Assembly (NCBI RefSeq): GCF_001913705.1
Contig: NZ_MKQD01000018.1
Coordinates: 1 to 64,000, forward strand
Origin: Thalassotalea sp. PP2-459
GTDB taxonomy: Bacteria > Pseudomonadota > Gammaproteobacteria > Enterobacterales > Alteromonadaceae
Direction: 5' to 3'
Length of the DNA stretch: 64,000 nt
Positions 1 through 64,000 of this stretch are shown here, piece after piece (the stretch's first letter is position 1; every line of letters begins with the position of its first letter). Under the pieces are notes generated by a model, which ran no database searches, was not told where the DNA came from, and was given only the letters and a program-made list of their open reading frames with translations. A program made the position numbers and the translations under genes.

Positions 1-91
1 TCTCCTGAATAACCATTCTCTGCAATCAACGCCGTGCCTCTAAAGCGTTTAATTCTCGCTGAATGACCGAATATTTATGCGAATTGGTATT

Positions 92-126
92 AAAACCTAA
101 TGTCATGCAGTTTGACATTAGGTTTT
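92..126. terminator. Bidirectional terminator downstream of fumC
   Basis: A perfect 14-bp inverted repeat (92-105 with 113-126) surrounds a 7-nt loop and has A-rich and T-rich flanks. It lies 8 bp beyond the fumC stop codon and could also end a plus-strand gene entering from the left. The hairpin is seen directly; its function is inferred. Confidence 0.75.
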
Positions 127-133
127 TGGTTTC

Positions 134-1513
134 CTAATTAACCCCACCTAACGTAAGTTTTGCAGGATCTAATAATGTTGACAGTTCCTCTCGACTTAAA
201 TCGGTATTTTCTTCTGCAACATCAATAATTGGTCTATTTTCTTTGTAAGCTAATTTCGCTATTTCAGCTGCTTTTTGATAACCAATAATAGGGTTAAGAG
301 CTGTCACTAAGATAGGGTTTTTATCTAATGCTTTTTTTAGGTTTTCTTCATTAACTTCAAAGCTTGATATCGCTTTATCTGCAAGTAGCTTGGAGACATT
401 ACTTAGTAATTCGATACTTTCAAGCAAATTTTTTGCAATCACAGGTAACATAACATTTAATTCGAAATTACCTGACTGTCCAGCAATGGAAATCGTTGTG
501 TCATTGCCAATTACTTGCGCTGCGACCATGGCGGCTGCTTCAGGTATCACGGGGTTAACTTTACCTGGCATAATAGAAGAACCTGGTTGGAGTGCTTCTA
601 AGGTAATTTCCCCTAAACCTGCTAAAGGACCCGAATTCATCCATCGTAAATCATTAGATATTTTCATGATTGAAATAGCGACGGTTTTTAATTGTCCTGA
701 TAACGCAACGGCAATATCTTGTGAGCTAATATGAGTAAAAAAATTATCAGCAGGCGTAAATGCGATATTGGTATAAGATGATAACGCTTTATTAAAAGCA
801 GCAGAAAATTTATTGTCGGCGTTTATGCCAGTACCAACCGCAGTTCCACCTTGTGCAAGGCTTTGAACGCTTGGTTGTAATTGTCTAAGATGAATAATGT
901 TTTGACTTATTTGGTCAGCCCACGTACGTAAAGATTGCCCTAAGGTAATAGGCATCGCATCCATTAAATGTGTACGGCCGGTTTTGACAAACTTTTCAAC
1001 TTGATTAGCTTTGTTTGAAGTAATCTTTACAAAGTGTTGCAAAGCAGGTATCAACCGCTCTTCTACTTCAATAGCAGAACTTATATGTATGGTAGAAGGA
1101 ATAATATCATTACTACTTTGACCATAATTCACGTGGTCATTTGCATTAACTTTTTCATCAATGTTTTGGTTTGCAAGTGTTGCTAATACTTCATTAGCAT
1201 TCATATTGGTACTAGTGCCTGAACCTGTTTGAAAAACATCCACGGGAAAGTGTTTAGTAAAGTCTTCTTGCAATAAATTATCTACGGCATCAATAATCGC
1301 TAAAGACATATTTTTTGAAAGATGATTTAATTCACCGTTAGCTTCTGCAGCTGCACGCTTGGCAATTAATAAGGCTTTTATAAATGCTTTTGGCATTGGT
1401 TGGCCACTAATTGGGAAGTTATTAATTGCTCTTTGAGTTTGGGCACCATAAAGCGCGTTAATGGGTACATTTAATGAACCCATGCTGTCTTTTTCCGTGC
1501 GATAATTACTCAT
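134..1513 (-). CDS. fumC: Class II fumarate hydratase (fumarase C)
   Basis: This enzyme interconverts fumarate and L-malate in the TCA cycle and is a cytosolic, iron-independent homotetramer. The 459-residue length is normal for the family. The lyase superfamily signature GSSIMPGKVNP is present near residue 315, with the substrate-site segments GSGTSTNMNANEV (about 97-109), NYGQSSND (about 129-136) and GRTHLMDAMP (about 179-188). It starts at an ATG with a strong AAGGAG ribosome site just upstream. It stands alone on the minus strand and ends at a hairpin. Class II is certain; it is distinguished from aspartase by the overall fit to FumC (for example GQSSNDIIPS), which is a family-level judgement from memory. 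Confidence 0.96.
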   Translation of the reverse strand: MSNYRTEKDSMGSLNVPINALYGAQTQRAINNFPISGQPMPKAFIKALLIAKRAAAEANGELNHLSKNMSLAIIDAVDNLLQEDFTKHFPVDVFQTGSGTSTNMNANEVLATLANQNIDEKVNANDHVNYGQSSNDIIPSTIHISSAIEVEERLIPALQHFVKITSNKANQVEKFVKTGRTHLMDAMPITLGQSLRTWADQISQNIIHLRQLQPSVQSLAQGGTAVGTGINADNKFSAAFNKALSSYTNIAFTPADNFFTHISSQDIAVALSGQLKTVAISIMKISNDLRWMNSGPLAGLGEITLEALQPGSSIMPGKVNPVIPEAAAMVAAQVIGNDTTISIAGQSGNFELNVMLPVIAKNLLESIELLSNVSKLLADKAISSFEVNEENLKKALDKNPILVTALNPIIGYQKAAEIAKLAYKENRPIIDVAEENTDLSREELSTLLDPAKLTLGGVN

Positions 1514-1773
1514 GTTGTCTCCTTATCTATAAAAGCGAGCGTCGTCTTAGTGTGAGCGAATAAATTGAACGCTGCTTAGAGCAGCGACACATGTTTTTTA
1601 TATAACCCTTTGTCACCTAAGTATTTTCAATAAAAGTTACATTTATACATCAAACTGCTTACAATGATAATTCGTTTGGTATAGGCCGCTATGATGACAT
1701 GCTTTACTATTGACTCTACGCATAAACCGCCTAATGATCAAAGTAGTTACTTATTAAATGCAATGAGGAAGGC

Positions 1774-2184
1774 GTGTCAAAAGTTATTATTAAATACGGC
1801 TTAATTTTGTTTGGTTTATTGGCACTTTTAAAGTTCATAGAGTTTCAGTTTTTTAGTTATAAATTACCGTTATCGAGTTATTTAATGATCATCGCTTCAA
1901 TTTTTCTTATTGTTGGCTGCGCGATAGCTTGGTTTTTTAAACCAGATAAAATTGTTGAGCGTGAGGTAGAAATTGATCAAGAAAAGTTAGCGCAATTGAG
2001 TGAACGAGAGCAACAAATGCTCTTGTTTTTAGCGCAAGGTTATACCAATAAAGAAATTGCATTAAGCTTGTCTATTTCACCTAATACCGTAAAAACCCAT
2101 TTAAAATCTTTGTTCGAAAAATTGGATGTATCAAATCGTACACAAGCCGTTGCTGAAGCTAAATTGTTAAAGCTGATACATTAA
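1774..2184 (+). CDS. Membrane-anchored LuxR-type (HTH) transcriptional regulator
   Basis: This 136-residue protein has two predicted membrane segments (about 8-24 and 34-53) followed by a LuxR/FixJ-type DNA-binding domain (about 74-136). The domain shows the family core LSEREQQMLLFLAQG, the recognition-helix region NTVKTHLKSLFEKL and the end segment VSNRTQAV. There is no receiver or ligand domain, so any signal probably enters through the membrane part. The GTG start is chosen because GAGGAAGG lies 2-9 bases upstream. The following gene encodes a DUF4199 membrane protein, and such pairs recur in other genomes. The target genes are unknown. Confidence 0.85.
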   Translation: MSKVIIKYGLILFGLLALLKFIEFQFFSYKLPLSSYLMIIASIFLIVGCAIAWFFKPDKIVEREVEIDQEKLAQLSEREQQMLLFLAQGYTNKEIALSLSISPNTVKTHLKSLFEKLDVSNRTQAVAEAKLLKLIH

Positions 2185-2212
2185 GCTAACGTTGTTCAAA
2201 CGCTTATTTTAA

Positions 2213-2244
2213 CTAGCTCACCCATATGGGTGATAGCCTTTTTG
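2213..2244 (+). terminator. Terminator after the LuxR-type gene
   Basis: The palindrome TCACCCATATGGGTGA (2218-2233) extends into a bulged longer stem and is followed by TTTTT. It lies about 30 bp after the stop codon. It suggests that the next gene is mainly transcribed from its own promoter. Confidence 0.6.
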
Positions 2245-2325
2245 ATAATGCTTGCATAAGGTAAAGCTACGTTAGGTTCTTTACTATACCTAAGATAATA
2301 ATTCTTAACATTCACGGAGTAGGCG

Positions 2326-2850
2326 ATGAAAAAATTAATAATGAAATATGGCTTGATTGCAGGTGTTATTGTTGTCTGTATACCTTTTATCGGTAGTTTA
2401 GTGATGGGTAGTGATCCATCCACCTACCAAATGGGAGAAATCATTGGCTATTCTACAATGATTTTTTCACTATTAACGATATTTTTAGCCGTTAAAGAAT
2501 ATAAGGCGCAATGCAAAGAAGTTGTATCTTTTAAACAGATATTTTTATTAGGTATTGGTATCACTTTTATTGCTGCATTTATGTTTGGCGTTTATAACGT
2601 ATTATATGCAACCGTCATCGAACCTGACTTTATGAATAACTATTTTAATTACTACATTGAAAATATACGTAATAGTGGTGCTACAGAGGAAGTCATTAAT
2701 CAGCAAATAGCCCAATTAGAACAAGAGAAATCATTTTTTATGAACCCTATGGTTAATTTTTCTGTGATGTTTGCAAATGTCTTTATGATTGGTTTAATTA
2801 TTTCGATTGTGTCTGCATTTAGCCAGTCAGAACGTAAGCCAGCTAGTTAA
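2326..2850 (+). CDS. DUF4199 family membrane protein
   Basis: This 174-residue protein has four hydrophobic segments (about 8-27, 41-58, 70-95 and 142-165). A polar loop rich in Asn and Tyr (about 104-140) sits between the third and fourth. The arrangement fits the DUF4199 family, whose biochemical role is unknown. It begins at an ATG preceded by GGAG-like sequence (cggagtaggcg). It lies 141 bp after the LuxR-type gene on the same strand, beyond a probable terminator. The family assignment is from memory of the pattern and should be confirmed by a profile search. Confidence 0.75.
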   Translation: MKKLIMKYGLIAGVIVVCIPFIGSLVMGSDPSTYQMGEIIGYSTMIFSLLTIFLAVKEYKAQCKEVVSFKQIFLLGIGITFIAAFMFGVYNVLYATVIEPDFMNNYFNYYIENIRNSGATEEVINQQIAQLEQEKSFFMNPMVNFSVMFANVFMIGLIISIVSAFSQSERKPAS

Positions 2851-2868
2851 ACAACCAGTACATTTCCT

Positions 2869-2932
2869 AGGGTCTGTTAATCTTTCGAGATTAATCTTTG
2901 TTCGAACTAAACACGAAAGATCAACAGACCCT
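2869..2932. repeat. Long imperfect inverted repeat, possible dispersed intergenic element
   Basis: A 19-bp inverted repeat (2869-2887 with 2914-2932, one mismatch) surrounds a 26-nt spacer. There is no coding content and only a weak T tract. It may terminate the DUF4199 transcript, but the long stem and loop resemble a small mobile or repetitive intergenic element. Confidence 0.55.
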
Positions 2933-3027
2933 AACAATACTCTTTATTTTTTGAAATCGTTTTAGTTGGTCACTTATTTAAGCGTAATGGTATAAAATAC
3001 CATGACTAAAATTACTTAAGAAAAACT

Positions 3028-3405
3028 ATGTATAGACGAGAACAACTTATTGGGAGCTGGTTTAGCAGTAGACAACAAACTAACGGAGAAACTCATAACG
3101 AATTAGCAAAAATTCATAGCGATGGCTGTTATGAGTTTACGTTCACCGTTCTTGATCAAGAAAATCAGCTCATGCAAGAATATATTGAAGTAGGTGATTG
3201 GGGCTTAGTAGGCGATGTTCATTTTACTATCGCTAAAGCAGAAATTGATCAACAAGAAGCATTTCCAATGGATATGGCTAACCCTGACAACTATCATGCT
3301 TATCAAGTAATCCAATTAGACAGTCATATTTTTAAATATCAGCATATTGTCACGAAAGAAGTGTTTATCCTTAAGCGCGTTGTTGATAGAATCGCGCACT
3401 GTTGA
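3028..3405 (+). CDS. Hypothetical protein, lipocalin/META-like small protein
   Basis: This 125-residue protein has no signal peptide or membrane segment. It starts LIGSWFSSRQ and has alternating hydrophobic and polar stretches (YEFTFTVLD, HFTIAKAEI, HIFKYQHIV, EVFILKRVV) that suggest a small beta-barrel. Proteins opening with a GxW motif and then such strands are often lipocalin-like, but I do not recognise a specific family. It precedes the DapA-like gene by 39 bp on the same strand, so the two could be co-transcribed. No function is proposed. Confidence 0.7.
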   Translation: MYRREQLIGSWFSSRQQTNGETHNELAKIHSDGCYEFTFTVLDQENQLMQEYIEVGDWGLVGDVHFTIAKAEIDQQEAFPMDMANPDNYHAYQVIQLDSHIFKYQHIVTKEVFILKRVVDRIAHC

Positions 3406-3444
3406 CATTATTCTTTTTATTATTGCAAATCGATCGAGATATTC

Positions 3445-4353
3445 ATGAAGCAAATACATTCAGCAAGCCTGATCACGGCTATTAAAACTCCCTATGATGA
3501 CCAAGGTGATATTGACCTAGCAACCTATGATCGTCTTGTTGCTAAACAAATCGATGCTGGTGTTGACGGTATAATTGTTGGTGGCACAACGGGTGAGGGG
3601 CACTTGCTAAGCTGGGAAGAGCATTTAATGCTTATCGCTCACAGTGTTCATCAGTATGGTAAAGAGCTTATTATTATTGGTAATACTGGCAGTAATAATA
3701 CCCGTGAAGCAATAAAGGCGACTGAAAATGGCTTTGCCATGGGAATGGATGCTGCGTTGCAAATTAACCCTTATTACGGACGTACTTCCTCACGAGGTGT
3801 AATTGAGCACTTTCGTAAAGTATTAGATATTGGTCCTGCGTTTATTTATAACGTACCGGGTCGAACTGGCCAAGATTTAACACCAGATATCATCGTACCA
3901 ATTTCAACGCATGAGAATTTTGTTGGGGTGAAAGAGTGCGCGGGCAATGAGCGTATCGGTTATTATGAAGAAAAAGGTATTGCCTGTTGGTCAGGTAATG
4001 ACGATGAATGTTTTGCCGGTCGTCATCAGTTTGGTTCGCATGGTGTGATTTCTGTTACCTCTAACTTAGTACCAACATTAATGCGTAAATTAATGGATGA
4101 GCAAGACAGTAGTCTGAATGCTTCAATGCAAGGATTAATGAATTGGTTATTCTGTGAACCGAATCCTATCGCCATTAATACTAGTTTGATGATGACAGGG
4201 GCTGTTTCGCCAAATTTCCGTTTACCTTATAAGGCACTTACTATTGAACAGCGTGAACAGGGGCTTGCATTAATGGAAGCTATAGGCGCCGAACATCTAG
4301 TGGGTGAAGAACTCAACGTGTTAGATGATAGTGATATTCGCTATACACCCTAA
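3445..4353 (+). CDS. Dihydrodipicolinate synthase family protein, plant-like
   Basis: The canonical enzyme (DapA) condenses pyruvate with aspartate semialdehyde in lysine synthesis. The catalytic set is present in this 302-residue protein: TT at 48-49 in GGTTGEG, NPYYG with Tyr110/111, Tyr135 and Arg140 in YNVPGRTG, and the Schiff-base Lys163 in VGVKEC. The sequence resembles plant chloroplast DHDPS far more than E. coli DapA. Shared blocks include GNTGSNxTREAI, ATExGFAMGM, WSGNDDxC, VISVTSNLVPxLMRKLM and a VLDD segment near the end. It is not next to bamC/purC as the usual gammaproteobacterial dapA is, so it is probably a second copy. Whether it makes dihydrodipicolinate or acts as a related aldolase cannot be told from sequence. 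Confidence 0.88.
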   Translation: MKQIHSASLITAIKTPYDDQGDIDLATYDRLVAKQIDAGVDGIIVGGTTGEGHLLSWEEHLMLIAHSVHQYGKELIIIGNTGSNNTREAIKATENGFAMGMDAALQINPYYGRTSSRGVIEHFRKVLDIGPAFIYNVPGRTGQDLTPDIIVPISTHENFVGVKECAGNERIGYYEEKGIACWSGNDDECFAGRHQFGSHGVISVTSNLVPTLMRKLMDEQDSSLNASMQGLMNWLFCEPNPIAINTSLMMTGAVSPNFRLPYKALTIEQREQGLALMEAIGAEHLVGEELNVLDDSDIRYTP

Positions 4354-4355
4354 CC

Positions 4356-5228
4356 CTATGAGGTTAATATTTTAGCAACGCCAATAAGATCTGGTTTTAA
4401 TGATGTTGTTAAATTAATATCTTTTACTTGTTCAGTTAATGGGCAAATAAAAGATAAATGTACTGCGGTTAACTGTAAGTTTACCTGTGTATCGTTATTC
4501 GCGTTACCGTGTAGCCTATCACCTACAACAGGGTAGCCTAAATTAGCAGCATGTAACCTTATTTGATGTTTTCTACCTGTTTCTATCTCAACATTAAGTA
4601 AACTAATCATAGCTTTTATTGATTTGTCGGCATATGAAAAGAATGTGCTAGCAGCTTTATTATTAATAGGGGTTGTTGTGTGTATAATGTTTTCTTCAAC
4701 TAAGCCATGAACAAGTATTTGATACTTCTTGGTAATTTTACGCTGCTCAAATAAGTGACTTAACGCTTTTGCTGCCTTTTTACTATGTGCGATCAACAAT
4801 AAACCTGAAGCTGCTTTATCAAGTCTGTGTACTAAAAAAGCAGGCCGTTGGGGTGTTAGTTGTGTTTCTGCCCATCTAGTTATTGTGCAGTGATCTGCCC
4901 ACTTTGAACCGTTGCAAGGCATACCTGAAGGTTTATAAATAACGCTATATTCGATAAAGTCTTCAATAATGTGAGCGGCTAAACATGCTTGAGATAACAC
5001 ATATTCATCATAATAAAAATGTAGTACATCATCAGGTATAAGGCTTTTTTTCACCTTACGTAAACGATCAATATTTTTACCGCGCTCTAACCATAACGCT
5101 CCTTTGGTGATTGCCATTTTTAACTGTCCGTTGCTGAGTAAAGCATGCGCTCTACAGGCATTCGCTAGCAGTTCGATGACCGAGTCGTCTTGAGATTTTA
5201 CGGGAAGATGAAGTTCAAATTTGATCAT
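4356..5228 (-). CDS. RluA-family RNA pseudouridine synthase
   Basis: This protein isomerises uridine to pseudouridine in rRNA or tRNA. The core motif HRLDKAASG contains the catalytic aspartate; most members read HRLDxxTSG, so AA replaces the usual xT. The downstream blocks KKYQILVHG and ETGRKHQIRLHAANLGYPVVGD are typical. The N-terminal region (about 1-70) may be a divergent S4-like RNA-binding domain. I prefer the ATG at 5228 (290 residues) to an upstream TTG at 5246, because the protein then begins MIKFELHLPV. It converges on the DapA-like gene with a 2-bp gap. The target RNA cannot be assigned. Confidence 0.9.
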   Translation of the reverse strand: MIKFELHLPVKSQDDSVIELLANACRAHALLSNGQLKMAITKGALWLERGKNIDRLRKVKKSLIPDDVLHFYYDEYVLSQACLAAHIIEDFIEYSVIYKPSGMPCNGSKWADHCTITRWAETQLTPQRPAFLVHRLDKAASGLLLIAHSKKAAKALSHLFEQRKITKKYQILVHGLVEENIIHTTTPINNKAASTFFSYADKSIKAMISLLNVEIETGRKHQIRLHAANLGYPVVGDRLHGNANNDTQVNLQLTAVHLSFICPLTEQVKDINLTTSLKPDLIGVAKILTS

Positions 5229-5325
5229 GTATATACTCGACAGCAATGAACATTAAAGAATTAATCACTGAATTTTTTTGATGAAATAGTTACACTAGTT
5301 TTATTTTACCCAGAGAACAGTGCAA

Positions 5326-5670
5326 ATGGAACGAGATTATACGTTATTCCCAGAAGATGAACACGGTGAAGCTTTATGGCAAATGTTATTGCAAGGGGAT
5401 GACTTGTCTGTTGCTAGAGAGTTTCAATTTTCAGTAATTTTTGCTAGCGAAGAATCAGCACTTAAATACGGTCAACTATTGTTGGAAAATAATCAAAAGT
5501 TATCATTTTGCCCGTATCCTGATAATGCAGATTATCCATGGGAAATAACGGCCTATCCAGAAATGCCAGCAAGTTATGAAAACATCACCGCCTATCAAAC
5601 CCTATTAGAACAAAGCAGCGCGCCTTTAGCTGGGCATTTTGATGGATGGTATTGTCAGTCGGTGGGTTAA
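5326..5670 (+). CDS. RraB-family (RNase E inhibitor-like) protein
   Basis: This 114-residue acidic cytosolic protein resembles the RraB domain. It has the pattern DDLSVAREFQFSVIFAS, then a strand-helix unit, and the closing FDGWYCQSV, which matches the family's YDGWG ending. RraB of E. coli binds RNase E and changes degradosome composition; members of this wider family may do other things. The ATG at 5326 is preferred to GTG 5320 because AGAGA then lies 9 bases upstream. A small zinc-ribbon ORF overlaps its 3' end. Confidence 0.7.
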   Translation: MERDYTLFPEDEHGEALWQMLLQGDDLSVAREFQFSVIFASEESALKYGQLLLENNQKLSFCPYPDNADYPWEITAYPEMPASYENITAYQTLLEQSSAPLAGHFDGWYCQSVG

Positions 5671-5882
5671 TTTTGCTTGATATATCACAATTAAAAACGT
5701 TACAAAAACGTAGTACTAGGTCATTTCATCAGCAAAAAAAATTGATTGCTAATGTACTTAATGGGCAAAAAGTATATTGCCCACAATGTGAAAAGCTGCT
5801 TTCTGTTAAGGTTGATCATGATAAAGGAAGCACTAAAATTTTTTGTAAAGCCACCTGCACAGATATAGAACTAGAGCATTAA
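5646..5882 (+). CDS. Small CxxC zinc-ribbon-like protein
   Basis: This is a hypothetical protein of up to 78 residues. It has a basic N-terminal half (KTLQKRSTRSFHQQKKLIANV) and a CPQC...FCKATC pattern near the C-terminus that could bind zinc. The ATG at 5646 overlaps the RraB-like gene by 25 bp. A TTG at 5673, just past that gene's stop and with GGTGGG upstream, is an equally good start and would give 69 residues. Overlap or immediate adjacency implies translational coupling. I do not recognise the family. Confidence 0.6.
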   Translation: MVLSVGGLILLDISQLKTLQKRSTRSFHQQKKLIANVLNGQKVYCPQCEKLLSVKVDHDKGSTKIFCKATCTDIELEH

Positions 5883-5895
5883 CGAGCAGTAAAAT

Positions 5896-5925
5896 GATAG
5901 CTACCCTTATAAAAAGGTAGCTATC
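5896..5925. terminator. Terminator between convergent genes
   Basis: A perfect 10-bp inverted repeat (GATAGCTACC, 5896-5905, with 5916-5925) sits between the zinc-ribbon ORF and the nitroreductase gene and overlaps the latter's stop codon. It has A/T-rich flanks and could act in both directions. Confidence 0.6.
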
Positions 5926-6581
5926 TCATCAAGTGATTTTTTGACACTAGCATGATGAGGTACTGTTGCACCTTCTGCAGGATAACCCGCCACTAATAAC
6001 ATATAGGCGCGATCATTTTCAGGTCGGTTACATACTTTACTTAAAAATGACATTGGTTTTGGTGTGTGCGTCAGTGTTACCAAGCCGCTAGAATGCAACG
6101 CATTAATTAAAAATCCTGTTGCTATGCCTACTGATTCATGAACATAGTAATTAGTATGTTTATCTTCGGCATGGATCCCCCCCTTCTTTTGACTAAATAT
6201 TGCGATGAGCCAAGGAGCGTGCTCAAGGTAAGGTTTGTTAGCATCTGTCCCTAAAGGTTTTAATGCATCTAGCCATTCATCTCCTGCTCTGCCTGCATAA
6301 AAGCTACGTTCGTGTTCTTCTGCTTGTGATCTTATTTGTGCCTTCATTTCAGCACTATTTATCGCAACAAAGTGCCAAGGTTGATGGTTGGCACCACTGG
6401 GTGCAGTGCCAGCTGCTTTGATACAGTTTTCTATTATTTCTTTAGCAACAGGGCGATCACTAAAACTACGGATACTATGCCGACGTTTAATTTCTTGATA
6501 AAAATGTTCTGAACGTGACAGCATCTCCTGTTCAGGATATTCAATATAATCAGTTAATGGTGTTGCATCATGTTGTTTCAT
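5907..6581 (-). CDS. Nitroreductase-fold flavoprotein, iodotyrosine deiodinase-like
   Basis: This is a 224-residue FMN-binding oxidoreductase of the nitroreductase superfamily. The N-terminal RRHSIRSFSDRPV binds the FMN phosphate. APSGANHQPWHFV and the C-terminal GYPAEGATVP are characteristic of the iodotyrosine deiodinase subgroup, which uses FMN to remove halides from halotyrosines. The bacterial substrate is unknown. The start is placed at ATG 6581, which has AAGGG 9 bases upstream. Upstream in-frame codons run into a large palindrome (6605-6662) and are unlikely to be translated. It ends in a hairpin. Confidence 0.88.
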   Translation of the reverse strand: MKQHDATPLTDYIEYPEQEMLSRSEHFYQEIKRRHSIRSFSDRPVAKEIIENCIKAAGTAPSGANHQPWHFVAINSAEMKAQIRSQAEEHERSFYAGRAGDEWLDALKPLGTDANKPYLEHAPWLIAIFSQKKGGIHAEDKHTNYYVHESVGIATGFLINALHSSGLVTLTHTPKPMSFLSKVCNRPENDRAYMLLVAGYPAEGATVPHHASVKKSLDEIATFL

Positions 6582-6604
6582 TGTAAAACCCTTATTTTTT
6601 TGCA

Positions 6605-6662
6605 TAGCATACCGCACAGTAATTATATTGCAAGTGCAATATAATTACTGTGCGGTATGCTA
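6605..6662. repeat. Perfect 28-bp-arm palindrome with 2-nt centre
   Basis: Bases 6605-6632 are the exact reverse complement of 6635-6662, with only AG between them. It lies directly upstream of the deiodinase-like nitroreductase and downstream of the GNAT gene. It could be a cruciform-forming operator, a transcription barrier or a remnant of a repeat. There is no T tract immediately after it. Confidence 0.85.
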
Positions 6663-6670
6663 AAATAAAA

Positions 6671-6700
6671 CAATAAATGCAGGGCTAAGGGCATTTATTG
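6671..6700 (-). terminator. Terminator overlapping the GNAT stop codon
   Basis: A perfect 10-bp inverted repeat (CAATAAATGC, 6671-6680, with 6691-6700) spans the GNAT stop codon. On the minus strand it is followed by TTTTATTTTA, the usual intrinsic terminator form. It should end the Crp/Fnr-nitroreductase-DMT-GNAT transcript. Confidence 0.7.
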
Positions 6701-7494
6701 TTTATTCTGGTTGTATCGTTATCTATATCAAAAAATTGAAAGTTTTCAATGGTAAATTGCTCGATAAAACCGAGCTTTTTATAAAGGGGTAAACCCGCTT
6801 GCGAGGCTTGCAGTACAAGGTGTTTGATATTTAGCGTAATGCATTGGTTGATAAGTGCAACCATGATTGCTTTGGCATATCCTTTCCCTTGATGTGTAGG
6901 CAGCACACCCATCTGATGCACACCAGAGCATGTTTCGCTGTGTAATAACATACTTGCTCCGACATTAACTGAACCCGTAGAGGCAAGATACATCACCACT
7001 TGGTTATTACTAAGCAAGGGAAGAATAGCATTAATATCAATGTGGTAGTTAAAAGCTGCTGAGCCAATATGACACCATTCTTCAACTTGCTTTCGCGACC
7101 TTACAGGGGTTAAGGTTAACGTTGGGCTTTCTGGTAATAAATGTTGATGATTTAGCGGTAAATACATTGCAGTTTGCTTAAATGATTTTTGCCAACCATT
7201 TGAAAGTAAATGAGATTTAATCGCTTGGTGTATGTTGGATTTACCTGCAGTTTGCCATAAAGCAAAGATGGCATTATGTGAAATTTTTTGTATTAGCGTT
7301 AATAACTTTTCATGGTGTTCTTTCTCAAAGAGCTCTTCAGTTAGCGCAGAAGCTGAGGAGTCTAGCCAATGTCGATGCGGCCAATGCCTTACTGCATTAA
7401 GCGTGAACATGTCATCGCGATAAAGTGTGGTTGCACCATATAATCGCCACAATTTTTTAAGGTTAGTTAAATTTGCACTATCGATAATATTCAT
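6685..7494 (-). CDS. GNAT-family N-acetyltransferase
   Basis: This 269-residue cytosolic protein has a C-terminal GNAT domain (about 130-260). The acetyl-CoA loop is QMGVLPTHQGKGYA, followed by NIKHLVLQASQAGLPLYKKLGF, the usual strand and helix around motif B. The N-terminal 120 residues are less typical and may carry substrate specificity. It overlaps the upstream DMT transporter gene by 4 bp, so the two are translationally coupled. The substrate is unknown. The context (transporter, nitroreductase, Crp/Fnr regulator) hints at detoxification, which is inference. Confidence 0.85.
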   Translation of the reverse strand: MNIIDSANLTNLKKLWRLYGATTLYRDDMFTLNAVRHWPHRHWLDSSASALTEELFEKEHHEKLLTLIQKISHNAIFALWQTAGKSNIHQAIKSHLLSNGWQKSFKQTAMYLPLNHQHLLPESPTLTLTPVRSRKQVEEWCHIGSAAFNYHIDINAILPLLSNNQVVMYLASTGSVNVGASMLLHSETCSGVHQMGVLPTHQGKGYAKAIMVALINQCITLNIKHLVLQASQAGLPLYKKLGFIEQFTIENFQFFDIDNDTTRINNKCP

Positions 7495-7937
7495 ACGGCT
7501 TTCCAGTTTATCAAAATGAGTCCTATTATCATCAACGAAGCACCTAACGTACTTTCAAGATTCATTGTTTTTTGAGGTAAAGACAGCCAGCCAAAATGAC
7601 TAAATATCATCGCACATATGAGTTGGCTCGTTAATGCAAATGACATTAGGGAGCCAGCACCCAATTTAGGGATCAAATAGTAAAGTAAACCCACACCAAG
7701 TGCACTAAGTACGCCTCCGGTATACCAGATTAAACTTGGCACTTGGGTTAATTGGTTGAATTTAACGGTATTGCCCATGATCAGATAAAGTACCAAGACT
7801 GAAATAAAAGCGATAAAAAAAGCACAGGCGGTTGCCAGTAAAGTATTATTTAACAGAAGCGCCAATTTGCTGTTTATCATTGCTTGTATAGCAATGGCTG
7901 AACCTGCAAGTAATGCAAGCAAGATTAAATTGAACAT
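7491..7937 (-). CDS. DMT-family inner-membrane transporter (DUF606/YdcZ-like)
   Basis: This 148-residue integral membrane protein has five hydrophobic segments (about 3-17, 32-54, 67-86, 93-113 and 127-145). The pattern IQAMINSKLA near the first helix and GVLSALGVGLLYYLIPKLGAGS in the middle fit the short DMT proteins of the DUF606 family, which are thought to work as dimers. It begins 2 bp after the upstream nitroreductase gene and overlaps the GNAT gene by 4 bp, so it belongs to a tight operon. The substrate is unknown. Confidence 0.85.
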   Translation of the reverse strand: MFNLILLALLAGSAIAIQAMINSKLALLLNNTLLATACAFFIAFISVLVLYLIMGNTVKFNQLTQVPSLIWYTGGVLSALGVGLLYYLIPKLGAGSLMSFALTSQLICAMIFSHFGWLSLPQKTMNLESTLGASLMIIGLILINWKAV

Positions 7938-7939
7938 AT

Positions 7940-8566
7940 TTACCTCATTTCAGCAAATTGTTCTAGGGAGTTCCGTATTTTTGCATAGTTAGCATACTTA
8001 TCATTTTTTGCTCGCAAGCCAACAGGGCAAATAACTGTCGTTTTATAATTACTATCTTTGAGTGCTAGAATGTCATCGTACTTTTGCTGTTCAAAGCCGG
8101 TCATTGGACAACTGTCTATTTGATTAAAGGCTGCTGCTGTTAACAACGTACCCAATGCTATATAGGCTTGTTCGCTGGACCATTTATCAAATGCTGCGTT
8201 ATCCATCGAATTGACAAACTGTGATACTTGTTGCTGGTAAGAAAGTATCTGATGTGCTTCTGTGTTATTTCCCCTACAATATTGAGTAAAATAGTTATTA
8301 ACGAGGGTTTGTCGATCGCCAACATAATGAGCAAAAACGAATAGGTGTGAACACTGCACCACCTTTTCTTGTCCGTATGAATAGGGCAGTAATTTTTCCT
8401 TGAGTTGTTGATCTGATATAACAATTAACCTTAACGGTTGAAGGCCAAAAGCAGAAGGTGCCAATCGAGTTGACTCGATAAGTAGGGCGATTTGTTGTTC
8501 AGTTAATCGCTGTGAAGAAAAGGTTTTTACAGCGTATCGCCATTGTAATGCCGTTAATGTATTCAT
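7940..8566 (-). CDS. Nitroreductase-family NAD(P)H oxidoreductase (NfsB-like)
   Basis: This is a 208-residue FMN-dependent oxidoreductase. The N-terminal RYAVKTFSSQRLTEQQIALLIESTRLAPSAFGLQP pattern and the late segment around residues 165-180 (DSCPMTGFEQQKYDDIL) are those of the NfsB/dihydropteridine reductase group. Members reduce nitroaromatics and quinones. ATG 8566 is chosen because AAGGA lies 6 bases upstream; the open frame continues to 8617 without a better signal. It is the first gene after the Crp/Fnr regulator, with 72 bp between coding regions. Confidence 0.88.
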   Translation of the reverse strand: MNTLTALQWRYAVKTFSSQRLTEQQIALLIESTRLAPSAFGLQPLRLIVISDQQLKEKLLPYSYGQEKVVQCSHLFVFAHYVGDRQTLVNNYFTQYCRGNNTEAHQILSYQQQVSQFVNSMDNAAFDKWSSEQAYIALGTLLTAAAFNQIDSCPMTGFEQQKYDDILALKDSNYKTTVICPVGLRAKNDKYANYAKIRNSLEQFAEMR

Positions 8567-8638
8567 GTGATTCCTTAAATAAATGATGCTGAAGTAGCAT
8601 ACAAAACAAGGAAACATGGCGCATTTACATAGGTTGAT

Positions 8639-9235
8639 TTAGCGAGTAATGTTTTTTCTGATCCTAGATAATTGAGTAGGTGTAATGCCAAGGTGTGAAG
8701 CGATATGATATTGCGGTAATCGTTGGTTTAATTGTGGAAAAAGATCTACAAAGTTTTGATAACGTGTTGTAGCGTCTTGTTGAACTAATTCAATCTCTCT
8801 CGCATCTTTTGCAAGCACCCAGTTTTTTTCTAAGTAATGGATATGAAAAAGTTTTATTTCTTCATTTTTGCTTAGAAGTTGGCGGAACTTTGCAAAATCA
8901 ATCGAAATGTAAACGCTATCTTCCACGGTTTCTATCGCCAATAAAGCCGGAGTGTTTGTTAATAAAGAGGTCATTGAACCTGGAAACATATCCTCAGTAA
9001 AAAAAATTTTATTGTATTCATTACCTTTATTGTCAACGCTATAAGCACGCATTAATCCTTGATAAATAAAAGAAAATGAACTTGGGGTTTCTGCTAAAGG
9101 ATAAATAATGCTATTCGCTTTCACTTCATGAAATTGACAAATTTTTTGAAAACACTGCCAAGTTGACTCGCTAATCGGGTAATAGGTATTCATTACTTGA
9201 AGTAATTGTTGGAACGCGAGAGATTTAGTTAGCAT
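8639..9235 (-). CDS. Crp/Fnr-family transcriptional regulator
   Basis: This 198-residue protein has a cyclic-nucleotide-binding-like beta barrel (about 20-130; FSFIYQGLMRAYSVDNKGNEYNKIFF) and a C-terminal helix-turn-helix with ASHLGITPTQLSRIRKNI. It has no cysteine cluster like Fnr, and the phosphate-binding cassette of Crp is not obvious, so the ligand is unclear. It probably controls the co-directional nitroreductase-DMT-GNAT genes downstream. That is inference from position. Confidence 0.88.
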   Translation of the reverse strand: MLTKSLAFQQLLQVMNTYYPISESTWQCFQKICQFHEVKANSIIYPLAETPSSFSFIYQGLMRAYSVDNKGNEYNKIFFTEDMFPGSMTSLLTNTPALLAIETVEDSVYISIDFAKFRQLLSKNEEIKLFHIHYLEKNWVLAKDAREIELVQQDATTRYQNFVDLFPQLNQRLPQYHIASHLGITPTQLSRIRKNITR

Positions 9236-9385
9236 ACTTTATGTTCACAAAGATCTTAAGGGTGTGAAAGTGTAATTTCCTTGGTACGATTGTATTCAAG
9301 CATTACGGTAAAACAAATTACTGCATGGCAGTATTAGCAAAAATCAGTTTACTATAAGTCAATAAAGCAAGGTAGAAATTTTTAA

Positions 9386-10771
9386 ATGGACAGTTTACGT
9401 TTTCAGCCAAAGGTATTATCACTGCTTATTATTTTGTTAAGCGCTTTTTTGCCATGTTTAGCAACTGCGCAAGCAACATCAATGAATTGTATGTCGCTAA
9501 ACGAAGATGTCGCGCAAATAAGAAAGTTTGCCGATGAAGCAACCTTTCGATCAGTATTACCCGTTGATAAAGAAATAAAGTTTAATTATCAATCACTACC
9601 AAGTTTTGGTGAATATTTAACATTCGCTCGTCAGCATATAGAGCAATTAAACCCTAAAGCGAAGATAAAGTGTTCGATAGATACAGCAATAAGTGAGCTT
9701 TATTTAAAGAAAAATCTATCTGAAAGAACGGTTGTTGATTTAATTCAACCTTTTGAAATAACGCCTCCAGAAGCTGAAACCGTTGTTTTATTGATTCATG
9801 GATTAACAGATTCACCCTTTATGTTTCATGATCTAGCAAAGCAGTTTTATCAACGTGGTATTGCAGTTAGAACGCTATTGTTACCTGGGCATGGTACAGC
9901 GCCTTCAGCCTTAATTGATATCGATGAACAACAATGGAGAACAGCCGCTAAGTATGGTGTTCAACGGGCATTGAAAGATTATAACTCTGTTTACCTTGGC
10001 GGCTTTTCAACAGGCGGAGCCTTACTTATTGATCAGTTACTTTCTTCGCAATGGCAGCCAGAAGAAGTTGCACGTATCAAAGGATTATTGCTTTGGTCTC
10101 CTGCGAGTAAAGCAAAGTCAGATTTTGCTTGGGCTGCAAGATATATTGATTACCTTCCTTTTTATGATTATCTCAGTAAAGGGGCTGATATCGATATCGC
10201 TAAATATGAGTCATTTGCCATTAATGCGGGCGCGCAAGTACATAAACTGATGTTGCGTATTTCACCCAATAAAGTGTCATTTAAACAACCCCCTGATGTC
10301 CCTGTTTTTTCGGTTGTCAGTGATGTAGATACAACCATTAACACAATGGCGACTCTTACTTTACTCAAGCGCTGGCACCGCGGTGAAAATCGCCAATCTA
10401 AAACAGCAGATCAATTAATGTATTTTGGCAACGAAGCGCTATTACAAGGATTTCCAGATACATTTAAGGTGAGTAGAGCACACTGTAACAATAAGCCATT
10501 TTGCCAGCACGTGTTAAATGTTGCCCATACAGCGACAACTAACGCACCTAATAACGTATATTATGGTGTGCATGGCATATATAGAAATTGTCAGCATATT
10601 AATGAAAATGCTTATTTTCTTTCTTGTAAAACCGATGATGAAAACTACATGGGTGAAACCACGAAAACGAATAAACAACAATACCCTGCAATGCAACGAT
10701 TAACGTTTAATCCTCAATTTGATCAAATGATTATCTCGCTTGATCAATTTATAAACAACACCAGCATGTGA
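9386..10771 (+). CDS. Exported alpha/beta hydrolase (lipase/esterase-like)
   Basis: This 461-residue protein has a signal peptide (about 1-30, ending ATAQA). The alpha/beta-hydrolase core starts at VVLLIHGLTDSPFMF (oxyanion HG near residue 138). LLLPGHGTAP follows, then the nucleophile elbow GGFSTGGAL with Ser near 209. The acid and histidine are probably in VVSDVDTTI and YGVHGIYRNC. The nearest familiar type is the serine aminopeptidase S33/monoacylglycerol lipase group. It is likely periplasmic. The substrate is unknown. Confidence 0.85.
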   Translation: MDSLRFQPKVLSLLIILLSAFLPCLATAQATSMNCMSLNEDVAQIRKFADEATFRSVLPVDKEIKFNYQSLPSFGEYLTFARQHIEQLNPKAKIKCSIDTAISELYLKKNLSERTVVDLIQPFEITPPEAETVVLLIHGLTDSPFMFHDLAKQFYQRGIAVRTLLLPGHGTAPSALIDIDEQQWRTAAKYGVQRALKDYNSVYLGGFSTGGALLIDQLLSSQWQPEEVARIKGLLLWSPASKAKSDFAWAARYIDYLPFYDYLSKGADIDIAKYESFAINAGAQVHKLMLRISPNKVSFKQPPDVPVFSVVSDVDTTINTMATLTLLKRWHRGENRQSKTADQLMYFGNEALLQGFPDTFKVSRAHCNNKPFCQHVLNVAHTATTNAPNNVYYGVHGIYRNCQHINENAYFLSCKTDDENYMGETTKTNKQQYPAMQRLTFNPQFDQMIISLDQFINNTSM

Positions 10772-10816
10772 TTCAAATAGAAAATATCGATAAGTAAAAT
10801 ACAATGCTTTACTTTT

Positions 10817-10852
10817 GCTACACATTTTGTAGTATGCTACTAAATGTGTAGC
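10817..10852. promoter_or_regulatory. Palindromic operator upstream of hxlR-type gene
   Basis: A 36-bp palindrome matches at 16 of 18 positions between arms (outer GCTACACATTT/AAATGTGTAGC, inner GTAG/CTAC). It ends 17 bp before the HxlR-family start codon, where the promoter should be. HxlR proteins bind such dyads, so autoregulation is likely. Confidence 0.65.
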
Positions 10853-10869
10853 GTATTTTGTGGGTATTT

Positions 10870-11229
10870 ATGACCATTCCATTTCCAGGAAACCCTGTTA
10901 GAGGCTCAAAAACAGGTAAGCCGATCATGGCTTTATTAGATCTACTTGGTAGAACGTGGGCTTTAGGTATTATTTGGCAGTTAAATAAACAAACGTTGAC
11001 TTTTCGTCAATTACAAAAAGCATGTGAGGGAATATCACCTACCTTATTAAATACACGGATCAAAGAATTAACGTGTCTATCACTGTTAACAAAAGGGCAA
11101 AGCGGTTATCAATTAACAGACCAAGGTAAGGAGTTGTTTTCATTAGTACTTCCTTTAGGGCCTTGGGCGTTAGAGTGGCAAAAAGCAGTATTAACAGAAA
11201 AAAAATTACAGGACAATAAACATGTCTAA
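10870..11229 (+). CDS. HxlR-family winged-helix transcriptional regulator
   Basis: This 119-residue protein has the HxlR pattern: LLGRTWALGIIWQL, LTFRQLQKACEGISPTLLNTRIKELT and a wing ending YQLTDQGKEL. The family binds DNA as dimers and often responds to reactive electrophiles or drugs. ATG 10870 is preferred to GTG 10858 because GTGGG lies 5 bases upstream. It overlaps nudC by 8 bp, so the two are coupled. The palindrome at 10817-10852 is the obvious candidate binding site. Confidence 0.9.
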   Translation: MTIPFPGNPVRGSKTGKPIMALLDLLGRTWALGIIWQLNKQTLTFRQLQKACEGISPTLLNTRIKELTCLSLLTKGQSGYQLTDQGKELFSLVLPLGPWALEWQKAVLTEKKLQDNKHV

Positions 11230-12190
11230 GTCATTATCATTAACACAAATGTCTTTAGACCGATGCAGCAGTGCACGGAAAAATCCGGAATGGATATCCA
11301 CTCAGCTTACAAAGCCAAATACTCACTTTTTTGTGAGTTATCAAGGCAAGTTTTTAGTAAATGCTGGGCAATTAGTCACTTTAAGTAGAACGCAATTTGA
11401 ACACGTTAATCATCATCGAATGACGTGTATTTTTTTGGGTAAATATTCACATGATGGCCAAGCGGTCTTTATCTTAGATTTCAGTTTACTAAGCGAAGAA
11501 CAGTGGCAAGAAATACATAACCGAGTATTGCTGCAATGTTCAGATGATTTGGTTGACTTACGTCGTGCGTTGAATGAACTGCCTGTCGAAGTTGCATCTA
11601 TTGCTGGTTTTGCAAATGCACTAATAAACTGGCATCGAAGTCATCAATTTTGTGGTTATTGCGGTTCTCCTTTACTTGATAAAGAAGCAGGGCATGCTAA
11701 GCAGTGTAGTGATCAAGTTTGTGCAAAGGTTGTTTTTCCTAGAACAGACCCTGTCGTCATTATGATTATTGAACATACTGATGAACAAGGGGTCTGCCGT
11801 TGTTTATTAGCAGGCCACCAACGAAGCCAAGGACAAGTTATTTCAACGCTTGCGGGTTTTGTTGACCCGGGAGAATCAATCGAAGAAGCAGTAGAAAGAG
11901 AAGTGTTCGAAGAAGTCGGTTTAACCACGACCAATATTCGCTATTTACGCTCACAACCATGGCCTTTTCCTGCATCGTTAATGCTAGGGTTTCACGTTAC
12001 CGTTACCAGCAATAAAACAACAATTGATCCAGATGAAATTACCCACGTAAAATGGTGTACAGCCGAAGATATTGCAGACTTTAGTGACTGGGGAAGTGAG
12101 GATGACAATATTCAAATTCCAGGAGAACATTCTATTAGCCGTTACTTAATAGACTGGTGGTGTGAAAATCAACTTAATGTGTCAAAGTAA
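11222..12190 (+). CDS. nudC: NAD(+) diphosphatase / RNA deNADding Nudix hydrolase
   Basis: NudC cleaves NADH to NMNH and AMP and removes NAD caps from RNA 5' ends. The 322-residue protein has the middle zinc finger (FCGYCG and QCSDQVC, four cysteines, about 142-162). The Nudix box follows (GFVDPGESIEEAVEREVFEEVGL, about 218-240), then SQPWPFPASLMLGF, the NudC-specific SQPWPFPxS motif. It is coupled to the HxlR regulator by an 8-bp overlap. It converges on the acyltransferase gene with a 22-bp overlap of coding ends. Confidence 0.94.
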   Translation: MSKSLSLTQMSLDRCSSARKNPEWISTQLTKPNTHFFVSYQGKFLVNAGQLVTLSRTQFEHVNHHRMTCIFLGKYSHDGQAVFILDFSLLSEEQWQEIHNRVLLQCSDDLVDLRRALNELPVEVASIAGFANALINWHRSHQFCGYCGSPLLDKEAGHAKQCSDQVCAKVVFPRTDPVVIMIIEHTDEQGVCRCLLAGHQRSQGQVISTLAGFVDPGESIEEAVEREVFEEVGLTTTNIRYLRSQPWPFPASLMLGFHVTVTSNKTTIDPDEITHVKWCTAEDIADFSDWGSEDDNIQIPGEHSISRYLIDWWCENQLNVSK

Positions 12191-12636
12191 TTCATCACTT
12201 CTTGTTCTAAAAACAAGGTAATTAGATAGCTTAATCCAACAAAACCAGCGTTGATAAGCATACGAAAAACCCTATTAAGGTGAGCGTAATTGACGTTTAA
12301 CACACTTGTTGTAATGACAATACAGGCCATTAAAGCAAACCACGGTGTAAAGAAAAATATGGGTGTAAACTTTATCAAAGAAACAGCTGAGTCGTGTAGC
12401 GCGCCGCTGATAATAAAAGTGACTAATAACGCACAGGATTGAGGCATTATTTTTATGCTAGGCTTTTGAATATACTTTGCTAAGTAATAACTCCAAATAG
12501 GATTCCAATAACGCCAAAACAACGCAAAAGAGTTGGCACCCAAGGAACGAACGAGCATGTTTTTTAGTGAGTCAGAATGGCCTAATTTTACTCCCGTTCT
12601 ACGTTTTACATAAACTGAAAGGCTAATCGCGGGCAT
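12169..12636 (-). CDS. Short MBOAT-like membrane acyltransferase
   Basis: This 155-residue membrane protein carries the core of the MBOAT/wax-synthase-like fold: FWRYWNPIW (about 40-48), then FIISGALHD (about 74-82) with the histidine that is catalytic in MBOAT enzymes, and two further membrane helices. It is only about a third of a full MBOAT length, but I recall similar stand-alone proteins of this size in related marine bacteria, so it need not be a fragment. The substrate is unknown. Its 3' end overlaps nudC on the other strand. Confidence 0.65.
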   Translation of the reverse strand: MPAISLSVYVKRRTGVKLGHSDSLKNMLVRSLGANSFALFWRYWNPIWSYYLAKYIQKPSIKIMPQSCALLVTFIISGALHDSAVSLIKFTPIFFFTPWFALMACIVITTSVLNVNYAHLNRVFRMLINAGFVGLSYLITLFLEQEVMNYFDTLS

Positions 12637-12735
12637 GAGTTGTTTGGAGATCCATACGTTGTTGGTTGTTAACTAGCATAAAAATAACCGTCTAGTATGT
12701 ACAGACTTATCAAGTGATTATTTAGCCTGCTACGC

Positions 12736-13598
12736 TCAAGGTTGGTTGTTGTTTTCATTAGTGGAGGTTGCTACAGTACCTTCGTGCATATTTACCGTAT
12801 TATATTGTCGCCAAATTTTAGCGGTTTCACCATTACTATCTAGTGTTTGCAATGCTTGTTGAAATTGATACGCAATACTTTCTTTTGTTAACTGATGTTT
12901 TTGGTTACTAAAAGATAAATCTTCGTACTGTTTAAATAATGGATTACGCAAAAGATCAATGTGTTTAGAACGTAATGAAAAGCCTAAATACATTGGATGA
13001 TCTTTACTACAGCACTGATGTATTTTGATTTCTTTTGTTGGGTATTTTGATAAATAATATAATATAACATGACATTTTCGTTATATGCGTAAAAGTCAGC
13101 TTGCTCTGAAGATATTAGCTCAATAGCTTTACCAATAGATAAGTCATATACATAACGGATGTACACACCTTTAAGGTCTTTTTTATCATAATTGGCGCCT
13201 TGTGAAATCAAGAGTGTTTTACCACGCATATCTGCAAAACTTTTTAAATCATCAACGTCTGATCTTGAAATGGTGGCAGCTCGATAATGAAGACCATTTT
13301 CAAAATAATGGGTAAATTCAGCTCTTTCGTCGTTAAAGCCAAGGCCAGGGTAAAAGTCTATTTCACCTTTTTTAAGCATATACAGGATACGTTTTTTGGG
13401 AGCACGTATTACCGCCAACTTGCAATTAATTTTGGCAAGCGCTTTGGAAAATAAAATTTGATAAACACCATTATTATTGGGGGCTTTTTCAATAAGTGGT
13501 AGCTTGTTATTCGTTCTGTAACCCATAGTAACGGTACAGGAATAAACGTGAAAACTACTTAAAATGAACAGAAATAAGCTTACATAGCGCAACAACAT
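12736..13598 (-). pseudogene. Frameshifted periplasmic amino-acid-type solute-binding protein
   Basis: The 5' part (13598 to 12984) encodes a signal peptide and most of an SBP_bac_3-like domain (VTMGYRTNNKLPLIEK...GEIDFYPGL...SFADMRGKTLLISQG). It then goes out of frame at residue 175 and stops. The 3' part continues in another frame from about 13067 to 12736 (ILYYLSKYPTKEI...DHPMYLGFSLRSKH). A tandem 5-bp unit TATAA, present twice at 13058-13067, explains the break: removing one copy joins both frames into about 285 residues, a normal family length. The gene is therefore recently broken, or switchable. Similar small exported domains often lack a partner transporter in this order. Confidence 0.8.
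13058..13067. repeat. 5-bp tandem duplication causing the frameshift
   Basis: TATAA occurs twice in a row inside the solute-binding-protein gene, with an imperfect third copy (AATAA) beside it. Loss of one unit restores the reading frame. Confidence 0.75.
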
Positions 13599-13638
13599 AA
13601 TGATAAACGTTAACCTTTTTTAGTAATATGCATCAACT

Positions 13639-14352
13639 CTAATGCACTAACATATGGCCCAGCATACCAAACATAAACCCAAACACAGCCCATAAAGGTG
13701 GGGACCAATGTTTTTCTAACCTTACCTGTGGAGCGATATCTTGAAAAATAGAATATAAAATACCTCCAGAGGCTAATAGCATTATCAATGAAACAACTTT
13801 AGGTAAGTCATATAAAAAAGTATAGCCTAAAATCCCCGATAGCGAGCCTAATAATGCTAATCCAACAAATGATAGAATAATGATAACTGACTTCATTGAT
13901 GAGCCATCTTTGAGCTCTCGATAAGCATTGAATCCTTCTGGTAGGTTTTGAAGAGCGATCAATAGCGCAATTAAATAGGCGCTTGAACTGCCTGTAGCAA
14001 AAGCTGCACCTAGGGCAATGGACTCTGGAATAAAATCGGCCAGCATGGCGACTAATTGGCTCGCTGGCGAGTTAATTTTTTTGAGTAAAATATCTAACAA
14101 CATAAAGCCTACGCCGCCTAAGGTAAGAGCTAAGCAGGCAACCAATGGCGATAGATTGGAAGTACCTTCCGGCACTAATACTAACGCTACTGCTGATAAA
14201 AGCGCACCAGCTCCAAGTGCGATAATACTATGTCGTAATTCACTTTTTAACCATGAAGGGTGTAAATGTTCAATCTTCGCCAACAAAGCACCAAAGGGCA
14301 TCGCCAATCCAGAGAGTAGGGTTAGAACAATTACGGTGAATAATAAATCCAT
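13639..14352 (-). CDS. ZIP-family metal transporter with altered metal-site residues
   Basis: This 237-residue inner-membrane protein has about eight hydrophobic segments. The family motifs are recognisable in LADFIPESIALG (about 104-115) and ALQNLPEGFNAYRE (about 132-145). In typical ZIP importers the latter reads HNxPEG, and the other helix carries a histidine. Here Gln replaces the first histidine, and Asp-Phe-Ile-Pro-Glu-Ser replaces a His-containing segment, so metal affinity or selectivity may differ. It is a single gene downstream of a GNAT gene on the same strand, with 48 bp between them. Confidence 0.85.
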   Translation of the reverse strand: MDLLFTVIVLTLLSGLAMPFGALLAKIEHLHPSWLKSELRHSIIALGAGALLSAVALVLVPEGTSNLSPLVACLALTLGGVGFMLLDILLKKINSPASQLVAMLADFIPESIALGAAFATGSSSAYLIALLIALQNLPEGFNAYRELKDGSSMKSVIIILSFVGLALLGSLSGILGYTFLYDLPKVVSLIMLLASGGILYSIFQDIAPQVRLEKHWSPPLWAVFGFMFGMLGHMLVH

Positions 14353-14400
14353 AGTGATTATTTTTACCTTGCTAATTTTTATCTGTAAAGTATAAACCGA

Positions 14401-14865
14401 TTAATTATTTTTTTTGATCATGTATACGCAATTCTCTATCGGCATTGGTTCTGAATATTGTGCCAAAACAAACCCAAGTTTTTGATATGCCCTAGCTGCT
14501 GATGTGTTGTGTGAAAATACAAATAAAGATAGTTCATTTGAATTTAACAGCTTACAGCCTATTTCACCTAGTTTTTGAATGAGCACAGTTGCTATACCTT
14601 TGCCTCTTTCGCTTGGTTTTACAGCCAACCGAGCTAGGTGACATCGATTCATTCGTAAGTAAAATTGGCCAAATGCGATTATCTCACTGTTTTCATTTAA
14701 TAAAGCATAAGATGATAACGTTGATAACTTCAGATCATCTATAAACGTTTGTTCGGTGAAAGGGTAACGAAAACCAGGGCCAGACCAAAGAGAAAATGCT
14801 TGTTCATTAGGAAACCAAGCCATTAATGTTGGAATATGTTGTTGAGTAGCGACGGTTAACTTCAT
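14401..14865 (-). CDS. GNAT-family N-acetyltransferase
   Basis: This 154-residue single-domain protein contains the acetyl-CoA-binding loop LARLAVKPSERGKGIATVLI (about 77-96) and the later ELSLFVFSHNTSAARAYQKLGF, the standard GNAT strand and helix. The N-terminal half (WFPNEQAFSLWSGPGFRYPF) resembles RimI-like acetyltransferases of Gram-negative bacteria. The substrate is unknown. It lies upstream of the ZIP transporter on the same strand and may share its transcript. Confidence 0.88.
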   Translation of the reverse strand: MKLTVATQQHIPTLMAWFPNEQAFSLWSGPGFRYPFTEQTFIDDLKLSTLSSYALLNENSEIIAFGQFYLRMNRCHLARLAVKPSERGKGIATVLIQKLGEIGCKLLNSNELSLFVFSHNTSAARAYQKLGFVLAQYSEPMPIENCVYMIKKNN

Positions 14866-15023
14866 GATGTTTTATCCCTTAAACCTTAAAATGAACGATT
14901 ACATTATATGACTTTTATAGAATAAAACCTATCTATAACATTACCTGCTTTTTTATTTCTATTTTCTTTATTCTTGCTAGATCAATAGGTTAATATTTAC
15001 ATAAAGAGATAAATGGAGTTTCT

Positions 15024-15611
15024 GTGCGTAAAATACATCAAATTTTAGGGTTAATCATGTTGCTACCTATAATTGCTTGGGCAATAACGGGTACCTATTT
15101 CTTCTTTAAACCGGGATATCAAGAAGCTTATCAAGCGCTTAATGTTAAAACATACCCATTAACTTATATTGATAAACTGCCTAAAGGGGAGTGGCTTGAA
15201 ACGAAACAGTTAAAAACCGTATTAGGTCAACATGTTTTTTTAAAAGATAATAAGCAAAGGCATCACTTTATCATGCCAAGTTGGCAAGCTGTAGATATTT
15301 TATCTAAAAAACAAATCAATGCGCTGGTAGCTGATGCGATTACGGCAAACAAAACTCGCTATGGCGAGATAAAGTCTATTACCAATAACCAAATTTTAAC
15401 CACAACTAACGTAGTAATCACCTTAAATTGGCCGCTATTATCACTAAGGCAACAAGGAAAAGACACTGACTTTATTAATACGATGTATAACATTCATTAT
15501 TTGCGTTGGTCTGGTAATAAAACCCTTGACCAGTACCTTGGTGTAATAGGACTATTTTTAGTGCTTTTATTAGCAGGGATAGGGACTTGGATGACGATCA
15601 AACGTACATAA
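15024..15611 (+). CDS. PepSY-associated membrane protein
   Basis: This 195-residue protein has one N-terminal membrane helix (about 7-28, MLLPIIAWAITGTYFFFKPGY) and one near the C-terminus (about 170-190). The periplasmic middle includes INALVADAITANKTRYGEIKSI, which looks PepSY-like. The layout is a short version of PepSY-TM proteins, which may modulate peptidases or take part in iron reduction. The GTG start has GGAG 5 bases upstream. It stands alone on the plus strand. Confidence 0.75.
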   Translation: MRKIHQILGLIMLLPIIAWAITGTYFFFKPGYQEAYQALNVKTYPLTYIDKLPKGEWLETKQLKTVLGQHVFLKDNKQRHHFIMPSWQAVDILSKKQINALVADAITANKTRYGEIKSITNNQILTTTNVVITLNWPLLSLRQQGKDTDFINTMYNIHYLRWSGNKTLDQYLGVIGLFLVLLLAGIGTWMTIKRT

Positions 15612-15723
15612 TGAACACTTGGTTGTTTTATGGTGAGTGACAGGCTTGAGGTCAGACCTCTTGTTGTGTAAGGTAATTGCTTTTATTGAAATCTTTTTAG
15701 CTGTTTAAAGTAGGTTGATACCA

Positions 15724-16602
15724 ATGAAACAAGAGTCTTTGTTTGTAAAAAGCGATGAGCATCAATTGCATGTGCGTCATATTTATCAACAAGAAGGTGG
15801 CACGCCTATTTTGATGCTACATGGCACCATTGAAAACGGCAAAATTTTTTATACCCAATCAGGTAAGGGTTTGGCTTGTTATCTGGCTAAACAAGGTTTT
15901 GATGTTTACGTACCCGATTTACGCGGTAAAGGTCTAAGTATACCGACATTGCATGAAACAACTGAGCATGGCCAGCATGAAATGATAGTTGCAGATATAC
16001 CTTCATTGGTTAAATTTGTAGCAGAAAAAACCGGAAAGCCAATGCATGTTATTTGTCATTCATGGGGGGGCGTTGTTTTTTGTAGTAGTTTTGCTCGATT
16101 TCCAGATTTACACAGCCACGTGTTAAAGCTGGTGTGCTTTGGAACGAAACGAAGTGTATACCGTAAAACCTTCAATAAGTTTTGGAAAGTTGATGTGTTG
16201 TTTAATCGTATAGCCCCTTTTTTAGCTAAACGAAAAGGTTTCATTGACGCTGTTAAGCTTAAATTTGGTGCAGATAATGAAACAAGCCGCTTTTTGAAAG
16301 AGTGTACTTATTGGGTAAAGATAAACCCATGGCATGATCCCGTTGATCAATTTGAATATGGTAACGCTGCAAACTCGATTGAATGGCCTGACACTTGGCA
16401 TTTAACGGGGGTTAACGATGATTTGTTAGGCCACATAGACGATGTAAAAGCTTTCGTTGATGAAACCAATCCAGCAGCTAAAGTGTCACTTTTAAGTAAG
16501 CAAGCGGGTAACTTAAAAGATTACGATCATATTGATATTTTGACCGATGCTAATGCAGTACAAGATCATTTTCCTGAACTTGTATCCTGGTTAAATAAAT
16601 AA
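15724..16602 (+). CDS. Cytosolic alpha/beta hydrolase
   Basis: This 292-residue protein has no signal peptide. The alpha/beta-hydrolase landmarks are ILMLHGTIENG, DVYVPDLRGKGLS, the nucleophile elbow CHSWGGVV (Ser near residue 115), and a late DYDHIDIL holding the likely catalytic histidine. GNANDDLLG-like sequence (TGVNDDLLGH) may supply the acid. ATG 15724 is preferred to TTG 15715. The substrate could be a fatty ester or a lactone; sequence alone does not say. Confidence 0.85.
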   Translation: MKQESLFVKSDEHQLHVRHIYQQEGGTPILMLHGTIENGKIFYTQSGKGLACYLAKQGFDVYVPDLRGKGLSIPTLHETTEHGQHEMIVADIPSLVKFVAEKTGKPMHVICHSWGGVVFCSSFARFPDLHSHVLKLVCFGTKRSVYRKTFNKFWKVDVLFNRIAPFLAKRKGFIDAVKLKFGADNETSRFLKECTYWVKINPWHDPVDQFEYGNAANSIEWPDTWHLTGVNDDLLGHIDDVKAFVDETNPAAKVSLLSKQAGNLKDYDHIDILTDANAVQDHFPELVSWLNK

Positions 16603-16669
16603 GCTTATAAAGTTGGCTGAGAAAGGGCTGTATGAATGTTATGTCATGACAACCCTTATTTGCGTTAGG

Positions 16670-17107
16670 CTATTTTAACCAACCTTTTGCAATAGCATGA
16701 TTTGACAAAGCAATAAGTAATATGCCAATCACGATCACCAATAATGGCATAATAATGCTGGCGCTACCGTAAACGGCCATTGAGTCAATAACAAAAAAAC
16801 TATGATAATTTTGCACTAAAACGCCAATTAAAGAGACAATAAACACTGGTTTAGCGACTGATTTTTTCAGTAATAAAAGTGCACTACCAAGCGAGCCTGC
16901 GATTACTGCGGTAGCAAAAGCGATTGTCGCCCACATAGGCATATTTTGATAAAGTGCTTGTTCAGCACTTGGTAATTCGCTAATCATCTCTGGTGTCATC
17001 ATTATATGGCTGACAAATGCCATCAACCCTAAAATATTCCATATCAGAGCGATAATACTGACAATTAAAAACCATTTTGGTATTGCTGGTGGAGTCTGTT
17101 GATTCAT
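16670..17107 (-). CDS. Four-helix small membrane protein
   Basis: This 145-residue inner-membrane protein has four predicted helices (about 9-31, 47-72, 79-95 and 108-135). Its N-terminus is short and cytosolic (MNQQTPPAIPKW). Similar proteins in marine gammaproteobacteria are often labelled sugar transporter without evidence; I make no functional claim. ATG 17107 is chosen because GCAGG lies about 5 bases upstream. The open frame extends to 17191 without a ribosome site. Confidence 0.7.
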   Translation of the reverse strand: MNQQTPPAIPKWFLIVSIIALIWNILGLMAFVSHIMMTPEMISELPSAEQALYQNMPMWATIAFATAVIAGSLGSALLLLKKSVAKPVFIVSLIGVLVQNYHSFFVIDSMAVYGSASIIMPLLVIVIGILLIALSNHAIAKGWLK

Positions 17108-17283
17108 AGTTACCTGCTTATTTTTATTGATTATTATTTTTATTCCAATAAGGCCAATTATGCTGATTGATCGAATTGGTGTTGTCTTCATCAGTGTAGT
17201 TACATTTTGAATAAATTTATACTTTGAAAGTCAATTTATTATGTAATATGCTGTTCACCTTTTTTAAAATTATAATTAAAACC

Positions 17284-18024
17284 ATGAAGTTACCTGTAGT
17301 TTTCCTCTATTTTTTGCTATTTACAACTGTTGGCTGTAGTTCACCTTCTACAGTGCATTTATATGCTAAGTTCTTAAAGCAAGCTGAGATTAATAAAATC
17401 AAAAACTCGTTAACACAAGCTGAAATGTTAGTAGAGGTAAATCGCTTACCCTTTCCAAACTCAATAGGTGACAATACCTTAATTTATGCGCCTAGTAAGG
17501 GAAGTAAGCAACAAGCTGAACAAGTAATGAATTTGTTGAACCAACTAGGTATTGTTATTGATAATACGGGGCTTATTCTTGCAAGTAATCATAGTTTTAG
17601 TGCAAATAATATGGGGTTATATATTGTTCCCGATGATATCGTTGCTCGTAACGCTATACATGTCGAACAAAAATATAATATCCCTTTAATAAATGAATAC
17701 GCGGCAAGAGATTGTCAAAACACTAGCACGTTAATATTACAAAAAAATGGCCAATTTCGTATTGAAGAAGACATATGGGATGCATCAAGAAAACTATATA
17801 ATGAGCATGTGTTTAAAGGTACTTGGAAGTTAAAAGAAGGTAATTTTTTATTCTTAGCAAGTCAACAACTCGACTTTACCTTAATTTTTGAACGCGCCCC
17901 ATTTTCACGTAAAATAGAAGAAGGTTTACTACAAGGTTATCAATTTTTACCAATGACGACCTACAGTAAAATGAACAACGCTGGGCGTATTTATTGCACT
18001 TATGAAATTAGCCAAGTCTTGTAG
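17284..18024 (+). CDS. Hypothetical lipoprotein
   Basis: This protein of about 246 residues has a lipoprotein signal peptide (MKLPVVFLYFLLFTTVGC), with lipidation expected at Cys18 and Ser next to it. The mature part has a first domain (about 25-110) with a strand-helix repeat containing AEMLVEVNRLPFPN. A second domain (about 125-245) contains LILQKNGQFRIEED and FKGTWKLKEGNFLFLASQ. No family is recognised. An in-frame TTG at 17224 and an ATG at 17248 exist, but the lipobox position favours 17284. It is divergent from the small membrane protein gene. Confidence 0.7.
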   Translation: MKLPVVFLYFLLFTTVGCSSPSTVHLYAKFLKQAEINKIKNSLTQAEMLVEVNRLPFPNSIGDNTLIYAPSKGSKQQAEQVMNLLNQLGIVIDNTGLILASNHSFSANNMGLYIVPDDIVARNAIHVEQKYNIPLINEYAARDCQNTSTLILQKNGQFRIEEDIWDASRKLYNEHVFKGTWKLKEGNFLFLASQQLDFTLIFERAPFSRKIEEGLLQGYQFLPMTTYSKMNNAGRIYCTYEISQVL

Positions 18025-18065
18025 TGATTTTTACAATTATGAATAATAGGTGTTTTATTTAACGT

Positions 18066-18608
18066 TTATGCGCTACGTGTGGATTTTTCTTTAAGTTGTT
18101 CATATTGTTGCGTTATTACGATTAAATCGGCGTTAACCTCATCAAGCTCTGCCTGTAGCGCACGTGATGTATTAATTGCTACTGTTTTTTCTTGCTGCAA
18201 TTGAATTTCCTTTGTTTTTGCTAAGGCTAGCTTTTCCTTTGATTCTTCAAGTAAAGCGATTAATCGAATAACGTCTTTGTTTTCTGTAAAAACTTGGTCA
18301 TGGCCAAGTTTATTTTCAACGACTCCTTCTTCTTCAATAAGTGCGTTTGCTTTTTGAGCGAGGTAAAAATAAACCAATCGAGCGATGAAAAATAGGCCTG
18401 TTAATAAAAGCGTAAGAATATATTGATGATCAGTTTCTGTTATTGCGGTATTAATTTTACTGCTAAAACTTCCACTGCTGGTAAACAATGAAATAAAGAA
18501 TTGGTGATGACAAATAAGCCAGATAATCGCATAAACGAGCAAGAAGTTAGGTGCTTTAGGTTGCGCTCGGTGAAACAAAACTACGTTTTTTAAAAACGAT
18601 TGGAACAT
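18066..18608 (-). CDS. Membrane protein with C-terminal coiled coil
   Basis: This 180-residue protein has two hydrophobic segments (about 23-41 and 63-83) followed by a long charged heptad-rich region (about 95-178; EESKEKLALAKTKEIQLQQEKT...LQAELDEVNADLIVITQQYEQLKEK) that should form a coiled coil in the cytosol. ATG 18608 is chosen because AAAAGGA lies 5-6 bases upstream. The open frame extends further to 18734 through a very basic stretch with no ribosome site. No function is assigned. Confidence 0.7.
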   Translation of the reverse strand: MFQSFLKNVVLFHRAQPKAPNFLLVYAIIWLICHHQFFISLFTSSGSFSSKINTAITETDHQYILTLLLTGLFFIARLVYFYLAQKANALIEEEGVVENKLGHDQVFTENKDVIRLIALLEESKEKLALAKTKEIQLQQEKTVAINTSRALQAELDEVNADLIVITQQYEQLKEKSTRSA

Positions 18609-18839
18609 AAAAATCCTTTTATTACTTGACGCCATATTCAATAAGTTTACTGTGTTAATTACTTTATTTATATGATTTTCGTTATTAGGGGTTGTTATTT
18701 TTCTGCGGCGTTTTCGCTTATTTATGTAGAACAACTTTATTACATAAGTTTATCCTTGTACAAACACCAAATATTACGTCGTAAAAAGTGTACAGACAAT
18801 TTCAACATGTCCTTAAGTGATCATTTCTATCAAAAAACT

Positions 18840-18875
18840 CTTGAATAATCATCATTAAATTTATGATTATTCAAG
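18840..18875. promoter_or_regulatory. Perfect inverted repeat in the divergent promoter region
   Basis: A 13-bp perfect inverted repeat (18840-18852 with 18863-18875, 10-nt spacer) lies in the 385-bp space between the coiled-coil gene and the RND operon. No gene was found in that space. It could be a repressor operator for the efflux genes; no TetR-type gene is adjacent. Confidence 0.5.
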
Positions 18876-18993
18876 ATGTGTTATTTTGTAACTGTGCTTT
18901 TAAGATAAATGTACAATAATCTGAGATATCTGACCTCCGCATGTAATAATTCTTTTGTATACTATATTCATGTATTTTTTGAGTGTGACCAAG

Positions 18994-20046
18994 ATGTATT
19001 CAACACAATCAGGTAAAGCCTTATTTCCTTTTATCATTACCCTTTTAGTAGGGTTGTGTATTTATTTATATTTACCGACCAGCCAAGGTGAAAAAAACGC
19101 AATGGCAGGTACGGCAACACAAGTTATGGCGCATAAAGCGACCCTACAAGAAAATGCAGTGCTAATTGAAGCGATTGGAAGTGCGCGTGCTAATCAAGCG
19201 ATTTACATAAAAAGTGCCCAAAGTGATTACCTTATCGATATTTTCTTTGATGATGGTGACTTTGTTGCTAAAGGTCAAAAACTGGTGCAATTACAATCTG
19301 AAGAAGAAAAAATAGCCGTAAAAGAGTTAAGCATTAATTTAGATGAAGAACAGCGCCAATTAAATCGACTAAAGGAACTTTCTCGCTCGCAAGCAACAGC
19401 TAAATCAATGTTAGAAGAGCAAGTTTCCATTGTGGAAGCAACAAAAGCGCAATTAGAAAGTGCGAAAACTAAACTTGCGGAAATGACGATAACAGCACCA
19501 TTTACTGGTCTATTGGGAAAACGTGAAGTATCGATTGGTAGTTTTGTGAATACGGCGACTAACATCACAACCTTAGATGATATCAGTGTTATTAAAGTTG
19601 ACTTTAAAGTACCGGAAAAGTATCTCGCGCAATTGCAGTTAGGAATGAAAGTTGTGACTAGAAATGATGCATACCCTGAGCGCACTTTTACAGGTGAAGT
19701 TACACATATCAGTTCTCGCATTGATGCAGCAACACGCAGTGTAGAAGTTACCGCGAGTTTTGCGAATGAACAACGTTTGCTTAGACCAGGCATGCTTTTA
19801 GAGACTTCATTACAACTCAGTTCCGCTCAAGCGATAATGATCCCAGAAAAAGCGGTGATCCCACTAAAAGATCAACATTTTGTTTTTGCAATTGAAAACG
19901 GTATTGCTAACAAAGTAGAAGTGCATGTTGTTAGCCGCCATGATGGCTGGGTTGCTATTGATGAAGGCTTAACTGATGGACAACAAATTGTAACCGAAGG
20001 GCTAATTAAAATACGTTCTGGCAGCAAAGTTAGTATTAAGGGGTAA
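18994..20046 (+). CDS. RND efflux periplasmic adaptor (membrane fusion protein)
   Basis: This protein of about 350 residues links an inner-membrane RND pump to an outer-membrane channel. It has an N-terminal membrane anchor (about 9-26) and a barrel-sandwich/lipoyl region (SDYLIDIFFDDGDFVAKGQKLVQL). The alpha-helical hairpin is short (about 100-150), followed by a second lipoyl half (MTITAPFTGLLGKREVSIGSFV) and a beta-barrel with RSVEVTASFANEQRLLRPGMLLE. The start is uncertain: TTG 18955, ATG 18970 and ATG 18994 are in frame. The pump gene follows after 5 bp. No outer-membrane channel gene is present, so a shared TolC-like protein is probably used. Confidence 0.9.
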   Translation: MYSTQSGKALFPFIITLLVGLCIYLYLPTSQGEKNAMAGTATQVMAHKATLQENAVLIEAIGSARANQAIYIKSAQSDYLIDIFFDDGDFVAKGQKLVQLQSEEEKIAVKELSINLDEEQRQLNRLKELSRSQATAKSMLEEQVSIVEATKAQLESAKTKLAEMTITAPFTGLLGKREVSIGSFVNTATNITTLDDISVIKVDFKVPEKYLAQLQLGMKVVTRNDAYPERTFTGEVTHISSRIDAATRSVEVTASFANEQRLLRPGMLLETSLQLSSAQAIMIPEKAVIPLKDQHFVFAIENGIANKVEVHVVSRHDGWVAIDEGLTDGQQIVTEGLIKIRSGSKVSIKG

Positions 20047-20051
20047 TTGAA

Positions 20052-23000
20052 ATGAAAATTACCGATACAAGCGTAAAGCGTCCAGTCTTTGCCATTGTTA
20101 TAAACTTGTTGTTATTAACGTTTGGTATTGTGGCTTTTACCATGCTGCCATTGCGAGAATATCCTGATATTGAATCGCCAATAGTTAGTGTTAGCACCAG
20201 CTATACAGGGGCAAGTGCTGAAATCATTGAAACCAAAATCACTCAAGTATTAGAAAATAGAATTTCGGGCATAGAAGGGATCAAAAGTATTAACTCTTCA
20301 AGTCGTAATGGTCGCTCTAATATCACTATCGAATTTAATATTAGTCGAGACATTGATGCTGCATCTAATGATGTGCGTGAACGTGTTGCCAGAGCGTTAG
20401 ATAGCTTACCTGAGCAAGTTAACCCGCCAGAGGTGTCAAAGTCTAACAGTGATGAAAGTCCAATAGCTTGGTTTGTTTTAAACAGCACCACCATGAATTC
20501 ATTACAATTGTCTGATTATGCGCAACGTTTTATTGTTGACCGTTTAGCCGTTGTAGATGGTGTCTCTAATGTTCGTGTCGGTGGTGAGCGAAAATACGCC
20601 ATGAAGGTGTGGCTTAATCGCAAAGCTATGGCTGCGCGTGGCATTACAAGTAGTGATATTGAAAACACACTTAGAACTGAAAATGTTGAATTGCCTGCAG
20701 GTGAAATAGAATCTGTAGATCGAGATTTTACTGTTCGCACGGCAAGAAGTTATAAAGATCAAACTGACTTTAGAAACCTCGTTATTAAACGCGGTGAAGA
20801 TGGCTATTTAGTGCGTCTCGGTGAAGTGGCCGATGTACACCTTGAAGCGGCTGACGACGAAAGCTTATTCCGAGGCAATGGGCGTAACATGATTGGCTTG
20901 GGCATTGTAAAACAAGCGAAAGCTAATACGTTAACCGTTGTTGATAATGCGCGAGCAGAACTTGAAAACATCAAACGTAATTTGCCTGAAGGTACCACCA
21001 TAGGTGATAGCTACGACTCGTCTATTTTTATTAAAGAATCCATTGATGAAGTTTACCGAACGTTAGCCATCTCTATGGCATTGGTTGTGCTAGTAATTTA
21101 CCTGTTTTTGGGGAATATTCGCGCAACATTGATCCCTGCTGTTACTGTACCTGTCGCTTTGATCGGTAGTTTTATGTTTTTACTCGCGATGGACTACTCG
21201 ATAAATTTATTAACGTTATTAGCGTTAGTACTCGCAATTGGCTTAGTCGTTGATGATGCTATTGTGATGCTTGAAAACATTCACCGTCGAATTGAACTAG
21301 GTGAACCTCCTTTATTAGCAGCTTACCGCGGTGCAAGAGAGGTTGGCTTTGCGATAATCGCGACAACGTTAGTGCTTATTTCAGTATTTGTACCGTTGGT
21401 ATTTATGGATGGTCGCATAGGTGCGTTATTTACAGAGTTTGCTATGGCGGTAAGTGCTGCAGTATTTTTCTCTAGCATTACCGCGTTAACATTATCTCCT
21501 GCGCTTTGTTCAAAAGTATTAAAAGCTTCAGAAAAAGAAAGTAAATTTAGTCAATGGATGGATAAAACCTTTCACCGTATCGAAGAAGCGTATAAGAACT
21601 CTATTCGTTCAAATATGTTACGTAAGTGGGGCTTAGTAATCACCATGTTATTGGCAGGATTTGCGAGTTATTCACTTTATCAACAAGTCCCTTCGGAACT
21701 AACACCTAAAGAAGATCGTGGTACTTTTTTCTTAATGATGAATGGCCCAGAAGGGGCAAGTTATGAGAATAATGCAGCAAATATGGCAAAAATTGAAGAA
21801 AGATTAATGCCTTATTCTCAATCTGGCGAGTTAAGTCGTGTGTTAATTCGTGTGCCAGGTTGGGGCGGACGAGGTGGTGTTGCTATTGTTGGTATGGCTG
21901 ACTGGGATGAGCGTAAACGCTCTACATGGGAAGTCATGGATGAAATAAGCGGTAAAATGCAAGAGGTTACTGACGTTCGTGCTTTTGCAATAATGCGCCG
22001 AGGCATCGGTGGTGGTGGCTCTTCTCGGCCAATAGAGTTTGTGTTACAAGGTAATGATTACGCACAACTGGCTGATTGGCGTGATCGTATTATTAAACGT
22101 GCTGAAACTAATCCTGGCTTGGTTCGTATTGACCATGATTACAAAGAAACATTTCCACAGTTTCTCGTCAATATTGATAAAAATAAAGCAGCTGATTTAG
22201 GTGTTTCTGTCTCTGAAATAGGCAGAACCTTAGAAACTATGTTGGGTCAACGCCGTGCAACAACGTTTATTGATCGTGGTGAAGAATATGATGTTATTCT
22301 AAAAGGCACGAAAAAAGACTTTACGAACCCTACTGACATTTCCAATATTTATTTAAAATCGCGTAGTGGTGAATTGGTCCCGTTAGATAGTTTAATAACG
22401 TTAACGGAAGAGGCAACTGCATCAAGGCTTAATCGTTATAATCGTATGCGAGCTATTACCTTAAGTGCTAATTTAGCTGATGGTTATACGTTAGAAGAAG
22501 CGCTGAACTTTCTTAATCAAGTCGCTGCTGAAGAAAACGACATTGATGGTGCTATAGATTACAAAGGTGAATCACAGCTTTTCTATGAAGGTGCATCTGC
22601 GATGACTTACGTGTTTATTTTAGCACTTACCGTAACGTTTTTAGTGTTAGCGGCACAATTTGAAAGTTTTGTTCATCCGTTTGTGATCATGTTAACGGTA
22701 CCGTTAGGCTTAGTTGGCGCTTTATTTGGTTTATGGTCGACAGGGTTAACTATTAATATTTATAGTCAAATTGGTATTGTGATGTTGATTGGGTTAAGTG
22801 CGAAAAATGGCATACTTATCGTTGAATTTACCAATCAATTACGCGATAAAGGGGTTGAGTTTAAAGAGGCCATTGTGCAAGCAGCAGCACAACGTTTACG
22901 CCCAATCATTATGACATCGTTAACAACGGTAATGAGCTCAGTACCGCTTGTATTGGCATCTGGTCCAGGCGCTGAAAGCCGAATGGTTATTGGTGTTGTC

Positions 23001-23150
23001 GTGTTTACTGGTGTTATAGTTGCTACGTTATTAACCTTGTTTATTATTCCTGCGGCGTATTATGCCTTAGCGAAAAATACGCAATCTCCTGAATTTTTAC
23101 AAAATAAACTTGATAGCCAAGCTCAAGAAAAACCATTACAACAGCAATAA
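20052..23150 (+). CDS. RND multidrug efflux pump, inner-membrane subunit (HAE1 type)
   Basis: This 1,032-residue proton-driven exporter of the AcrB/MexF superfamily has twelve membrane helices and two large periplasmic loops. The N-terminus SVKRPVFAIVINLLLL and the porter-domain PLREYPDIESPIVSVST are diagnostic. The proton-relay aspartates are in LVVDDAIVMLENIHRR (about 400), and the matching lysine is in GLSAKNGILIVEF (about 918). The substrate cannot be deduced. A glycine-rich stretch (RVPGWGGRGG and RRGIGGGGSS, about 600-657) lies in the second porter loop. It is co-transcribed with the adaptor and ends at a strong hairpin. Confidence 0.95.
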   Translation: MKITDTSVKRPVFAIVINLLLLTFGIVAFTMLPLREYPDIESPIVSVSTSYTGASAEIIETKITQVLENRISGIEGIKSINSSSRNGRSNITIEFNISRDIDAASNDVRERVARALDSLPEQVNPPEVSKSNSDESPIAWFVLNSTTMNSLQLSDYAQRFIVDRLAVVDGVSNVRVGGERKYAMKVWLNRKAMAARGITSSDIENTLRTENVELPAGEIESVDRDFTVRTARSYKDQTDFRNLVIKRGEDGYLVRLGEVADVHLEAADDESLFRGNGRNMIGLGIVKQAKANTLTVVDNARAELENIKRNLPEGTTIGDSYDSSIFIKESIDEVYRTLAISMALVVLVIYLFLGNIRATLIPAVTVPVALIGSFMFLLAMDYSINLLTLLALVLAIGLVVDDAIVMLENIHRRIELGEPPLLAAYRGAREVGFAIIATTLVLISVFVPLVFMDGRIGALFTEFAMAVSAAVFFSSITALTLSPALCSKVLKASEKESKFSQWMDKTFHRIEEAYKNSIRSNMLRKWGLVITMLLAGFASYSLYQQVPSELTPKEDRGTFFLMMNGPEGASYENNAANMAKIEERLMPYSQSGELSRVLIRVPGWGGRGGVAIVGMADWDERKRSTWEVMDEISGKMQEVTDVRAFAIMRRGIGGGGSSRPIEFVLQGNDYAQLADWRDRIIKRAETNPGLVRIDHDYKETFPQFLVNIDKNKAADLGVSVSEIGRTLETMLGQRRATTFIDRGEEYDVILKGTKKDFTNPTDISNIYLKSRSGELVPLDSLITLTEEATASRLNRYNRMRAITLSANLADGYTLEEALNFLNQVAAEENDIDGAIDYKGESQLFYEGASAMTYVFILALTVTFLVLAAQFESFVHPFVIMLTVPLGLVGALFGLWSTGLTINIYSQIGIVMLIGLSAKNGILIVEFTNQLRDKGVEFKEAIVQAAAQRLRPIIMTSLTTVMSSVPLVLASGPGAESRMVIGVVVFTGVIVATLLTLFIIPAAYYALAKNTQSPEFLQNKLDSQAQEKPLQQQ

Positions 23151-23159
23151 CACCATGTT

Positions 23160-23197
23160 TGTTGGCTTAACACAGTTTTTACTGTGTTAAGCCAACA
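23160..23197. terminator. Bidirectional terminator after the RND operon
   Basis: A perfect 17-bp inverted repeat (23160-23176 with 23181-23197) with a TTTT loop lies between the convergent RND and choice-of-anchor genes, 10 and 3 bp from their ends. Confidence 0.8.
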
Positions 23198-23199
23198 TA

Positions 23200-23958
23200 T
23201 TAACGTCTTATTTTTATTAAGCTTATAGTTACTAATAGTGCTAGTAATGCATAAATACTACCGCCGTGACCATGGCTTTCGCTTTCATAAACAACATCGG
23301 CGTAATCAGGATCATAATCAGTGCTTTCTAGCGGTAAAGCATATAAATCGTTAGTATCATTTGCACTATATGTGGCTACAATATCAGGGTAGCCAACTTC
23401 ATATAAATCAATTAATACATCATAATATTCAGGAATATAGCCCTGATTTAACGTCGTATAAACTTCATATTCGTCATTGTCATCTTCACCAATAATCACA
23501 AAGTCTTCAGTGGTGTAATAATGTATCCAATCACCACCATTTTTACTTAAATAAAGTTCGGCATAAACCTTAGCTGAGTTGATGTGATCATAACTGTAAA
23601 CATCCGCATCAAACGTAACGCTAAAGGTTTGGAAAAAGCCATCTTGGTCATAATCTTCGATAAGTTGGGCGTACCCTTGGTAAATTGAAAAACTTTGATA
23701 AATACGTGATGCCGATTTTTGACTATTGTTTATCATTTGTTTTTTGGCAGATTTTCGCTTTAGCACTTGGTCTCTAGATAGGCCTACTAATTGATTTTCT
23801 AATTTATCGCCATCTTTTAACTGACGTAGCGCTGTTGATGCATCCCATGTAACTTTGGCTGCCGAGATGCTTTTACTTTCTAGCGTTTGCGAAGCTGCAT
23901 TTACCGGTAACGTCATTAGTACGCCTAATATTGCAATAGTTGTGATAGTGTGAGTCAT
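23200..23958 (-). CDS. Exported choice-of-anchor H-type protein with GlyGly-CTERM tail
   Basis: This 252-residue secreted protein has a signal peptide (about 1-22, VNAASQ). The central domain is rich in Tyr and Asp (YAQLIEDYDQDGFFQTFSVTFDADVYSYD). The C-terminus is HGHGGS, one hydrophobic helix and KIRR. That tail is the GlyGly-CTERM signal, which rhombosortase cleaves so the protein can be anchored or passed on to the type II secretion route. The central domain fits the choice-of-anchor H family, whose role is unknown. It is divergent from the PepSY/PhoPQ-like operon. Confidence 0.8.
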   Translation of the reverse strand: MTHTITTIAILGVLMTLPVNAASQTLESKSISAAKVTWDASTALRQLKDGDKLENQLVGLSRDQVLKRKSAKKQMINNSQKSASRIYQSFSIYQGYAQLIEDYDQDGFFQTFSVTFDADVYSYDHINSAKVYAELYLSKNGGDWIHYYTTEDFVIIGEDDNDEYEVYTTLNQGYIPEYYDVLIDLYEVGYPDIVATYSANDTNDLYALPLESTDYDPDYADVVYESESHGHGGSIYALLALLVTISLIKIRR

Positions 23959-24063
23959 GAGCCATCCTCGAAATAAAAAATATGCTTTATTAAAACGTGT
24001 TTATTCTGAATGCTTCCTGAACGATATAATTTTGTTTTTATTTGGTTTATTAGGCGTTTTTTG

Positions 24064-24096
24064 TTCAGTTCGTATTCAGTTTCTACTTGATAGATT
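24064..24096 (+). promoter_or_regulatory. Response-regulator box and promoter of the PepSY-PhoPQ-like operon
   Basis: A direct repeat TTCAG-N6-TTCAG (24064-24068 and 24075-24079, one helical turn apart) is followed after 11 bp by a -10-like TAGATT (24091-24096). The same arrangement, base spacing included, precedes the DUF3300 gene at 26528-26560. The geometry matches the way OmpR/PhoP-type regulators sit just upstream of the -10 element. Confidence 0.7.
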
Positions 24097-24156
24097 GTCA
24101 TCAAACTCGATTACTTTTACACTGACAGGGTTGTTATCATAGGCACGGTATTTTAA

Positions 24157-24447
24157 ATGAATTTTTGTACGGTAGTTCGCTCCATTATTTTAATCGTTAT
24201 GTTGTTTTCACTTAACAGCTATACGCCTGTTTATGCTCAGCCATTTGAAGCAGGAAAAACGTATAGGGTAGCAAATGCAAAACAAGCAGCGCGTTTAGTA
24301 AAAGCGCGTATTGGTGGCAAAGTGTTGAAAGTTCAACGTACCAACGTAAAAGGTAACCTAGGCTACCGGGTTAAAGTGTTAACCAATAAAGGCCATGTAG
24401 TGTCGGTAATAGTAGATGCGGTAAGCGGAAAAATAGTAGGAAGATAG
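24157..24447 (+). CDS. Small exported PepSY-domain protein
   Basis: This 96-residue protein has a signal peptide (about 1-27, ending VYAQ) and one PepSY domain: AKQAARLVKARIGGKVLKVQRTNVKGNLGYRVKVLTNKG, then VIVDAVSGKIVGR. Small periplasmic PepSY proteins are frequently encoded with two-component systems and are suspected to be sensor accessory or inhibitory proteins. It is the first gene of the operon, and the response regulator begins 2 bp after its stop. Confidence 0.88.
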   Translation: MNFCTVVRSIILIVMLFSLNSYTPVYAQPFEAGKTYRVANAKQAARLVKARIGGKVLKVQRTNVKGNLGYRVKVLTNKGHVVSVIVDAVSGKIVGR

Positions 24448-24449
24448 CG

Positions 24450-25127
24450 ATGCGGTTATTACTTGTAGAAGACGATATTACTTTACAAACGCAATTAAAA
24501 GATCAATTAGAACAGGCTAAATATAGTGTTGATTGTGCCGACGATGGTGAAATAGGTTTATTTCAAGCGACAGAATATCAATATGACGCGGCCATTATTG
24601 ATTTAGGCTTACCTAAGCTTGATGGTAAATCGCTCATTGAAAAAATACGCGCGCAAGATATTAAATACCCGATTATTGTCTTAACTGCACGCGATAGATG
24701 GCAAGATAAAGTTGAAGGCTTAGACGCTGGCGCTGATGATTATTTAACGAAACCTTTTCAAGTGGAAGAATTACTTGCAAGGTTAAACGCTTTAATCCGT
24801 CGCAGTGTAGGACAAGCAAGCCCTGTTATCACGAATGGCCCATTTTCAATTGATACCACGAGTATGGTCGTTAGTGTTAATAAAGAAACAGTTCCATTAA
24901 GCAGCTATGAATACAAAGTGTTCGAATACATGATGTTACACATGGGGCATGTTATTTCTAAAACACAATTAACCGAACATATCTATGATCAAGATTTTGA
25001 TCTTGATTCTAATGTCATTGAAGTGTTTGTAAGACGGCTACGTAAAAAGCTTGACCCTGACAGTAGTTTGCAATTTATTGAAACGTTACGTGGCCAAGGT
25101 TATCGCCTCAAACAGTTTGAACAATAG
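24450..25127 (+). CDS. OmpR/PhoP-family response regulator
   Basis: This 225-residue protein has a receiver domain (about 1-115) with acidic residues at 8-9 (VEDD), phospho-acceptor Asp51 (IIDLGLPKLDG), Thr in VLTARDRW, and Lys in DYLTKPF. A winged-helix domain (about 130-222) follows, with SSYEYKVFEYMMLHMGHVISKTQL and FVRRLRKKLD. It is paired with the PhoQ-like kinase 15 bp downstream. The TTCAG direct repeats upstream of its own operon and of the DUF3300 gene are the probable binding sites. The signal is unknown; divalent cations or cationic peptides are possible by analogy with PhoPQ. Confidence 0.94.
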   Translation: MRLLLVEDDITLQTQLKDQLEQAKYSVDCADDGEIGLFQATEYQYDAAIIDLGLPKLDGKSLIEKIRAQDIKYPIIVLTARDRWQDKVEGLDAGADDYLTKPFQVEELLARLNALIRRSVGQASPVITNGPFSIDTTSMVVSVNKETVPLSSYEYKVFEYMMLHMGHVISKTQLTEHIYDQDFDLDSNVIEVFVRRLRKKLDPDSSLQFIETLRGQGYRLKQFEQ

Positions 25128-25142
25128 TTGAGCTAACGCCTG

Positions 25143-26489
25143 ATGGTTCAACTAAATAATTGGTTCAACTCGCTTAAGTCACGGTTAGTCGTCAGTGCTG
25201 TTTTTATGGTGGTTGTGTTATTGCCCATTGTTGGTATAACCATTATTAAAGCATATCAAGGCCATATGGAGTCTGGTGTTAATAATGAACTGACCGCTTA
25301 TTCATATAGCTTACTTACTGTCGCTGAATATGAGCAAGGACAGCTGCAAATGCCAGAAGTTCTGGCAGAGAATCGGTTTAATATCGTTCAATCAGGTTTA
25401 TATGCCGCCATTTCGGATAAAAAGACCAACCAACTTCTCTGGCAATCGCAATCTCTACTTGCTATTGCATTGCCTGATAAAATGCCATCGCCTGCTGTAG
25501 GTGATGAACGCTTCACCACCGTTACAATTGATGACAAAGATCATTTTATTTACAGTTTTTCTGTACTGTTTTCTGATCTAGCAGGTGAACATGTTGTTAC
25601 GTTACACCTTATTAAAGATCAATCGAGCTTTTTGGTGTTAATGGCTGAGTTTAAACAGCAACTATGGTTAGGGTTGCTGATATTAATGGCCGTTTTATTA
25701 TTATTACAATATGTGTGGTTACGTTGGAGTTTACAGCCGTTGTCTCGACTAACAGCCGAAATTTCAGCAATAGAGCAAGGTAAAAGTAAGCAACTTTCTT
25801 CACGTTATCCACTTGAACTTCAACAAGTGACTGAACAGCTTAATAACCTACTTGATACGGAAAAAATGCAGCGTACTCGCTATCGAAACGCACTTTCTGA
25901 TCTTGCACATAGCTTAAAAACCCCCCTTGCGGTTATTCAGGGGGATGTAAACACCAAGAATACGGCGAATGTGCAAGAGCAAATTGATGTGATGAATTTG
26001 ATGATTGAACATCAATTAAAACGTGCACAAAGTGCAGGGCATGCTGCATGGTATTTAGGCGTTCCGGTTGCACCTTGTTTACAAAAATTAATCAATAGCC
26101 TAGAAAAGATATACCGTGAAAAAGCACTTATTATCGATAGCCAATGTGATGAACAGCTAATGTTTAAAGGCGATGAAGCAGATCTGCTTGAAATATTGGG
26201 TAACTTACTCGATAACGCCTGTAAAGCGGCAAAATCAATTGTATCAATTGAGATACTAAGTATTGATAATAAGCTGGTCATTAACGTTGAAGATGATGGT
26301 GAAGGGATTGCAAAAGCAGATGTAGCTAAGATCTTAAAACGTGGAAAACGCGCAGATACCTATCAACAAGGACACGGTATTGGTTTAGCGATTGTACGTG
26401 ATTTAGTAGACAGCTATAAAGGAACACTCGCTATTACTGACTCAGCTACCTATGGCGGAGCATGTTTTACCTTATCATTTAACCAATAA
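25143..26489 (+). CDS. PhoQ-like sensor histidine kinase
   Basis: This 448-residue inner-membrane kinase has a first helix at about 15-35, a periplasmic sensor of about 130 residues, a second helix at about 173-192, and a HAMP-like linker (RLTAEISAIEQGK). The H-box is LSDLAHSLKTPLAVIQGD with phospho-accepting His256, the form typical of PhoQ-type kinases. The ATPase domain has NLLDNACKAAK (N box), VEDDGEGI and HGIGLAIVRDL. It forms an operon with the PepSY protein and response regulator. Confidence 0.93.
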   Translation: MVQLNNWFNSLKSRLVVSAVFMVVVLLPIVGITIIKAYQGHMESGVNNELTAYSYSLLTVAEYEQGQLQMPEVLAENRFNIVQSGLYAAISDKKTNQLLWQSQSLLAIALPDKMPSPAVGDERFTTVTIDDKDHFIYSFSVLFSDLAGEHVVTLHLIKDQSSFLVLMAEFKQQLWLGLLILMAVLLLLQYVWLRWSLQPLSRLTAEISAIEQGKSKQLSSRYPLELQQVTEQLNNLLDTEKMQRTRYRNALSDLAHSLKTPLAVIQGDVNTKNTANVQEQIDVMNLMIEHQLKRAQSAGHAAWYLGVPVAPCLQKLINSLEKIYREKALIIDSQCDEQLMFKGDEADLLEILGNLLDNACKAAKSIVSIEILSIDNKLVINVEDDGEGIAKADVAKILKRGKRADTYQQGHGIGLAIVRDLVDSYKGTLAITDSATYGGACFTLSFNQ

Positions 26490-26527
26490 CTTCTTTATTT
26501 TTGGAACATTTTCATTTAATAAACCTA

Positions 26528-26560
26528 TTCAGCCTTCATTCAGTTTACTTAGCGTAAATT
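26528..26560 (+). promoter_or_regulatory. Response-regulator box and promoter of the DUF3300 gene
   Basis: TTCAG-N6-TTCAG (26528-26532, 26539-26543) is followed after 11 bp by TAAATT (26555-26560). This is the same layout as at 24064-24096. The ATG is 34 bp further on. Confidence 0.7.
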
Positions 26561-26594
26561 AACCTTAACACCACAATTAGGTTAAGGCGGGAAG

Positions 26595-28004
26595 ATGAAA
26601 ATACATCACCAGTTGATCTCTAGCATAATCGTAGCAAGTGCAATAACGAGCAGCCAAGTTAGTTTTGCAGCAGTCAATCAAGCGCAAGTAACGGTTGAAC
26701 AATCGGTAATGACACAAGCCGAGTTAGCGCAATTGCTTTCACCCATTGCACTTTATCCTGACGCGTTATTAACGCATATATTGATTGCTGCCACTTACCC
26801 AATAGAAGTGATTGATGCAGACAGGTTAGTTAAGCGTAATAAGCATGCTAGCAGTGAAACACTGCAAAAAATGGCGCAAGATAAAGATTGGGATCCGAGT
26901 GTTTCTGCTTTATTAGCTTTTCCACAGGTATTGGAAAAACTAAGTGAAGACTTAACGTGGATGCGAGAGCTAGGTGATGCTTTTCTTCAAGACGAAGAGC
27001 AAGTGCTAGCAAGTATTCAGTTACTAAGACAACAAGCTGATGAAGCCGGAAATCTTGCTAAAATGGACAATGTGCAGATCATTCGTGAGCAAAAGACCAT
27101 TGTGATCCAACCAGAACAACCAGAAGTTATTTATGTGCCTTATTACGATACTCGTAGCGTGTATGGTCGTTGGCACTGGTCACATCGTCCACCTATTTAT
27201 TGGCATCGCCCTGTTTATTATAGCTATCATAATGGACCTTTTTACTGGCGTTCTGGTATACATTTAGCGGCGGATTTCTTTTTTGTTGGCTTTCATTGGC
27301 ATAATCGTCATGTTATTCATCATTCGCCGAAGTATTACCGCAATTACCACAGTAAAAAGCGAGTAACAACTAGCCACCGTGTTAAACGTTGGCAGCACAA
27401 CCCACATCGCAGAAAAGGCGTAGCTTACCGTAACCATGAAGTTAAAAAACGCTATGCATCACATCGCTCTGTAAATAAGCCAGTAAAAAGAGCTCGTACA
27501 TATGATGCCCGTAGTAAAGCAGTTAAAAAGCATCACGTCGTCACTAAAAAACTACGTGAACATAGTAATAAACGTATCATTGATAAAGGCTTTAGAAAAC
27601 AGACACATGCTAAAAACAAACCGTTACGTAACTCGTTACATAGAAAAGCTACTGCTGGTAATGCTGCGAAAGAGCGTAATAGACAGCAAATAAAAGCTAT
27701 ACAACGTCATGATAAGCGCATAGAACAACGCAACACGGTGAAAAAATACCATCGTGTTGAGAAGAGAAAGTCTTATTTATCTTCGCCAAAAGCAACACGA
27801 GTAAAACAACCTACTCATAAGAAAATGGCTAATACTCAAGTGAGAAAGTCTCATCTAAATAAACCAATAAAAGTAAGTCAAAAGCGCATAGCCAAGGGAG
27901 GTCACTCAAGTAGCAATAAAACCTATACACGAGTGACTAGAAGCTCACATGGTAAACAATCGTCTGTTCCTTCCAGTCGAAAAATTAAGCCGCGTCGCGA
28001 TTAA
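26595..28004 (+). CDS. DUF3300 envelope protein with long basic tail
   Basis: This 469-residue exported protein has a signal peptide (about 1-25, ending VSFAA). The DUF3300 domain follows (about 38-230; LSPIALYPDALLTHILIAATYPIEVIDADR and later aromatic/His-rich WHRPVYY). The rest (about 240-469) is extremely rich in Lys, Arg and His with few acidic residues, so it is probably disordered and able to bind nucleic acid, LPS or peptidoglycan polyanions. The function of DUF3300 is unknown. The upstream TTCAG box ties it to the neighbouring two-component system. A terminator follows at 28051. Confidence 0.88.
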   Translation: MKIHHQLISSIIVASAITSSQVSFAAVNQAQVTVEQSVMTQAELAQLLSPIALYPDALLTHILIAATYPIEVIDADRLVKRNKHASSETLQKMAQDKDWDPSVSALLAFPQVLEKLSEDLTWMRELGDAFLQDEEQVLASIQLLRQQADEAGNLAKMDNVQIIREQKTIVIQPEQPEVIYVPYYDTRSVYGRWHWSHRPPIYWHRPVYYSYHNGPFYWRSGIHLAADFFFVGFHWHNRHVIHHSPKYYRNYHSKKRVTTSHRVKRWQHNPHRRKGVAYRNHEVKKRYASHRSVNKPVKRARTYDARSKAVKKHHVVTKKLREHSNKRIIDKGFRKQTHAKNKPLRNSLHRKATAGNAAKERNRQQIKAIQRHDKRIEQRNTVKKYHRVEKRKSYLSSPKATRVKQPTHKKMANTQVRKSHLNKPIKVSQKRIAKGGHSSSNKTYTRVTRSSHGKQSSVPSSRKIKPRRD

Positions 28005-28050
28005 TACATTCTTGCACGTGGCTAATAAAAAATAACCGTTGAGCTAAAGT

Positions 28051-28087
28051 AAATATCGCAAACATGGATGTTTTGCGATATTTTTAA
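28051..28087 (+). terminator. Intrinsic terminator of the DUF3300 gene
   Basis: A perfect 12-bp inverted repeat (AAATATCGCAAA, 28051-28062, with 28072-28083) and a 9-nt loop are followed by more T residues. Confidence 0.8.
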
Positions 28088-28201
28088 CCTTGTCATTCAG
28101 CATTTATTTTCCACCATTTACACGTAGTTACGCTAGTATTTATTCTAAGCCTGTATTTAGTAGAACACGGTTTACAACCATTTAATAAATTAATTAACGT
28201 T

Positions 28202-29065
28202 ATGGAAAAGTTAATGAAGATAAGCCTTTTAGTTATGTTGCTTCTGCTCTCTGTCAGTTCATGTACTTCGAATAATGAACACAGGTCGACAGATGAATCC
28301 TCGTCTTGTTCTTTACAAAGCTATCAGTTGATTGCTAACCAAGTGCACACAGGTGATGAATTAGATCATGGCCCTGATATTGGCAGTGACGAATGGAAAT
28401 CAGTGATTGAATTTAAGTTAGGTATTAGGGGGAATTCGTCAATACCAGCACGGTCTAGTGGTCGGTGGTGCGTTTATATTCTTAATATTATTAACACTGA
28501 AGCTGTTACTAATGTGGTTAACGATATTAACAATATGTCACCTTCTTTTGAGTGTATTGATAGTCAGCTTGGCAGTGTAGAAGATTTAATTTGTAGTCAT
28601 GAAGATTTAGCATTACTCGATAGAAGATTGTCGCAAGTTTACCAACAAGCAAAAAACTCATTGCCGGAAAGTCAAATTAATACGTTAAGAACAATGCAAC
28701 ATGGCTGGCGTAAAGGTAGAAATGATTGTTGGAAGGCAGAAGATCAACAACGTTGTGTGAAAAAACTATATGTTGATCGTATTGCAACATTACAAGCAAA
28801 GTACCAATTGGTTCCATCTACAGGACCTTTCAATTTTTATTGCGATAATGCAACATCAAGCAAAGTAGAAGTGGTATTTTATCAAACTAAACCTGCGACT
28901 CTGATTGCCAAATATAACGAGACAGTATCGTTAATGTTTCAACAGCCCAGTGCAAGTGGATCAAAATACAAGGGCCGCAACGGATCCTTTTGGGAACATC
29001 AGGGACAAGCGCGAGTCGTTTGGGGGTATAATGCAACGCCGATGGTATGCCACTTACTAAAATAA
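28202..29065 (+). CDS. LprI-MliC two-domain lysozyme-inhibitor lipoprotein
   Basis: This 287-residue lipoprotein has the lipobox SVSSC (lipidation at about Cys21). The middle region (about 117-200) is an LprI/DUF1311 domain: SFECIDSQLGSVEDLIC, DLALLDRRLSQVYQQAK and GWRKGRNDCW...RCVKKLYVDRIATL. The C-terminal region (about 208-287) is an MliC-type domain: FNFYCDN, the inhibitor signature PSASGSKYKG, and FW...VVWGYNATPMVC. Both domain types have been linked to inhibition of host lysozymes. Having both in one chain suggests wider or tighter inhibition. An alternative start at 28214 keeps the signal peptide. Confidence 0.85.
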   Translation: MEKLMKISLLVMLLLLSVSSCTSNNEHRSTDESSSCSLQSYQLIANQVHTGDELDHGPDIGSDEWKSVIEFKLGIRGNSSIPARSSGRWCVYILNIINTEAVTNVVNDINNMSPSFECIDSQLGSVEDLICSHEDLALLDRRLSQVYQQAKNSLPESQINTLRTMQHGWRKGRNDCWKAEDQQRCVKKLYVDRIATLQAKYQLVPSTGPFNFYCDNATSSKVEVVFYQTKPATLIAKYNETVSLMFQQPSASGSKYKGRNGSFWEHQGQARVVWGYNATPMVCHLLK

Positions 29066-29138
29066 ACGGCGTAGAATATGTTTTGCCTGTTAATGTCAAA
29101 GAGGGAAAGACATCTACTTCCCTCATTAAACTTAATCA

Positions 29139-30470
29139 TTAATAAATTTTACCGCGACTTTTCACTTTATTTACATCAACACGAGTGGGGGTGATTTTAC
29201 CATCTACCAAGCCTTGCGTAGCAATTGATAACCCTTCAATTACTTGATGCATTGAGGTTAAATCTAAACTCGCTAAATCATCTGTCACTTTATGATAATG
29301 CTGATCTTTATCTAGTTGTGTACTACTAAAACTATGTGCAGGAACACCTAAGCGTGCAAGAGTTGCATTGTCAGAACGATAAAATAAATTTTGCTTTGGG
29401 TAAGGGTCTTTGTGTATTTTGAAATCTTCATCTGTTAGCGCTTTATTCAACTCTCCGCCTAATGATGAGCGATCCATACCGGTCATCCAAACATTTCCAG
29501 CACCAAATTTAGAAGGTTTACCGATCATTTCAATGTTGATCATCGCTATAACGTCATCAGGGTTAAGTTGCTTAGAAAAGTATTGAGAGCCAAAACCTCC
29601 AATTTCTTCCGCAGTAAAGGCAGAAAATATTAATGTTCTTGCGTTATCACCTTTGTGAGTAAAATATTCAGCAAGGTTTATCACTGCTGTTGTGCCTGAT
29701 GCGTCATCATCCGCACCATTGTAGATCACATCACCTTCTCCGCTTTGTGATGCGCCTAAGTGATCGTAATGTGCTGAATACAGAACAATTTCATCTTTTT
29801 GTTGCTTCCCAGGTAACACACCTACAACATTGGTTAATGTTTGTTCGGTAATGCTGGTGTCTGCACTTATGCTTATAGCGTCGATTGCTGAATCTTCTGT
29901 CATGATCATCACTATTGCACCTTGGTGTTCAAGCGATAGCTTATTTAGCCCTCTTGCAAAATAACCGCTGTACCTCGCGAATAGTTTTTTATGAGCAGGG
30001 TTAATTAACACGAGGTGTTTACCACCTTGTTGATTGATACCGCTAATAACTTGACTCATATTATCGTTTTTGCCGACTGTATGAAGAGTAAAGTCATCAG
30101 TGTTTTGCCACTGAATTTTTTCAATAGTGCTGGCCAAACCAAGTTGGGCTGATTCAATAGTATTGCCATTTAAGGTAACAGCGATAGATTTTGGCTTTAT
30201 TGTTGTTACTGTAAAGGATTGTTTAAAGGTATTCTCACCTTGCATCGGTACTAAACCAATCTCACTGAAACGTTGGCTAATGTAATTAGCCGCTTGATCT
30301 ATTTCTTTGCTGAAATTACCTCTACCCTTTAATTCATCACTCGCTAAAAAAGTTATGTCTTTCGTTATTGTGTTAAATGACGTGTTGTCAGCCTGTGTGG
30401 CAAAGCTGACAGTTGAACTCAATGCAACGGAGGCAGCGAGAGCTAACGCACTTTTTGTTATTGTTATCAT
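29139..30470 (-). CDS. Exported M28-family aminopeptidase
   Basis: This 443-residue secreted zinc peptidase has a signal peptide (about 1-27). The M28 catalytic landmarks are SAHYDHLG (zinc His and catalytic Asp, about 235-242), NGADDDASGT (bridging Asp, about 255), TAEEIGGFGS (catalytic Glu and zinc Glu, about 290), a zinc Asp in IEMIG-like sequence and a late HSFSSTQLDKDQHYHKVTDD (zinc His). A PA-domain-like insert (about 120-225) precedes the metal site. It releases amino acids from peptide N-termini in the periplasm or outside. It stands alone on the minus strand, after YaeQ. Confidence 0.93.
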   Translation of the reverse strand: MITITKSALALAASVALSSTVSFATQADNTSFNTITKDITFLASDELKGRGNFSKEIDQAANYISQRFSEIGLVPMQGENTFKQSFTVTTIKPKSIAVTLNGNTIESAQLGLASTIEKIQWQNTDDFTLHTVGKNDNMSQVISGINQQGGKHLVLINPAHKKLFARYSGYFARGLNKLSLEHQGAIVMIMTEDSAIDAISISADTSITEQTLTNVVGVLPGKQQKDEIVLYSAHYDHLGASQSGEGDVIYNGADDDASGTTAVINLAEYFTHKGDNARTLIFSAFTAEEIGGFGSQYFSKQLNPDDVIAMINIEMIGKPSKFGAGNVWMTGMDRSSLGGELNKALTDEDFKIHKDPYPKQNLFYRSDNATLARLGVPAHSFSSTQLDKDQHYHKVTDDLASLDLTSMHQVIEGLSIATQGLVDGKITPTRVDVNKVKSRGKIY

Positions 30471-30537
30471 GGGGAGCCCCTAAAGTAAAAAGGTTACTAT
30501 TGATTATTCGCTATTTTATTGCAAGTAACTCATGAAG

Positions 30538-31083
30538 CTAAGTGCGATTTGTTTGTAACGTTTGGTGTTCAATAAGCAGACTTTCATCGCCAATGGTAAG
30601 CCATAATTGGCCATCTTGAATACTTGCTTGGATTTCCGTTGTACGTTCAATTAATTCAGAAAACCTGGCTAAAGCATCGTAGTCAAACCGTGTTATTTGT
30701 AGGTTTTTAAACAGTGTCAGCTTTTTTTCTTGTTGTTGCCACCAAACATCGAACGGTGAATGGTAACCATAAATTATTACCGATTCAGCTTTATTGCTAG
30801 CACGCTTTATCCGCTTTTCATCGGGTTGGCCAAGTTCAACCCATAAGGTAATATCTTCGGTTAGCGTTTGTTGCCATAAAGCAGGTTCATCTTCATCACT
30901 CACTCCTTTGCCAAAAGTAAGTGCTGGGTCGGCATTTAAAATATAAGCAAGTATTCTTGCGCTCATACGAAGCATTGTTTCTGAAGGGTGCTGAGCAATA
31001 GTTAAGTTTAGGGTGTCGTAGTAATGACGATCCATGTCAGATAAGTGGATGGTTGTTTTGTAAATAATTGATTTAAGCGCCAT
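30538..31083 (-). CDS. yaeQ: YaeQ family protein
   Basis: This 181-residue cytosolic protein matches the YaeQ family along its length: MALKSIIYKTTIHLSDMDRHYYDTLNLTIAQHPSETMLRM at the start, then LWVELGQPDEKRIKRAS. YaeQ has a PD-(D/E)XK-nuclease-like fold. The E. coli protein was once proposed to substitute for RfaH, but its real role is not settled. The normal length for the family is about 180. It is 67 bp upstream of the M28 peptidase and divergent from the aminotransferase. Confidence 0.93.
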   Translation of the reverse strand: MALKSIIYKTTIHLSDMDRHYYDTLNLTIAQHPSETMLRMSARILAYILNADPALTFGKGVSDEDEPALWQQTLTEDITLWVELGQPDEKRIKRASNKAESVIIYGYHSPFDVWWQQQEKKLTLFKNLQITRFDYDALARFSELIERTTEIQASIQDGQLWLTIGDESLLIEHQTLQTNRT

Positions 31084-31239
31084 GGCGATTATCGGTAATA
31101 TGTTTTTGCTAATGATACGCCTAAGTGTTGTATAACCGAAACTATTTATTCGATGAATAGTTGAGATACAGTGAATTAATTTAGCGAATACGCTATATCA
31201 GTGATACATTTTCGCTATTGTTAACCGATGAGAACCGTG

Positions 31240-32367
31240 ATGACTTATTCTTCGTTTATTCCGCCACAGCGAATTTTAATGGGCCCAGGCCCCTCAGATG
31301 TTAGTCCACAAGTACTTTCAGCCCTTGCACGACCTACTATCGGGCATTTAGACCCTTTATTTGTTGGTATGATGGATGAAGTAAAAAGTTTATTGCAATA
31401 TGCCTTTCAAACCTCGAATGAAATGACCTTGGCTTTGTCAGCACCTGGCTCTGCCGGTATGGAAGCTTGCTTTGTTAATTTAATTACACCTGATGACACG
31501 GTAGTGGTTTGCCAAAACGGTGTATTCGGTTCCAGAATGTCAGAGAATGTGAAACGTATCGGGGCAAAGTTAGTGCTCATTGAAGGGGAATGGGGAAGAG
31601 CGGTTGATCCTGAATCACTTGATGCCACACTTTTACAACATCCGGAGGCAAAATTTGTCGCTTTTGTACATGCTGAAACATCAACAGGGGCACGTTCAGA
31701 CGCTAAAGTACTGAGCGAAATTGCTCAACAATATAATTGTTTAACCATTGTTGATGCCGTAACGTCGCTTGGTGGTTGTGAGCTAAAAGTTGATGAATGG
31801 GGAATCGATGCTATTTATTCCGGTAGCCAAAAATGCTTATCTTGTGTACCGGGCATTTCACCGATTAGTTTTAGCGAAAAGGCGGTTGAAGTGATTAAAC
31901 ATCGAAAAATACCGATACAAAGTTGGTTTCTTGACCAATCACTGGTGATGGGGTATTGGTCAGGAAAAGGCAAACGTGCCTATCACCATACAGCGCCGGT
32001 AAATTCATTGTACGCATTACATGAAGCATTGCTGTCGTTAAAAAGAGAAGGATTAGAAAATGCATGGAAGCGTCATCAAGAAATGCATGATTTATTAGCC
32101 AAGGGTTTGGCTGAATTAGGTTTAGATTTTGTTGTTCCTGAGAACGAACGATTGGCTCAACTTAATACGGTGTATATTCCTCAAGGGATAAATGATGAAG
32201 AAGTGCGACGTTATTTACTTAATGAATACAACTTGGAAATAGGCGCAGGGCTTGGAAATTTTGCTGGCAAAGCGTGGCGTATTGGTTTAATGGGCTATGG
32301 GGCACGAAAAGAAAATATTGCTTTGTGCTTAGCTGCGCTTAAAGAGGTCTTAGCGCTATTTAAATAA
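31240..32367 (+). CDS. Class V aminotransferase (serine-glyoxylate/alanine-glyoxylate type)
   Basis: This 375-residue PLP enzyme has LMGPGPSDVSPQVLSALARPTIGHLDP at the start, the cofactor-stacking block SAPGSAGMEACFVNL, VDAVTSLGG (PLP-binding Asp) and the Schiff-base lysine in YSGSQKCLSCVPG. These are typical of the alanine/serine-glyoxylate and purine catabolism aminotransferases. The substrate is not determinable here; alanine:glyoxylate is the most common activity in this subgroup. ATG 31240 is preferred to ATG 31228 because GATGAGAA lies just upstream. Confidence 0.9.
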   Translation: MTYSSFIPPQRILMGPGPSDVSPQVLSALARPTIGHLDPLFVGMMDEVKSLLQYAFQTSNEMTLALSAPGSAGMEACFVNLITPDDTVVVCQNGVFGSRMSENVKRIGAKLVLIEGEWGRAVDPESLDATLLQHPEAKFVAFVHAETSTGARSDAKVLSEIAQQYNCLTIVDAVTSLGGCELKVDEWGIDAIYSGSQKCLSCVPGISPISFSEKAVEVIKHRKIPIQSWFLDQSLVMGYWSGKGKRAYHHTAPVNSLYALHEALLSLKREGLENAWKRHQEMHDLLAKGLAELGLDFVVPENERLAQLNTVYIPQGINDEEVRRYLLNEYNLEIGAGLGNFAGKAWRIGLMGYGARKENIALCLAALKEVLALFK

Positions 32368-32391
32368 AATATTTGCCTTTATCGCGATTTG

Positions 32392-33078
32392 TTAGGCTGA
32401 AGTTGCTTGTGCTGCTTTACTTGCGTCATCCATAATATTAGCTACATATCGATAAGTTTGAAAAGCGCTGAGCTCAAGCACTTTATACTGTTTTTCTGAT
32501 AAAGGCATGTTATTAATTGTTTCTATAATATCTTGCTTGTGTTGCACATCTAAAATTGCATGGTGCATCAATGCATTAAATGCTTCTTTAGGTAATCTTG
32601 AGCGCTCTACCAGCTCGTTAACGTAGTCAACTGTCGGTGGGTGTGTTTCTGTGCAAGCCAAATATCCCATAATAGCAACAGGATCAACATGCTTTATTAG
32701 AAAGTATTGAGAACCGATAAATGTGGTTATATTGAGAGATGGAATTCGATCTTCCGCTTCTGCTTGGCTAACACCCATGACGGCCAAATCTTCTAAAAAC
32801 CACTCATCATGCCCAGTTTCTTCCGGAATATGTTTCTTCATATAACCAGCAAGTAATTGATAAACAGGGTCGTGCATTTTCTTTAAGGATTCATTTAATG
32901 CTTCTTGCATTAGATTAATGGAGGCATTAGAAATTCGATAACTTGAATATGCTTGTTCTATGCATGCATTGACTGAGTGAGAGTGAGTAGTATAGTTTTC
33001 ATTGGCGACACAAGCTCTGTTTTCCATGAAAGAAAGGCTTTTTTCAAGCCTTTCAAAATTTGAAAGATTTTTAGCCAT
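32392..33078 (-). CDS. Haem-oxygenase-like putative diiron oxidase/oxygenase
   Basis: This 228-residue, largely helical protein fits the iron-containing redox enzyme group of the haem-oxygenase-like diiron (HDO) fold. Likely metal ligands are Glu86/Glu87 and His90 in IPEETGHDEWFLEDLAVMGV, Glu144 or His146 in ACTETHPP, and His173, Asp177 and His180 in HHAILDVQHKQD. Known HDO enzymes do oxidative C-C cleavage, N-oxygenation or amino-acid fragmentation, often in natural-product pathways. Its ATG overlaps the stop codon of the 58-residue peptide gene upstream (TAATG), so it is probably translated with it. This makes the peptide the first candidate substrate. Confidence 0.75.
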   Translation of the reverse strand: MAKNLSNFERLEKSLSFMENRACVANENYTTHSHSVNACIEQAYSSYRISNASINLMQEALNESLKKMHDPVYQLLAGYMKKHIPEETGHDEWFLEDLAVMGVSQAEAEDRIPSLNITTFIGSQYFLIKHVDPVAIMGYLACTETHPPTVDYVNELVERSRLPKEAFNALMHHAILDVQHKQDIIETINNMPLSEKQYKVLELSAFQTYRYVANIMDDASKAAQATSA

Positions 33079-33254
33079 TAAATACCGATACCTACAGGCT
33101 TACCTTTTGTCCCCTTTACTTTTTTGTTGATTGATTTCAATTGTTCAACTTCTTCTTTTGAAAGACTCTCTATTGCCTTTATTTGCTCATCGTGTAACTG
33201 CTCTTTATTGATTACGCCTTCTGCATGTAAATGTTCTACGTTTGATTTGTCCAT
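33078..33254 (-). CDS. 58-residue candidate RiPP precursor peptide
   Basis: ATG 33254 has AGGAT about 9 bases upstream, and the stop codon TAA overlaps the ATG of the haem-oxygenase-like gene. The peptide runs MDKSNVEHLHAEGVINKEQL and continues with the leader-like acidic helix DEQIKAIESLSKEEVEQLKS (22-41). It ends with the basic, Gly-rich tail KKVKGTKGKPVGIGI (44-58). A charged helical leader followed by a short, compositionally different core is the usual layout of a ribosomal peptide precursor. It may also be a small regulatory partner of the enzyme. No cysteine is present. Confidence 0.7.
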   Translation of the reverse strand: MDKSNVEHLHAEGVINKEQLHDEQIKAIESLSKEEVEQLKSINKKVKGTKGKPVGIGI

Positions 33255-33431
33255 TTTTATGAATCCTATGAAATTTAAAGTTTGATCTGTTTTATATTTT
33301 AATCAATTGCAAATACTAGAATAAGGAAATTTTTTTAATATTGTCAAGAGAATAAAAATGAGCTTTTACTTTTTAGAGTATTACTTCACAATGTGGATAA
33401 TAAAAAATAACTTAAATTTTGAAATGTGCGA

Positions 33432-36400
33432 ATGATTAAACTTTGTTTATTAGCTGCTTATTGCTTCTTTCTTGTTTTTTGTAACTTATCTACAGCTAGA
33501 GAAGGCAGCATTAACCAATTAGATCTTAATTTTGAACGGTTTGGTACTGCTGATGGTATGTCGCAAACAACTGTAAATGACATATTGCAGGATTCAAGTG
33601 GTTTTTTATGGGTAGCTACAGATGGGAATTTAAACCGATATGATGGCTATATTTTTAAACATTATAATTTTAATAATCCAAGAATATCTGTTTTACATGA
33701 AACAATCAAAGGTGAAATTTGGGCTGGCTCAGATGGAGGTTTGTATCATTATATTAAGAAAATTGATGAGTTTAAAAAAGTAGGATTTTCATCGTCTAGA
33801 GAAGGGGAAATAATTAACAGTATTGCTTCAGATTCGAAAGGGAATCTTTGGGTAGGTACTGATAACGGCTTGTTTTTAATTAATAATACAAATGAAGTTG
33901 TACGAAAATACTTTACTAAACATGCAGTCACCAGTTTACTAGTTGATGGTGAGGGTAATATTTGGGGAGCCAAGCAGAATCGAAAGGCACTTAATTCAAA
34001 TTTATTTTTAATCGAGGGTAATGATACAGAATCTACTATTGCTTTTGAAACTATATTTAAAATTAACGATGTTAAGCAACACACTCAAAAGGGACTTTTT
34101 ATTGCAACGACTAAAGGAGTGTTCACTTTTGATAGTAAATCAAAAGTGTTTCAAAAAATTGAAAGGTTAGATGGCATAGAAAATGTAAATTCATTGTATT
34201 TTCGTAATGCTTCAGAGTTATGGATTGGAACAAGTAATGGCGGTTATAAATACCAATTTCAAAATAATGAAATTTTATATTTCTCTCATCAGCAATCTAA
34301 ATCTCGAAGTCTAAGCCATCCCGAAATTAGTTTGATTAAGAAGGGCAGTAACGATACCTTGTGGTTTGGTACAAGAGCCGGAGGTTTGAACAAGCTTGAT
34401 TTGACCTTAGGTCAGTTTAAGTTAGTTGATAAGGCCAAATATAATACACTTACGAGTAATGTTATTTTAGGGTTTGAGGAAACAGCAAAAAACTATTACT
34501 TTGCAACTTATGGGGGAGGTATTTACAGTCTTGATAAAGAATCTGAAGTATTAACACATTTGCCTATAAATAATAAACTAGGTACGTTATTAACTGTATC
34601 TCTATTATTCAGTGATGACCAAAAAACTCTTTACATTGCGACAGCGGATAATGGCTTATTTGTAGTTAATTTAGAAACAGAAAAAATTAAACATTTTAAA
34701 AACAAATCAACTGATTCAAAAACGATTAGCCATAATGTGTTGACTAAATTATTTATTGATAATAAAAAGTTGCTTGTGGGTACAATGGGTGGCGGTCTAA
34801 ACATACTTGATTTGACAGATGGAAACTTTGAAAACTTTCTATTTGATGAAAATATAAAATCAAGTATTTCAAATAACAATATTTGGGATATAAAAAAGAT
34901 TGATGAGGATACTTTTTGGGTTGCTACTGATTCTGGTGTTAGTGTTTTAAATTTAAGTACTTCTAAATTTCATCCTTTAGTTCTTTCTACAAGCGAAAAA
35001 CAGAACAGTTTTTTTGACGACTTAACTGTATGGGCAATTACAGAGCATCAGCAACAATACTGGTTTGCTACTTCGTTTGGCTTGATTACTTTTAATTCTG
35101 AACTTGATAAATTTATTGTTTATGATGAAAAAAATGGTTTAGCAAATAATAATGTTTACGCAGTGTTACCAGATAAGAATGGGAATTTGTGGATAAGCAC
35201 GAACAAAGGCCTATCGAAGTTTGATATGAAACGACAGGTTTTTAAAAACTATAATCAAAGTGATGGCGTCCAAGGCAGTGAGTTTAATTCTTTAAGTTAT
35301 TTCAAAGCTAAATCAGGGGAGTTATTCTTTGGTGGCGTGAATGGTTTTAATCGTTTTTTCCCCGCTGACATTAAAGATGATACATCGTTACCTAAAGTTG
35401 TGTTGACTGATTTTTTAGTACATAACAAACATGTTGAAATTCAGTCAAGTGAAAACAAAAATGAGAAAAAACGTAATGTGAATAGTGCTGGTTTCACGAT
35501 TCCATCCGATATTAATGAATTAGAACGCTTAAAGTTAACATACGATGAAAAGCTGGTTACCTTTGAATTTGCCGCGCTGCATTTTGCAGCCCCAATGAAT
35601 AATCAATACGCCTATAAACTTGAAGGTTTTGATGAGCAATGGATTTATACCGATGCCAAAAATAGAAGGGCAACATATACCAGTTTACCCTCAGGTGATT
35701 ATACATTACGTGTAAAGGCGAGCAATGGAGACGGGTACTGGAATGAAACAGGTAAATCACTCAATATAACTGTGCTACCACCAATGTGGCGGACCTGGTG
35801 GGCTTATACAATATATTTAATTTTGATCATCGGCATTATTGGATTGATCTTATATCGGCAAAATTATCAGCGATTAAAAGAGCACGCAATAAATGTGCAG
35901 TTAAAACGTGCGGACAGATTAAAGGATGAGTTTTTAGCGAATACATCTCATGAGTTACGTACCCCACTCAACGGGATTATTGGCTTAGCTGAATCATTAA
36001 TTGATGGTGTTTCTGGGCAGTTGCCCGAATCTGCTAATAAAAACCTTGCTATGGTTGTTGCCAGTGGTAAGCGTTTATCAAATCTTGTTAATGACATTCT
36101 CGACTTTTCAAAATTAAAAAATCATACCTTAAAATTGAATTTAACGGGGGTTGAGTTACATAGTTTAACTGACGTTGTAATGACGGTGTCTACTCCGCTG
36201 ATTGGAGATAAAAATATTACACTTATTAACCGTGTATCTAGTGAACTTCCTATTGTTAATGCTGACGAGAACCGATTAGAACAAATTTTATATAACTTGA
36301 TCGGTAATGCGATAAAATTTACCGAAAATGGTGAGGTAACTATTGATGCAGAACAAAGCGGTAATGTCGTTAAAATTTCGGTAACAGACACTGGTATTGG

Positions 36401-39400
36401 TATAGCAGCAGAACAACTACATCTTATTTTTAACTCTTTTGAACAGTTAAAAGGCCAAACGAATAGAGATCATAGTGGGACAGGCTTAGGTTTAACCGTT
36501 ACAAAACAACTTGTTGAATTACATGAAGGTACAATATCAGTAACCTCTGAATTGGGTAAAGGGAGTTGTTTTAGTTTTACTTTGCCAATTGATAATGACC
36601 ATATTACTGATGTCACAAATATTGTTAAGTCGACGAATCAACAGAAGCTAAATCGTTTACAACACCTTGATAATGAAATTGAGTATATCAGTATAGATGA
36701 AAGCGAGTTAATATCTCAGCAAAATAGGCAGCTAAATTATCAAAACTATCATATCTTAGTGGTAGATGATGATCCGATTAATCGTCAAGTGTTATTGAAC
36801 CACTTAAATCTGAAAGGGTATCAGTTAACAGAAGCTGCCAGCGGCAAACAAGCATTGTCTTTAATTGAAGATGCTACAGATAGCAGCGAAGAAAAAACTC
36901 GACCTTTTGATTTAATATTACTCGATATTATGATGCCAAAAATGTCAGGCTATGAGGTATGTAATCAAATAAGAGAATGGTATTCGTTAAATGAATTACC
37001 CGTAATTTTTCTGACAGCAAAAAATCAGGTAATCGACTTAGTAGAAAGCTTTTCGGTTGGTGGTAATGATTATTTAACTAAACCTATTTCTAAACATGAA
37101 CTATTAACCCGTGTTGAAAATCACTTAAGTTTACTTGATATCAACCGACACCTTGAGTATCAAGTGTCTAGCCGTACCGCTGAACTAGAAAAAGCGACAC
37201 AGGCGAAAAGTGAGTTTCTCGCTAAAATGAGCCATGAAATTCGCACACCTATGAATGCTATTATCGGTTTAAGTCATTTAGCATTCAAAACCAAACTTGA
37301 TAATCACCAGAAAGATTTAATTGGTAAAATTCAAGATGCCTCACAAGCGTTGCTCGCACTTATTAACGACATATTAGATTTTTCTAAGATTGAAGCAGGT
37401 AAAATGACCATTGAGTCAGTGGTGATGAATATAGAGGCGCTGATTAAAAAAACAGCTAACATATGTGCTTTAAAAGCACATAGCAAAGGGTTAGAGCTAG
37501 TGGTAAGAATTGCACCTGATGTACCTAAACAAATTAAATCTGATCCTATCAGGCTGCAACAGATATTGGTGAACCTTGCGAGTAATGCAATCAAATTTAC
37601 TGAAAGTGGTCACGTATTAATTGAGGTTAAGTCTACCGAAAATAACACACTTGAATTTTCAGTGTCAGATACGGGGATAGGTTTAGATGAAAATACCATG
37701 GAAAACCTTTTTACCTCATTCAATCAAGCTGATACCTCTATAACCCGTCGCTTTGGTGGTACAGGGCTTGGTTTATCGATTTGTAAGCAACTGACCACGC
37801 TTATGGGGGGTAAAATATGGGTAGACAGCCAATTAGGGGAAGGGAGTACTTTTGGTTTTACGGTGCATTATGAAGAAGTCGAACAAAGTGAGTTACTTGC
37901 TGCACAATCGTTAATGATCGAGGGAATAAATGTATTGGTTGTTGATGATAATGCACTTTGTTTAAATGTGTTAGATGCTTTGTTAAAACAGTTTGGTTGC
38001 AAAATCACAACAACGGAAAGTGCTATAACAGCACTTGAGCTTATTGATAACGCGATATTACTTGAACAACCATTTGATTTAGTGATCACTGACTGGCGTA
38101 TGCCCAAAATGGATGGTATTGAACTGGCGCATCGAATAAACAAATTAACTGAAAAGCATGATATACCAGCAGTATTAATGGTGACGGCATTCGACAAAAA
38201 TGATGCAATGACTTTGTCGCATGAGGCTGGTATTGACGGCTTCTTAGAGAAGCCTGTTGATGCATCTTTATTATTAGATGCGATGATGAATGCATTAAAG
38301 CTTGAACAAAAACATTTAGAATATCATCAAGTACAAAAAGGTATTTTAGATTTATCTCATAGTCGTATACTGCTTGTTGAAGATAATGCTTTAAATCAAC
38401 AAGTGGTTCTTGGATTTTTAGAAGAAACAGGTGTGAATATTGATATCGCAGAAAATGGACAAGTGGCGATTGATAAATTAGACAGTGAAAGCTACGACCT
38501 TGTGTTTATGGATTTACAAATGCCGATAATGGATGGGTTAACGGCAACAAAAATTATTCGTGCAAACGATCAATTTAGTAATTTGCCTATCATTGCAATG
38601 ACCGCCCATGCCATGCAAGAGGAATTAGATCGTTGTTTAGAAGTAGGAATGAATGATTATTTTACTAAACCGATAGATCCAAATGCTTTATATATCTTGT
38701 TATCAAAGTGGCTAAATAATGAAGCAGTGAGTGAACAAGTAACACTGATAAAAAGCGATGAAACGCGACAGAAAATCACCCATCAAAAGCGAAATACAGA
38801 ATCAGACCAAACGAAGGAAGTGTCTCTGTTAGCAGAGATAGAAAAGCTCCCGTGCCTTGATGCTAAAACAGCGATTAAAACTATGGGGGGGCGTGAGCAT
38901 TTATATCAAAAGTTAGTACAGCAATTTGCTAAAAACTACGCTGATACAGTAGATTCTCTGCGTGAAATATACAAGCAACAAGATTATGATAGTGCTTATA
39001 GGGTTGCACATTCTTTAAAGTCTAATGCAAATTATATTGGTGCATTAACGTTGGCAAAGCGGGCTACTCAGCTTGAGTCTCAACTTAAAAGTGAGCCAGA
39101 ATCGGCTGATTTACTGGTTGCTGAAACATCGATTGAATTGAATAATGTGTTAATCGCACTTGAAAGTTTACCGTTTAGTTTAGCTGCTAAAGAGCAGTCT
39201 GGTACAGCGATTGTTAACGTTCAGTATTATCAAAGGCAGTTAACATCTTTGTTATCATCGATAAAAGAACTGTTAGTTGATGAAAATGCCCAAGTAGAAG
39301 ATTTACTACCGCGACTGTTAACAATTACTCAAGGAAGTGAACATGAGCAATTAGCCAAAAAAATAGCAGATGACATTGATGACATTGAATATGCACAAGC

Positions 39401-39476
39401 AATTAATGATATAGAGGCGATATTAGCAACAATAACTGGCGCTAATGTTTCAAATAATAAAAATGATAAAGAATAA
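33432..39476 (+). CDS. Giant hybrid sensor kinase (Reg_prop, HK-REC-HK-REC-REC-HPt)
   Basis: This is a protein of about 2,014 residues. After a signal peptide (about 1-22) come two seven-bladed propellers made of Reg_prop repeats (about 40-650; LWVGTDNGL, LWIGTSNGG, LWFGTRAGG, LWISTNKGLSKFD). A Y_Y_Y domain (about 700-785) and one membrane helix (about 790-810) follow. The cytosolic part has a first kinase core (TSHELRTPLN, His about 842; ATPase GTGLGLTV), a receiver (Asp about 1167), and a second kinase core (MSHEIRTPMN, His about 1270; GGTGLGLSI). Two more receivers (Asp about 1556 and 1696) and a C-terminal HPt (AHSLKSNANYIG, His about 1862) complete it. Such sensors usually detect periplasmic sugars or other polymers. 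It is likely co-transcribed with the diguanylate cyclase, whose start lies 7 bp after its stop. Confidence 0.93.
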   Translation: MIKLCLLAAYCFFLVFCNLSTAREGSINQLDLNFERFGTADGMSQTTVNDILQDSSGFLWVATDGNLNRYDGYIFKHYNFNNPRISVLHETIKGEIWAGSDGGLYHYIKKIDEFKKVGFSSSREGEIINSIASDSKGNLWVGTDNGLFLINNTNEVVRKYFTKHAVTSLLVDGEGNIWGAKQNRKALNSNLFLIEGNDTESTIAFETIFKINDVKQHTQKGLFIATTKGVFTFDSKSKVFQKIERLDGIENVNSLYFRNASELWIGTSNGGYKYQFQNNEILYFSHQQSKSRSLSHPEISLIKKGSNDTLWFGTRAGGLNKLDLTLGQFKLVDKAKYNTLTSNVILGFEETAKNYYFATYGGGIYSLDKESEVLTHLPINNKLGTLLTVSLLFSDDQKTLYIATADNGLFVVNLETEKIKHFKNKSTDSKTISHNVLTKLFIDNKKLLVGTMGGGLNILDLTDGNFENFLFDENIKSSISNNNIWDIKKIDEDTFWVATDSGVSVLNLSTSKFHPLVLSTSEKQNSFFDDLTVWAITEHQQQYWFATSFGLITFNSELDKFIVYDEKNGLANNNVYAVLPDKNGNLWISTNKGLSKFDMKRQVFKNYNQSDGVQGSEFNSLSYFKAKSGELFFGGVNGFNRFFPADIKDDTSLPKVVLTDFLVHNKHVEIQSSENKNEKKRNVNSAGFTIPSDINELERLKLTYDEKLVTFEFAALHFAAPMNNQYAYKLEGFDEQWIYTDAKNRRATYTSLPSGDYTLRVKASNGDGYWNETGKSLNITVLPPMWRTWWAYTIYLILIIGIIGLILYRQNYQRLKEHAINVQLKRADRLKDEFLANTSHELRTPLNGIIGLAESLIDGVSGQLPESANKNLAMVVASGKRLSNLVNDILDFSKLKNHTLKLNLTGVELHSLTDVVMTVSTPLIGDKNITLINRVSSELPIVNADENRLEQILYNLIGNAIKFTENGEVTIDAEQSGNVVKISVTDTGIGIAAEQLHLIFNSFEQLKGQTNRDHSGTGLGLTVTKQLVELHEGTISVTSELGKGSCFSFTLPIDNDHITDVTNIVKSTNQQKLNRLQHLDNEIEYISIDESELISQQNRQLNYQNYHILVVDDDPINRQVLLNHLNLKGYQLTEAASGKQALSLIEDATDSSEEKTRPFDLILLDIMMPKMSGYEVCNQIREWYSLNELPVIFLTAKNQVIDLVESFSVGGNDYLTKPISKHELLTRVENHLSLLDINRHLEYQVSSRTAELEKATQAKSEFLAKMSHEIRTPMNAIIGLSHLAFKTKLDNHQKDLIGKIQDASQALLALINDILDFSKIEAGKMTIESVVMNIEALIKKTANICALKAHSKGLELVVRIAPDVPKQIKSDPIRLQQILVNLASNAIKFTESGHVLIEVKSTENNTLEFSVSDTGIGLDENTMENLFTSFNQADTSITRRFGGTGLGLSICKQLTTLMGGKIWVDSQLGEGSTFGFTVHYEEVEQSELLAAQSLMIEGINVLVVDDNALCLNVLDALLKQFGCKITTTESAITALELIDNAILLEQPFDLVITDWRMPKMDGIELAHRINKLTEKHDIPAVLMVTAFDKNDAMTLSHEAGIDGFLEKPVDASLLLDAMMNALKLEQKHLEYHQVQKGILDLSHSRILLVEDNALNQQVVLGFLEETGVNIDIAENGQVAIDKLDSESYDLVFMDLQMPIMDGLTATKIIRANDQFSNLPIIAMTAHAMQEELDRCLEVGMNDYFTKPIDPNALYILLSKWLNNEAVSEQVTLIKSDETRQKITHQKRNTESDQTKEVSLLAEIEKLPCLDAKTAIKTMGGREHLYQKLVQQFAKNYADTVDSLREIYKQQDYDSAYRVAHSLKSNANYIGALTLAKRATQLESQLKSEPESADLLVAETSIELNNVLIALESLPFSLAAKEQSGTAIVNVQYYQRQLTSLLSSIKELLVDENAQVEDLLPRLLTITQGSEHEQLAKKIADDIDDIEYAQAINDIEAILATITGANVSNNKNDKE

Positions 39477-39483
39477 TCATCGT

Positions 39484-40398
39484 ATGGAACTAGAAAGTTT
39501 TGACCTTAAAGTGTTAATTGTTGATGACGAAAAAGCTAATCGAAAAATATTAAAAGAGCTTTTGCAAGAACAAGCAAAAATTATCTTTGCTAAAAACGGT
39601 GAACAAGCCATCGAATTTGCTAAGAAACACGTACCTGATTTAATTCTATTAGACGTAGTGATGCCTGACAAGTCAGGTTTTGATGTTATAGAAGTGATCA
39701 AAAACGACCCCGTTACCATGGCAACCTCAGTGATATTTATTACCGGTCTAGCCAATTGCAATGATGAGGAAAAAGGCTTTGCATTAGGAGGTTGTGATTA
39801 TATTTATAAGCCTTTTAATACCAATATTGTTTCTGCGCGAATTTCAACCCATCTTGAACTTATTCAGCAACGTAAAATGCTTGATAGTATAGCGCATGTT
39901 GATGCCTTAACGGGGATTTCAAACCGCAGAAAGCTTGATAAAGTACTGAATGATGAGTTAGCCGCCAATAAGCGAGATAAAAAACAATTACTGGTAGCCA
40001 TGCTAGATGTTGATTATTTTAAGCAATTTAATGACCACTATGGTCATGGTGCAGGAGATATAGCGCTTAAAAAAATAGCGTCTTTATTTCGTGAAGTACT
40101 TAATCGGCCAAGAGACTTCGTTGCACGTTATGGAGGAGAAGAATTTACCGTAATCTTGCCTGATTGTAATGAACAAGGAGCTAGTCTAGTATTAAATAAT
40201 ATAGTAAAGGCATTGGCTGCTAAAGAAATAGTTCATGAGTATTCAGATGCGGCTAAATATTTGACCATCAGTGTGGGCGCAATACTGGTCAACGGTGAAC
40301 AAGCATACAATGTTCAGCAGGTACTTGATACGGCAGATCGTTTGCTCTATCAAGCAAAAAACAATGGCCGTAATCAAGTTGTGCTTGAATGTTTATAA
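39484..40398 (+). CDS. Response regulator with GGDEF domain (diguanylate cyclase)
   Basis: This protein of about 304 residues makes cyclic di-GMP from two GTP. The receiver domain (about 1-120) has VDDEKAN and the phospho-acceptor in ILLDVVMPDKSG. The GGDEF domain (about 140-304) has DALTGISNRRKLD, MLDVDYFKQFNDHYGHGAGD and the active-site GGEEF. An RxxD inhibitory site (RPRD) sits exactly five residues before GGEEF, so feedback by the product is expected. It probably receives phosphate from the hybrid kinase upstream. In-frame ATGs at 39445 and 39463 would overlap that gene. Confidence 0.92.
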   Translation: MELESFDLKVLIVDDEKANRKILKELLQEQAKIIFAKNGEQAIEFAKKHVPDLILLDVVMPDKSGFDVIEVIKNDPVTMATSVIFITGLANCNDEEKGFALGGCDYIYKPFNTNIVSARISTHLELIQQRKMLDSIAHVDALTGISNRRKLDKVLNDELAANKRDKKQLLVAMLDVDYFKQFNDHYGHGAGDIALKKIASLFREVLNRPRDFVARYGGEEFTVILPDCNEQGASLVLNNIVKALAAKEIVHEYSDAAKYLTISVGAILVNGEQAYNVQQVLDTADRLLYQAKNNGRNQVVLECL

Positions 40399-40455
40399 AA
40401 TAATTTGTTTAAACTCGTAGCTCTCGCTATTACCACCTCCTCTACGTTAAGAGAT

Positions 40456-42417
40456 TTAGCTAACGTGTGAAGAGGCCATTTCATTCACTATTTTTTCAAT
40501 GTTTAAATTACCACCTGGCGAATCTTCATTACTAGGCATTTCGGCTTGTGCCAGAGGAAATGCAAGGGCCATTACACATTTACTTAAATGAATGATTAGA
40601 TGGTTTTCAGTTAACCAGTGCAGCGTGTCTTCTATTTGCTGAGTATTATTTGAAATTTGCTGTTCATCGAGTTTTTTGATTAATCTATCTTTTGGCAAGG
40701 GCTCTGCACATAAACGATAAATATCCGCCGTTAAACCCGCTAATGTGTGAGAAAAAGCAGTCGCTACTTGTCGTGTATCAAAAATAATAATGTTATTGCC
40801 ATGATCTGTCATACAACACATTGGAATTGTGCCGTTTAGCCAACTATCACTCCAGTTGTTTAGTAATGATTGCACCTTTGCATGTGAATTAGTTGCTGGC
40901 TTAAAGGTAAAATTTAGCGTGTATATCCCTGTTTCTTTATCGTTTGCCTGAATGAAAAAATACGCGAGGTTATAAACAACTTGTTTATCTAGTGGATAAA
41001 TATATTGATAACTTTTGGTTGGCTCGAGTGTTAAACCAAACTTTTCTGGGGTATTAAAGTATGGGCTAAAGCGGTGGTAACAAATTTTGGCCATTTGATC
41101 GAACGGTGGATGGTAATGTGTCACTAAAGGCAGCCATTCAGCCATTTCATCATACCAAAATGCTTGCTCATTAGGGGCTTCGCATAATAAATTCCAGGTC
41201 ACTCGAACGCCATAACTACGACACCACTTAAGTGCTGCAAGGTTTTGTATTGCTGTAGTGCCTTTTTTTATTGCCTTAAGAAAATCGTCATGCAAGCCTT
41301 CAATGCCAGGTTGTATCCACTTTATTCCAGCCTCAGCTAGCGATTTAACATGGTGTTGTTTTAAGTTAGCTTTGGTCTCATAAAATAAATTATAGGCAGG
41401 ATCTTCTGCTAATGTAGGTAGCACCGTTTTCATGTATTCTATCGGTAATATATTATCGACAATTAAAAATTTATCGACGTTGTATTTGCTCGATAAATTT
41501 TTAAATTCACTTAATGCAGCTTCAGGTGTTTTTGAACGGTGATCCATAGTACCGCCATTTAAACCGCAAAAAGTGCAGTGTTGTTTTGCTCCCCACCAAC
41601 AACCTCGAGAGGTTTCAGCGACTAAACCTGGGGAAATGTATTGTCCAATTTTTAGACTCTCTAATGATTGAAAATAGCTGTCAAAAATTGGCTCTCCAAC
41701 TTTTCTCATGTCTGAAATATAGGCACGAGGTGGCTTTTGTGTTTGCCCAGCATCAACGGCAAGTGACTTGTGTTTTTGGCTAATAAAGCCGTTTGGTAAA
41801 TTTTGGTAGTTAATTGGCTCGTTTTTCATTAGTTTGTCAATGAAAGGGCCTATCACGTCATCACATTCGCCGGAGAAAACATAATCAACCCATGAAAAGC
41901 TCTCACTGATTGTTTGCCCCATAATGCCTTCACAGTTAGCCCCTCCCATTAAAGTAATAATACTGCTATCAAGACTTTTAATTTTTCTTAACAAGGCAAG
42001 TGACGCACAATTTTGTTGAAAGGTAGAGGTACAACCGACAATTTTTGGGCTGTTGCTGACAATTTCGTTGGCAAGTGAGTCGATGTAGCGCTCAGCGGTT
42101 TCTCTGATGGTTAACAGTTTTTGCTTATTTTCATCAGACAAATCAGTAAAAAGCGCAAAAAAGCCGTCATCATCAGCTGGTTTGTCAGGAAACGCTGCTT
42201 TAGAAAACGTCCACTCGCCAATTAAATAATCATTAAATGTGTTATCGATGAAGTTATATTCAATCAGACCAATTTGTTTCGCAAAAACTAAGTTGGCGTA
42301 TAGTGATTCAACGTTATAGCCATATTCTGTGATATACGTTTCAAGCACTCCCATTGCCATTGAAGGAATTGTTAACGAAGTGTATGGCATACACACTAAA
42401 TAAATATCTTTGTCCAT
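40456..42417 (-). CDS. B12-binding radical SAM protein, RiPP-maturation type
   Basis: This 653-residue protein has an N-terminal cobalamin-binding-like domain (about 1-205; VCMPYTSLTIPSMAMGVLE, VGCTSTFQQNC, LMGGANCEG). The radical SAM core (about 260-450) has a widely spaced iron-sulfur motif, Cys273-x7-Cys281-x2-Cys284 (ETSRGCWWGAKQHCTFCGLNG). The C-terminal region (about 470-653) is less conserved. The GCWWGxxxxCxFCGLNG signature and layout recall ribosomal peptide maturation radical SAM protein 1 (TIGR03975), several members of which methylate unactivated carbons of peptides. It is 94 bp downstream of the AdoMet decarboxylase homologue on the same strand. No short peptide gene was found beside it. 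Confidence 0.82.
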   Translation of the reverse strand: MDKDIYLVCMPYTSLTIPSMAMGVLETYITEYGYNVESLYANLVFAKQIGLIEYNFIDNTFNDYLIGEWTFSKAAFPDKPADDDGFFALFTDLSDENKQKLLTIRETAERYIDSLANEIVSNSPKIVGCTSTFQQNCASLALLRKIKSLDSSIITLMGGANCEGIMGQTISESFSWVDYVFSGECDDVIGPFIDKLMKNEPINYQNLPNGFISQKHKSLAVDAGQTQKPPRAYISDMRKVGEPIFDSYFQSLESLKIGQYISPGLVAETSRGCWWGAKQHCTFCGLNGGTMDHRSKTPEAALSEFKNLSSKYNVDKFLIVDNILPIEYMKTVLPTLAEDPAYNLFYETKANLKQHHVKSLAEAGIKWIQPGIEGLHDDFLKAIKKGTTAIQNLAALKWCRSYGVRVTWNLLCEAPNEQAFWYDEMAEWLPLVTHYHPPFDQMAKICYHRFSPYFNTPEKFGLTLEPTKSYQYIYPLDKQVVYNLAYFFIQANDKETGIYTLNFTFKPATNSHAKVQSLLNNWSDSWLNGTIPMCCMTDHGNNIIIFDTRQVATAFSHTLAGLTADIYRLCAEPLPKDRLIKKLDEQQISNNTQQIEDTLHWLTENHLIIHLSKCVMALAFPLAQAEMPSNEDSPGGNLNIEKIVNEMASSHVS

Positions 42418-42511
42418 AAATGCATTATTATTTGATTATCGCTGTTGTCATCGTAGCGTAGTCAATATAAATGGTCGAGGGAATTAACAATATAAGATAA
42501 CGATTGATTAT

Positions 42512-43474
42512 TTATAGGGTAAAATAATCTTCGTCTAATGCTAGTTCAATAGGTGAAGTTGCTTGTGATTGAGGCAAGATATAATGAGCAAAATTTACTT
42601 GATAACTGTGTTTAATGTGTTTTGTTACATTCGACTGGCAAGTATATCTATTATCGATATATTTTGCTGTAAACATGTCGAAATTAGTTTCATTAAAGGT
42701 AAGTAAATCGAAGGCATTAGGTGCTAGTACCTCAAGTATAATAGGCACTAAGGCTAATAAGTTGATATTCGACTCAAAAGAGATATAACTACTGCCACGT
42801 TGCGGAGTTACGTGAATAGTAAAGTACCATTTATCTTTAATGGCATTTAAAGAGTAACCAAATGGTTCAAAAACAAAGTCATCCAACGTAAAGCCTGGAA
42901 TTAATCGTTTAAGCTGTAAAAATTTCCTCACATCACTTGCTGTAAGCGTAGGGTTAGTGAGTACTGCTGAAGCGCGATCACTTATTTGGTAGGTTGTTAG
43001 CTCATAGGTTTTAGCCGTAGGAATACTTTTAACGTTATTATTTAGCTGAAATAAATAATTATGATGACTATCTAAGTTGCCAAAGCGAAATGCTTTTCCT
43101 GATAAATAATCTTGTAATCGTTTCGCGTCTTGGCCAAAGTTACTTGATTGTGCATGAGAAAAGTATTCATTTTTTCGTTGGTATATGAAATGTTCAACTA
43201 CATTAATACCATATTTCTCGAAGAAAAAAATGGCTGAATTTACCAGTTGAGTAATACCACATGTGATAATTAATAAGCGGTCTTTCCAAATAAAAAGGCT
43301 GGACTCTGACAATAAATATGCGCGGCAATGTTTGTTTTCAATTGAGGACAAAATTTTTGCATTGCAAGCGTTTACGAGATCTTTCCAAACACAAGTATCA
43401 ATGTCAGTTAGTAAGTTTAATTGCTTACAATCAACAATTAACTCTGTTTTCTTTTCAGAACCTTCATAAAACAA
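42512..43474 (-). CDS. Eukaryotic-type S-adenosylmethionine decarboxylase homologue
   Basis: This 320-residue protein aligns along its length with the human/plant AdoMetDC family, not with bacterial SpeD. It has YEGSEK at the start (Glu4, Glu7) and the self-cleavage site YLLSESSLF, where Ser58 would become the pyruvoyl group. Cys72 is in TCGIT, and FGYSLN (Ser208) and TIHVTP (His221) supply the processing residues. The residue matching human Glu247, which holds the ribose of AdoMet, is Gln225, and human Phe7 matches Tyr3. It may therefore use AdoMet differently or decarboxylate another amino acid. The TTG start is forced by an in-frame stop 2 codons upstream; GGGGA lies about 8 bases upstream. 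It pairs with the radical SAM gene. Confidence 0.85.
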   Translation of the reverse strand: MFYEGSEKKTELIVDCKQLNLLTDIDTCVWKDLVNACNAKILSSIENKHCRAYLLSESSLFIWKDRLLIITCGITQLVNSAIFFFEKYGINVVEHFIYQRKNEYFSHAQSSNFGQDAKRLQDYLSGKAFRFGNLDSHHNYLFQLNNNVKSIPTAKTYELTTYQISDRASAVLTNPTLTASDVRKFLQLKRLIPGFTLDDFVFEPFGYSLNAIKDKWYFTIHVTPQRGSSYISFESNINLLALVPIILEVLAPNAFDLLTFNETNFDMFTAKYIDNRYTCQSNVTKHIKHSYQVNFAHYILPQSQATSPIELALDEDYFTL

Positions 43475-43622
43475 CGGTTATTCCCCAGTGCTATTTTTCT
43501 AAGCAGTGCATTATTGTACGAATAAAATGACAACAAGCAATATATTACGTATATATGCATTAGTCACTATTGATGCAGTTCAAGTATTTTAGGAAGTTGC
43601 AGAGCAAGATAAATTAGGAGAT

Positions 43623-43659
43623 TGTACGTTTGAAAAAGCACCCATTCATCAAACGTACA
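43623..43659. terminator. Hairpin downstream of the 158-residue protein gene
   Basis: An 11-bp perfect inverted repeat (43623-43633 with 43649-43659; core GTACGTTTGA) lies 12 bp past the stop codon at 43671. There is no clear T tract, so its terminator role is tentative. Confidence 0.45.
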
Positions 43660-43670
43660 CAGAATGTAGC

Positions 43671-44147
43671 TTACTTTGTTGCATGAAAAACTTTTTCAAA
43701 ATGCCTAAAAAAAGAAGTATCAAAATACTTACCATGGACGGCCCAAACCTGACGAAAGTTATTTCTTAAAAACCACTCTTTTATTTCGAGTTCCCACCCT
43801 TGCCACTGATCTGTTTGTGATCCAAAAGTGACGCGGTTATACATCAGATAAGCACGCTCAAATATGGCTATTCTGATTAACAAAATGGCTTCTTCTTGTT
43901 TTTTTTGTGTTTCGGTCAACTCCCTTGGTGATTCATATGGGGAGTCAAAGACATCTAGTTCTGGATGCTCAATACAAAGTTGCTGAATCTCTATGTATTT
44001 CTCATCCAAAGCATCAAAAGTACCATATTCTCTTTCTAGTCTTTGTTTATTTTGCTCTTTAATATAGGCGAAGATTGCCGAAGGCACACCAAATATGGTG
44101 ATGATAAAAGTCATTATTTCTAAATATTGAGACAGTTGCTCCATCAT
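43671..44147 (-). CDS. Membrane-anchored hypothetical protein
   Basis: This 158-residue protein has one N-terminal membrane segment (about 9-27, IMTFIITIFGVPSAIFAYI). A soluble helical domain follows, with conserved-looking blocks: REYGTFDALDEKYIEIQQLC, ETQKKQEEAILLIRIAIFERAYLMY and WQGWELEIKEWFLRNNFRQVW. I recognise the layout from widespread uncharacterised bacterial proteins but can give no name or function. It stands alone upstream of the AdoMetDC gene, about 200 bp away and on the same strand. Confidence 0.7.
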   Translation of the reverse strand: MMEQLSQYLEIMTFIITIFGVPSAIFAYIKEQNKQRLEREYGTFDALDEKYIEIQQLCIEHPELDVFDSPYESPRELTETQKKQEEAILLIRIAIFERAYLMYNRVTFGSQTDQWQGWELEIKEWFLRNNFRQVWAVHGKYFDTSFFRHFEKVFHATK

Positions 44148-44355
44148 TTTTACTCTTGTACTGTTTACAATGTTTATTTTGGTCGAAATCCTATATTAAC
44201 TTTATCGTTAGAGTAAATGTTTTTCTGTGCTATTTTTAATTTAGCGGTAAATTTTAGACTGTGATGAACTGTAATTTTGGGGAATGAAGCTCAAAAAGAA
44301 AAGTGATGTTAGTTTGAAATGTTTATTACTTCTCCTGTTTTTACGTTAATTGTTA

Positions 44356-44392
44356 CCCATCTAAATAAACAGTTTGAGTTTATTTAGATGGG
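44356..44392. terminator. Terminator downstream of the cyclophilin gene
   Basis: A perfect 15-bp inverted repeat (44356-44370 with 44378-44392) and a 7-nt loop lie 18 bp after the cyclophilin stop codon. Confidence 0.7.
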
Positions 44393-44409
44393 GAATACGA
44401 AAACAAACG

Positions 44410-45192
44410 TTACTTTTTACGTATCAAGGGTACTGCGCATAGCAATAACGCAAGCCAGCCGAAAGAGCCGCCACTGCTGTCACCAGGTTTTGGCTGCTCT
44501 AAGCTTTTTTCATAAAGTGTATTTTTCGCTGAGGTTAAGTCAGCATCAGTGCTAACTGTTGCATCATAAATAACGACTTGATATACCGTAACAAAATTCT
44601 CTTGACCTGGCACTGCGTCGGCATCTGCACATTGATCTTCGTAGTCTGGCATTGGCAGCTCTTGGAAGCCGCCGTGGCCTGTGTCACAACGTGGAACGTC
44701 AGCAATTGCATTAATCACCTCCATTCCGTCTTCAATAACTTCACCAAATACAGCGTAAGCACCGCCACCGTATACATCAACAGGATCTAACACTGAGGCA
44801 TTATTTTTTAAGTTGATGAACCATTGGCTGTTAGCACTATTAATCTTACCACGCTGCTTCGCCATTGAAATAGTCGCAGTTACGTTTGAATAAACAGGCT
44901 CATTTTCAATAGTACCATTGGTTTCAATCCATTTTGGTGGTAATTCACCCTCGAACTTTGCTCCTCCGCCTTGAACAACAAAATCATCTACCGTACGGTG
45001 AATAATGGTATTGTCATATTTGCCATCATTGACGTACGCGAGAAAGTTTTCTGCGGTTTTTGGGGTTGTTTCGTCATGTAAGTTGACTTTGAAATTACCA
45101 TGCGAGGTTTGAAATTCAACAATGGTTGCATGACTCATGCTAGCACTAAGACTTAAGGTTAGCATGAGTGCTGAAAGGTAAGGTTTTTTCAT
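44410..45192 (-). CDS. Cyclophilin-type peptidyl-prolyl isomerase with GlyGly-CTERM tail
   Basis: This 260-residue protein has a signal peptide (about 1-22, SMSHA). The cyclophilin domain (about 24-210) has FKVNLHDETTPKTAENFLAYV and the catalytic IIHRTVDDFVVQGGG. MAKQRGKINSANSQWFINLKNN follows, and the CDTGHGGFQELP...DQC insertion has possible disulfides. The C-terminus is DSSGGSFGWLALLLCAVPLIRKK-like: Ser/Gly pair, one helix, basic end. That is the GlyGly-CTERM rhombosortase signal. The enzyme would isomerise prolyl bonds at the cell surface or after secretion, unlike the usual periplasmic PpiA. Confidence 0.9.
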   Translation of the reverse strand: MKKPYLSALMLTLSLSASMSHATIVEFQTSHGNFKVNLHDETTPKTAENFLAYVNDGKYDNTIIHRTVDDFVVQGGGAKFEGELPPKWIETNGTIENEPVYSNVTATISMAKQRGKINSANSQWFINLKNNASVLDPVDVYGGGAYAVFGEVIEDGMEVINAIADVPRCDTGHGGFQELPMPDYEDQCADADAVPGQENFVTVYQVVIYDATVSTDADLTSAKNTLYEKSLEQPKPGDSSGGSFGWLALLLCAVPLIRKK

Positions 45193-45387
45193 TATAATTT
45201 CTTAAAGTTGCCTAAAAATCAGTGTGTTCGATGTTAGAGGCAGCGATAAAAAACGACAAGCAGTTAAATGTTATCTTATGTAATTCTTAAAGGTGAACTG
45301 AGGAATATGGTTGCAAATATAATGTTAGTATAGGCATTAGTTATTAGTTGCGGGAAAACACACGCTTAGTTTAATGAGTTTATGATG

Positions 45388-46020
45388 TTATCTTTTCAAT
45401 CGAGAGGTAAGTAAAGCTAATAATCCGAGAGAAAATACGAGTATGCTTGAAGGCTCGGGAATCTCAGCGCTTAAATTCATGTCAAATGATAGATCGTCCA
45501 TCGCCCATGCCCAACCATCATTAGGCTGCATGCCTAAAATTTTACTGACACCGCTTGATGAAAAGTTCACAGGTACATATGCTGATGCATTAGATGAAAC
45601 GGTTTTAGTTTCTAAAAGTAAGTTATTGATGTCGTAAAGCTCAAAAGTTACTGAACCTGAACCTAGGGTATCAAGCATAAGCGAAATATTAGAACTACTA
45701 CCGCTAAATAATATTTCTATAAAATCAGCTCTATTGCCGGGACAACCTAAGTTTGCATCAGCACAGTTTGTTAGCACATTACTGCCACTTGGTGCTGTAA
45801 TGCCATCAGGATCAGGTGCTGCATTGATATTTATTGGAGCGTTGTCTTCAAACCCTGCAAACGTTACTCCCCAGTTTTGATATTGATTAGTAATTGCAGT
45901 GTTGGCCGCAATGACGTTGCCATTTGCATCAGTATCAAAATCTATGAGCGTACCATGTGCGTAACTAGTGGCTAATACTAATAAGGAAACTAACGATGAT
46001 TTAATAATTGTTAACGCCAT
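45388..46020 (-). CDS. PEP-CTERM sorting domain protein
   Basis: This 210-residue exported protein has a signal peptide (about 1-23). The domain (about 25-180) is rich in Asn, Ser and aromatic residues (LIDFDTDANGN, YQNWGVTFAGFED, SSNISLMLDTLGSGSVTFELYD). The PEP-CTERM end is IPEPSSILVFSLGLLALLTSRLKR. Exosortase A-type enzymes recognise that tail and hand the protein to the surface polysaccharide. The exosortase itself is not in this window. The function of the body is unknown. Confidence 0.9.
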   Translation of the reverse strand: MALTIIKSSLVSLLVLATSYAHGTLIDFDTDANGNVIAANTAITNQYQNWGVTFAGFEDNAPININAAPDPDGITAPSGSNVLTNCADANLGCPGNRADFIEILFSGSSSNISLMLDTLGSGSVTFELYDINNLLLETKTVSSNASAYVPVNFSSSGVSKILGMQPNDGWAWAMDDLSFDMNLSAEIPEPSSILVFSLGLLALLTSRLKR

Positions 46021-46197
46021 ATTGTTCTCTTTATAATGTGAATGTACTTTATGTACTTAACTAAGCAAAAAATAGGTCGTTATTATTTTTATGAATATAT
46101 TCAATGGTTTACTTGTTTTTGTTTTTAATGTTGATACTTATTGTAAAATTTTTAGACACTTTGTTATGCGTTAGCGTTTTAAGGCAGCACTAAATTA

Positions 46198-47583
46198 TTA
46201 CTTAATCATCCGTGCGCGAAAATTCCTTCCTTTCATTTTACCTTCAGATACGACTTTTAACGCTTTTTTTGCAACGGTGCGTTTAACGGCAACATAGGCT
46301 TTTAGTGGTGTCATTTGTATTTTGCCAATGGCACTACCATCAATCATATTGTTTGCTGTTAAAGCGCCGAGAATATCGCCTGGTCGAAGTTTTTGTTTCT
46401 TACCGCCATCAATTTGAATCGTTGTCATGGGGGCCATTGAAATAGGATTATTTAATACCTCGATATTAGGTAAAGGGTCAGCATGAACTTCTATATCAAG
46501 GTACTCTTCTAAACGAATGACCTTGTGTGCTTCTTTATTGCTCATTAGTGAACAAGCGATACCCGTGTTTCCTGCGCGTCCAGTACGGCCGATACGATGT
46601 ACATGAATCTCTGGATCATGAGCAATATGGTAGTTAATCACCATGCTTATATTGTCAATATCAAGGCCACGAGCAGCGACATCAGTCGCAACAAGAATAT
46701 TAATACTTTTGTTAGCGAAGCGTATTAAGGTTTGATCACGATCACGTTGCTCTAAATCACCATGTAAGGCTGCACAACTAAAGCCGCGATGTAGTAAAGA
46801 GTCAGCTAATGCTTGTGTTTCTAATTTAGTATTACAAAAAATGACTGAAGAAGCGGGTTGAAAGTGTTGTAACAATAATGCGACAGCAGTGGAACGTTCA
46901 TCATTATGTTGTACTTCAAAAAAATGCTGTTCAATGCTTGCGTGGTCATGGCTACTTTCTACCTTGATCAATTCTGGTGACTGCATGATCTGATTAGCCA
47001 TGGCTTGTATTTTATCAGGGAATGTAGCGCTAAAAAGCAATGATTGTCTTTGAGCGGGGCAATGTGAAAAAATTAACTCTAGCGCTGGCTGAAAACCCAT
47101 TTCTAACATGCGATCTGCTTCATCTAACACGAGAGTATTGAGTTCTGATAAATCTAACCGACCTTTACGTAGATGATCTTCAATGCGTCCGGGTGTGCCA
47201 ACAATAATGTGTGCTCCATGCTCTAACGAACCAATTTGCGGGCCCATCGGTGTTCCACCACAAAGTGTTAGTACTTTCACATTGTGAATAGCTGCCGCTA
47301 ATTTTCTAATTTCTTTAGCGACTTGGTCTGCAAGTTCTCGCGTTGGGCATAGCACTAGTGCTTGTACTCGAAAACGTTTTACTTTTAAGTTGTGCAAAAG
47401 TCCTAGCGTAAAAGTGGCCGTTTTGCCTGACCCTGTTTTACCTTGGCCTATAACATCTTGTCCTGCCAGTATTTTTGGTAATGCCTGAGCTTGGATAGGA
47501 GTCATTTCAAGATAACCTAAACGCGTTAAATTATCGATAAGTTCGGGACTTAATGCGGTAGTAGAAAAAGAGTGAGCAGACAA
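46198..47583 (-). CDS. dbpA: ATP-dependent RNA helicase DbpA
   Basis: This 461-residue DEAD-box helicase is used in late 50S ribosome assembly. The motifs are TPIQAQALP (Q), GQGKTGSGKT (I), PTRELADQ (Ia), GTPGRIEDHL (Ib), VLDEADRMLEMGF (II), SATF (III), ATDVAARGLDI (V) and HRIGRTGRAG (VI). The C-terminal 75 residues (IDGGKKQKLRPGDILGALTANN...) form the DbpA RNA-binding domain that recognises 23S rRNA helix 92. That tail distinguishes it from the RhlE-like helicase at 55152. It is divergent from the NYN gene. Confidence 0.95.
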   Translation of the reverse strand: MSAHSFSTTALSPELIDNLTRLGYLEMTPIQAQALPKILAGQDVIGQGKTGSGKTATFTLGLLHNLKVKRFRVQALVLCPTRELADQVAKEIRKLAAAIHNVKVLTLCGGTPMGPQIGSLEHGAHIIVGTPGRIEDHLRKGRLDLSELNTLVLDEADRMLEMGFQPALELIFSHCPAQRQSLLFSATFPDKIQAMANQIMQSPELIKVESSHDHASIEQHFFEVQHNDERSTAVALLLQHFQPASSVIFCNTKLETQALADSLLHRGFSCAALHGDLEQRDRDQTLIRFANKSINILVATDVAARGLDIDNISMVINYHIAHDPEIHVHRIGRTGRAGNTGIACSLMSNKEAHKVIRLEEYLDIEVHADPLPNIEVLNNPISMAPMTTIQIDGGKKQKLRPGDILGALTANNMIDGSAIGKIQMTPLKAYVAVKRTVAKKALKVVSEGKMKGRNFRARMIK

Positions 47584-47672
47584 ACGATAAACCTTATTAA
47601 CATGAATTATTTGGATTATACCAGAGGGGAGGTGATATAGTGCGATTGATTTTACACTAAAGAGAACATTTT

Positions 47673-48146
47673 GTGAGCAAAATTGCTATTTTTGTTGATG
47701 TACAGAATATTTATTACACCACGCGCCAAGCATTCGGCAGGCAATTTAATTATCGCCAGTTTTGGCAGCGAGTCTCTCAACAAGGTGAAATTGTCATGGC
47801 AAATGCCTATGCGATAGCACGAGATGACGACCAGCAACATAAATTTCAAACGGCACTCAAACATATTGGTTTTGATGTAAAGCTAAAACCGTTTATTCAA
47901 CGTAGCGATGGCTCTGCAAAAGGTGATTGGGATGTCGGAATCGCGATTGATGTACTTGATGCTGCTCCTGACATTGATAAAATAGTTTTACTTTCTGGCG
48001 ATGGTGATTTTGACTTGTTATTACAAAAAGTCGCTGATAAGTACCAATGTCAAACACATGTTTTTGGCGTGGCGCAACTAACAGCGGCCTCACTAATTAA
48101 TGCTGCTGGCGACTTTACTCGTATAGACAACACGCTATTGATGTAG
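47673..48146 (+). CDS. NYN/LabA-like (DUF88) domain protein
   Basis: This 157-residue protein has a PIN-like NYN fold. Key acidic residues are in IAIFVDVQNIYY (Asp9), KGDWDVGIAIDVL (about 85-97) and LLSGDGDFDLLLQKV (about 107-121), as expected for a metal-dependent nuclease site. Such proteins are thought to cleave or bind RNA; the target is unknown. It starts at GTG, with AAGAGAA upstream. It is divergent from dbpA, with 89 bp between them. Confidence 0.9.
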   Translation: MSKIAIFVDVQNIYYTTRQAFGRQFNYRQFWQRVSQQGEIVMANAYAIARDDDQQHKFQTALKHIGFDVKLKPFIQRSDGSAKGDWDVGIAIDVLDAAPDIDKIVLLSGDGDFDLLLQKVADKYQCQTHVFGVAQLTAASLINAAGDFTRIDNTLLM

Positions 48147-48354
48147 CGTTTATTTGTGTGTATTTGATCATGATTTTTTGTCAAATATCGATTGATGTAT
48201 AGTTTTCGATAATTTTTTCCTGCTTAACTTTTCAGTTCATAAGTACTTTGAATGTAATTCATACTGTGCTTTTCGTTGTTAATCGCAATTTTCTTTTACC
48301 ACAACAGATGACAAGCTAAGTTAATGAAAGTTTTTTCATTTTGAGGATAACATC

Positions 48355-50043
48355 ATGAGATGTTTGATCGCGAGTTTAATAGTTAGTTTGCTTGTTTTAT
48401 CGGGTGGTGTGATTGGCTCCGAACGTAGTGAATACACTATGGGGAGCGACGGCCCGTTACCAACGTCACAGCAAGGGCTTTTGTTGCAACATGCAGAGCT
48501 TCATTTCACCATATTACCTAAAGAGAAAGCAATTAATGGCAAGGGCATACTAACTCTTGTTAGTGACCACTCGAGAAACAACGTTGGTATCAATTTAGAT
48601 AACTTTTTTTCTATTGATAAAGTACTGATCAACAGCAAGGTCATTGATGAGAACCAGTACAGTAACCCAGAAGGGCTACTATTGATCAATTTACCTAACA
48701 AAATAAAGGGTAAATTTACCGTTGAAATACACTATTCTGGCGCACCTCGAGAAGCCGTAAAAGCGCCTTGGGATGGTGGTTTTGTTTGGGCGAAAACATC
48801 TAGCGGTAAAGACTGGATTGCTACGGCTGTTCAAGGTGAAGGCTGTGACTTATTTTGGCCATGTATTGACAACCCTATTGGCGAACCAAAAACGACAACT
48901 ATGCATATTACTGTTCCTAAAGGGTTGGTAGCAGCGGCAAATGGTACGCTGCAGTCGGTAACTAAAGGTGAAACAACAGATACCTATCACTGGCAGGCAT
49001 TATCACAGTTAAATACGTATGGTGTTGCTATAAACGTGGGGCCTTATGAAGTGATTAAAACAACGTTTCATAGCCAGTATGGAAATGAAATTCCAGTTGA
49101 GTTTTATCACCTTCCAGAAAATAAAGAAGGCGCTAAAAAACTAGTACAAGAACTGCTAGACATAACCACATTCTTTGAACGTAAAATTGGGCCTTATCCA
49201 TTTGGCCAAGACAAAATAGGTGTTGTTGATACGCCCCATTTAGGTATGGAACATCAAACCATTAATGCTTATGGCAATAATTACATTACTGACAAGTATG
49301 GCTTTGATTGGTTGATGTTTCATGAATTTGCACATGAATGGTTTGCAAATCAATTAACCAATAAAAATGCCAATGCCATGTGGTTGCATGAAGGCTTCGG
49401 TGCTTATATGCATCCGTTATACGAATATTATTTACATGGGCAAACTGCTTATATGTCACACATGTTTGATATGCGATTAAAAGTACGGAATAAAGCGCCG
49501 ATAGTGAGTAAAGAATTATTAACTGTAGAAGGTGTGTACCAAGAAGAAAAAGGTGGTCCAGGAGCAGATATTTACGCGAAAGCACCTTGGGTATTACATA
49601 CTTTACGTAACATTATTGGTGATGAACATTTCTTCAAAGCAACGACTGAATTAGTGTATGGCACAGCAAAGCCAACACCTAGTGACTTCAAACCGGTGCT
49701 TGCTGATACGGAAGACTTTCTTCGAATTGTTAACCGGTTAACAGGTCAAGATTTCAGATGGTTTTTTGATGTGTATTTTTATCAATCTGCGTTACCTGAA
49801 GTTATTCAGAGCAAAACTGATACTCGTTTAACTTTACAGTGGAAAACGCCAAATAATTTACCTTTCCCTTTGCCTTTAGATGTATCCGTGAATGGTAAAG
49901 TGTTAACACTCGATATGACTAAACCTCAAACAATAAAGGTTTTACCAAATGATTTAGTGATCATTGACCCAATGAGTAAAGTGCTAATTGAGAAACCACA
50001 TGTAGCGAATTATCAGCGCTTCATCGAAGAAAGTACTAAATAA
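48355..50043 (+). CDS. Exported M1-family metallopeptidase
   Basis: This 562-residue zinc aminopeptidase has a signal peptide (about 1-21). The N-terminal beta domain (about 40-220) is followed by the catalytic domain, with the exopeptidase motif LGMEHQT (about 300, in place of GAMEN). The zinc site is HEFAH-x18-E: HEFAHEWFANQL with the third ligand in LHEGFGAY. A C-terminal part (about 470-562) closes the protein. Its length is shorter than PepN and similar to other periplasmic M1 peptidases. It likely processes imported or external peptides. Confidence 0.93.
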   Translation: MRCLIASLIVSLLVLSGGVIGSERSEYTMGSDGPLPTSQQGLLLQHAELHFTILPKEKAINGKGILTLVSDHSRNNVGINLDNFFSIDKVLINSKVIDENQYSNPEGLLLINLPNKIKGKFTVEIHYSGAPREAVKAPWDGGFVWAKTSSGKDWIATAVQGEGCDLFWPCIDNPIGEPKTTTMHITVPKGLVAAANGTLQSVTKGETTDTYHWQALSQLNTYGVAINVGPYEVIKTTFHSQYGNEIPVEFYHLPENKEGAKKLVQELLDITTFFERKIGPYPFGQDKIGVVDTPHLGMEHQTINAYGNNYITDKYGFDWLMFHEFAHEWFANQLTNKNANAMWLHEGFGAYMHPLYEYYLHGQTAYMSHMFDMRLKVRNKAPIVSKELLTVEGVYQEEKGGPGADIYAKAPWVLHTLRNIIGDEHFFKATTELVYGTAKPTPSDFKPVLADTEDFLRIVNRLTGQDFRWFFDVYFYQSALPEVIQSKTDTRLTLQWKTPNNLPFPLPLDVSVNGKVLTLDMTKPQTIKVLPNDLVIIDPMSKVLIEKPHVANYQRFIEESTK

Positions 50044-50116
50044 CTTTTATCATAGGTTTTAACTTAATTAAGCAACATTAACAGCGGTTCTTTGATTGGC
50101 TGGTAGATCACTAAAA

Positions 50117-50145
50117 TCTGGACGATGTGCGGCAATTCGTCCAGA
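50117..50145. terminator. Hairpin after the M1 peptidase gene
   Basis: A 9-bp perfect inverted repeat (TCTGGACGA, 50117-50125, with 50137-50145) lies between the convergent M1 peptidase and LysR genes. The T tract is weak. Confidence 0.45.
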
Positions 50146-50259
50146 CTTAGTTATCCTGAATAAATTACTGTATTTTTTACATTTTTAACGTACTTGCTAG
50201 TGGAAAATTTCAAGAAAATAATAAATGTACCTGACCCCATTCATAAGTTGTTTTCAAGG

Positions 50260-51189
50260 TTAATCTAGCCAAGTTTTACGCGGGGACTCCCCTAGTTTTA
50301 CTAAGTAAGCTTTCACAAAATCGATAAACACTCTTCTTCTTTTCGGTAAATGTTCACGCTTAGCGTAGATGATATATACCCCAGATGCTACATGTTCTGA
50401 CTCATCTAAAGTTGCAATAATTTTTACCTTTTTTGCTTTTACCCATTCTTTTGCAATGAAGTGGGGCATTAATGCAATACCTGCGTTTGCAGCGCAGAAT
50501 TCGGCCATTGCTTCGCCATCATCTACAATTGTTTTTCTTGTAGGCTCTAATGAGATGCGCTTACCTTTATATTTAAAATCAATTGGCATGGTTTTACCTG
50601 TTTGTTTGAATCGAAACAGTACCCAAGGATAAGAAGATAAACATTCCTGCGTTATTTCAATATTGTTCGTAATATCTGCGTTACTGCCTATGCAAAGTAC
50701 AAATTTTATCGGGGTAAGTTTCTGAGCAATAAGTCGATTATCAGCTATGGTGCCACTTCTAATGGAGATATCGATAGACTCTTTGATCATATCAACATAT
50801 TCGTCACTAAAATTTATATCTAACTGTAATTGAGGATACGCTTCTCTAAACTTACATAGCATGGGTAATAGGTATTGACGGCCGTAAGATACTGGCAGAT
50901 TTATTTTTAATGTGCCTTTAATATCGCGAGAGTCTTGCCGTAATGCTTCTTCATGATCTTTAAGTTTTACAAGTAACTCTTCAACCACTTGAGCGTAACG
51001 GTTACCCGCAGAGGTTAATTTTAATTGCCTCGTTGAGCGATTAAACAATTGTAGTCCGAGTTGTTCTTCAAGGCGCTTGATTGCCTTACTGACTGTGGAT
51101 GGATCAGTTGCATGTAATTTTGCAGTTTCAGTAAAGTTTTCTGTTTTAGTGGTGGTTGCAAAAAGCGTCATTGCTCTGAACTTATCCAT
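50260..51189 (-). CDS. LysR-family transcriptional regulator
   Basis: This 309-residue protein has an N-terminal winged helix (about 1-60; FTETAKLHATDPSTVSKAIKRLEEQLGLQLFNRSTRQLKLT) and a LysR substrate-binding domain (about 90-300; GTLKINLPVSYGRQYLLPML...DISIRSG). It resembles the large group near E. coli YhjC/DmlR. ATG 51189 is used because AAGGAT lies 8-9 bases upstream. The divergent membrane-protein gene at 51321 is the most likely target. An AT-rich dyad between them is a candidate binding site. Confidence 0.93.
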   Translation of the reverse strand: MDKFRAMTLFATTTKTENFTETAKLHATDPSTVSKAIKRLEEQLGLQLFNRSTRQLKLTSAGNRYAQVVEELLVKLKDHEEALRQDSRDIKGTLKINLPVSYGRQYLLPMLCKFREAYPQLQLDINFSDEYVDMIKESIDISIRSGTIADNRLIAQKLTPIKFVLCIGSNADITNNIEITQECLSSYPWVLFRFKQTGKTMPIDFKYKGKRISLEPTRKTIVDDGEAMAEFCAANAGIALMPHFIAKEWVKAKKVKIIATLDESEHVASGVYIIYAKREHLPKRRRVFIDFVKAYLVKLGESPRKTWLD

Positions 51190-51204
51190 ACTGACTATCC
51201 TTAT

Positions 51205-51232
51205 ATGAATTATATTCATTAATATAATGAAT
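51205..51232. promoter_or_regulatory. Candidate LysR operator
   Basis: Three related half-sites lie in the 131-bp space between the divergent lysR-type gene and the membrane-protein gene: ATGAAT (51205-51210), ATTCAT (51214-51219) and ATGAAT (51227-51232). LysR proteins bind such AT-rich dyads. Confidence 0.5.
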
Positions 51233-51320
51233 AAGTGGCACTTCTGGCAAACAATTTATCCGTTATACTGTTTGCAAGTTTGTTACGTAGTTTTTGATCT
51301 TAAATACGAGGGAATGTGCA

Positions 51321-51695
51321 ATGCTTATTGCTGCGGGAATTTTTGCTATCTTACTTGGTGTAATACATTCAATTTTAGGTGAATGGCTTATCTTTAAAAA
51401 ACTTAGACATAATACGATAGTACCAACACAAGGAGGGACAGTATTAGCGGCTAGACAAATTAGAATAATATGGGCAAGTTGGCATTTAGTCACGTTATTT
51501 GGTTGGTCATTAGGCGCAATTTTATGGACTATTGCTTTTGCAAGTTCCTCTCATGTAGATGTAATCGCCATTACTACTAATGTCATTGCCGTAATAATGT
51601 TTTGCAGCGCATTATTGGTGTTATTTGCAACGAAAGGTAAACATCCAGGTTGGGTGGTGCTAACACTTATTAGTGTGTTAACCATGTTGTCTTAA
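51321..51695 (+). CDS. Small four-helix membrane protein
   Basis: This 124-residue protein has four predicted membrane helices (about 2-21, 48-67, 74-94 and 103-122). GVIHSILGEWLIF in helix 1 and WASWHLVTLFGWSLG in helix 2 place histidines inside the membrane. The ATG has GAGGG 8 bases upstream. It shares length, helix count and the IH...G / WH..TL pattern with the protein at 51861, so the two look like divergent paralogues. No function is known. It is probably controlled by the divergent LysR regulator. Confidence 0.75.
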   Translation: MLIAAGIFAILLGVIHSILGEWLIFKKLRHNTIVPTQGGTVLAARQIRIIWASWHLVTLFGWSLGAILWTIAFASSSHVDVIAITTNVIAVIMFCSALLVLFATKGKHPGWVVLTLISVLTMLS

Positions 51696-51860
51696 GTATT
51701 TATTGACTATTTTGCCATGATTAACATAGGGGCTGTTGATTTTCGATGAACCCAAAGGGCAGCTTTTATTGTCATTACCTTGTGTAAAAACCAATAAGCG
51801 GCTGTAAAAATATATAGACTATGAATTTAATTCAATTTAAAAAGCTTAAAGAGGTTGGTA

Positions 51861-52235
51861 ATGCAAGTCATTTTATTATGGGCTGCAGTGTTAGTCAGTG
51901 GTCTTACGTTTGTTATTCATACCTTTATTGGTGGTATTAAGGTTGCAACTCCTCTATTAGAAGATACTTCGTTGCCAATTGCCTCTAAATGGTTAAATTA
52001 TTATTGTTGGCATATTACAACGCTATATACCTTTTTTATGGGGTGGGCATATGCCTTTGTTGCACTTAATCCTGATAAACCTGAACTAGTCGTCTTTCTA
52101 AGCGTTTTGAATGTGTCATTTTCGTTATTAAGTGTTTTGGTTGCCATGAAGGCAAATATTTCCCCTTTACGATTCCCATCAACAACATTGTTTGCTTTGG
52201 TTTCAATTTTAGGTATTGCAAGCCTTGTTGTTTAA
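51861..52235 (+). CDS. Small four-helix membrane protein (paralogue-like)
   Basis: This 124-residue protein has four predicted helices (about 2-22, 46-66, 74-96 and 104-122). FVIHTFIGGIKVA in helix 1 and YCWHITTLYTFFMGW in helix 2 mirror the histidine pattern of the 51321 protein. AGAGG lies 6 bases before ATG 51861; a TTG six bases upstream is less likely. It is followed after 32 bp by the tandem thioredoxin gene on the same strand. Confidence 0.75.
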   Translation: MQVILLWAAVLVSGLTFVIHTFIGGIKVATPLLEDTSLPIASKWLNYYCWHITTLYTFFMGWAYAFVALNPDKPELVVFLSVLNVSFSLLSVLVAMKANISPLRFPSTTLFALVSILGIASLVV

Positions 52236-52267
52236 ACAAATTTTTAATTAGTTAACAGTAGGTTCTT

Positions 52268-53212
52268 ATGATTAATGCTCTGTATAAGTCGTGTTTTTTT
52301 ACACTAACGCTTTTGTTTTCTTGGTCAGCATTGACGGGTAATTTGCCAAATAAATTACTCAATGAACCAATACTGTTGCTGTCAGGTGAGCAAACAAGTT
52401 TAGCTAATTCACTTGATAAAAAGCCAGTGTACTTAAAGTTTTGGGCGACTTGGTGTCAGCCATGCTTAAAAGAAATGCCTCACTTTCAACACGTACAAGA
52501 AGAATATGGCGAAGCAGTTGATGTTATTAGTATTAATATTGGCATTAATGAAGACATAAATTCAATAAATAAGGTCATTGAAAAATTTGGCTTAACTATG
52601 CCAACAACCATCGATAAAAGTGGTGATCTCGCTAAAGCTTTTAACTTTATCGGTACGCCATACCACCTATTGTTTGATAAGCAAATGAACCTTGTGCACT
52701 TAGGGCATGAAGCAACAGAGTCACTCGATAATAAGATAGCGTTATTAAGCCAACAACGCACTGTAGAGTTACTTGATTCAAATAAGCTGATTGATCACGA
52801 AACACGTTTAACACTGTCGTTAAATGACGGACGTATTCATGCGTTGTTCTTTAGCGCTACATGGTGTGATTGGTACTTAAAAGATTCGAGGCCAGCAGTA
52901 TCGCAAAGGTGTATCAATGCACAAAAGACTGTGAGTGCTTTAGCGAAAAAATTTCCAAATGTTAGTTGGCAAGGCTTGGTTTCTCGATTGTGGACAGGTG
53001 ATTCAGATTTAGCCGCATATAAGAAAAAATACGCGATTAATTATCTTGTAGATATTGATAAAAGCAATTCGATATTTCACCAATATGGTGTCAACGAATT
53101 ACCTGAACTGATTCTAATAAAAGATAATGAGGTATTATTTCGCAGTAATAGGTTAAATGACGACCAGCAATTAGATAAAACATTGGCTTTGCTAAAAACT
53201 GCAGGTGAATGA
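52268..53212 (+). CDS. Exported tandem thioredoxin-like protein
   Basis: This 314-residue protein has an N-terminal signal or anchor helix (about 5-23). The first domain is TlpA/ResA-like (about 28-165), with active site FWATWCQPCLKEMP near residue 58-71 and a cis-proline in IGTPYHLLF. The second thioredoxin-fold domain (about 175-310) has FSATWCDWYLKD, where the second active cysteine is Tyr, and VNELPELILIKD. Only the first domain should do thiol-disulfide exchange; the second may bind a partner. The substrate is unknown. Confidence 0.82.
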   Translation: MINALYKSCFFTLTLLFSWSALTGNLPNKLLNEPILLLSGEQTSLANSLDKKPVYLKFWATWCQPCLKEMPHFQHVQEEYGEAVDVISINIGINEDINSINKVIEKFGLTMPTTIDKSGDLAKAFNFIGTPYHLLFDKQMNLVHLGHEATESLDNKIALLSQQRTVELLDSNKLIDHETRLTLSLNDGRIHALFFSATWCDWYLKDSRPAVSQRCINAQKTVSALAKKFPNVSWQGLVSRLWTGDSDLAAYKKKYAINYLVDIDKSNSIFHQYGVNELPELILIKDNEVLFRSNRLNDDQQLDKTLALLKTAGE

Positions 53213-53475
53213 TATTACGCTTTTTAAATGAGTAGTTCTTCAAATAGTATGATCAAGGCTTTCGATTGCGCTGCATAGCTATTTGCAAACGAAGAAAAAT
53301 GGCAGAAGTGAACTTGTTGCAATAATAGTCATAAATATGCGCGATTTTATAGGGGGTTTGCGTTTAATGCTGTATACTGCGCGACCTTATTATTTTGAGT
53401 CAGCATGTTTTTTGTTTATCGTTTTTACCTATAGCTTGCCGTTCAATTCTATTTGTTTATTCTAGGAAGTTCTCT

Positions 53476-55113
53476 TTGATCACTACATCAAATATTACCA
53501 TGCAATTTGGCGCTGAGCCGTTATTTGAAAATATCTCTGCTAAATTTGGCAACGGCAACCGCTACGGTTTGATCGGTGCTAATGGTTGTGGAAAATCAAC
53601 CTTTATGAAAATTCTTAGCGGAGAGTTAACGCCTACATCGGGTAATGTTTCAGTGGCTTCGGGCAACAAAGTAGGTACTTTAAGCCAAGATCAATTCGCT
53701 TTTGAGCAATACAGTGTCATTGACACAGTGATCATGGGTGATGTCGCTTTATGGAAAATAAAACAAGAAAGAGATGCCATTTATGCACAAGCCGAAATGA
53801 GCGAAGCTGATGGTATGCGAGTAGGTGATTTAGAAAGTCAGTTTGCTGAAATGGACGGATACAGTGCCGAAAGCAGAGCCGGTGAAATTTTATTAGAGGC
53901 AGGCATAGAAGAATCATTGCATTATGGTTTAATGGAGCAAGTTGCCCCCGGCTGGAAGCTTCGGGTATTGCTTGCGCAAGCATTGTTTGCTAACCCTGAT
54001 ATTTTATTGTTAGACGAACCTACCAACAACCTAGATATTCATACCATTAGCTGGTTAGAAGGTGAGCTAAACAAACGCAAATGTACCATGATTATTATTT
54101 CGCATGATCGACATTTTTTAAATGCGGTTTGTACTCATATGGCAGATATAGATTATGGCGAGTTGCGTATTTACCCAGGCAACTATGAGTACTTTCTCGC
54201 GCAATCTAGCTTATTAAGAGAACAATTATTAGCAGGAAATGCTAAGAAAGCCGCTGAAATTGAAGAACTACAAGATTTTGTAAATCGATTTGGTGCTAAC
54301 GCATCTAAAGCCAAACAAGCCAGTTCTCGTGCTAAGAAAATGGATAAAATCAAACTCGATGAGGTTAAATCTTCAAGCCGGATCACACCCAATATCGCTT
54401 TTGCATCGGGAAAAAAGATGCACCGACAAGCATTAGAGCTAGAAAAGCTTTCTCATAGCTTTGATAATGAACTGTTGTTTGAACAAGGTGATTTATTATT
54501 AGAAGCGGGCGCAAAACTTGCTGTTATTGGAGAAAATGGTGTTGGTAAAACAACTTTTCTGCGCTGTTTAATGAATGAAATTAGCCCTAAAGCTGGTGTT
54601 GTGAAATGGTCTGAAAATGCGTCAGTAGGGTATTGCCCTCAAGATAGCGGTCACTTTTTTGATAATGATCTAACCTTGATGGATTGGATGTCGCAGTGGC
54701 GTAGACCTTGTCATAACGATTTAATGGTTCGTGGTATGTTAGGACGTTTACTTTTTACTGAAGACGACGCCAATAAAAAAGCGCGTAACTGTTCAGGTGG
54801 CGAAAAAAATCGCTTACTTTTTGGCATGTTGATGATGCAAGATATTAATGTATTGATCATGGACGAGCCAACAAATCATATGGATATAGAAGCCATTGAC
54901 GCGTTAAATAATGCGTTAAAAGCGTTTGAAGGCACACTGATATTTGTTAGCCATGATCGCGCGTTTGTTTCAAGTTTAGCAACACGGATCATTGATATTA
55001 AAGACAAAAAAATTATTAACTTTCAAGGTTCTTTGGATGAATATTTGCCCAGTGAGCAGGATCTTCTTGCTAAAAGTCTGATGGCAAACGACAGTAAGCG
55101 GTTCATTGCATAA
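53476..55113 (+). CDS. ybiT: ABC-F family ATPase YbiT
   Basis: This 545-residue ABC-F protein acts on ribosomes; YbiT is one of the four E. coli members. The two ATPase domains have Walker [10 protein letters not shown] and GENGVGKTT, and Walker [12 protein letters not shown] and [11 protein letters not shown]. Between them lies the interdomain linker (about 240-320). The opening [20 protein letters not shown] and [17 protein letters not shown] match YbiT closely. The start is TTG 53476, with AGGAAG 6 bases upstream; E. coli YbiT begins at the same point. It is followed after 38 bp by the RhlE-like helicase. Confidence 0.92.
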
Positions 55114-55151
55114 ATATTGTTTGGTTAATTTAGGCGGGGTAAAGGTAAAAT

Positions 55152-56333
55152 ATGTCATTTTCAACACTTGGATTACCAGCATCAATTGTTAAAGCGGTTG
55201 ATGAACTGGGATACCGCACACCAACAACGATACAAAAAATGGCCATTCCTGCCGTATTGTCAGGTAAGAATGTTGTTGCTGCTGCCCATACTGGCACGGG
55301 TAAAACAGCGAGTTTTGTTTTACCAATGTTAACGCTGCTAGATAATGGTAAAGTAGTGCGAGGCAAACGTATTCGTGCGCTTATTTTAACACCAACGCGT
55401 GAGCTCGCAGTACAAATAGAAGCAAGTATTCAACAATACGCGAAGCATTTATCGCTTACTAGTATGGCTATGTATGGTGGAGTTGCTATAGAGGCTCAAA
55501 AACAGCAATTAATTTGGGGCGTTGACATACTGGTAGCAACACCGGGTCGATTGTTAGATATGGCGCACCAACGAGCTTTCCATTTTGATGAATTAAAGAT
55601 GTTAGTGCTTGATGAAGCTGATCGAATGTTAGATATGGGCTTTATAGATGATATTAATAACATTATTGAACGCTTACCAACACAACGACAAAATTTACTC
55701 TTCTCTGCAACTATTTCTGATGACGTACGTCGTTTAGCTAAGCGCAGTATGGAAAACCCTACTGAAATTACGATAAAGGAAAATAGCAAAACTTCACCTA
55801 ACATAGAGCAATGGTTAGTTACAGTAGACAAAGACAAAAAGTCAGCACTATTAAGTCATTTAATTCAAACCAATCAATGGCACCAAGCACTTATTTTTAT
55901 TGAAACAAAGCATGGTGCAGCTAAGTTAGTGAGTCAGTTGGCAAAACGTGATATTAAGGCTGAGAGTATTCATAGCGGTAGAACGCAAGCAATTAGAGAG
56001 CAAATATTAGCTGATTTTAAAGCCGGTAAAATACAAATGTTGGTCGCTACAGGAATCGCTGCTCGAGGAATAGACATTGGTAATTTAACACGCGTTATTA
56101 ATTATGATTTACCAGCGCATACAGATGAATATATCCATCGAATTGGCCGTACTGGTCGCGCAGGCGCAAATGGTGAAGCTATTTCTTTGGTATCAAAAGA
56201 TAATTTTCGTGAACTTTGTGCCATTGAAAGTCGGTTAGGCCACATCATTGAAAGAAAAGAATTTGACGGCTTTCCAGTAAAGAAAGTGGTACCTGTTTCA
56301 ATATTAAATTATGTACCTAAACATAAGGGGTAG
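55152..56333 (+). CDS. DEAD-box RNA helicase, RhlE-like
   Basis: This 393-residue helicase core has almost no C-terminal extension. The motifs are FSTLGLPASIVKAVDELGYRTPTTIQKMAIP (Q), AAHTGTGKTA (I), PTRELAVQ (Ia), ATPGRLLDM (Ib), VLDEADRMLDMGF (II), SATI (III), ATGIAARGIDI (V) and HRIGRTGRAG (VI). The sequence is closest in style to RhlE, which acts in ribosome assembly and mRNA decay. SATI in motif III and the missing tail leave the exact subfamily open. It may be co-transcribed with ybiT and the following methyltransferase gene (27 bp). Confidence 0.92.
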   Translation: MSFSTLGLPASIVKAVDELGYRTPTTIQKMAIPAVLSGKNVVAAAHTGTGKTASFVLPMLTLLDNGKVVRGKRIRALILTPTRELAVQIEASIQQYAKHLSLTSMAMYGGVAIEAQKQQLIWGVDILVATPGRLLDMAHQRAFHFDELKMLVLDEADRMLDMGFIDDINNIIERLPTQRQNLLFSATISDDVRRLAKRSMENPTEITIKENSKTSPNIEQWLVTVDKDKKSALLSHLIQTNQWHQALIFIETKHGAAKLVSQLAKRDIKAESIHSGRTQAIREQILADFKAGKIQMLVATGIAARGIDIGNLTRVINYDLPAHTDEYIHRIGRTGRAGANGEAISLVSKDNFRELCAIESRLGHIIERKEFDGFPVKKVVPVSILNYVPKHKG

Positions 56334-56360
56334 TTACCTTATACAGGAAGTCACTAAATT

Positions 56361-56882
56361 ATGAGTCAATCACAGGTAATTATCGGTTTGGTCAACCCTA
56401 AAGGGCCAAGTAATGTCGGTACAATAATGCGCGCTGCAGGGTGCTTTAATGCCCACGAAGTATTATACACGGGTACTCGTTATGCGCGGGCCGCCCAATA
56501 TGAAGTAAAAACCAATACTGATACACATAAGTCCAGAAACAATATTCCTTTAACGCAAGTTGAATGTTTGTTTAGTAAAAAAGCAGAAGGGATGGAAGTT
56601 GTATGTGTTGAGCTATGCCTTGGTGCAACGTCTCTGACAGAGTTTTCTCATCCTGAACGCGCTTTATACATTTTTGGGCCAGAAGATGGTTCAATCAGTC
56701 AGACGATCATTGATCAAGCAGATCATGTTGTTTATGTGCCAACAATAGATTGTTTGAACTTAGCAGCAACAACCAATGTTGTTCTGTATGATAGGCTTGC
56801 TAAATCTTCAGAGATCAATAAAGGTGATGAACTGATAAAAAGCAGTCGAGATACCAATAACCGCCTTAAAGTTAGCACCTAA
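56361..56882 (+). CDS. SpoU/TrmH-family RNA methyltransferase
   Basis: This 173-residue SPOUT-fold enzyme transfers a methyl group from AdoMet to RNA ribose. It has the family motifs NPKGPSNVGTIMRAAGCF (motif 1 Asn and Arg), YIFGPEDGSIS (motif 2) and VPTIDCLNLAATTNVVLYDRL (motif 3, forming the trefoil knot). Proteins of this exact type are common in Vibrio and Shewanella relatives and lack an assigned target. It has no RNA-binding extension. It follows the helicase gene closely. Confidence 0.9.
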   Translation: MSQSQVIIGLVNPKGPSNVGTIMRAAGCFNAHEVLYTGTRYARAAQYEVKTNTDTHKSRNNIPLTQVECLFSKKAEGMEVVCVELCLGATSLTEFSHPERALYIFGPEDGSISQTIIDQADHVVYVPTIDCLNLAATTNVVLYDRLAKSSEINKGDELIKSSRDTNNRLKVST

Positions 56883-56968
56883 TAATAGCGTTAAAGGATG
56901 CAGAAGTTATAAGAACAAGGCCTTTGAAACTCACTTTAAATACATAAATATCCAGATAGGCACTTTCA

Positions 56969-56997
56969 TTCACTATCGCTAGTGAATCCTGTATAAT
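56969..56997 (+). promoter_or_regulatory. Promoter of rimO
   Basis: A perfect -10 TATAAT (56992-56997) lies 17 bp after a weak -35 (TTCACT, 56969-56974), about 50 bp before the rimO start codon. Confidence 0.6.
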
Positions 56998-57047
56998 TCG
57001 CGCACTTAAAATCATCAGTAACCTTTATTGATTTAAAAAGGCGCATT

Positions 57048-58487
57048 ATGACCGTTGAACAATTCGATCCTGCTAATTCATCGCAAACACAAGCTAGGCA
57101 GACAACCACCTTAGACACACCCCAAAAAGTGATAGAAGAGCAAGCTCGTCATATTGATCATAGTAGAACGCAAGGCTCGCGCATTGGCTTTGTATCGTTA
57201 GGTTGCCCTAAAAACCTTGTTGATTCTGAACGTATTTTAACGCAACTGCGTACCGAAGGTTATGACGTAGTGCCAAGTTATAACGACGCAGATATGGTGA
57301 TTGTGAATACCTGTGGTTTTATCGATTCAGCGGTACAAGAATCTTTAGATACCATAGGTGAAGCGCTAAAAGAAAACGGTAAGGTGCTAGTTACAGGGTG
57401 TTTAGGTGCAAAGAAAGATGAAATTATTGAATTGCATCCGAATGTGTTAGGAGTCACTGGTCCACATGCTTACGATGAAGTGCTAACCCAAGTTCATGAA
57501 CATTTGGAAAAACCGAAACATAACCCATTCGTTGATTTAATTCCTGATCAAGGGGTAAAACTCACTCCTAAGCATTTTGCTTATTTAAAAATATCAGAAG
57601 GTTGCAATCACCGTTGTACGTTTTGCATTATTCCTTCAATGCGTGGTGATTTAGACTCTCGCCCTATTGGTGATGTTCTGGGTGAAGCCCAACGCTTGGT
57701 AAATGCCGGCGTTAAAGAACTATTGGTAATTTCGCAAGATACGTCCGCTTATGGGGTTGATGTAAAGCATAAACTTGATTTCCATGAAGGAATGCCGGTT
57801 AAAACCCACATGCAGCAGTTATGTGAAGAGTTAGCGAAGCAAGGCGTATGGGTACGTTTGCATTATGTGTACCCTTATCCACACGTGGATAAAATCATTC
57901 CATTAATGGCAGAAGGTAAGATACTTCCCTATTTAGATATTCCTTTTCAGCATGCTAATAAACGAATTTTGAAATTGATGAAACGACCCGGTAGCTCAGA
58001 CCGCGTATTAGAACGCATTAAAAAATGGCGAGAAATTTGTCCTGAACTGGTAATTCGTTCTACGTTTATCGTGGGATTTCCCGGTGAAACCGAAGCAGAA
58101 TTTGAAGAGCTATTAGATTTTTTAGAAGAAGCGCAATTAGACCGTGTCGGTTGTTTTAAATACTCTCCGGTTGAAGGTGCTACGGCGAATGATTTACCTG
58201 ATCATGTCTCTGAAGAAGTGATGGAAGAACGCCTACAACGTTTTATGGCGGTTCAAGCAAGGATCAGTGCGGAGAAGTTACAAGCGCGTATTGGTCAAGA
58301 ATATTTAATACTTGTTGATGAAGTGAATGATCTAGGCATTGTAGGGCGTTCATATATGGATGCGCCAGAAATTGATGGTAAGGTTTATTTATCTGATGAT
58401 TATGACGCTGAACCTGGCGATCAACTTTGGGTTCAGATCATTCACGCTGATGAACACGATGTTTGGGGCATAAGAGTAGAAGATTAA
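57048..58487 (+). CDS. rimO: Ribosomal protein S12 methylthiotransferase RimO
   Basis: This 479-residue radical SAM enzyme adds a methylthio group to Asp of ribosomal protein S12. An N-terminal MTTase domain (about 43-140) has cysteines at GCPKN, NTCGFI and TGCLGA for the second iron-sulfur cluster. The radical SAM core has [16 protein letters not shown]-terminal TRAM domain (about 410-479) ends the protein. The first 40 residues are an extra charged extension, also seen in close relatives. It is a single gene with its own TATAAT promoter. Confidence 0.96.
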
Positions 58488-59418
58488 ATAAGGCCATTTC
58501 GCTCATTGAATTTAAGGGTAATATAACAAATGCACAGGTAGCTCATCTAGCTAAAACAACTGTGGCTATGTATTTTGCATAGTCATTTTTTATTCTAATC
58601 TATAACCCTCCCAATTGTTATATGTCATTATGCAAGGCTGAATTGGTTTTTAGGATGTTGTTAAGTCACGTATTTAACGTAAGTAAAACCTTAACGTAAA
58701 CAAATATAGGTTTTATTGTGTACTCACCGCAAAGGCTTTCTAAGCAAATGATCTTTTAATGGGCTTAATTCGTTCAATTTATACTGTCCCCGCTCTTTAT
58801 TTACTATTGTTATTTATAAATTACTTATTGTACTAATTGTTTTAGTGATAAATGATTCCTGAAATAAGTGCTACTTGCATTTGTGTTACTTGTTTGAAAA
58901 CAAAAGATATTATTTATATATATGTTGAGGTGATACTACTTTAAACTGTGCATAATTCGGTTTTCAAGCGTGAAATTTATACTGGTGCTCAAAATTTAAA
59001 CTTGATAATTAGTGTGAAAATGATTAGAGTACTAACCATTAATATACGAATTGATTTTAAGAGTTTATGAAAACCGACATTTCTGATTATATATGTTTCT
59101 ATTTAATACTAGGTATAGGCTTATGCCTAACGTTACTTTCTTCAGGCTTCAAAAGCTTAAACACTCTTCTCTCAAGCAAAACATAACCTTCTAAATCTAA
59201 TAACAGCACGTTATCAAATACGTTGTTATTAGTACGTTTTTACACTGCATAATCGATGGCACTTTAATGTGTGCTACTGATATTTACAGGCTAAATACCA
59301 TGTAAAAACACCCACTGAAATTAGTGACTACTTGTTATTGATAGTCAAAAAAAACAGCCGACAGAGCAGGCAAGGCGTGGCTTTATGCTACGAATAACAG
59401 CTCAATGGAGTATAAAAA
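58488..59418. other. 931-bp stretch without a recognisable gene
   Basis: The stretch between rimO and proB is AT-rich. Only very short open frames are present, for example a 25-residue hydrophobic one at 58759, with no ribosome site. I see no transposon end, tRNA or known riboswitch fold. The last 70 bp before proB have a locally higher GC content (about 59355-59395) and may form an RNA structure ahead of the GTG start. Confidence 0.5.
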
Positions 59419-60534
59419 GTGAATGTAGATTCTAAATCATTACCGTGGCAACGAATTGTCATTAAAGTTGGAAGTGCGCTTATCGCCCCCAACAGAAATG
59501 GCTGTAGTAGCCAATATTTATTAAGCATTGCTAATTTTATTGTTCGCTGTCGCATGTCAGGAACCCAAGTAGTGCTGGTTTCTTCTGGCTCAGTAGCTGC
59601 AGGTGCTCATTTATTTAAAGGGGTTGATACATCACCCATTACCATAAAGAAGGCTATGGCCGCCGCTGGTCAATCAGAAATGATGGCAACGTGGGATAGG
59701 TTATTTGATTTTAATACCGCGCAAATATTGTTAACGCATGCTGATCTAAAAAACAGAGATCGGTATGTCAGTGTTAGAGATACTATCGAAGAATTGCTCG
59801 ACAATAATATTCTGCCGATTATTAATGAAAATGACACGGTGGCAACTGATCGATTGAAAGTCGGTGATAATGACAACTTATCTGCCATGGTAGCGAGTGC
59901 TGCTAACGCTGATACGTTAGTTATTTGCTCCGACGTTGATGGTTTATACGATGCTAATCCAAAATTAGATATAAACGCTCAGCTTATTACCGATGTTTAT
60001 GAAATTAATGCCGGTATATATAACATGGCGGGTGGGGCAACGAGTGATGTCGGTACTGGCGGTATGAAAACTAAAATTCAAGCCGCAGACAAAGCAGTTT
60101 CTCACGGTATAGATACTTATATCGTTAATGGCTTTAATGAGTCGAGTTTTAACGATTTATTAGCGGGTAGCAGTCCAGGTACACATTTTCACCCGCATAA
60201 AAAACCCATGCAGGATACACATCATTGGATGAAGCATACGACCAGAATTCAAGGTGAGTTAGTGGTAGATGATGGTTTTATGATGCAGAAAGACGCTACG
60301 GGTGATCTGCTTTCACCTCAAGATCTATTAGAAGTTAGCGGTGAATTTTCAGCTGGCGATGTTGTACTGGTGAGAAAAGATAATGGCGACAAACTTGCCA
60401 AAGTCAAAACGAATTACAGCAGTTGTTTGCTTAATTTCGTTGCGACTCAAAACAGCGAACACATTTCGGAACAGTTAGACAATACTGACGAACCGATACT
60501 TTCCAAACAATATATTACGTTATTAGGAGTATAA
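59419..60534 (+). CDS. proB: Glutamate 5-kinase
   Basis: ProB phosphorylates glutamate in the first step of proline synthesis and is inhibited by proline. The 371-residue protein has the amino-acid kinase domain (about 1-260): VIKVGSALI, VLVSSGSVAAG, INENDTVAT, GDNDNLSAMVAS and DVDGLYDANP. A C-terminal PUA domain follows (about 275-365). The GTG start has GGAG 8 bases upstream. It overlaps proA by one base (TAATG). Confidence 0.95.
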   Translation: MNVDSKSLPWQRIVIKVGSALIAPNRNGCSSQYLLSIANFIVRCRMSGTQVVLVSSGSVAAGAHLFKGVDTSPITIKKAMAAAGQSEMMATWDRLFDFNTAQILLTHADLKNRDRYVSVRDTIEELLDNNILPIINENDTVATDRLKVGDNDNLSAMVASAANADTLVICSDVDGLYDANPKLDINAQLITDVYEINAGIYNMAGGATSDVGTGGMKTKIQAADKAVSHGIDTYIVNGFNESSFNDLLAGSSPGTHFHPHKKPMQDTHHWMKHTTRIQGELVVDDGFMMQKDATGDLLSPQDLLEVSGEFSAGDVVLVRKDNGDKLAKVKTNYSSCLLNFVATQNSEHISEQLDNTDEPILSKQYITLLGV

Positions 60535-61781
60535 TGAGTTTAATTACAAATATTGCCGAGCAAGCTGCAATCGGTGCAAAGGTACTCGCAACTAAATCTT
60601 CAGAATTAAAAAAAGCATTACTTAGCGACATGGCGAACGCATTAAGAATAAGACAAGATGAAATATTAAACGCCAACAGTGAAGATTTAGCAAATGCGCG
60701 TGACAACGGGTTGTCTGATGCCATGATTGACCGTTTAACGTTAACTGCTCAACGCATCGAAGATATGGCTGTTGGCTTAGAAACAGTTGCTCACTTACCT
60801 GATGTTGTCGGCACCACTCGCCTGATAGAAACGCGACCGAATGGCATAGATATTCAAAAAATGCGCGTACCATTAGGCGTAATATGTATGATTTACGAGG
60901 CTAGGCCAAATGTTACTGCTGATGCGGCAGGATTGTGTATTAAATCTGGTAATGCCGTGATTTTGCGTGGTGGTAAAGAAGCACTGAGTTCTAGCTTAGC
61001 AATTGCTGATGCACTGCAAAGTGTGTTGAAAAAGTATGATTTACCAACGTCTATTGTCTCAGTTATTCCTGATCCAAATAGAGCACTTCTCAATGAATTA
61101 TTAACCTTAAAGCAATATATTGATTTAGTCATCCCAAGAGGGGGCGAAGGGTTAATAAATTTTGTGAGTGAAAATAGTAAAATTCCCGTTATTCAACACT
61201 ATAAAGGCGTTTGCCATTTGTATGTTGATAAAGATGCCGATCTAGAAAAAGCCCTTAACATTCTTGTTAATGGCAAAACTCAACGACCTGGCGTTTGTAA
61301 TGCTCTTGAAGGTTTAGTCGTGCATAAAGATATCGCAGAGCGTTTTCTTCCGATGGTGAATGAAATCTTCGAAAAAGAGCAGGTTACGGTAAATGGTGAA
61401 AGTGATATAAGTCAGTACTTTAGTTCATTTAAACCGATCGAAAATACTGGTTTTGGTGAAGAATACTTAAGTCTAGAAATTTCAGTGAAAGTTGTTGATA
61501 GCCTTGAAAAGGCAATTAAACACATTGATGACTTTGGTAGTAATCACACTGAAGTGATTTGTACTGAGAATAATGAAACAGCAGCTATTTTCCAACAAGT
61601 AGTTGATGCGTCAGTTGTTATGGTTAATGCCTCTTCTCGTTTTTCTGATGGTTCTGAATTAGGTTTAGGTGCTGAAATTGGTATTGCCACTACTAAGTTG
61701 CACGCCTACGGCCCAATGGGCATTGAATCGCTTACCACTGAAAAGTTTTTAGTCAATGGAACCGGGCAAGTAAGAGTCTAA
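60534..61781 (+). CDS. proA: Gamma-glutamyl phosphate reductase
   Basis: ProA reduces glutamyl phosphate to glutamate semialdehyde with NADPH, the second step to proline. The 415-residue protein has the aldehyde dehydrogenase-like fold, with YEARPNVTADAAGLCIKSGNA, VIPRGGEGLI and the catalytic cysteine in KTQRPGVCNALE (about residue 252). A late segment with ASSRFSDGSELGLGAEIGI is typical. It is translationally coupled to proB and followed by an intrinsic terminator. Confidence 0.96.
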   Translation: MSLITNIAEQAAIGAKVLATKSSELKKALLSDMANALRIRQDEILNANSEDLANARDNGLSDAMIDRLTLTAQRIEDMAVGLETVAHLPDVVGTTRLIETRPNGIDIQKMRVPLGVICMIYEARPNVTADAAGLCIKSGNAVILRGGKEALSSSLAIADALQSVLKKYDLPTSIVSVIPDPNRALLNELLTLKQYIDLVIPRGGEGLINFVSENSKIPVIQHYKGVCHLYVDKDADLEKALNILVNGKTQRPGVCNALEGLVVHKDIAERFLPMVNEIFEKEQVTVNGESDISQYFSSFKPIENTGFGEEYLSLEISVKVVDSLEKAIKHIDDFGSNHTEVICTENNETAAIFQQVVDASVVMVNASSRFSDGSELGLGAEIGIATTKLHAYGPMGIESLTTEKFLVNGTGQVRV

Positions 61782-61800
61782 TTAATAAACGCTTGATAAG

Positions 61801-61850
61801 AGAGTTACCTTCCGTTCATGTTTTGATTGGATCGGGTAACTCTTTTTTTA
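61801..61850 (+). terminator. Intrinsic terminator of proBA
   Basis: A 9-bp perfect inverted repeat (AGAGTTACC, 61801-61809, with 61835-61843) is followed by a run of seven T residues. Confidence 0.8.
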
Positions 61851-61861
61851 TGCATGTTGTG

Positions 61862-63535
61862 TTAGATTTGGTCTGAGTTGCTACCTGCTACATAGACTTT
61901 TTTACCATTGACCCAGGTTTCAAGCACTTTAATTTGCCAAATATCTTGCTCTGGCATGGTAAAGAAGTCGTTATCAATGATAATGAAGTCGGCTTTTTTC
62001 CCTTTACTTAGTGAGCCAATGATATCCTCTTGATGGCCTGAATAGGCGGCATCAATAGTGAAGCTTTGTAATGCTTCTTCTCTCGTCATCTTCTCTTCTT
62101 TTATCCAACCACCTTCAGGTAAGTTTTGCTTATCTTGTCTGGTAATTGAAGCGTGTAAGCCGAAAAACGGGTTGGGGGATTCAACGGGAAAATCTGAACC
62201 AGCGGCAATAATAGCATTAGCATTCAGTAATTTTCGCCATGCGTATGCGCCCTTAATTCTATCTTCGCCAAGTCGGTCGCTAGCCATATTTTTATCAGAG
62301 GTTGCATGTGTTGCTTGCATGGATGCGATAACATTTAACGCATTAAAACGCGGAATATCTTTTAACCTTAGTACTTGTGCGTGCTCTACGCGGTGGCGTA
62401 AGTGTTGAGTTTTGCTGTTAGCAATATTTTTTTCGTAATTGTCTAATACAATTTTATTCGCATTATCACCAATGGCATGCGTGTTGACTTGGAAACCTTC
62501 TTTCATCGCAGTTTTTACGTAGCGTTCGAAATCTTCTTGGGTATGCAATAGCAAACCGCGATGACCATGTTGATCTGAATAATCTTCAATGAGTGCCGCC
62601 CCTCTACTACCAAGCGCACCGTCAGCTTGAATTTTTACGCTATTAAATTGCAGCATATCATTGTCAGTGCTAAATGTGCCGTATTTTAGTGTTTGTTGCC
62701 AATCAGGAGAAGGGAGGTAAAGCATGGCATTAATGCGAATTGCCATATTATTATTGCCTGACATTTGCAAATAAGCTTCGAGATTATTACTGTCAATGCC
62801 GGCATCATGTACGCTGGTTAACCCTTGAGCTGCGAGTGAATTCATCGCGTTCTCTAATATTGTTTTTTGCTCAGCTAAGGTTAATGGCGCAATATTTTTT
62901 TCAATGAGTTTCATGGCGTTATCAATAAAAACACCGGTAGCGTTACCATTTTTATCGCGAATAATTTCACCACCTTGTGGTGCCTTGGTCTGTTTAGTTA
63001 TACCTGCTAACGCCATTGCTTTAGTATTTGCCCAGCCAGCATGTCCGTCAACGCGGCTTAACCAAACAGGTTTATTGGGAAAAAATTTATCTAAGGAAGC
63101 TGCGGTTGGAAAAGTATTTTTCAGCCATTGTGTTTGGTTCCACCCTCGGCCTTTGATCCACGTTAAATTTTTATTGCTATTGGCGTAGGTTAGCGTTGCT
63201 TCAACCGCTTCTTTTTCGCTTTTCGCTGGGGTTAAATCTGCTTGCATTAAACTTTCACCATAACTTAATACATGCCCGTGAGCATCAATTAAGCCAGGTA
63301 ACATAGTTTTGCCTTTTCCATCAATAACTATACAACCATTGCAGTGAATTGGACGGTGGTTTTTTTGATAAATTTGTTCGATGGTATCATCGTTAAACTT
63401 TATCGCTGCAAACCGCGTTACGGTATCATTATTGATGGTATAACCATTTATATTGGTAATTAGCGTTGTTTGTGCAGATGCAATCGTGCTTAAAACCGAA
63501 GTTAAACTCAATGCGATTAGCTGTGTATATTTCAT
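61862..63535 (-). CDS. Exported amidohydrolase (amidohydrolase 3, YtcJ-like)
   Basis: This 557-residue protein has a signal peptide (about 1-21). The metal-dependent hydrolase fold has LPGLIDAHGHVLSYGESL (HxH, about 80-97), DGALGSRGAAL (about 310-320), VNTHAIGDNANKIVLD (about 353), HRVEHAQVL (about 383) and AAGSDFPVESPNPFFG (about 453, catalytic Asp). This set is the amidohydro_3/YtcJ subgroup, whose substrates are mostly unknown. It is probably periplasmic. It converges on proA and lies 76 bp downstream of lnt on the same strand. Confidence 0.92.
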   Translation of the reverse strand: MKYTQLIALSLTSVLSTIASAQTTLITNINGYTINNDTVTRFAAIKFNDDTIEQIYQKNHRPIHCNGCIVIDGKGKTMLPGLIDAHGHVLSYGESLMQADLTPAKSEKEAVEATLTYANSNKNLTWIKGRGWNQTQWLKNTFPTAASLDKFFPNKPVWLSRVDGHAGWANTKAMALAGITKQTKAPQGGEIIRDKNGNATGVFIDNAMKLIEKNIAPLTLAEQKTILENAMNSLAAQGLTSVHDAGIDSNNLEAYLQMSGNNNMAIRINAMLYLPSPDWQQTLKYGTFSTDNDMLQFNSVKIQADGALGSRGAALIEDYSDQHGHRGLLLHTQEDFERYVKTAMKEGFQVNTHAIGDNANKIVLDNYEKNIANSKTQHLRHRVEHAQVLRLKDIPRFNALNVIASMQATHATSDKNMASDRLGEDRIKGAYAWRKLLNANAIIAAGSDFPVESPNPFFGLHASITRQDKQNLPEGGWIKEEKMTREEALQSFTIDAAYSGHQEDIIGSLSKGKKADFIIIDNDFFTMPEQDIWQIKVLETWVNGKKVYVAGSNSDQI

Positions 63536-63611
63536 GTTTTTATTATATGTATTAAGAGTGCGTTTTTTAATCTTAACAGGATTTAGTAGAAATTATAGTG
63601 TGGGGACTTGT

Positions 63612-64000
63612 TTATAATTTACCAATACGTAAATTTCGTATCAGAACACATAGCACTAATAGAAATGAAATAACATAAAGTGGTGTATTTCCATAACGGG
63701 CATAGGGTGTTATGCCTGTGACTAATGCCACATCTTGCTTTAAAACGTCTTGAGTAAACTGCGGTAATATACTGGTGAACTCACCTAAATGATTGGTGAT
63801 TGCTGTGATCCCGGTATTTGTTGAACGAAGTAATGGCCGACCGAATTCAAGTGCGCGCATTCGTGCTATTTCCATATGTTGGTGCGGGCCATGAGAATTG
63901 CCAAACCATGCATCATTGCTGACGGTAAGCAAAAAGTCACTGTTGGCTGAAAAGTTTGCGCTAAGTTGGTTGGCGAAGGCAATTTCAAAACAAATTAATG
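63612..64000 (-). CDS. lnt: Apolipoprotein N-acyltransferase, 3' part (gene continues beyond the window)
   Basis: Lnt adds the third acyl chain to bacterial lipoproteins in the inner membrane. The window holds the last 129 codons; the open frame runs off the right edge. The catalytic-cysteine region ICFEIA is visible at the start (matching E. coli Cys387), followed by DFLLTVSNDAWFGNSHGPHQHMEIARMRALE and RSTNTGITAI. The C-terminal membrane helix (PLYVISFLLVLCVLI) closes the protein. A TTG inside the frame (63932) is not the true start. Confidence 0.95.
   Translation of the reverse strand, partial: LICFEIAFANQLSANFSANSDFLLTVSNDAWFGNSHGPHQHMEIARMRALEFGRPLLRSTNTGITAITNHLGEFTSILPQFTQDVLKQDVALVTGITPYARYGNTPLYVISFLLVLCVLIRNLRIGKL

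Follow-up and report, generated by a model that had tools for sequence, protein, structure and literature searches.

According to the respective papers, PoyC is a B12 radical-SAM enzyme with a Cx7CxxC motif which methylates Ile and Val (PMC11285071), the reaction being a Cβ-methylation (PMC5682303, PMC11285071), and leader removal is carried out by PoyH, a stand-alone C1A protease (PMC10885120). The polytheonamide (poy) system is of the proteusin type, with a large leader, a core of about 49 residues and epimerisation. Deletion of VarO, a haem-oxygenase-like protein of the RiPP thiovarsolin, abolishes a desaturation (PMC6511847), and a 2026 review of haem-oxygenase-like dimetal oxidases (HDOs) cites this paper for ribosomal peptide modification (PMC13108848). 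MboA is an HDO that acts on a tripeptide, carries a 3-His/3-carboxylate ligand set and binds the C-terminal carboxylate of its substrate; in MboA and four other HDOs the substrate carboxylate is bound to iron (PMC13185094). The leader of StsA is bound through a WxxP motif (PMC12710340).

A stretch of 64,000 nucleotides from Thalassotalea sp. PP2-459 (contig NZ_MKQD01000018.1, positions 1 to 64,000), here termed the window, was analyzed. It harbors the following features:

33078..33254, minus strand: precursor peptide gene, 58 aa (ORF; homologues in 15/295 family genomes; NF045560 leader match)
33264..33267, minus strand: AGGA, likely ribosome-binding site of the peptide gene (sequence)
33081..33098, minus strand: proposed core, last six residues PVGIGI (conservation anchored on the C-terminus; core limits inferred)
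32392..33078, minus strand: HDO, 228 aa (PF14518, 41.7 bits, cut-off 28.9)
33426..39476, plus strand: hybrid sensor kinase with Reg_prop propeller and Y_Y_Y domain, about 2000 aa (Pfam), divergent from the peptide gene
39445..40398, plus strand: response regulator carrying a diguanylate cyclase (GGDEF) domain (both PF00990 and PF00072 score over cut-off)
40456..42417, minus strand: putatively B12-binding radical-SAM C-methyltransferase, 653 aa, PoyC-like (TIGR03975, 658.2 bits, cut-off 281.85; PF04055; Cx7CxxC)

On genome evidence, a precursor with leader and core stands next to modifying enzymes, as in a RiPP locus. Its radical SAM has the Cx7CxxC motif in common with PoyC, and a papain-like protease of the same genome resembles PoyH in standing alone; in contrast to poy, the set consists of a 58-aa precursor with about six core residues and an HDO, and the window peptide has no proteusin leader match. 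Like VarO, the HDO is a haem-oxygenase-like protein within a putative RiPP cluster; VarO belongs to a YcaO-TfuA thioamide pathway and acts on Arg. Fold and ligand pattern are those of MboA (mangotoxin), AetD and UndA; the sequence similarity to MboA is weak, and the MboA substrate is made by amino-acid ligases and not by the ribosome. Among the matches listed in the open literature, outside which most subscription papers lie, no paper on the peptide/HDO/radical-SAM set was found. Apparently, the locus encodes an uncharacterised RiPP pathway composed of known parts, a combination which we did not find described in that literature.

Conservation of the peptide gene and layout of the peptide

A preliminary description of this DNA had reported a 58-codon ORF with a ribosome site, whose TAA overlaps the ATG of the enzyme gene. 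This is correct, strand included: AGGA is located 9 bases ahead of the peptide ATG, and the TAA of the peptide gene and the ATG of the HDO gene have one base in common. The same overlap was found in 9 of 18 peptide/HDO pairs (17 genes and one metagenome contig), the remaining pairs being separated by 0 to 92 bases; hence, the proposed translational coupling agrees with the arrangement in the window and is common, but not universal.

A search profile built from nine peptides detected 17 genes at E<1e-15, distributed over 15 of 295 family genomes. Weak partial matches in three more genomes and at one more place, all within long frames and with E values from 3e-4 to 0.009, were set aside. Hosts are Thalassotalea, Colwellia and Pseudocolwellia; among 185 genomes of the class, the window's own genome alone gave a match. 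All 17 peptide genes are located directly upstream of a close HDO, and these HDOs form one clade. A protein search of 98 relatives located the peptide in eight genomes at nine places, and the same eight carry a close HDO (E<1e-50); in addition, G031 has a more distant one (E 2e-28). With the HDO profile, 19 genes in 17 of the 295 genomes were found at E<1e-50, two of these genomes (G031 and G114) being without peptide. At E<=1e-15 the HDO matched in 91/295 genomes and the peptide in only 15, so that distant HDO homologues mostly occur without it. The peptide gene appeared to be under purifying selection in the only close pair amenable to measurement (dN 0.04, dS 0.19, resting on only 5 and 6 changes; dS was saturated in two other pairs tried). 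A random ORF is ruled out by the conservation of the peptide. Thus, neither of the two findings that would have spoken against the preliminary description, a peptide ORF that is not conserved and an enzyme never found beside such an ORF, was obtained.

Two loci (L037 and L147, of G050 and G141) contain two peptide-HDO pairs each, with different core types. A metagenome contig labelled Flavobacteriaceae (L057) carries the cluster, its proteins being 43-72% identical to the reference proteins from the loci of the family (peptide 67%, radical SAM 70%), and is probably misbinned.

Precursors of the set have a length of 57-64 residues. When the 17 distinct peptides were aligned from the stop codon, Gly was found at position -4 in all of them, an aliphatic residue (Ile, Val or Leu) at -3 in 16/17, and Ile, Leu, Val or Phe at -1 in 17/17. 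The leader has the invariant residues L, H, K, I, L, S and E and is followed by ten to fifteen residues of variable length and composition. The peptide is therefore likely to consist of leader, spacer and core, with the core at about residues 53-58 (PVGIGI) instead of 44-58. An AlphaFold2 model of the peptide (mean pLDDT 79, last block 52) showed three helices (residues 5-11, 22-29 and 33-49), the peptide being loose from residue 50 onwards. Of the acidic helical front and basic Gly/Pro tail originally described, the front agrees with this model; the tail is real in the window peptide, but conservation is confined to its last six residues. Likewise, of the oxidation sites suggested at first (Lys, Pro or the C-terminal Gly-Ile), Lys and the basic tail fall into the variable spacer and were rejected as core, leaving the C-terminal Gly-Ile end as the only conserved one.

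The window peptide reached 29.7 bits with the model NF045560 ("aroma-sacti cluster domain"), just short of the cut-off of 30; it was the only hit near a curated cut-off. All nine peptides scanned matched this model, every score being below the curated cut-off, and they also weakly matched an StsA-type RiPP model. A genome search with NF045560 gave matches in 4/98 relatives at E<=0.001 and in 0/98 over cut-off. The precursors are thus alike to aroma-sacti and StsA-type precursors (NF045560, NF045559) in the leader; WxxP, present in the StsA leader, is absent from the peptide described here. A sactipeptide was rejected, since the window peptide is without Cys and hence cannot form a sactionine link. 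A proteusin leader was also rejected, as no NHLP model was among the hits of the window peptide at E<=1; one of nine relatives' peptides gave an NHLP-type match (E 0.13).

The HDO and its partner genes

In the HDO, the putative ligands E87, H90, E144, H173, D177 and H180 were invariant in 10/10 aligned sequences. The AlphaFold2 model (pLDDT 94.8) gave 3dde, UndA and CADD as best Foldseek matches, with TM scores of 0.76-0.77 to 3dde and UndA. According to model and alignment, the enzyme has the fold of the HDO superfamily and a putative 3-His/3-carboxylate ligand set. A comparison of the HDO profile with characterised HDOs gave weak matches to AetD (E 6e-4) and MboA (E 0.04); in the latter, likewise weak, profile alignment the putative ligands line up with those of MboA, the additional Asp that follows the first His among them. 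A contig scan with the single HDO sequence revealed no relatives, and a scan with the HDO alignment revealed 10 loci, most of them on contigs already among the family genomes. More distant HDO matches were located in frames of about 690-730 aa (L014, L020, L028 and plasmid hits H8-H12); some Pseudoalteromonas places with distant HDO matches are annotated as AMP-binding protein and are perhaps fusions.

Three partners had been overlooked in the preliminary description: the putatively B12-binding radical SAM in the same window, the divergent sensor kinase, and a papain-like protease encoded at another place in the genome. The radical SAM gene is located 7 kb from the peptide/HDO pair, and its TIGR03975 match covers 605/606 model positions; the B12-binding model PF02310 scored 16.7 bits (cut-off 32.1), and no PDB sequence match was obtained. 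Cx7CxxC was present in 14/14 radical-SAM proteins checked, a count excluding those of G001, G002 and G003, which were not checked whole. TIGR03975 was over cut-off in 14/15 peptide-positive genomes and in 2/280 others (Fisher 6e-21); in G041 the gene is 77 kb away. The exception, G188, is the sole peptide-positive genome without a radical SAM over cut-off; the enzyme is therefore not essential everywhere. Moreover, Ala occurs at -3 in no core but that of G188 (TTGAPF), a hint that the methyl site may be -3; this is one case, and G050a has Leu there.

Within the phylum, 8/398 genomes have TIGR03975 over cut-off, six of them outside the family. The HDO profile found no match in the 11 to 15 kb stretches taken from these six (0/6), so that no general pairing of HDO and TIGR03975 beyond the family was found there. 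A sister arrangement is present in G031 and G114, the two peptide-negative family genomes with TIGR03975 over cut-off (L042, 2869-3910; L150, 3696-4706): HDO and radical SAM stand side by side as in the window set, but the adjoining precursor of 86-94 aa belongs to another, Os17/NHLP-like family (27.2 bits to NF038399, cut-off 40) and ends in TSLKIT, and no papain-like protease match was found. Directly upstream of the radical SAM, the window encodes an adenosylmethionine decarboxylase of the PF01536 type (42512-43474, minus strand; 177 bits, cut-off 22.2). In G107, which belongs to the same species, the radical SAM and the GGDEF regulator are separated by about 4.4 kb that the window lacks (L143, 4997-9386); ORFs of 1021 and 405 aa are located in this segment.

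A papain-like protease was detected in 8/8 peptide-positive and 0/90 other relatives (Fisher 6e-12) at E<1e-50, a cut-off set after the list was seen; at E<=1e-10 two peptide-negative relatives showed weak partial matches (E 6e-15). When all peptide-positive genomes were searched, it was present in 15/15. The gene adjoins the HDO in ten of these and is single-copy and far from the HDO in the five genomes of the window's genus. The unlinked protease of the window genome, at C37:107341-108147 of G000, matches PF00112 with 35.7 bits (cut-off 20.7). Gln, Cys, His and Asn, the four residues characteristic of C1A (papain) proteases, are present in an alignment of 14 proteases. In G002, a 75-aa protease remnant adjoins the HDO (L038, 6770-6997), and a full copy is located elsewhere.

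The kinase ORF is divergent from and next to the peptide gene in 15/15 peptide-positive genomes, in one of them as two frames at a contig end, and the GGDEF regulator adjoins the kinase in 14/15 loci, the contig ending in the remaining one. The best matches to the sensor part were at the peptide loci in 8/8 positive relatives. Related kinases are common, with 26/98 genomes matching the sensor part at E<=1e-60; a homologue in G031 that is away from the HDO locus scored 437 bits, above the 430 bits of the G027 kinase at its peptide locus. An aminotransferase (31228-32367) adjoins the pair in the window's genus and was not counted as a pathway member, because it was not seen in the loci of other genera. 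Neither an RRE domain nor a transporter was found among the proteins scanned, which did not include unlabelled flanking ORFs.

Three peptide classes were defined by the C-terminal residue (Ile/Val; Leu; Phe). The nearest kinase relative belonged to the same class in 4/11 loci, as compared to 11/11 for the HDOs of the same loci. The kinase sequence thus does not follow the last core residue, a result that speaks for a role of the product as a defence molecule (bacteriocin or antibiotic) instead of a signal for the divergent kinase. Many RiPPs are antimicrobial, and the cores differ among species, as would suit such a role. That no immunity gene was identified and that the peptide-positive loci seen also contain the kinase and the GGDEF regulator both point away from defence; neither is decisive, and we regard a defence molecule as a serious possibility that falls just short of being favored.

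Covariation of the HDO with the last core residue

As MboA and other HDOs bind the substrate carboxylate to iron, the peptide end was examined. For 17/17 HDOs the nearest HDO relative belonged to the same -1 class (15/15 without two near kin), the classes having been chosen after the HDO tree was seen; this tree was poorly resolved (5/16 inner branches starred) and was therefore not used by itself. As a control, the ten loci with a checked radical SAM were analyzed: the nearest radical-SAM relative was of the same class in 4/10 (1614 of 20000 permutations were as good), and the HDOs of the same loci gave 10/10. HDO similarity tracked position -1 above all other scoreable positions (z 7.45, 0/4000 permutations; 42 positions, one class scheme).

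Furthermore, the window itself is informative. Its HDO is only 43-44% identical to the HDOs of its genus, the closest being HDOs with cores ending in PVGIx[I/V], whereas its kinase is 76% identical to those of the genus and its radical SAM 81-90% over the part covered. The core is PVGIGI in the window versus GVGIML in its genus. It seems that, in this lineage, change in the HDO went along with change at the core end, and the kinase remained close.

Since the HDO sequence tracks the last residue of the peptide, the HDO most likely reads or oxidises this residue. The covariation is strong but not proof, because the classes were set post hoc and linked genes share history; likeness in sequence, moreover, does not equal likeness in activity. 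Given the shared history, the HDO could instead have its site further inside the core or use the product after leader removal, the covariation reflecting no more than the joint travel of peptide and HDO genes. This would be consistent with the correlation of HDO similarity with further positions (-8, z 4.41; leader +31, z 4.30; then 3.67; -5, z 3.41) and of the leader with the last residue (z 4.67). However, -1 is clearly the strongest position, and the neighboring HDOs of G141a/G141b and of G207/G050b are paired with cores which differ at -5 and -6 and belong to the same -1 class; we consider an inner site unlikely, if still plausible. A peptide that is a small regulatory or structural HDO subunit translated in step, with the HDO acting on a free metabolite, would fit the overlap in 9/18 pairs and the strict pairing as well, but is very improbable, as RiPP leader models match the leader, variation in the spacer is free, the conserved end keeps a constant distance to the stop codon, and the co-occurring RiPP radical SAM and papain-like protease would be unexpected for a subunit.

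Proposed pathway and its meaning

The best reading of the locus is that of a RiPP precursor worked on by the HDO. The original proposal holds in this respect, as the peptide is conserved, always stands beside the HDO in the peptide-positive genomes seen, has a RiPP-related leader, and is tracked by the HDO sequence at its last residue; the Lys/basic tail, envisaged as core, was abandoned. We think it probable that the product is a small RiPP formed from leader/spacer and a PVGIGI core, methylated by the radical SAM, oxidised at its last residue by the HDO and freed by the protease. The reactions, their order, their sites and the product are inferred, with methylation, oxidation and release proposed by analogy with PoyC, PoyH, VarO and MboA. 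The ORF product would be a small RiPP precursor with its first ~50 residues forming a helical leader and a variable spacer. The PoyC-like, putatively B12-binding radical SAM would methylate an aliphatic, unactivated carbon in a core Ile or Val, perhaps that at -3. The two-iron site of the HDO would take the free C-terminal carboxylate and oxidise the last residue by hydroxylation, desaturation or oxidative decarboxylation, and the papain-like protease, encoded elsewhere in the window genome, would release a core of about six residues.

HDOs in RiPP pathways are almost unexplored, VarO being the one case met in the literature consulted (PMC6511847, PMC13108848). The combination of a C-methylating enzyme with an HDO that appears to read the last residue would represent leader-guided tailoring of free C-termini, with a predicted site of a single residue. 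Additionally, the protease indicates that the genes of a RiPP pathway may lie at separate places of the chromosome and yet be found through co-occurrence. More speculatively, the product may be a Gram-negative peptide pheromone, i.e. a hexapeptide-sized, C-methylated and C-terminally oxidised RiPP which is sensed by the Reg_prop kinase and relayed to the GGDEF regulator; we hold this to be unlikely. If true, a modified peptide would be coupled to c-di-GMP, and the HDO would diverge in step with the peptide tail, in the manner of a dialect.
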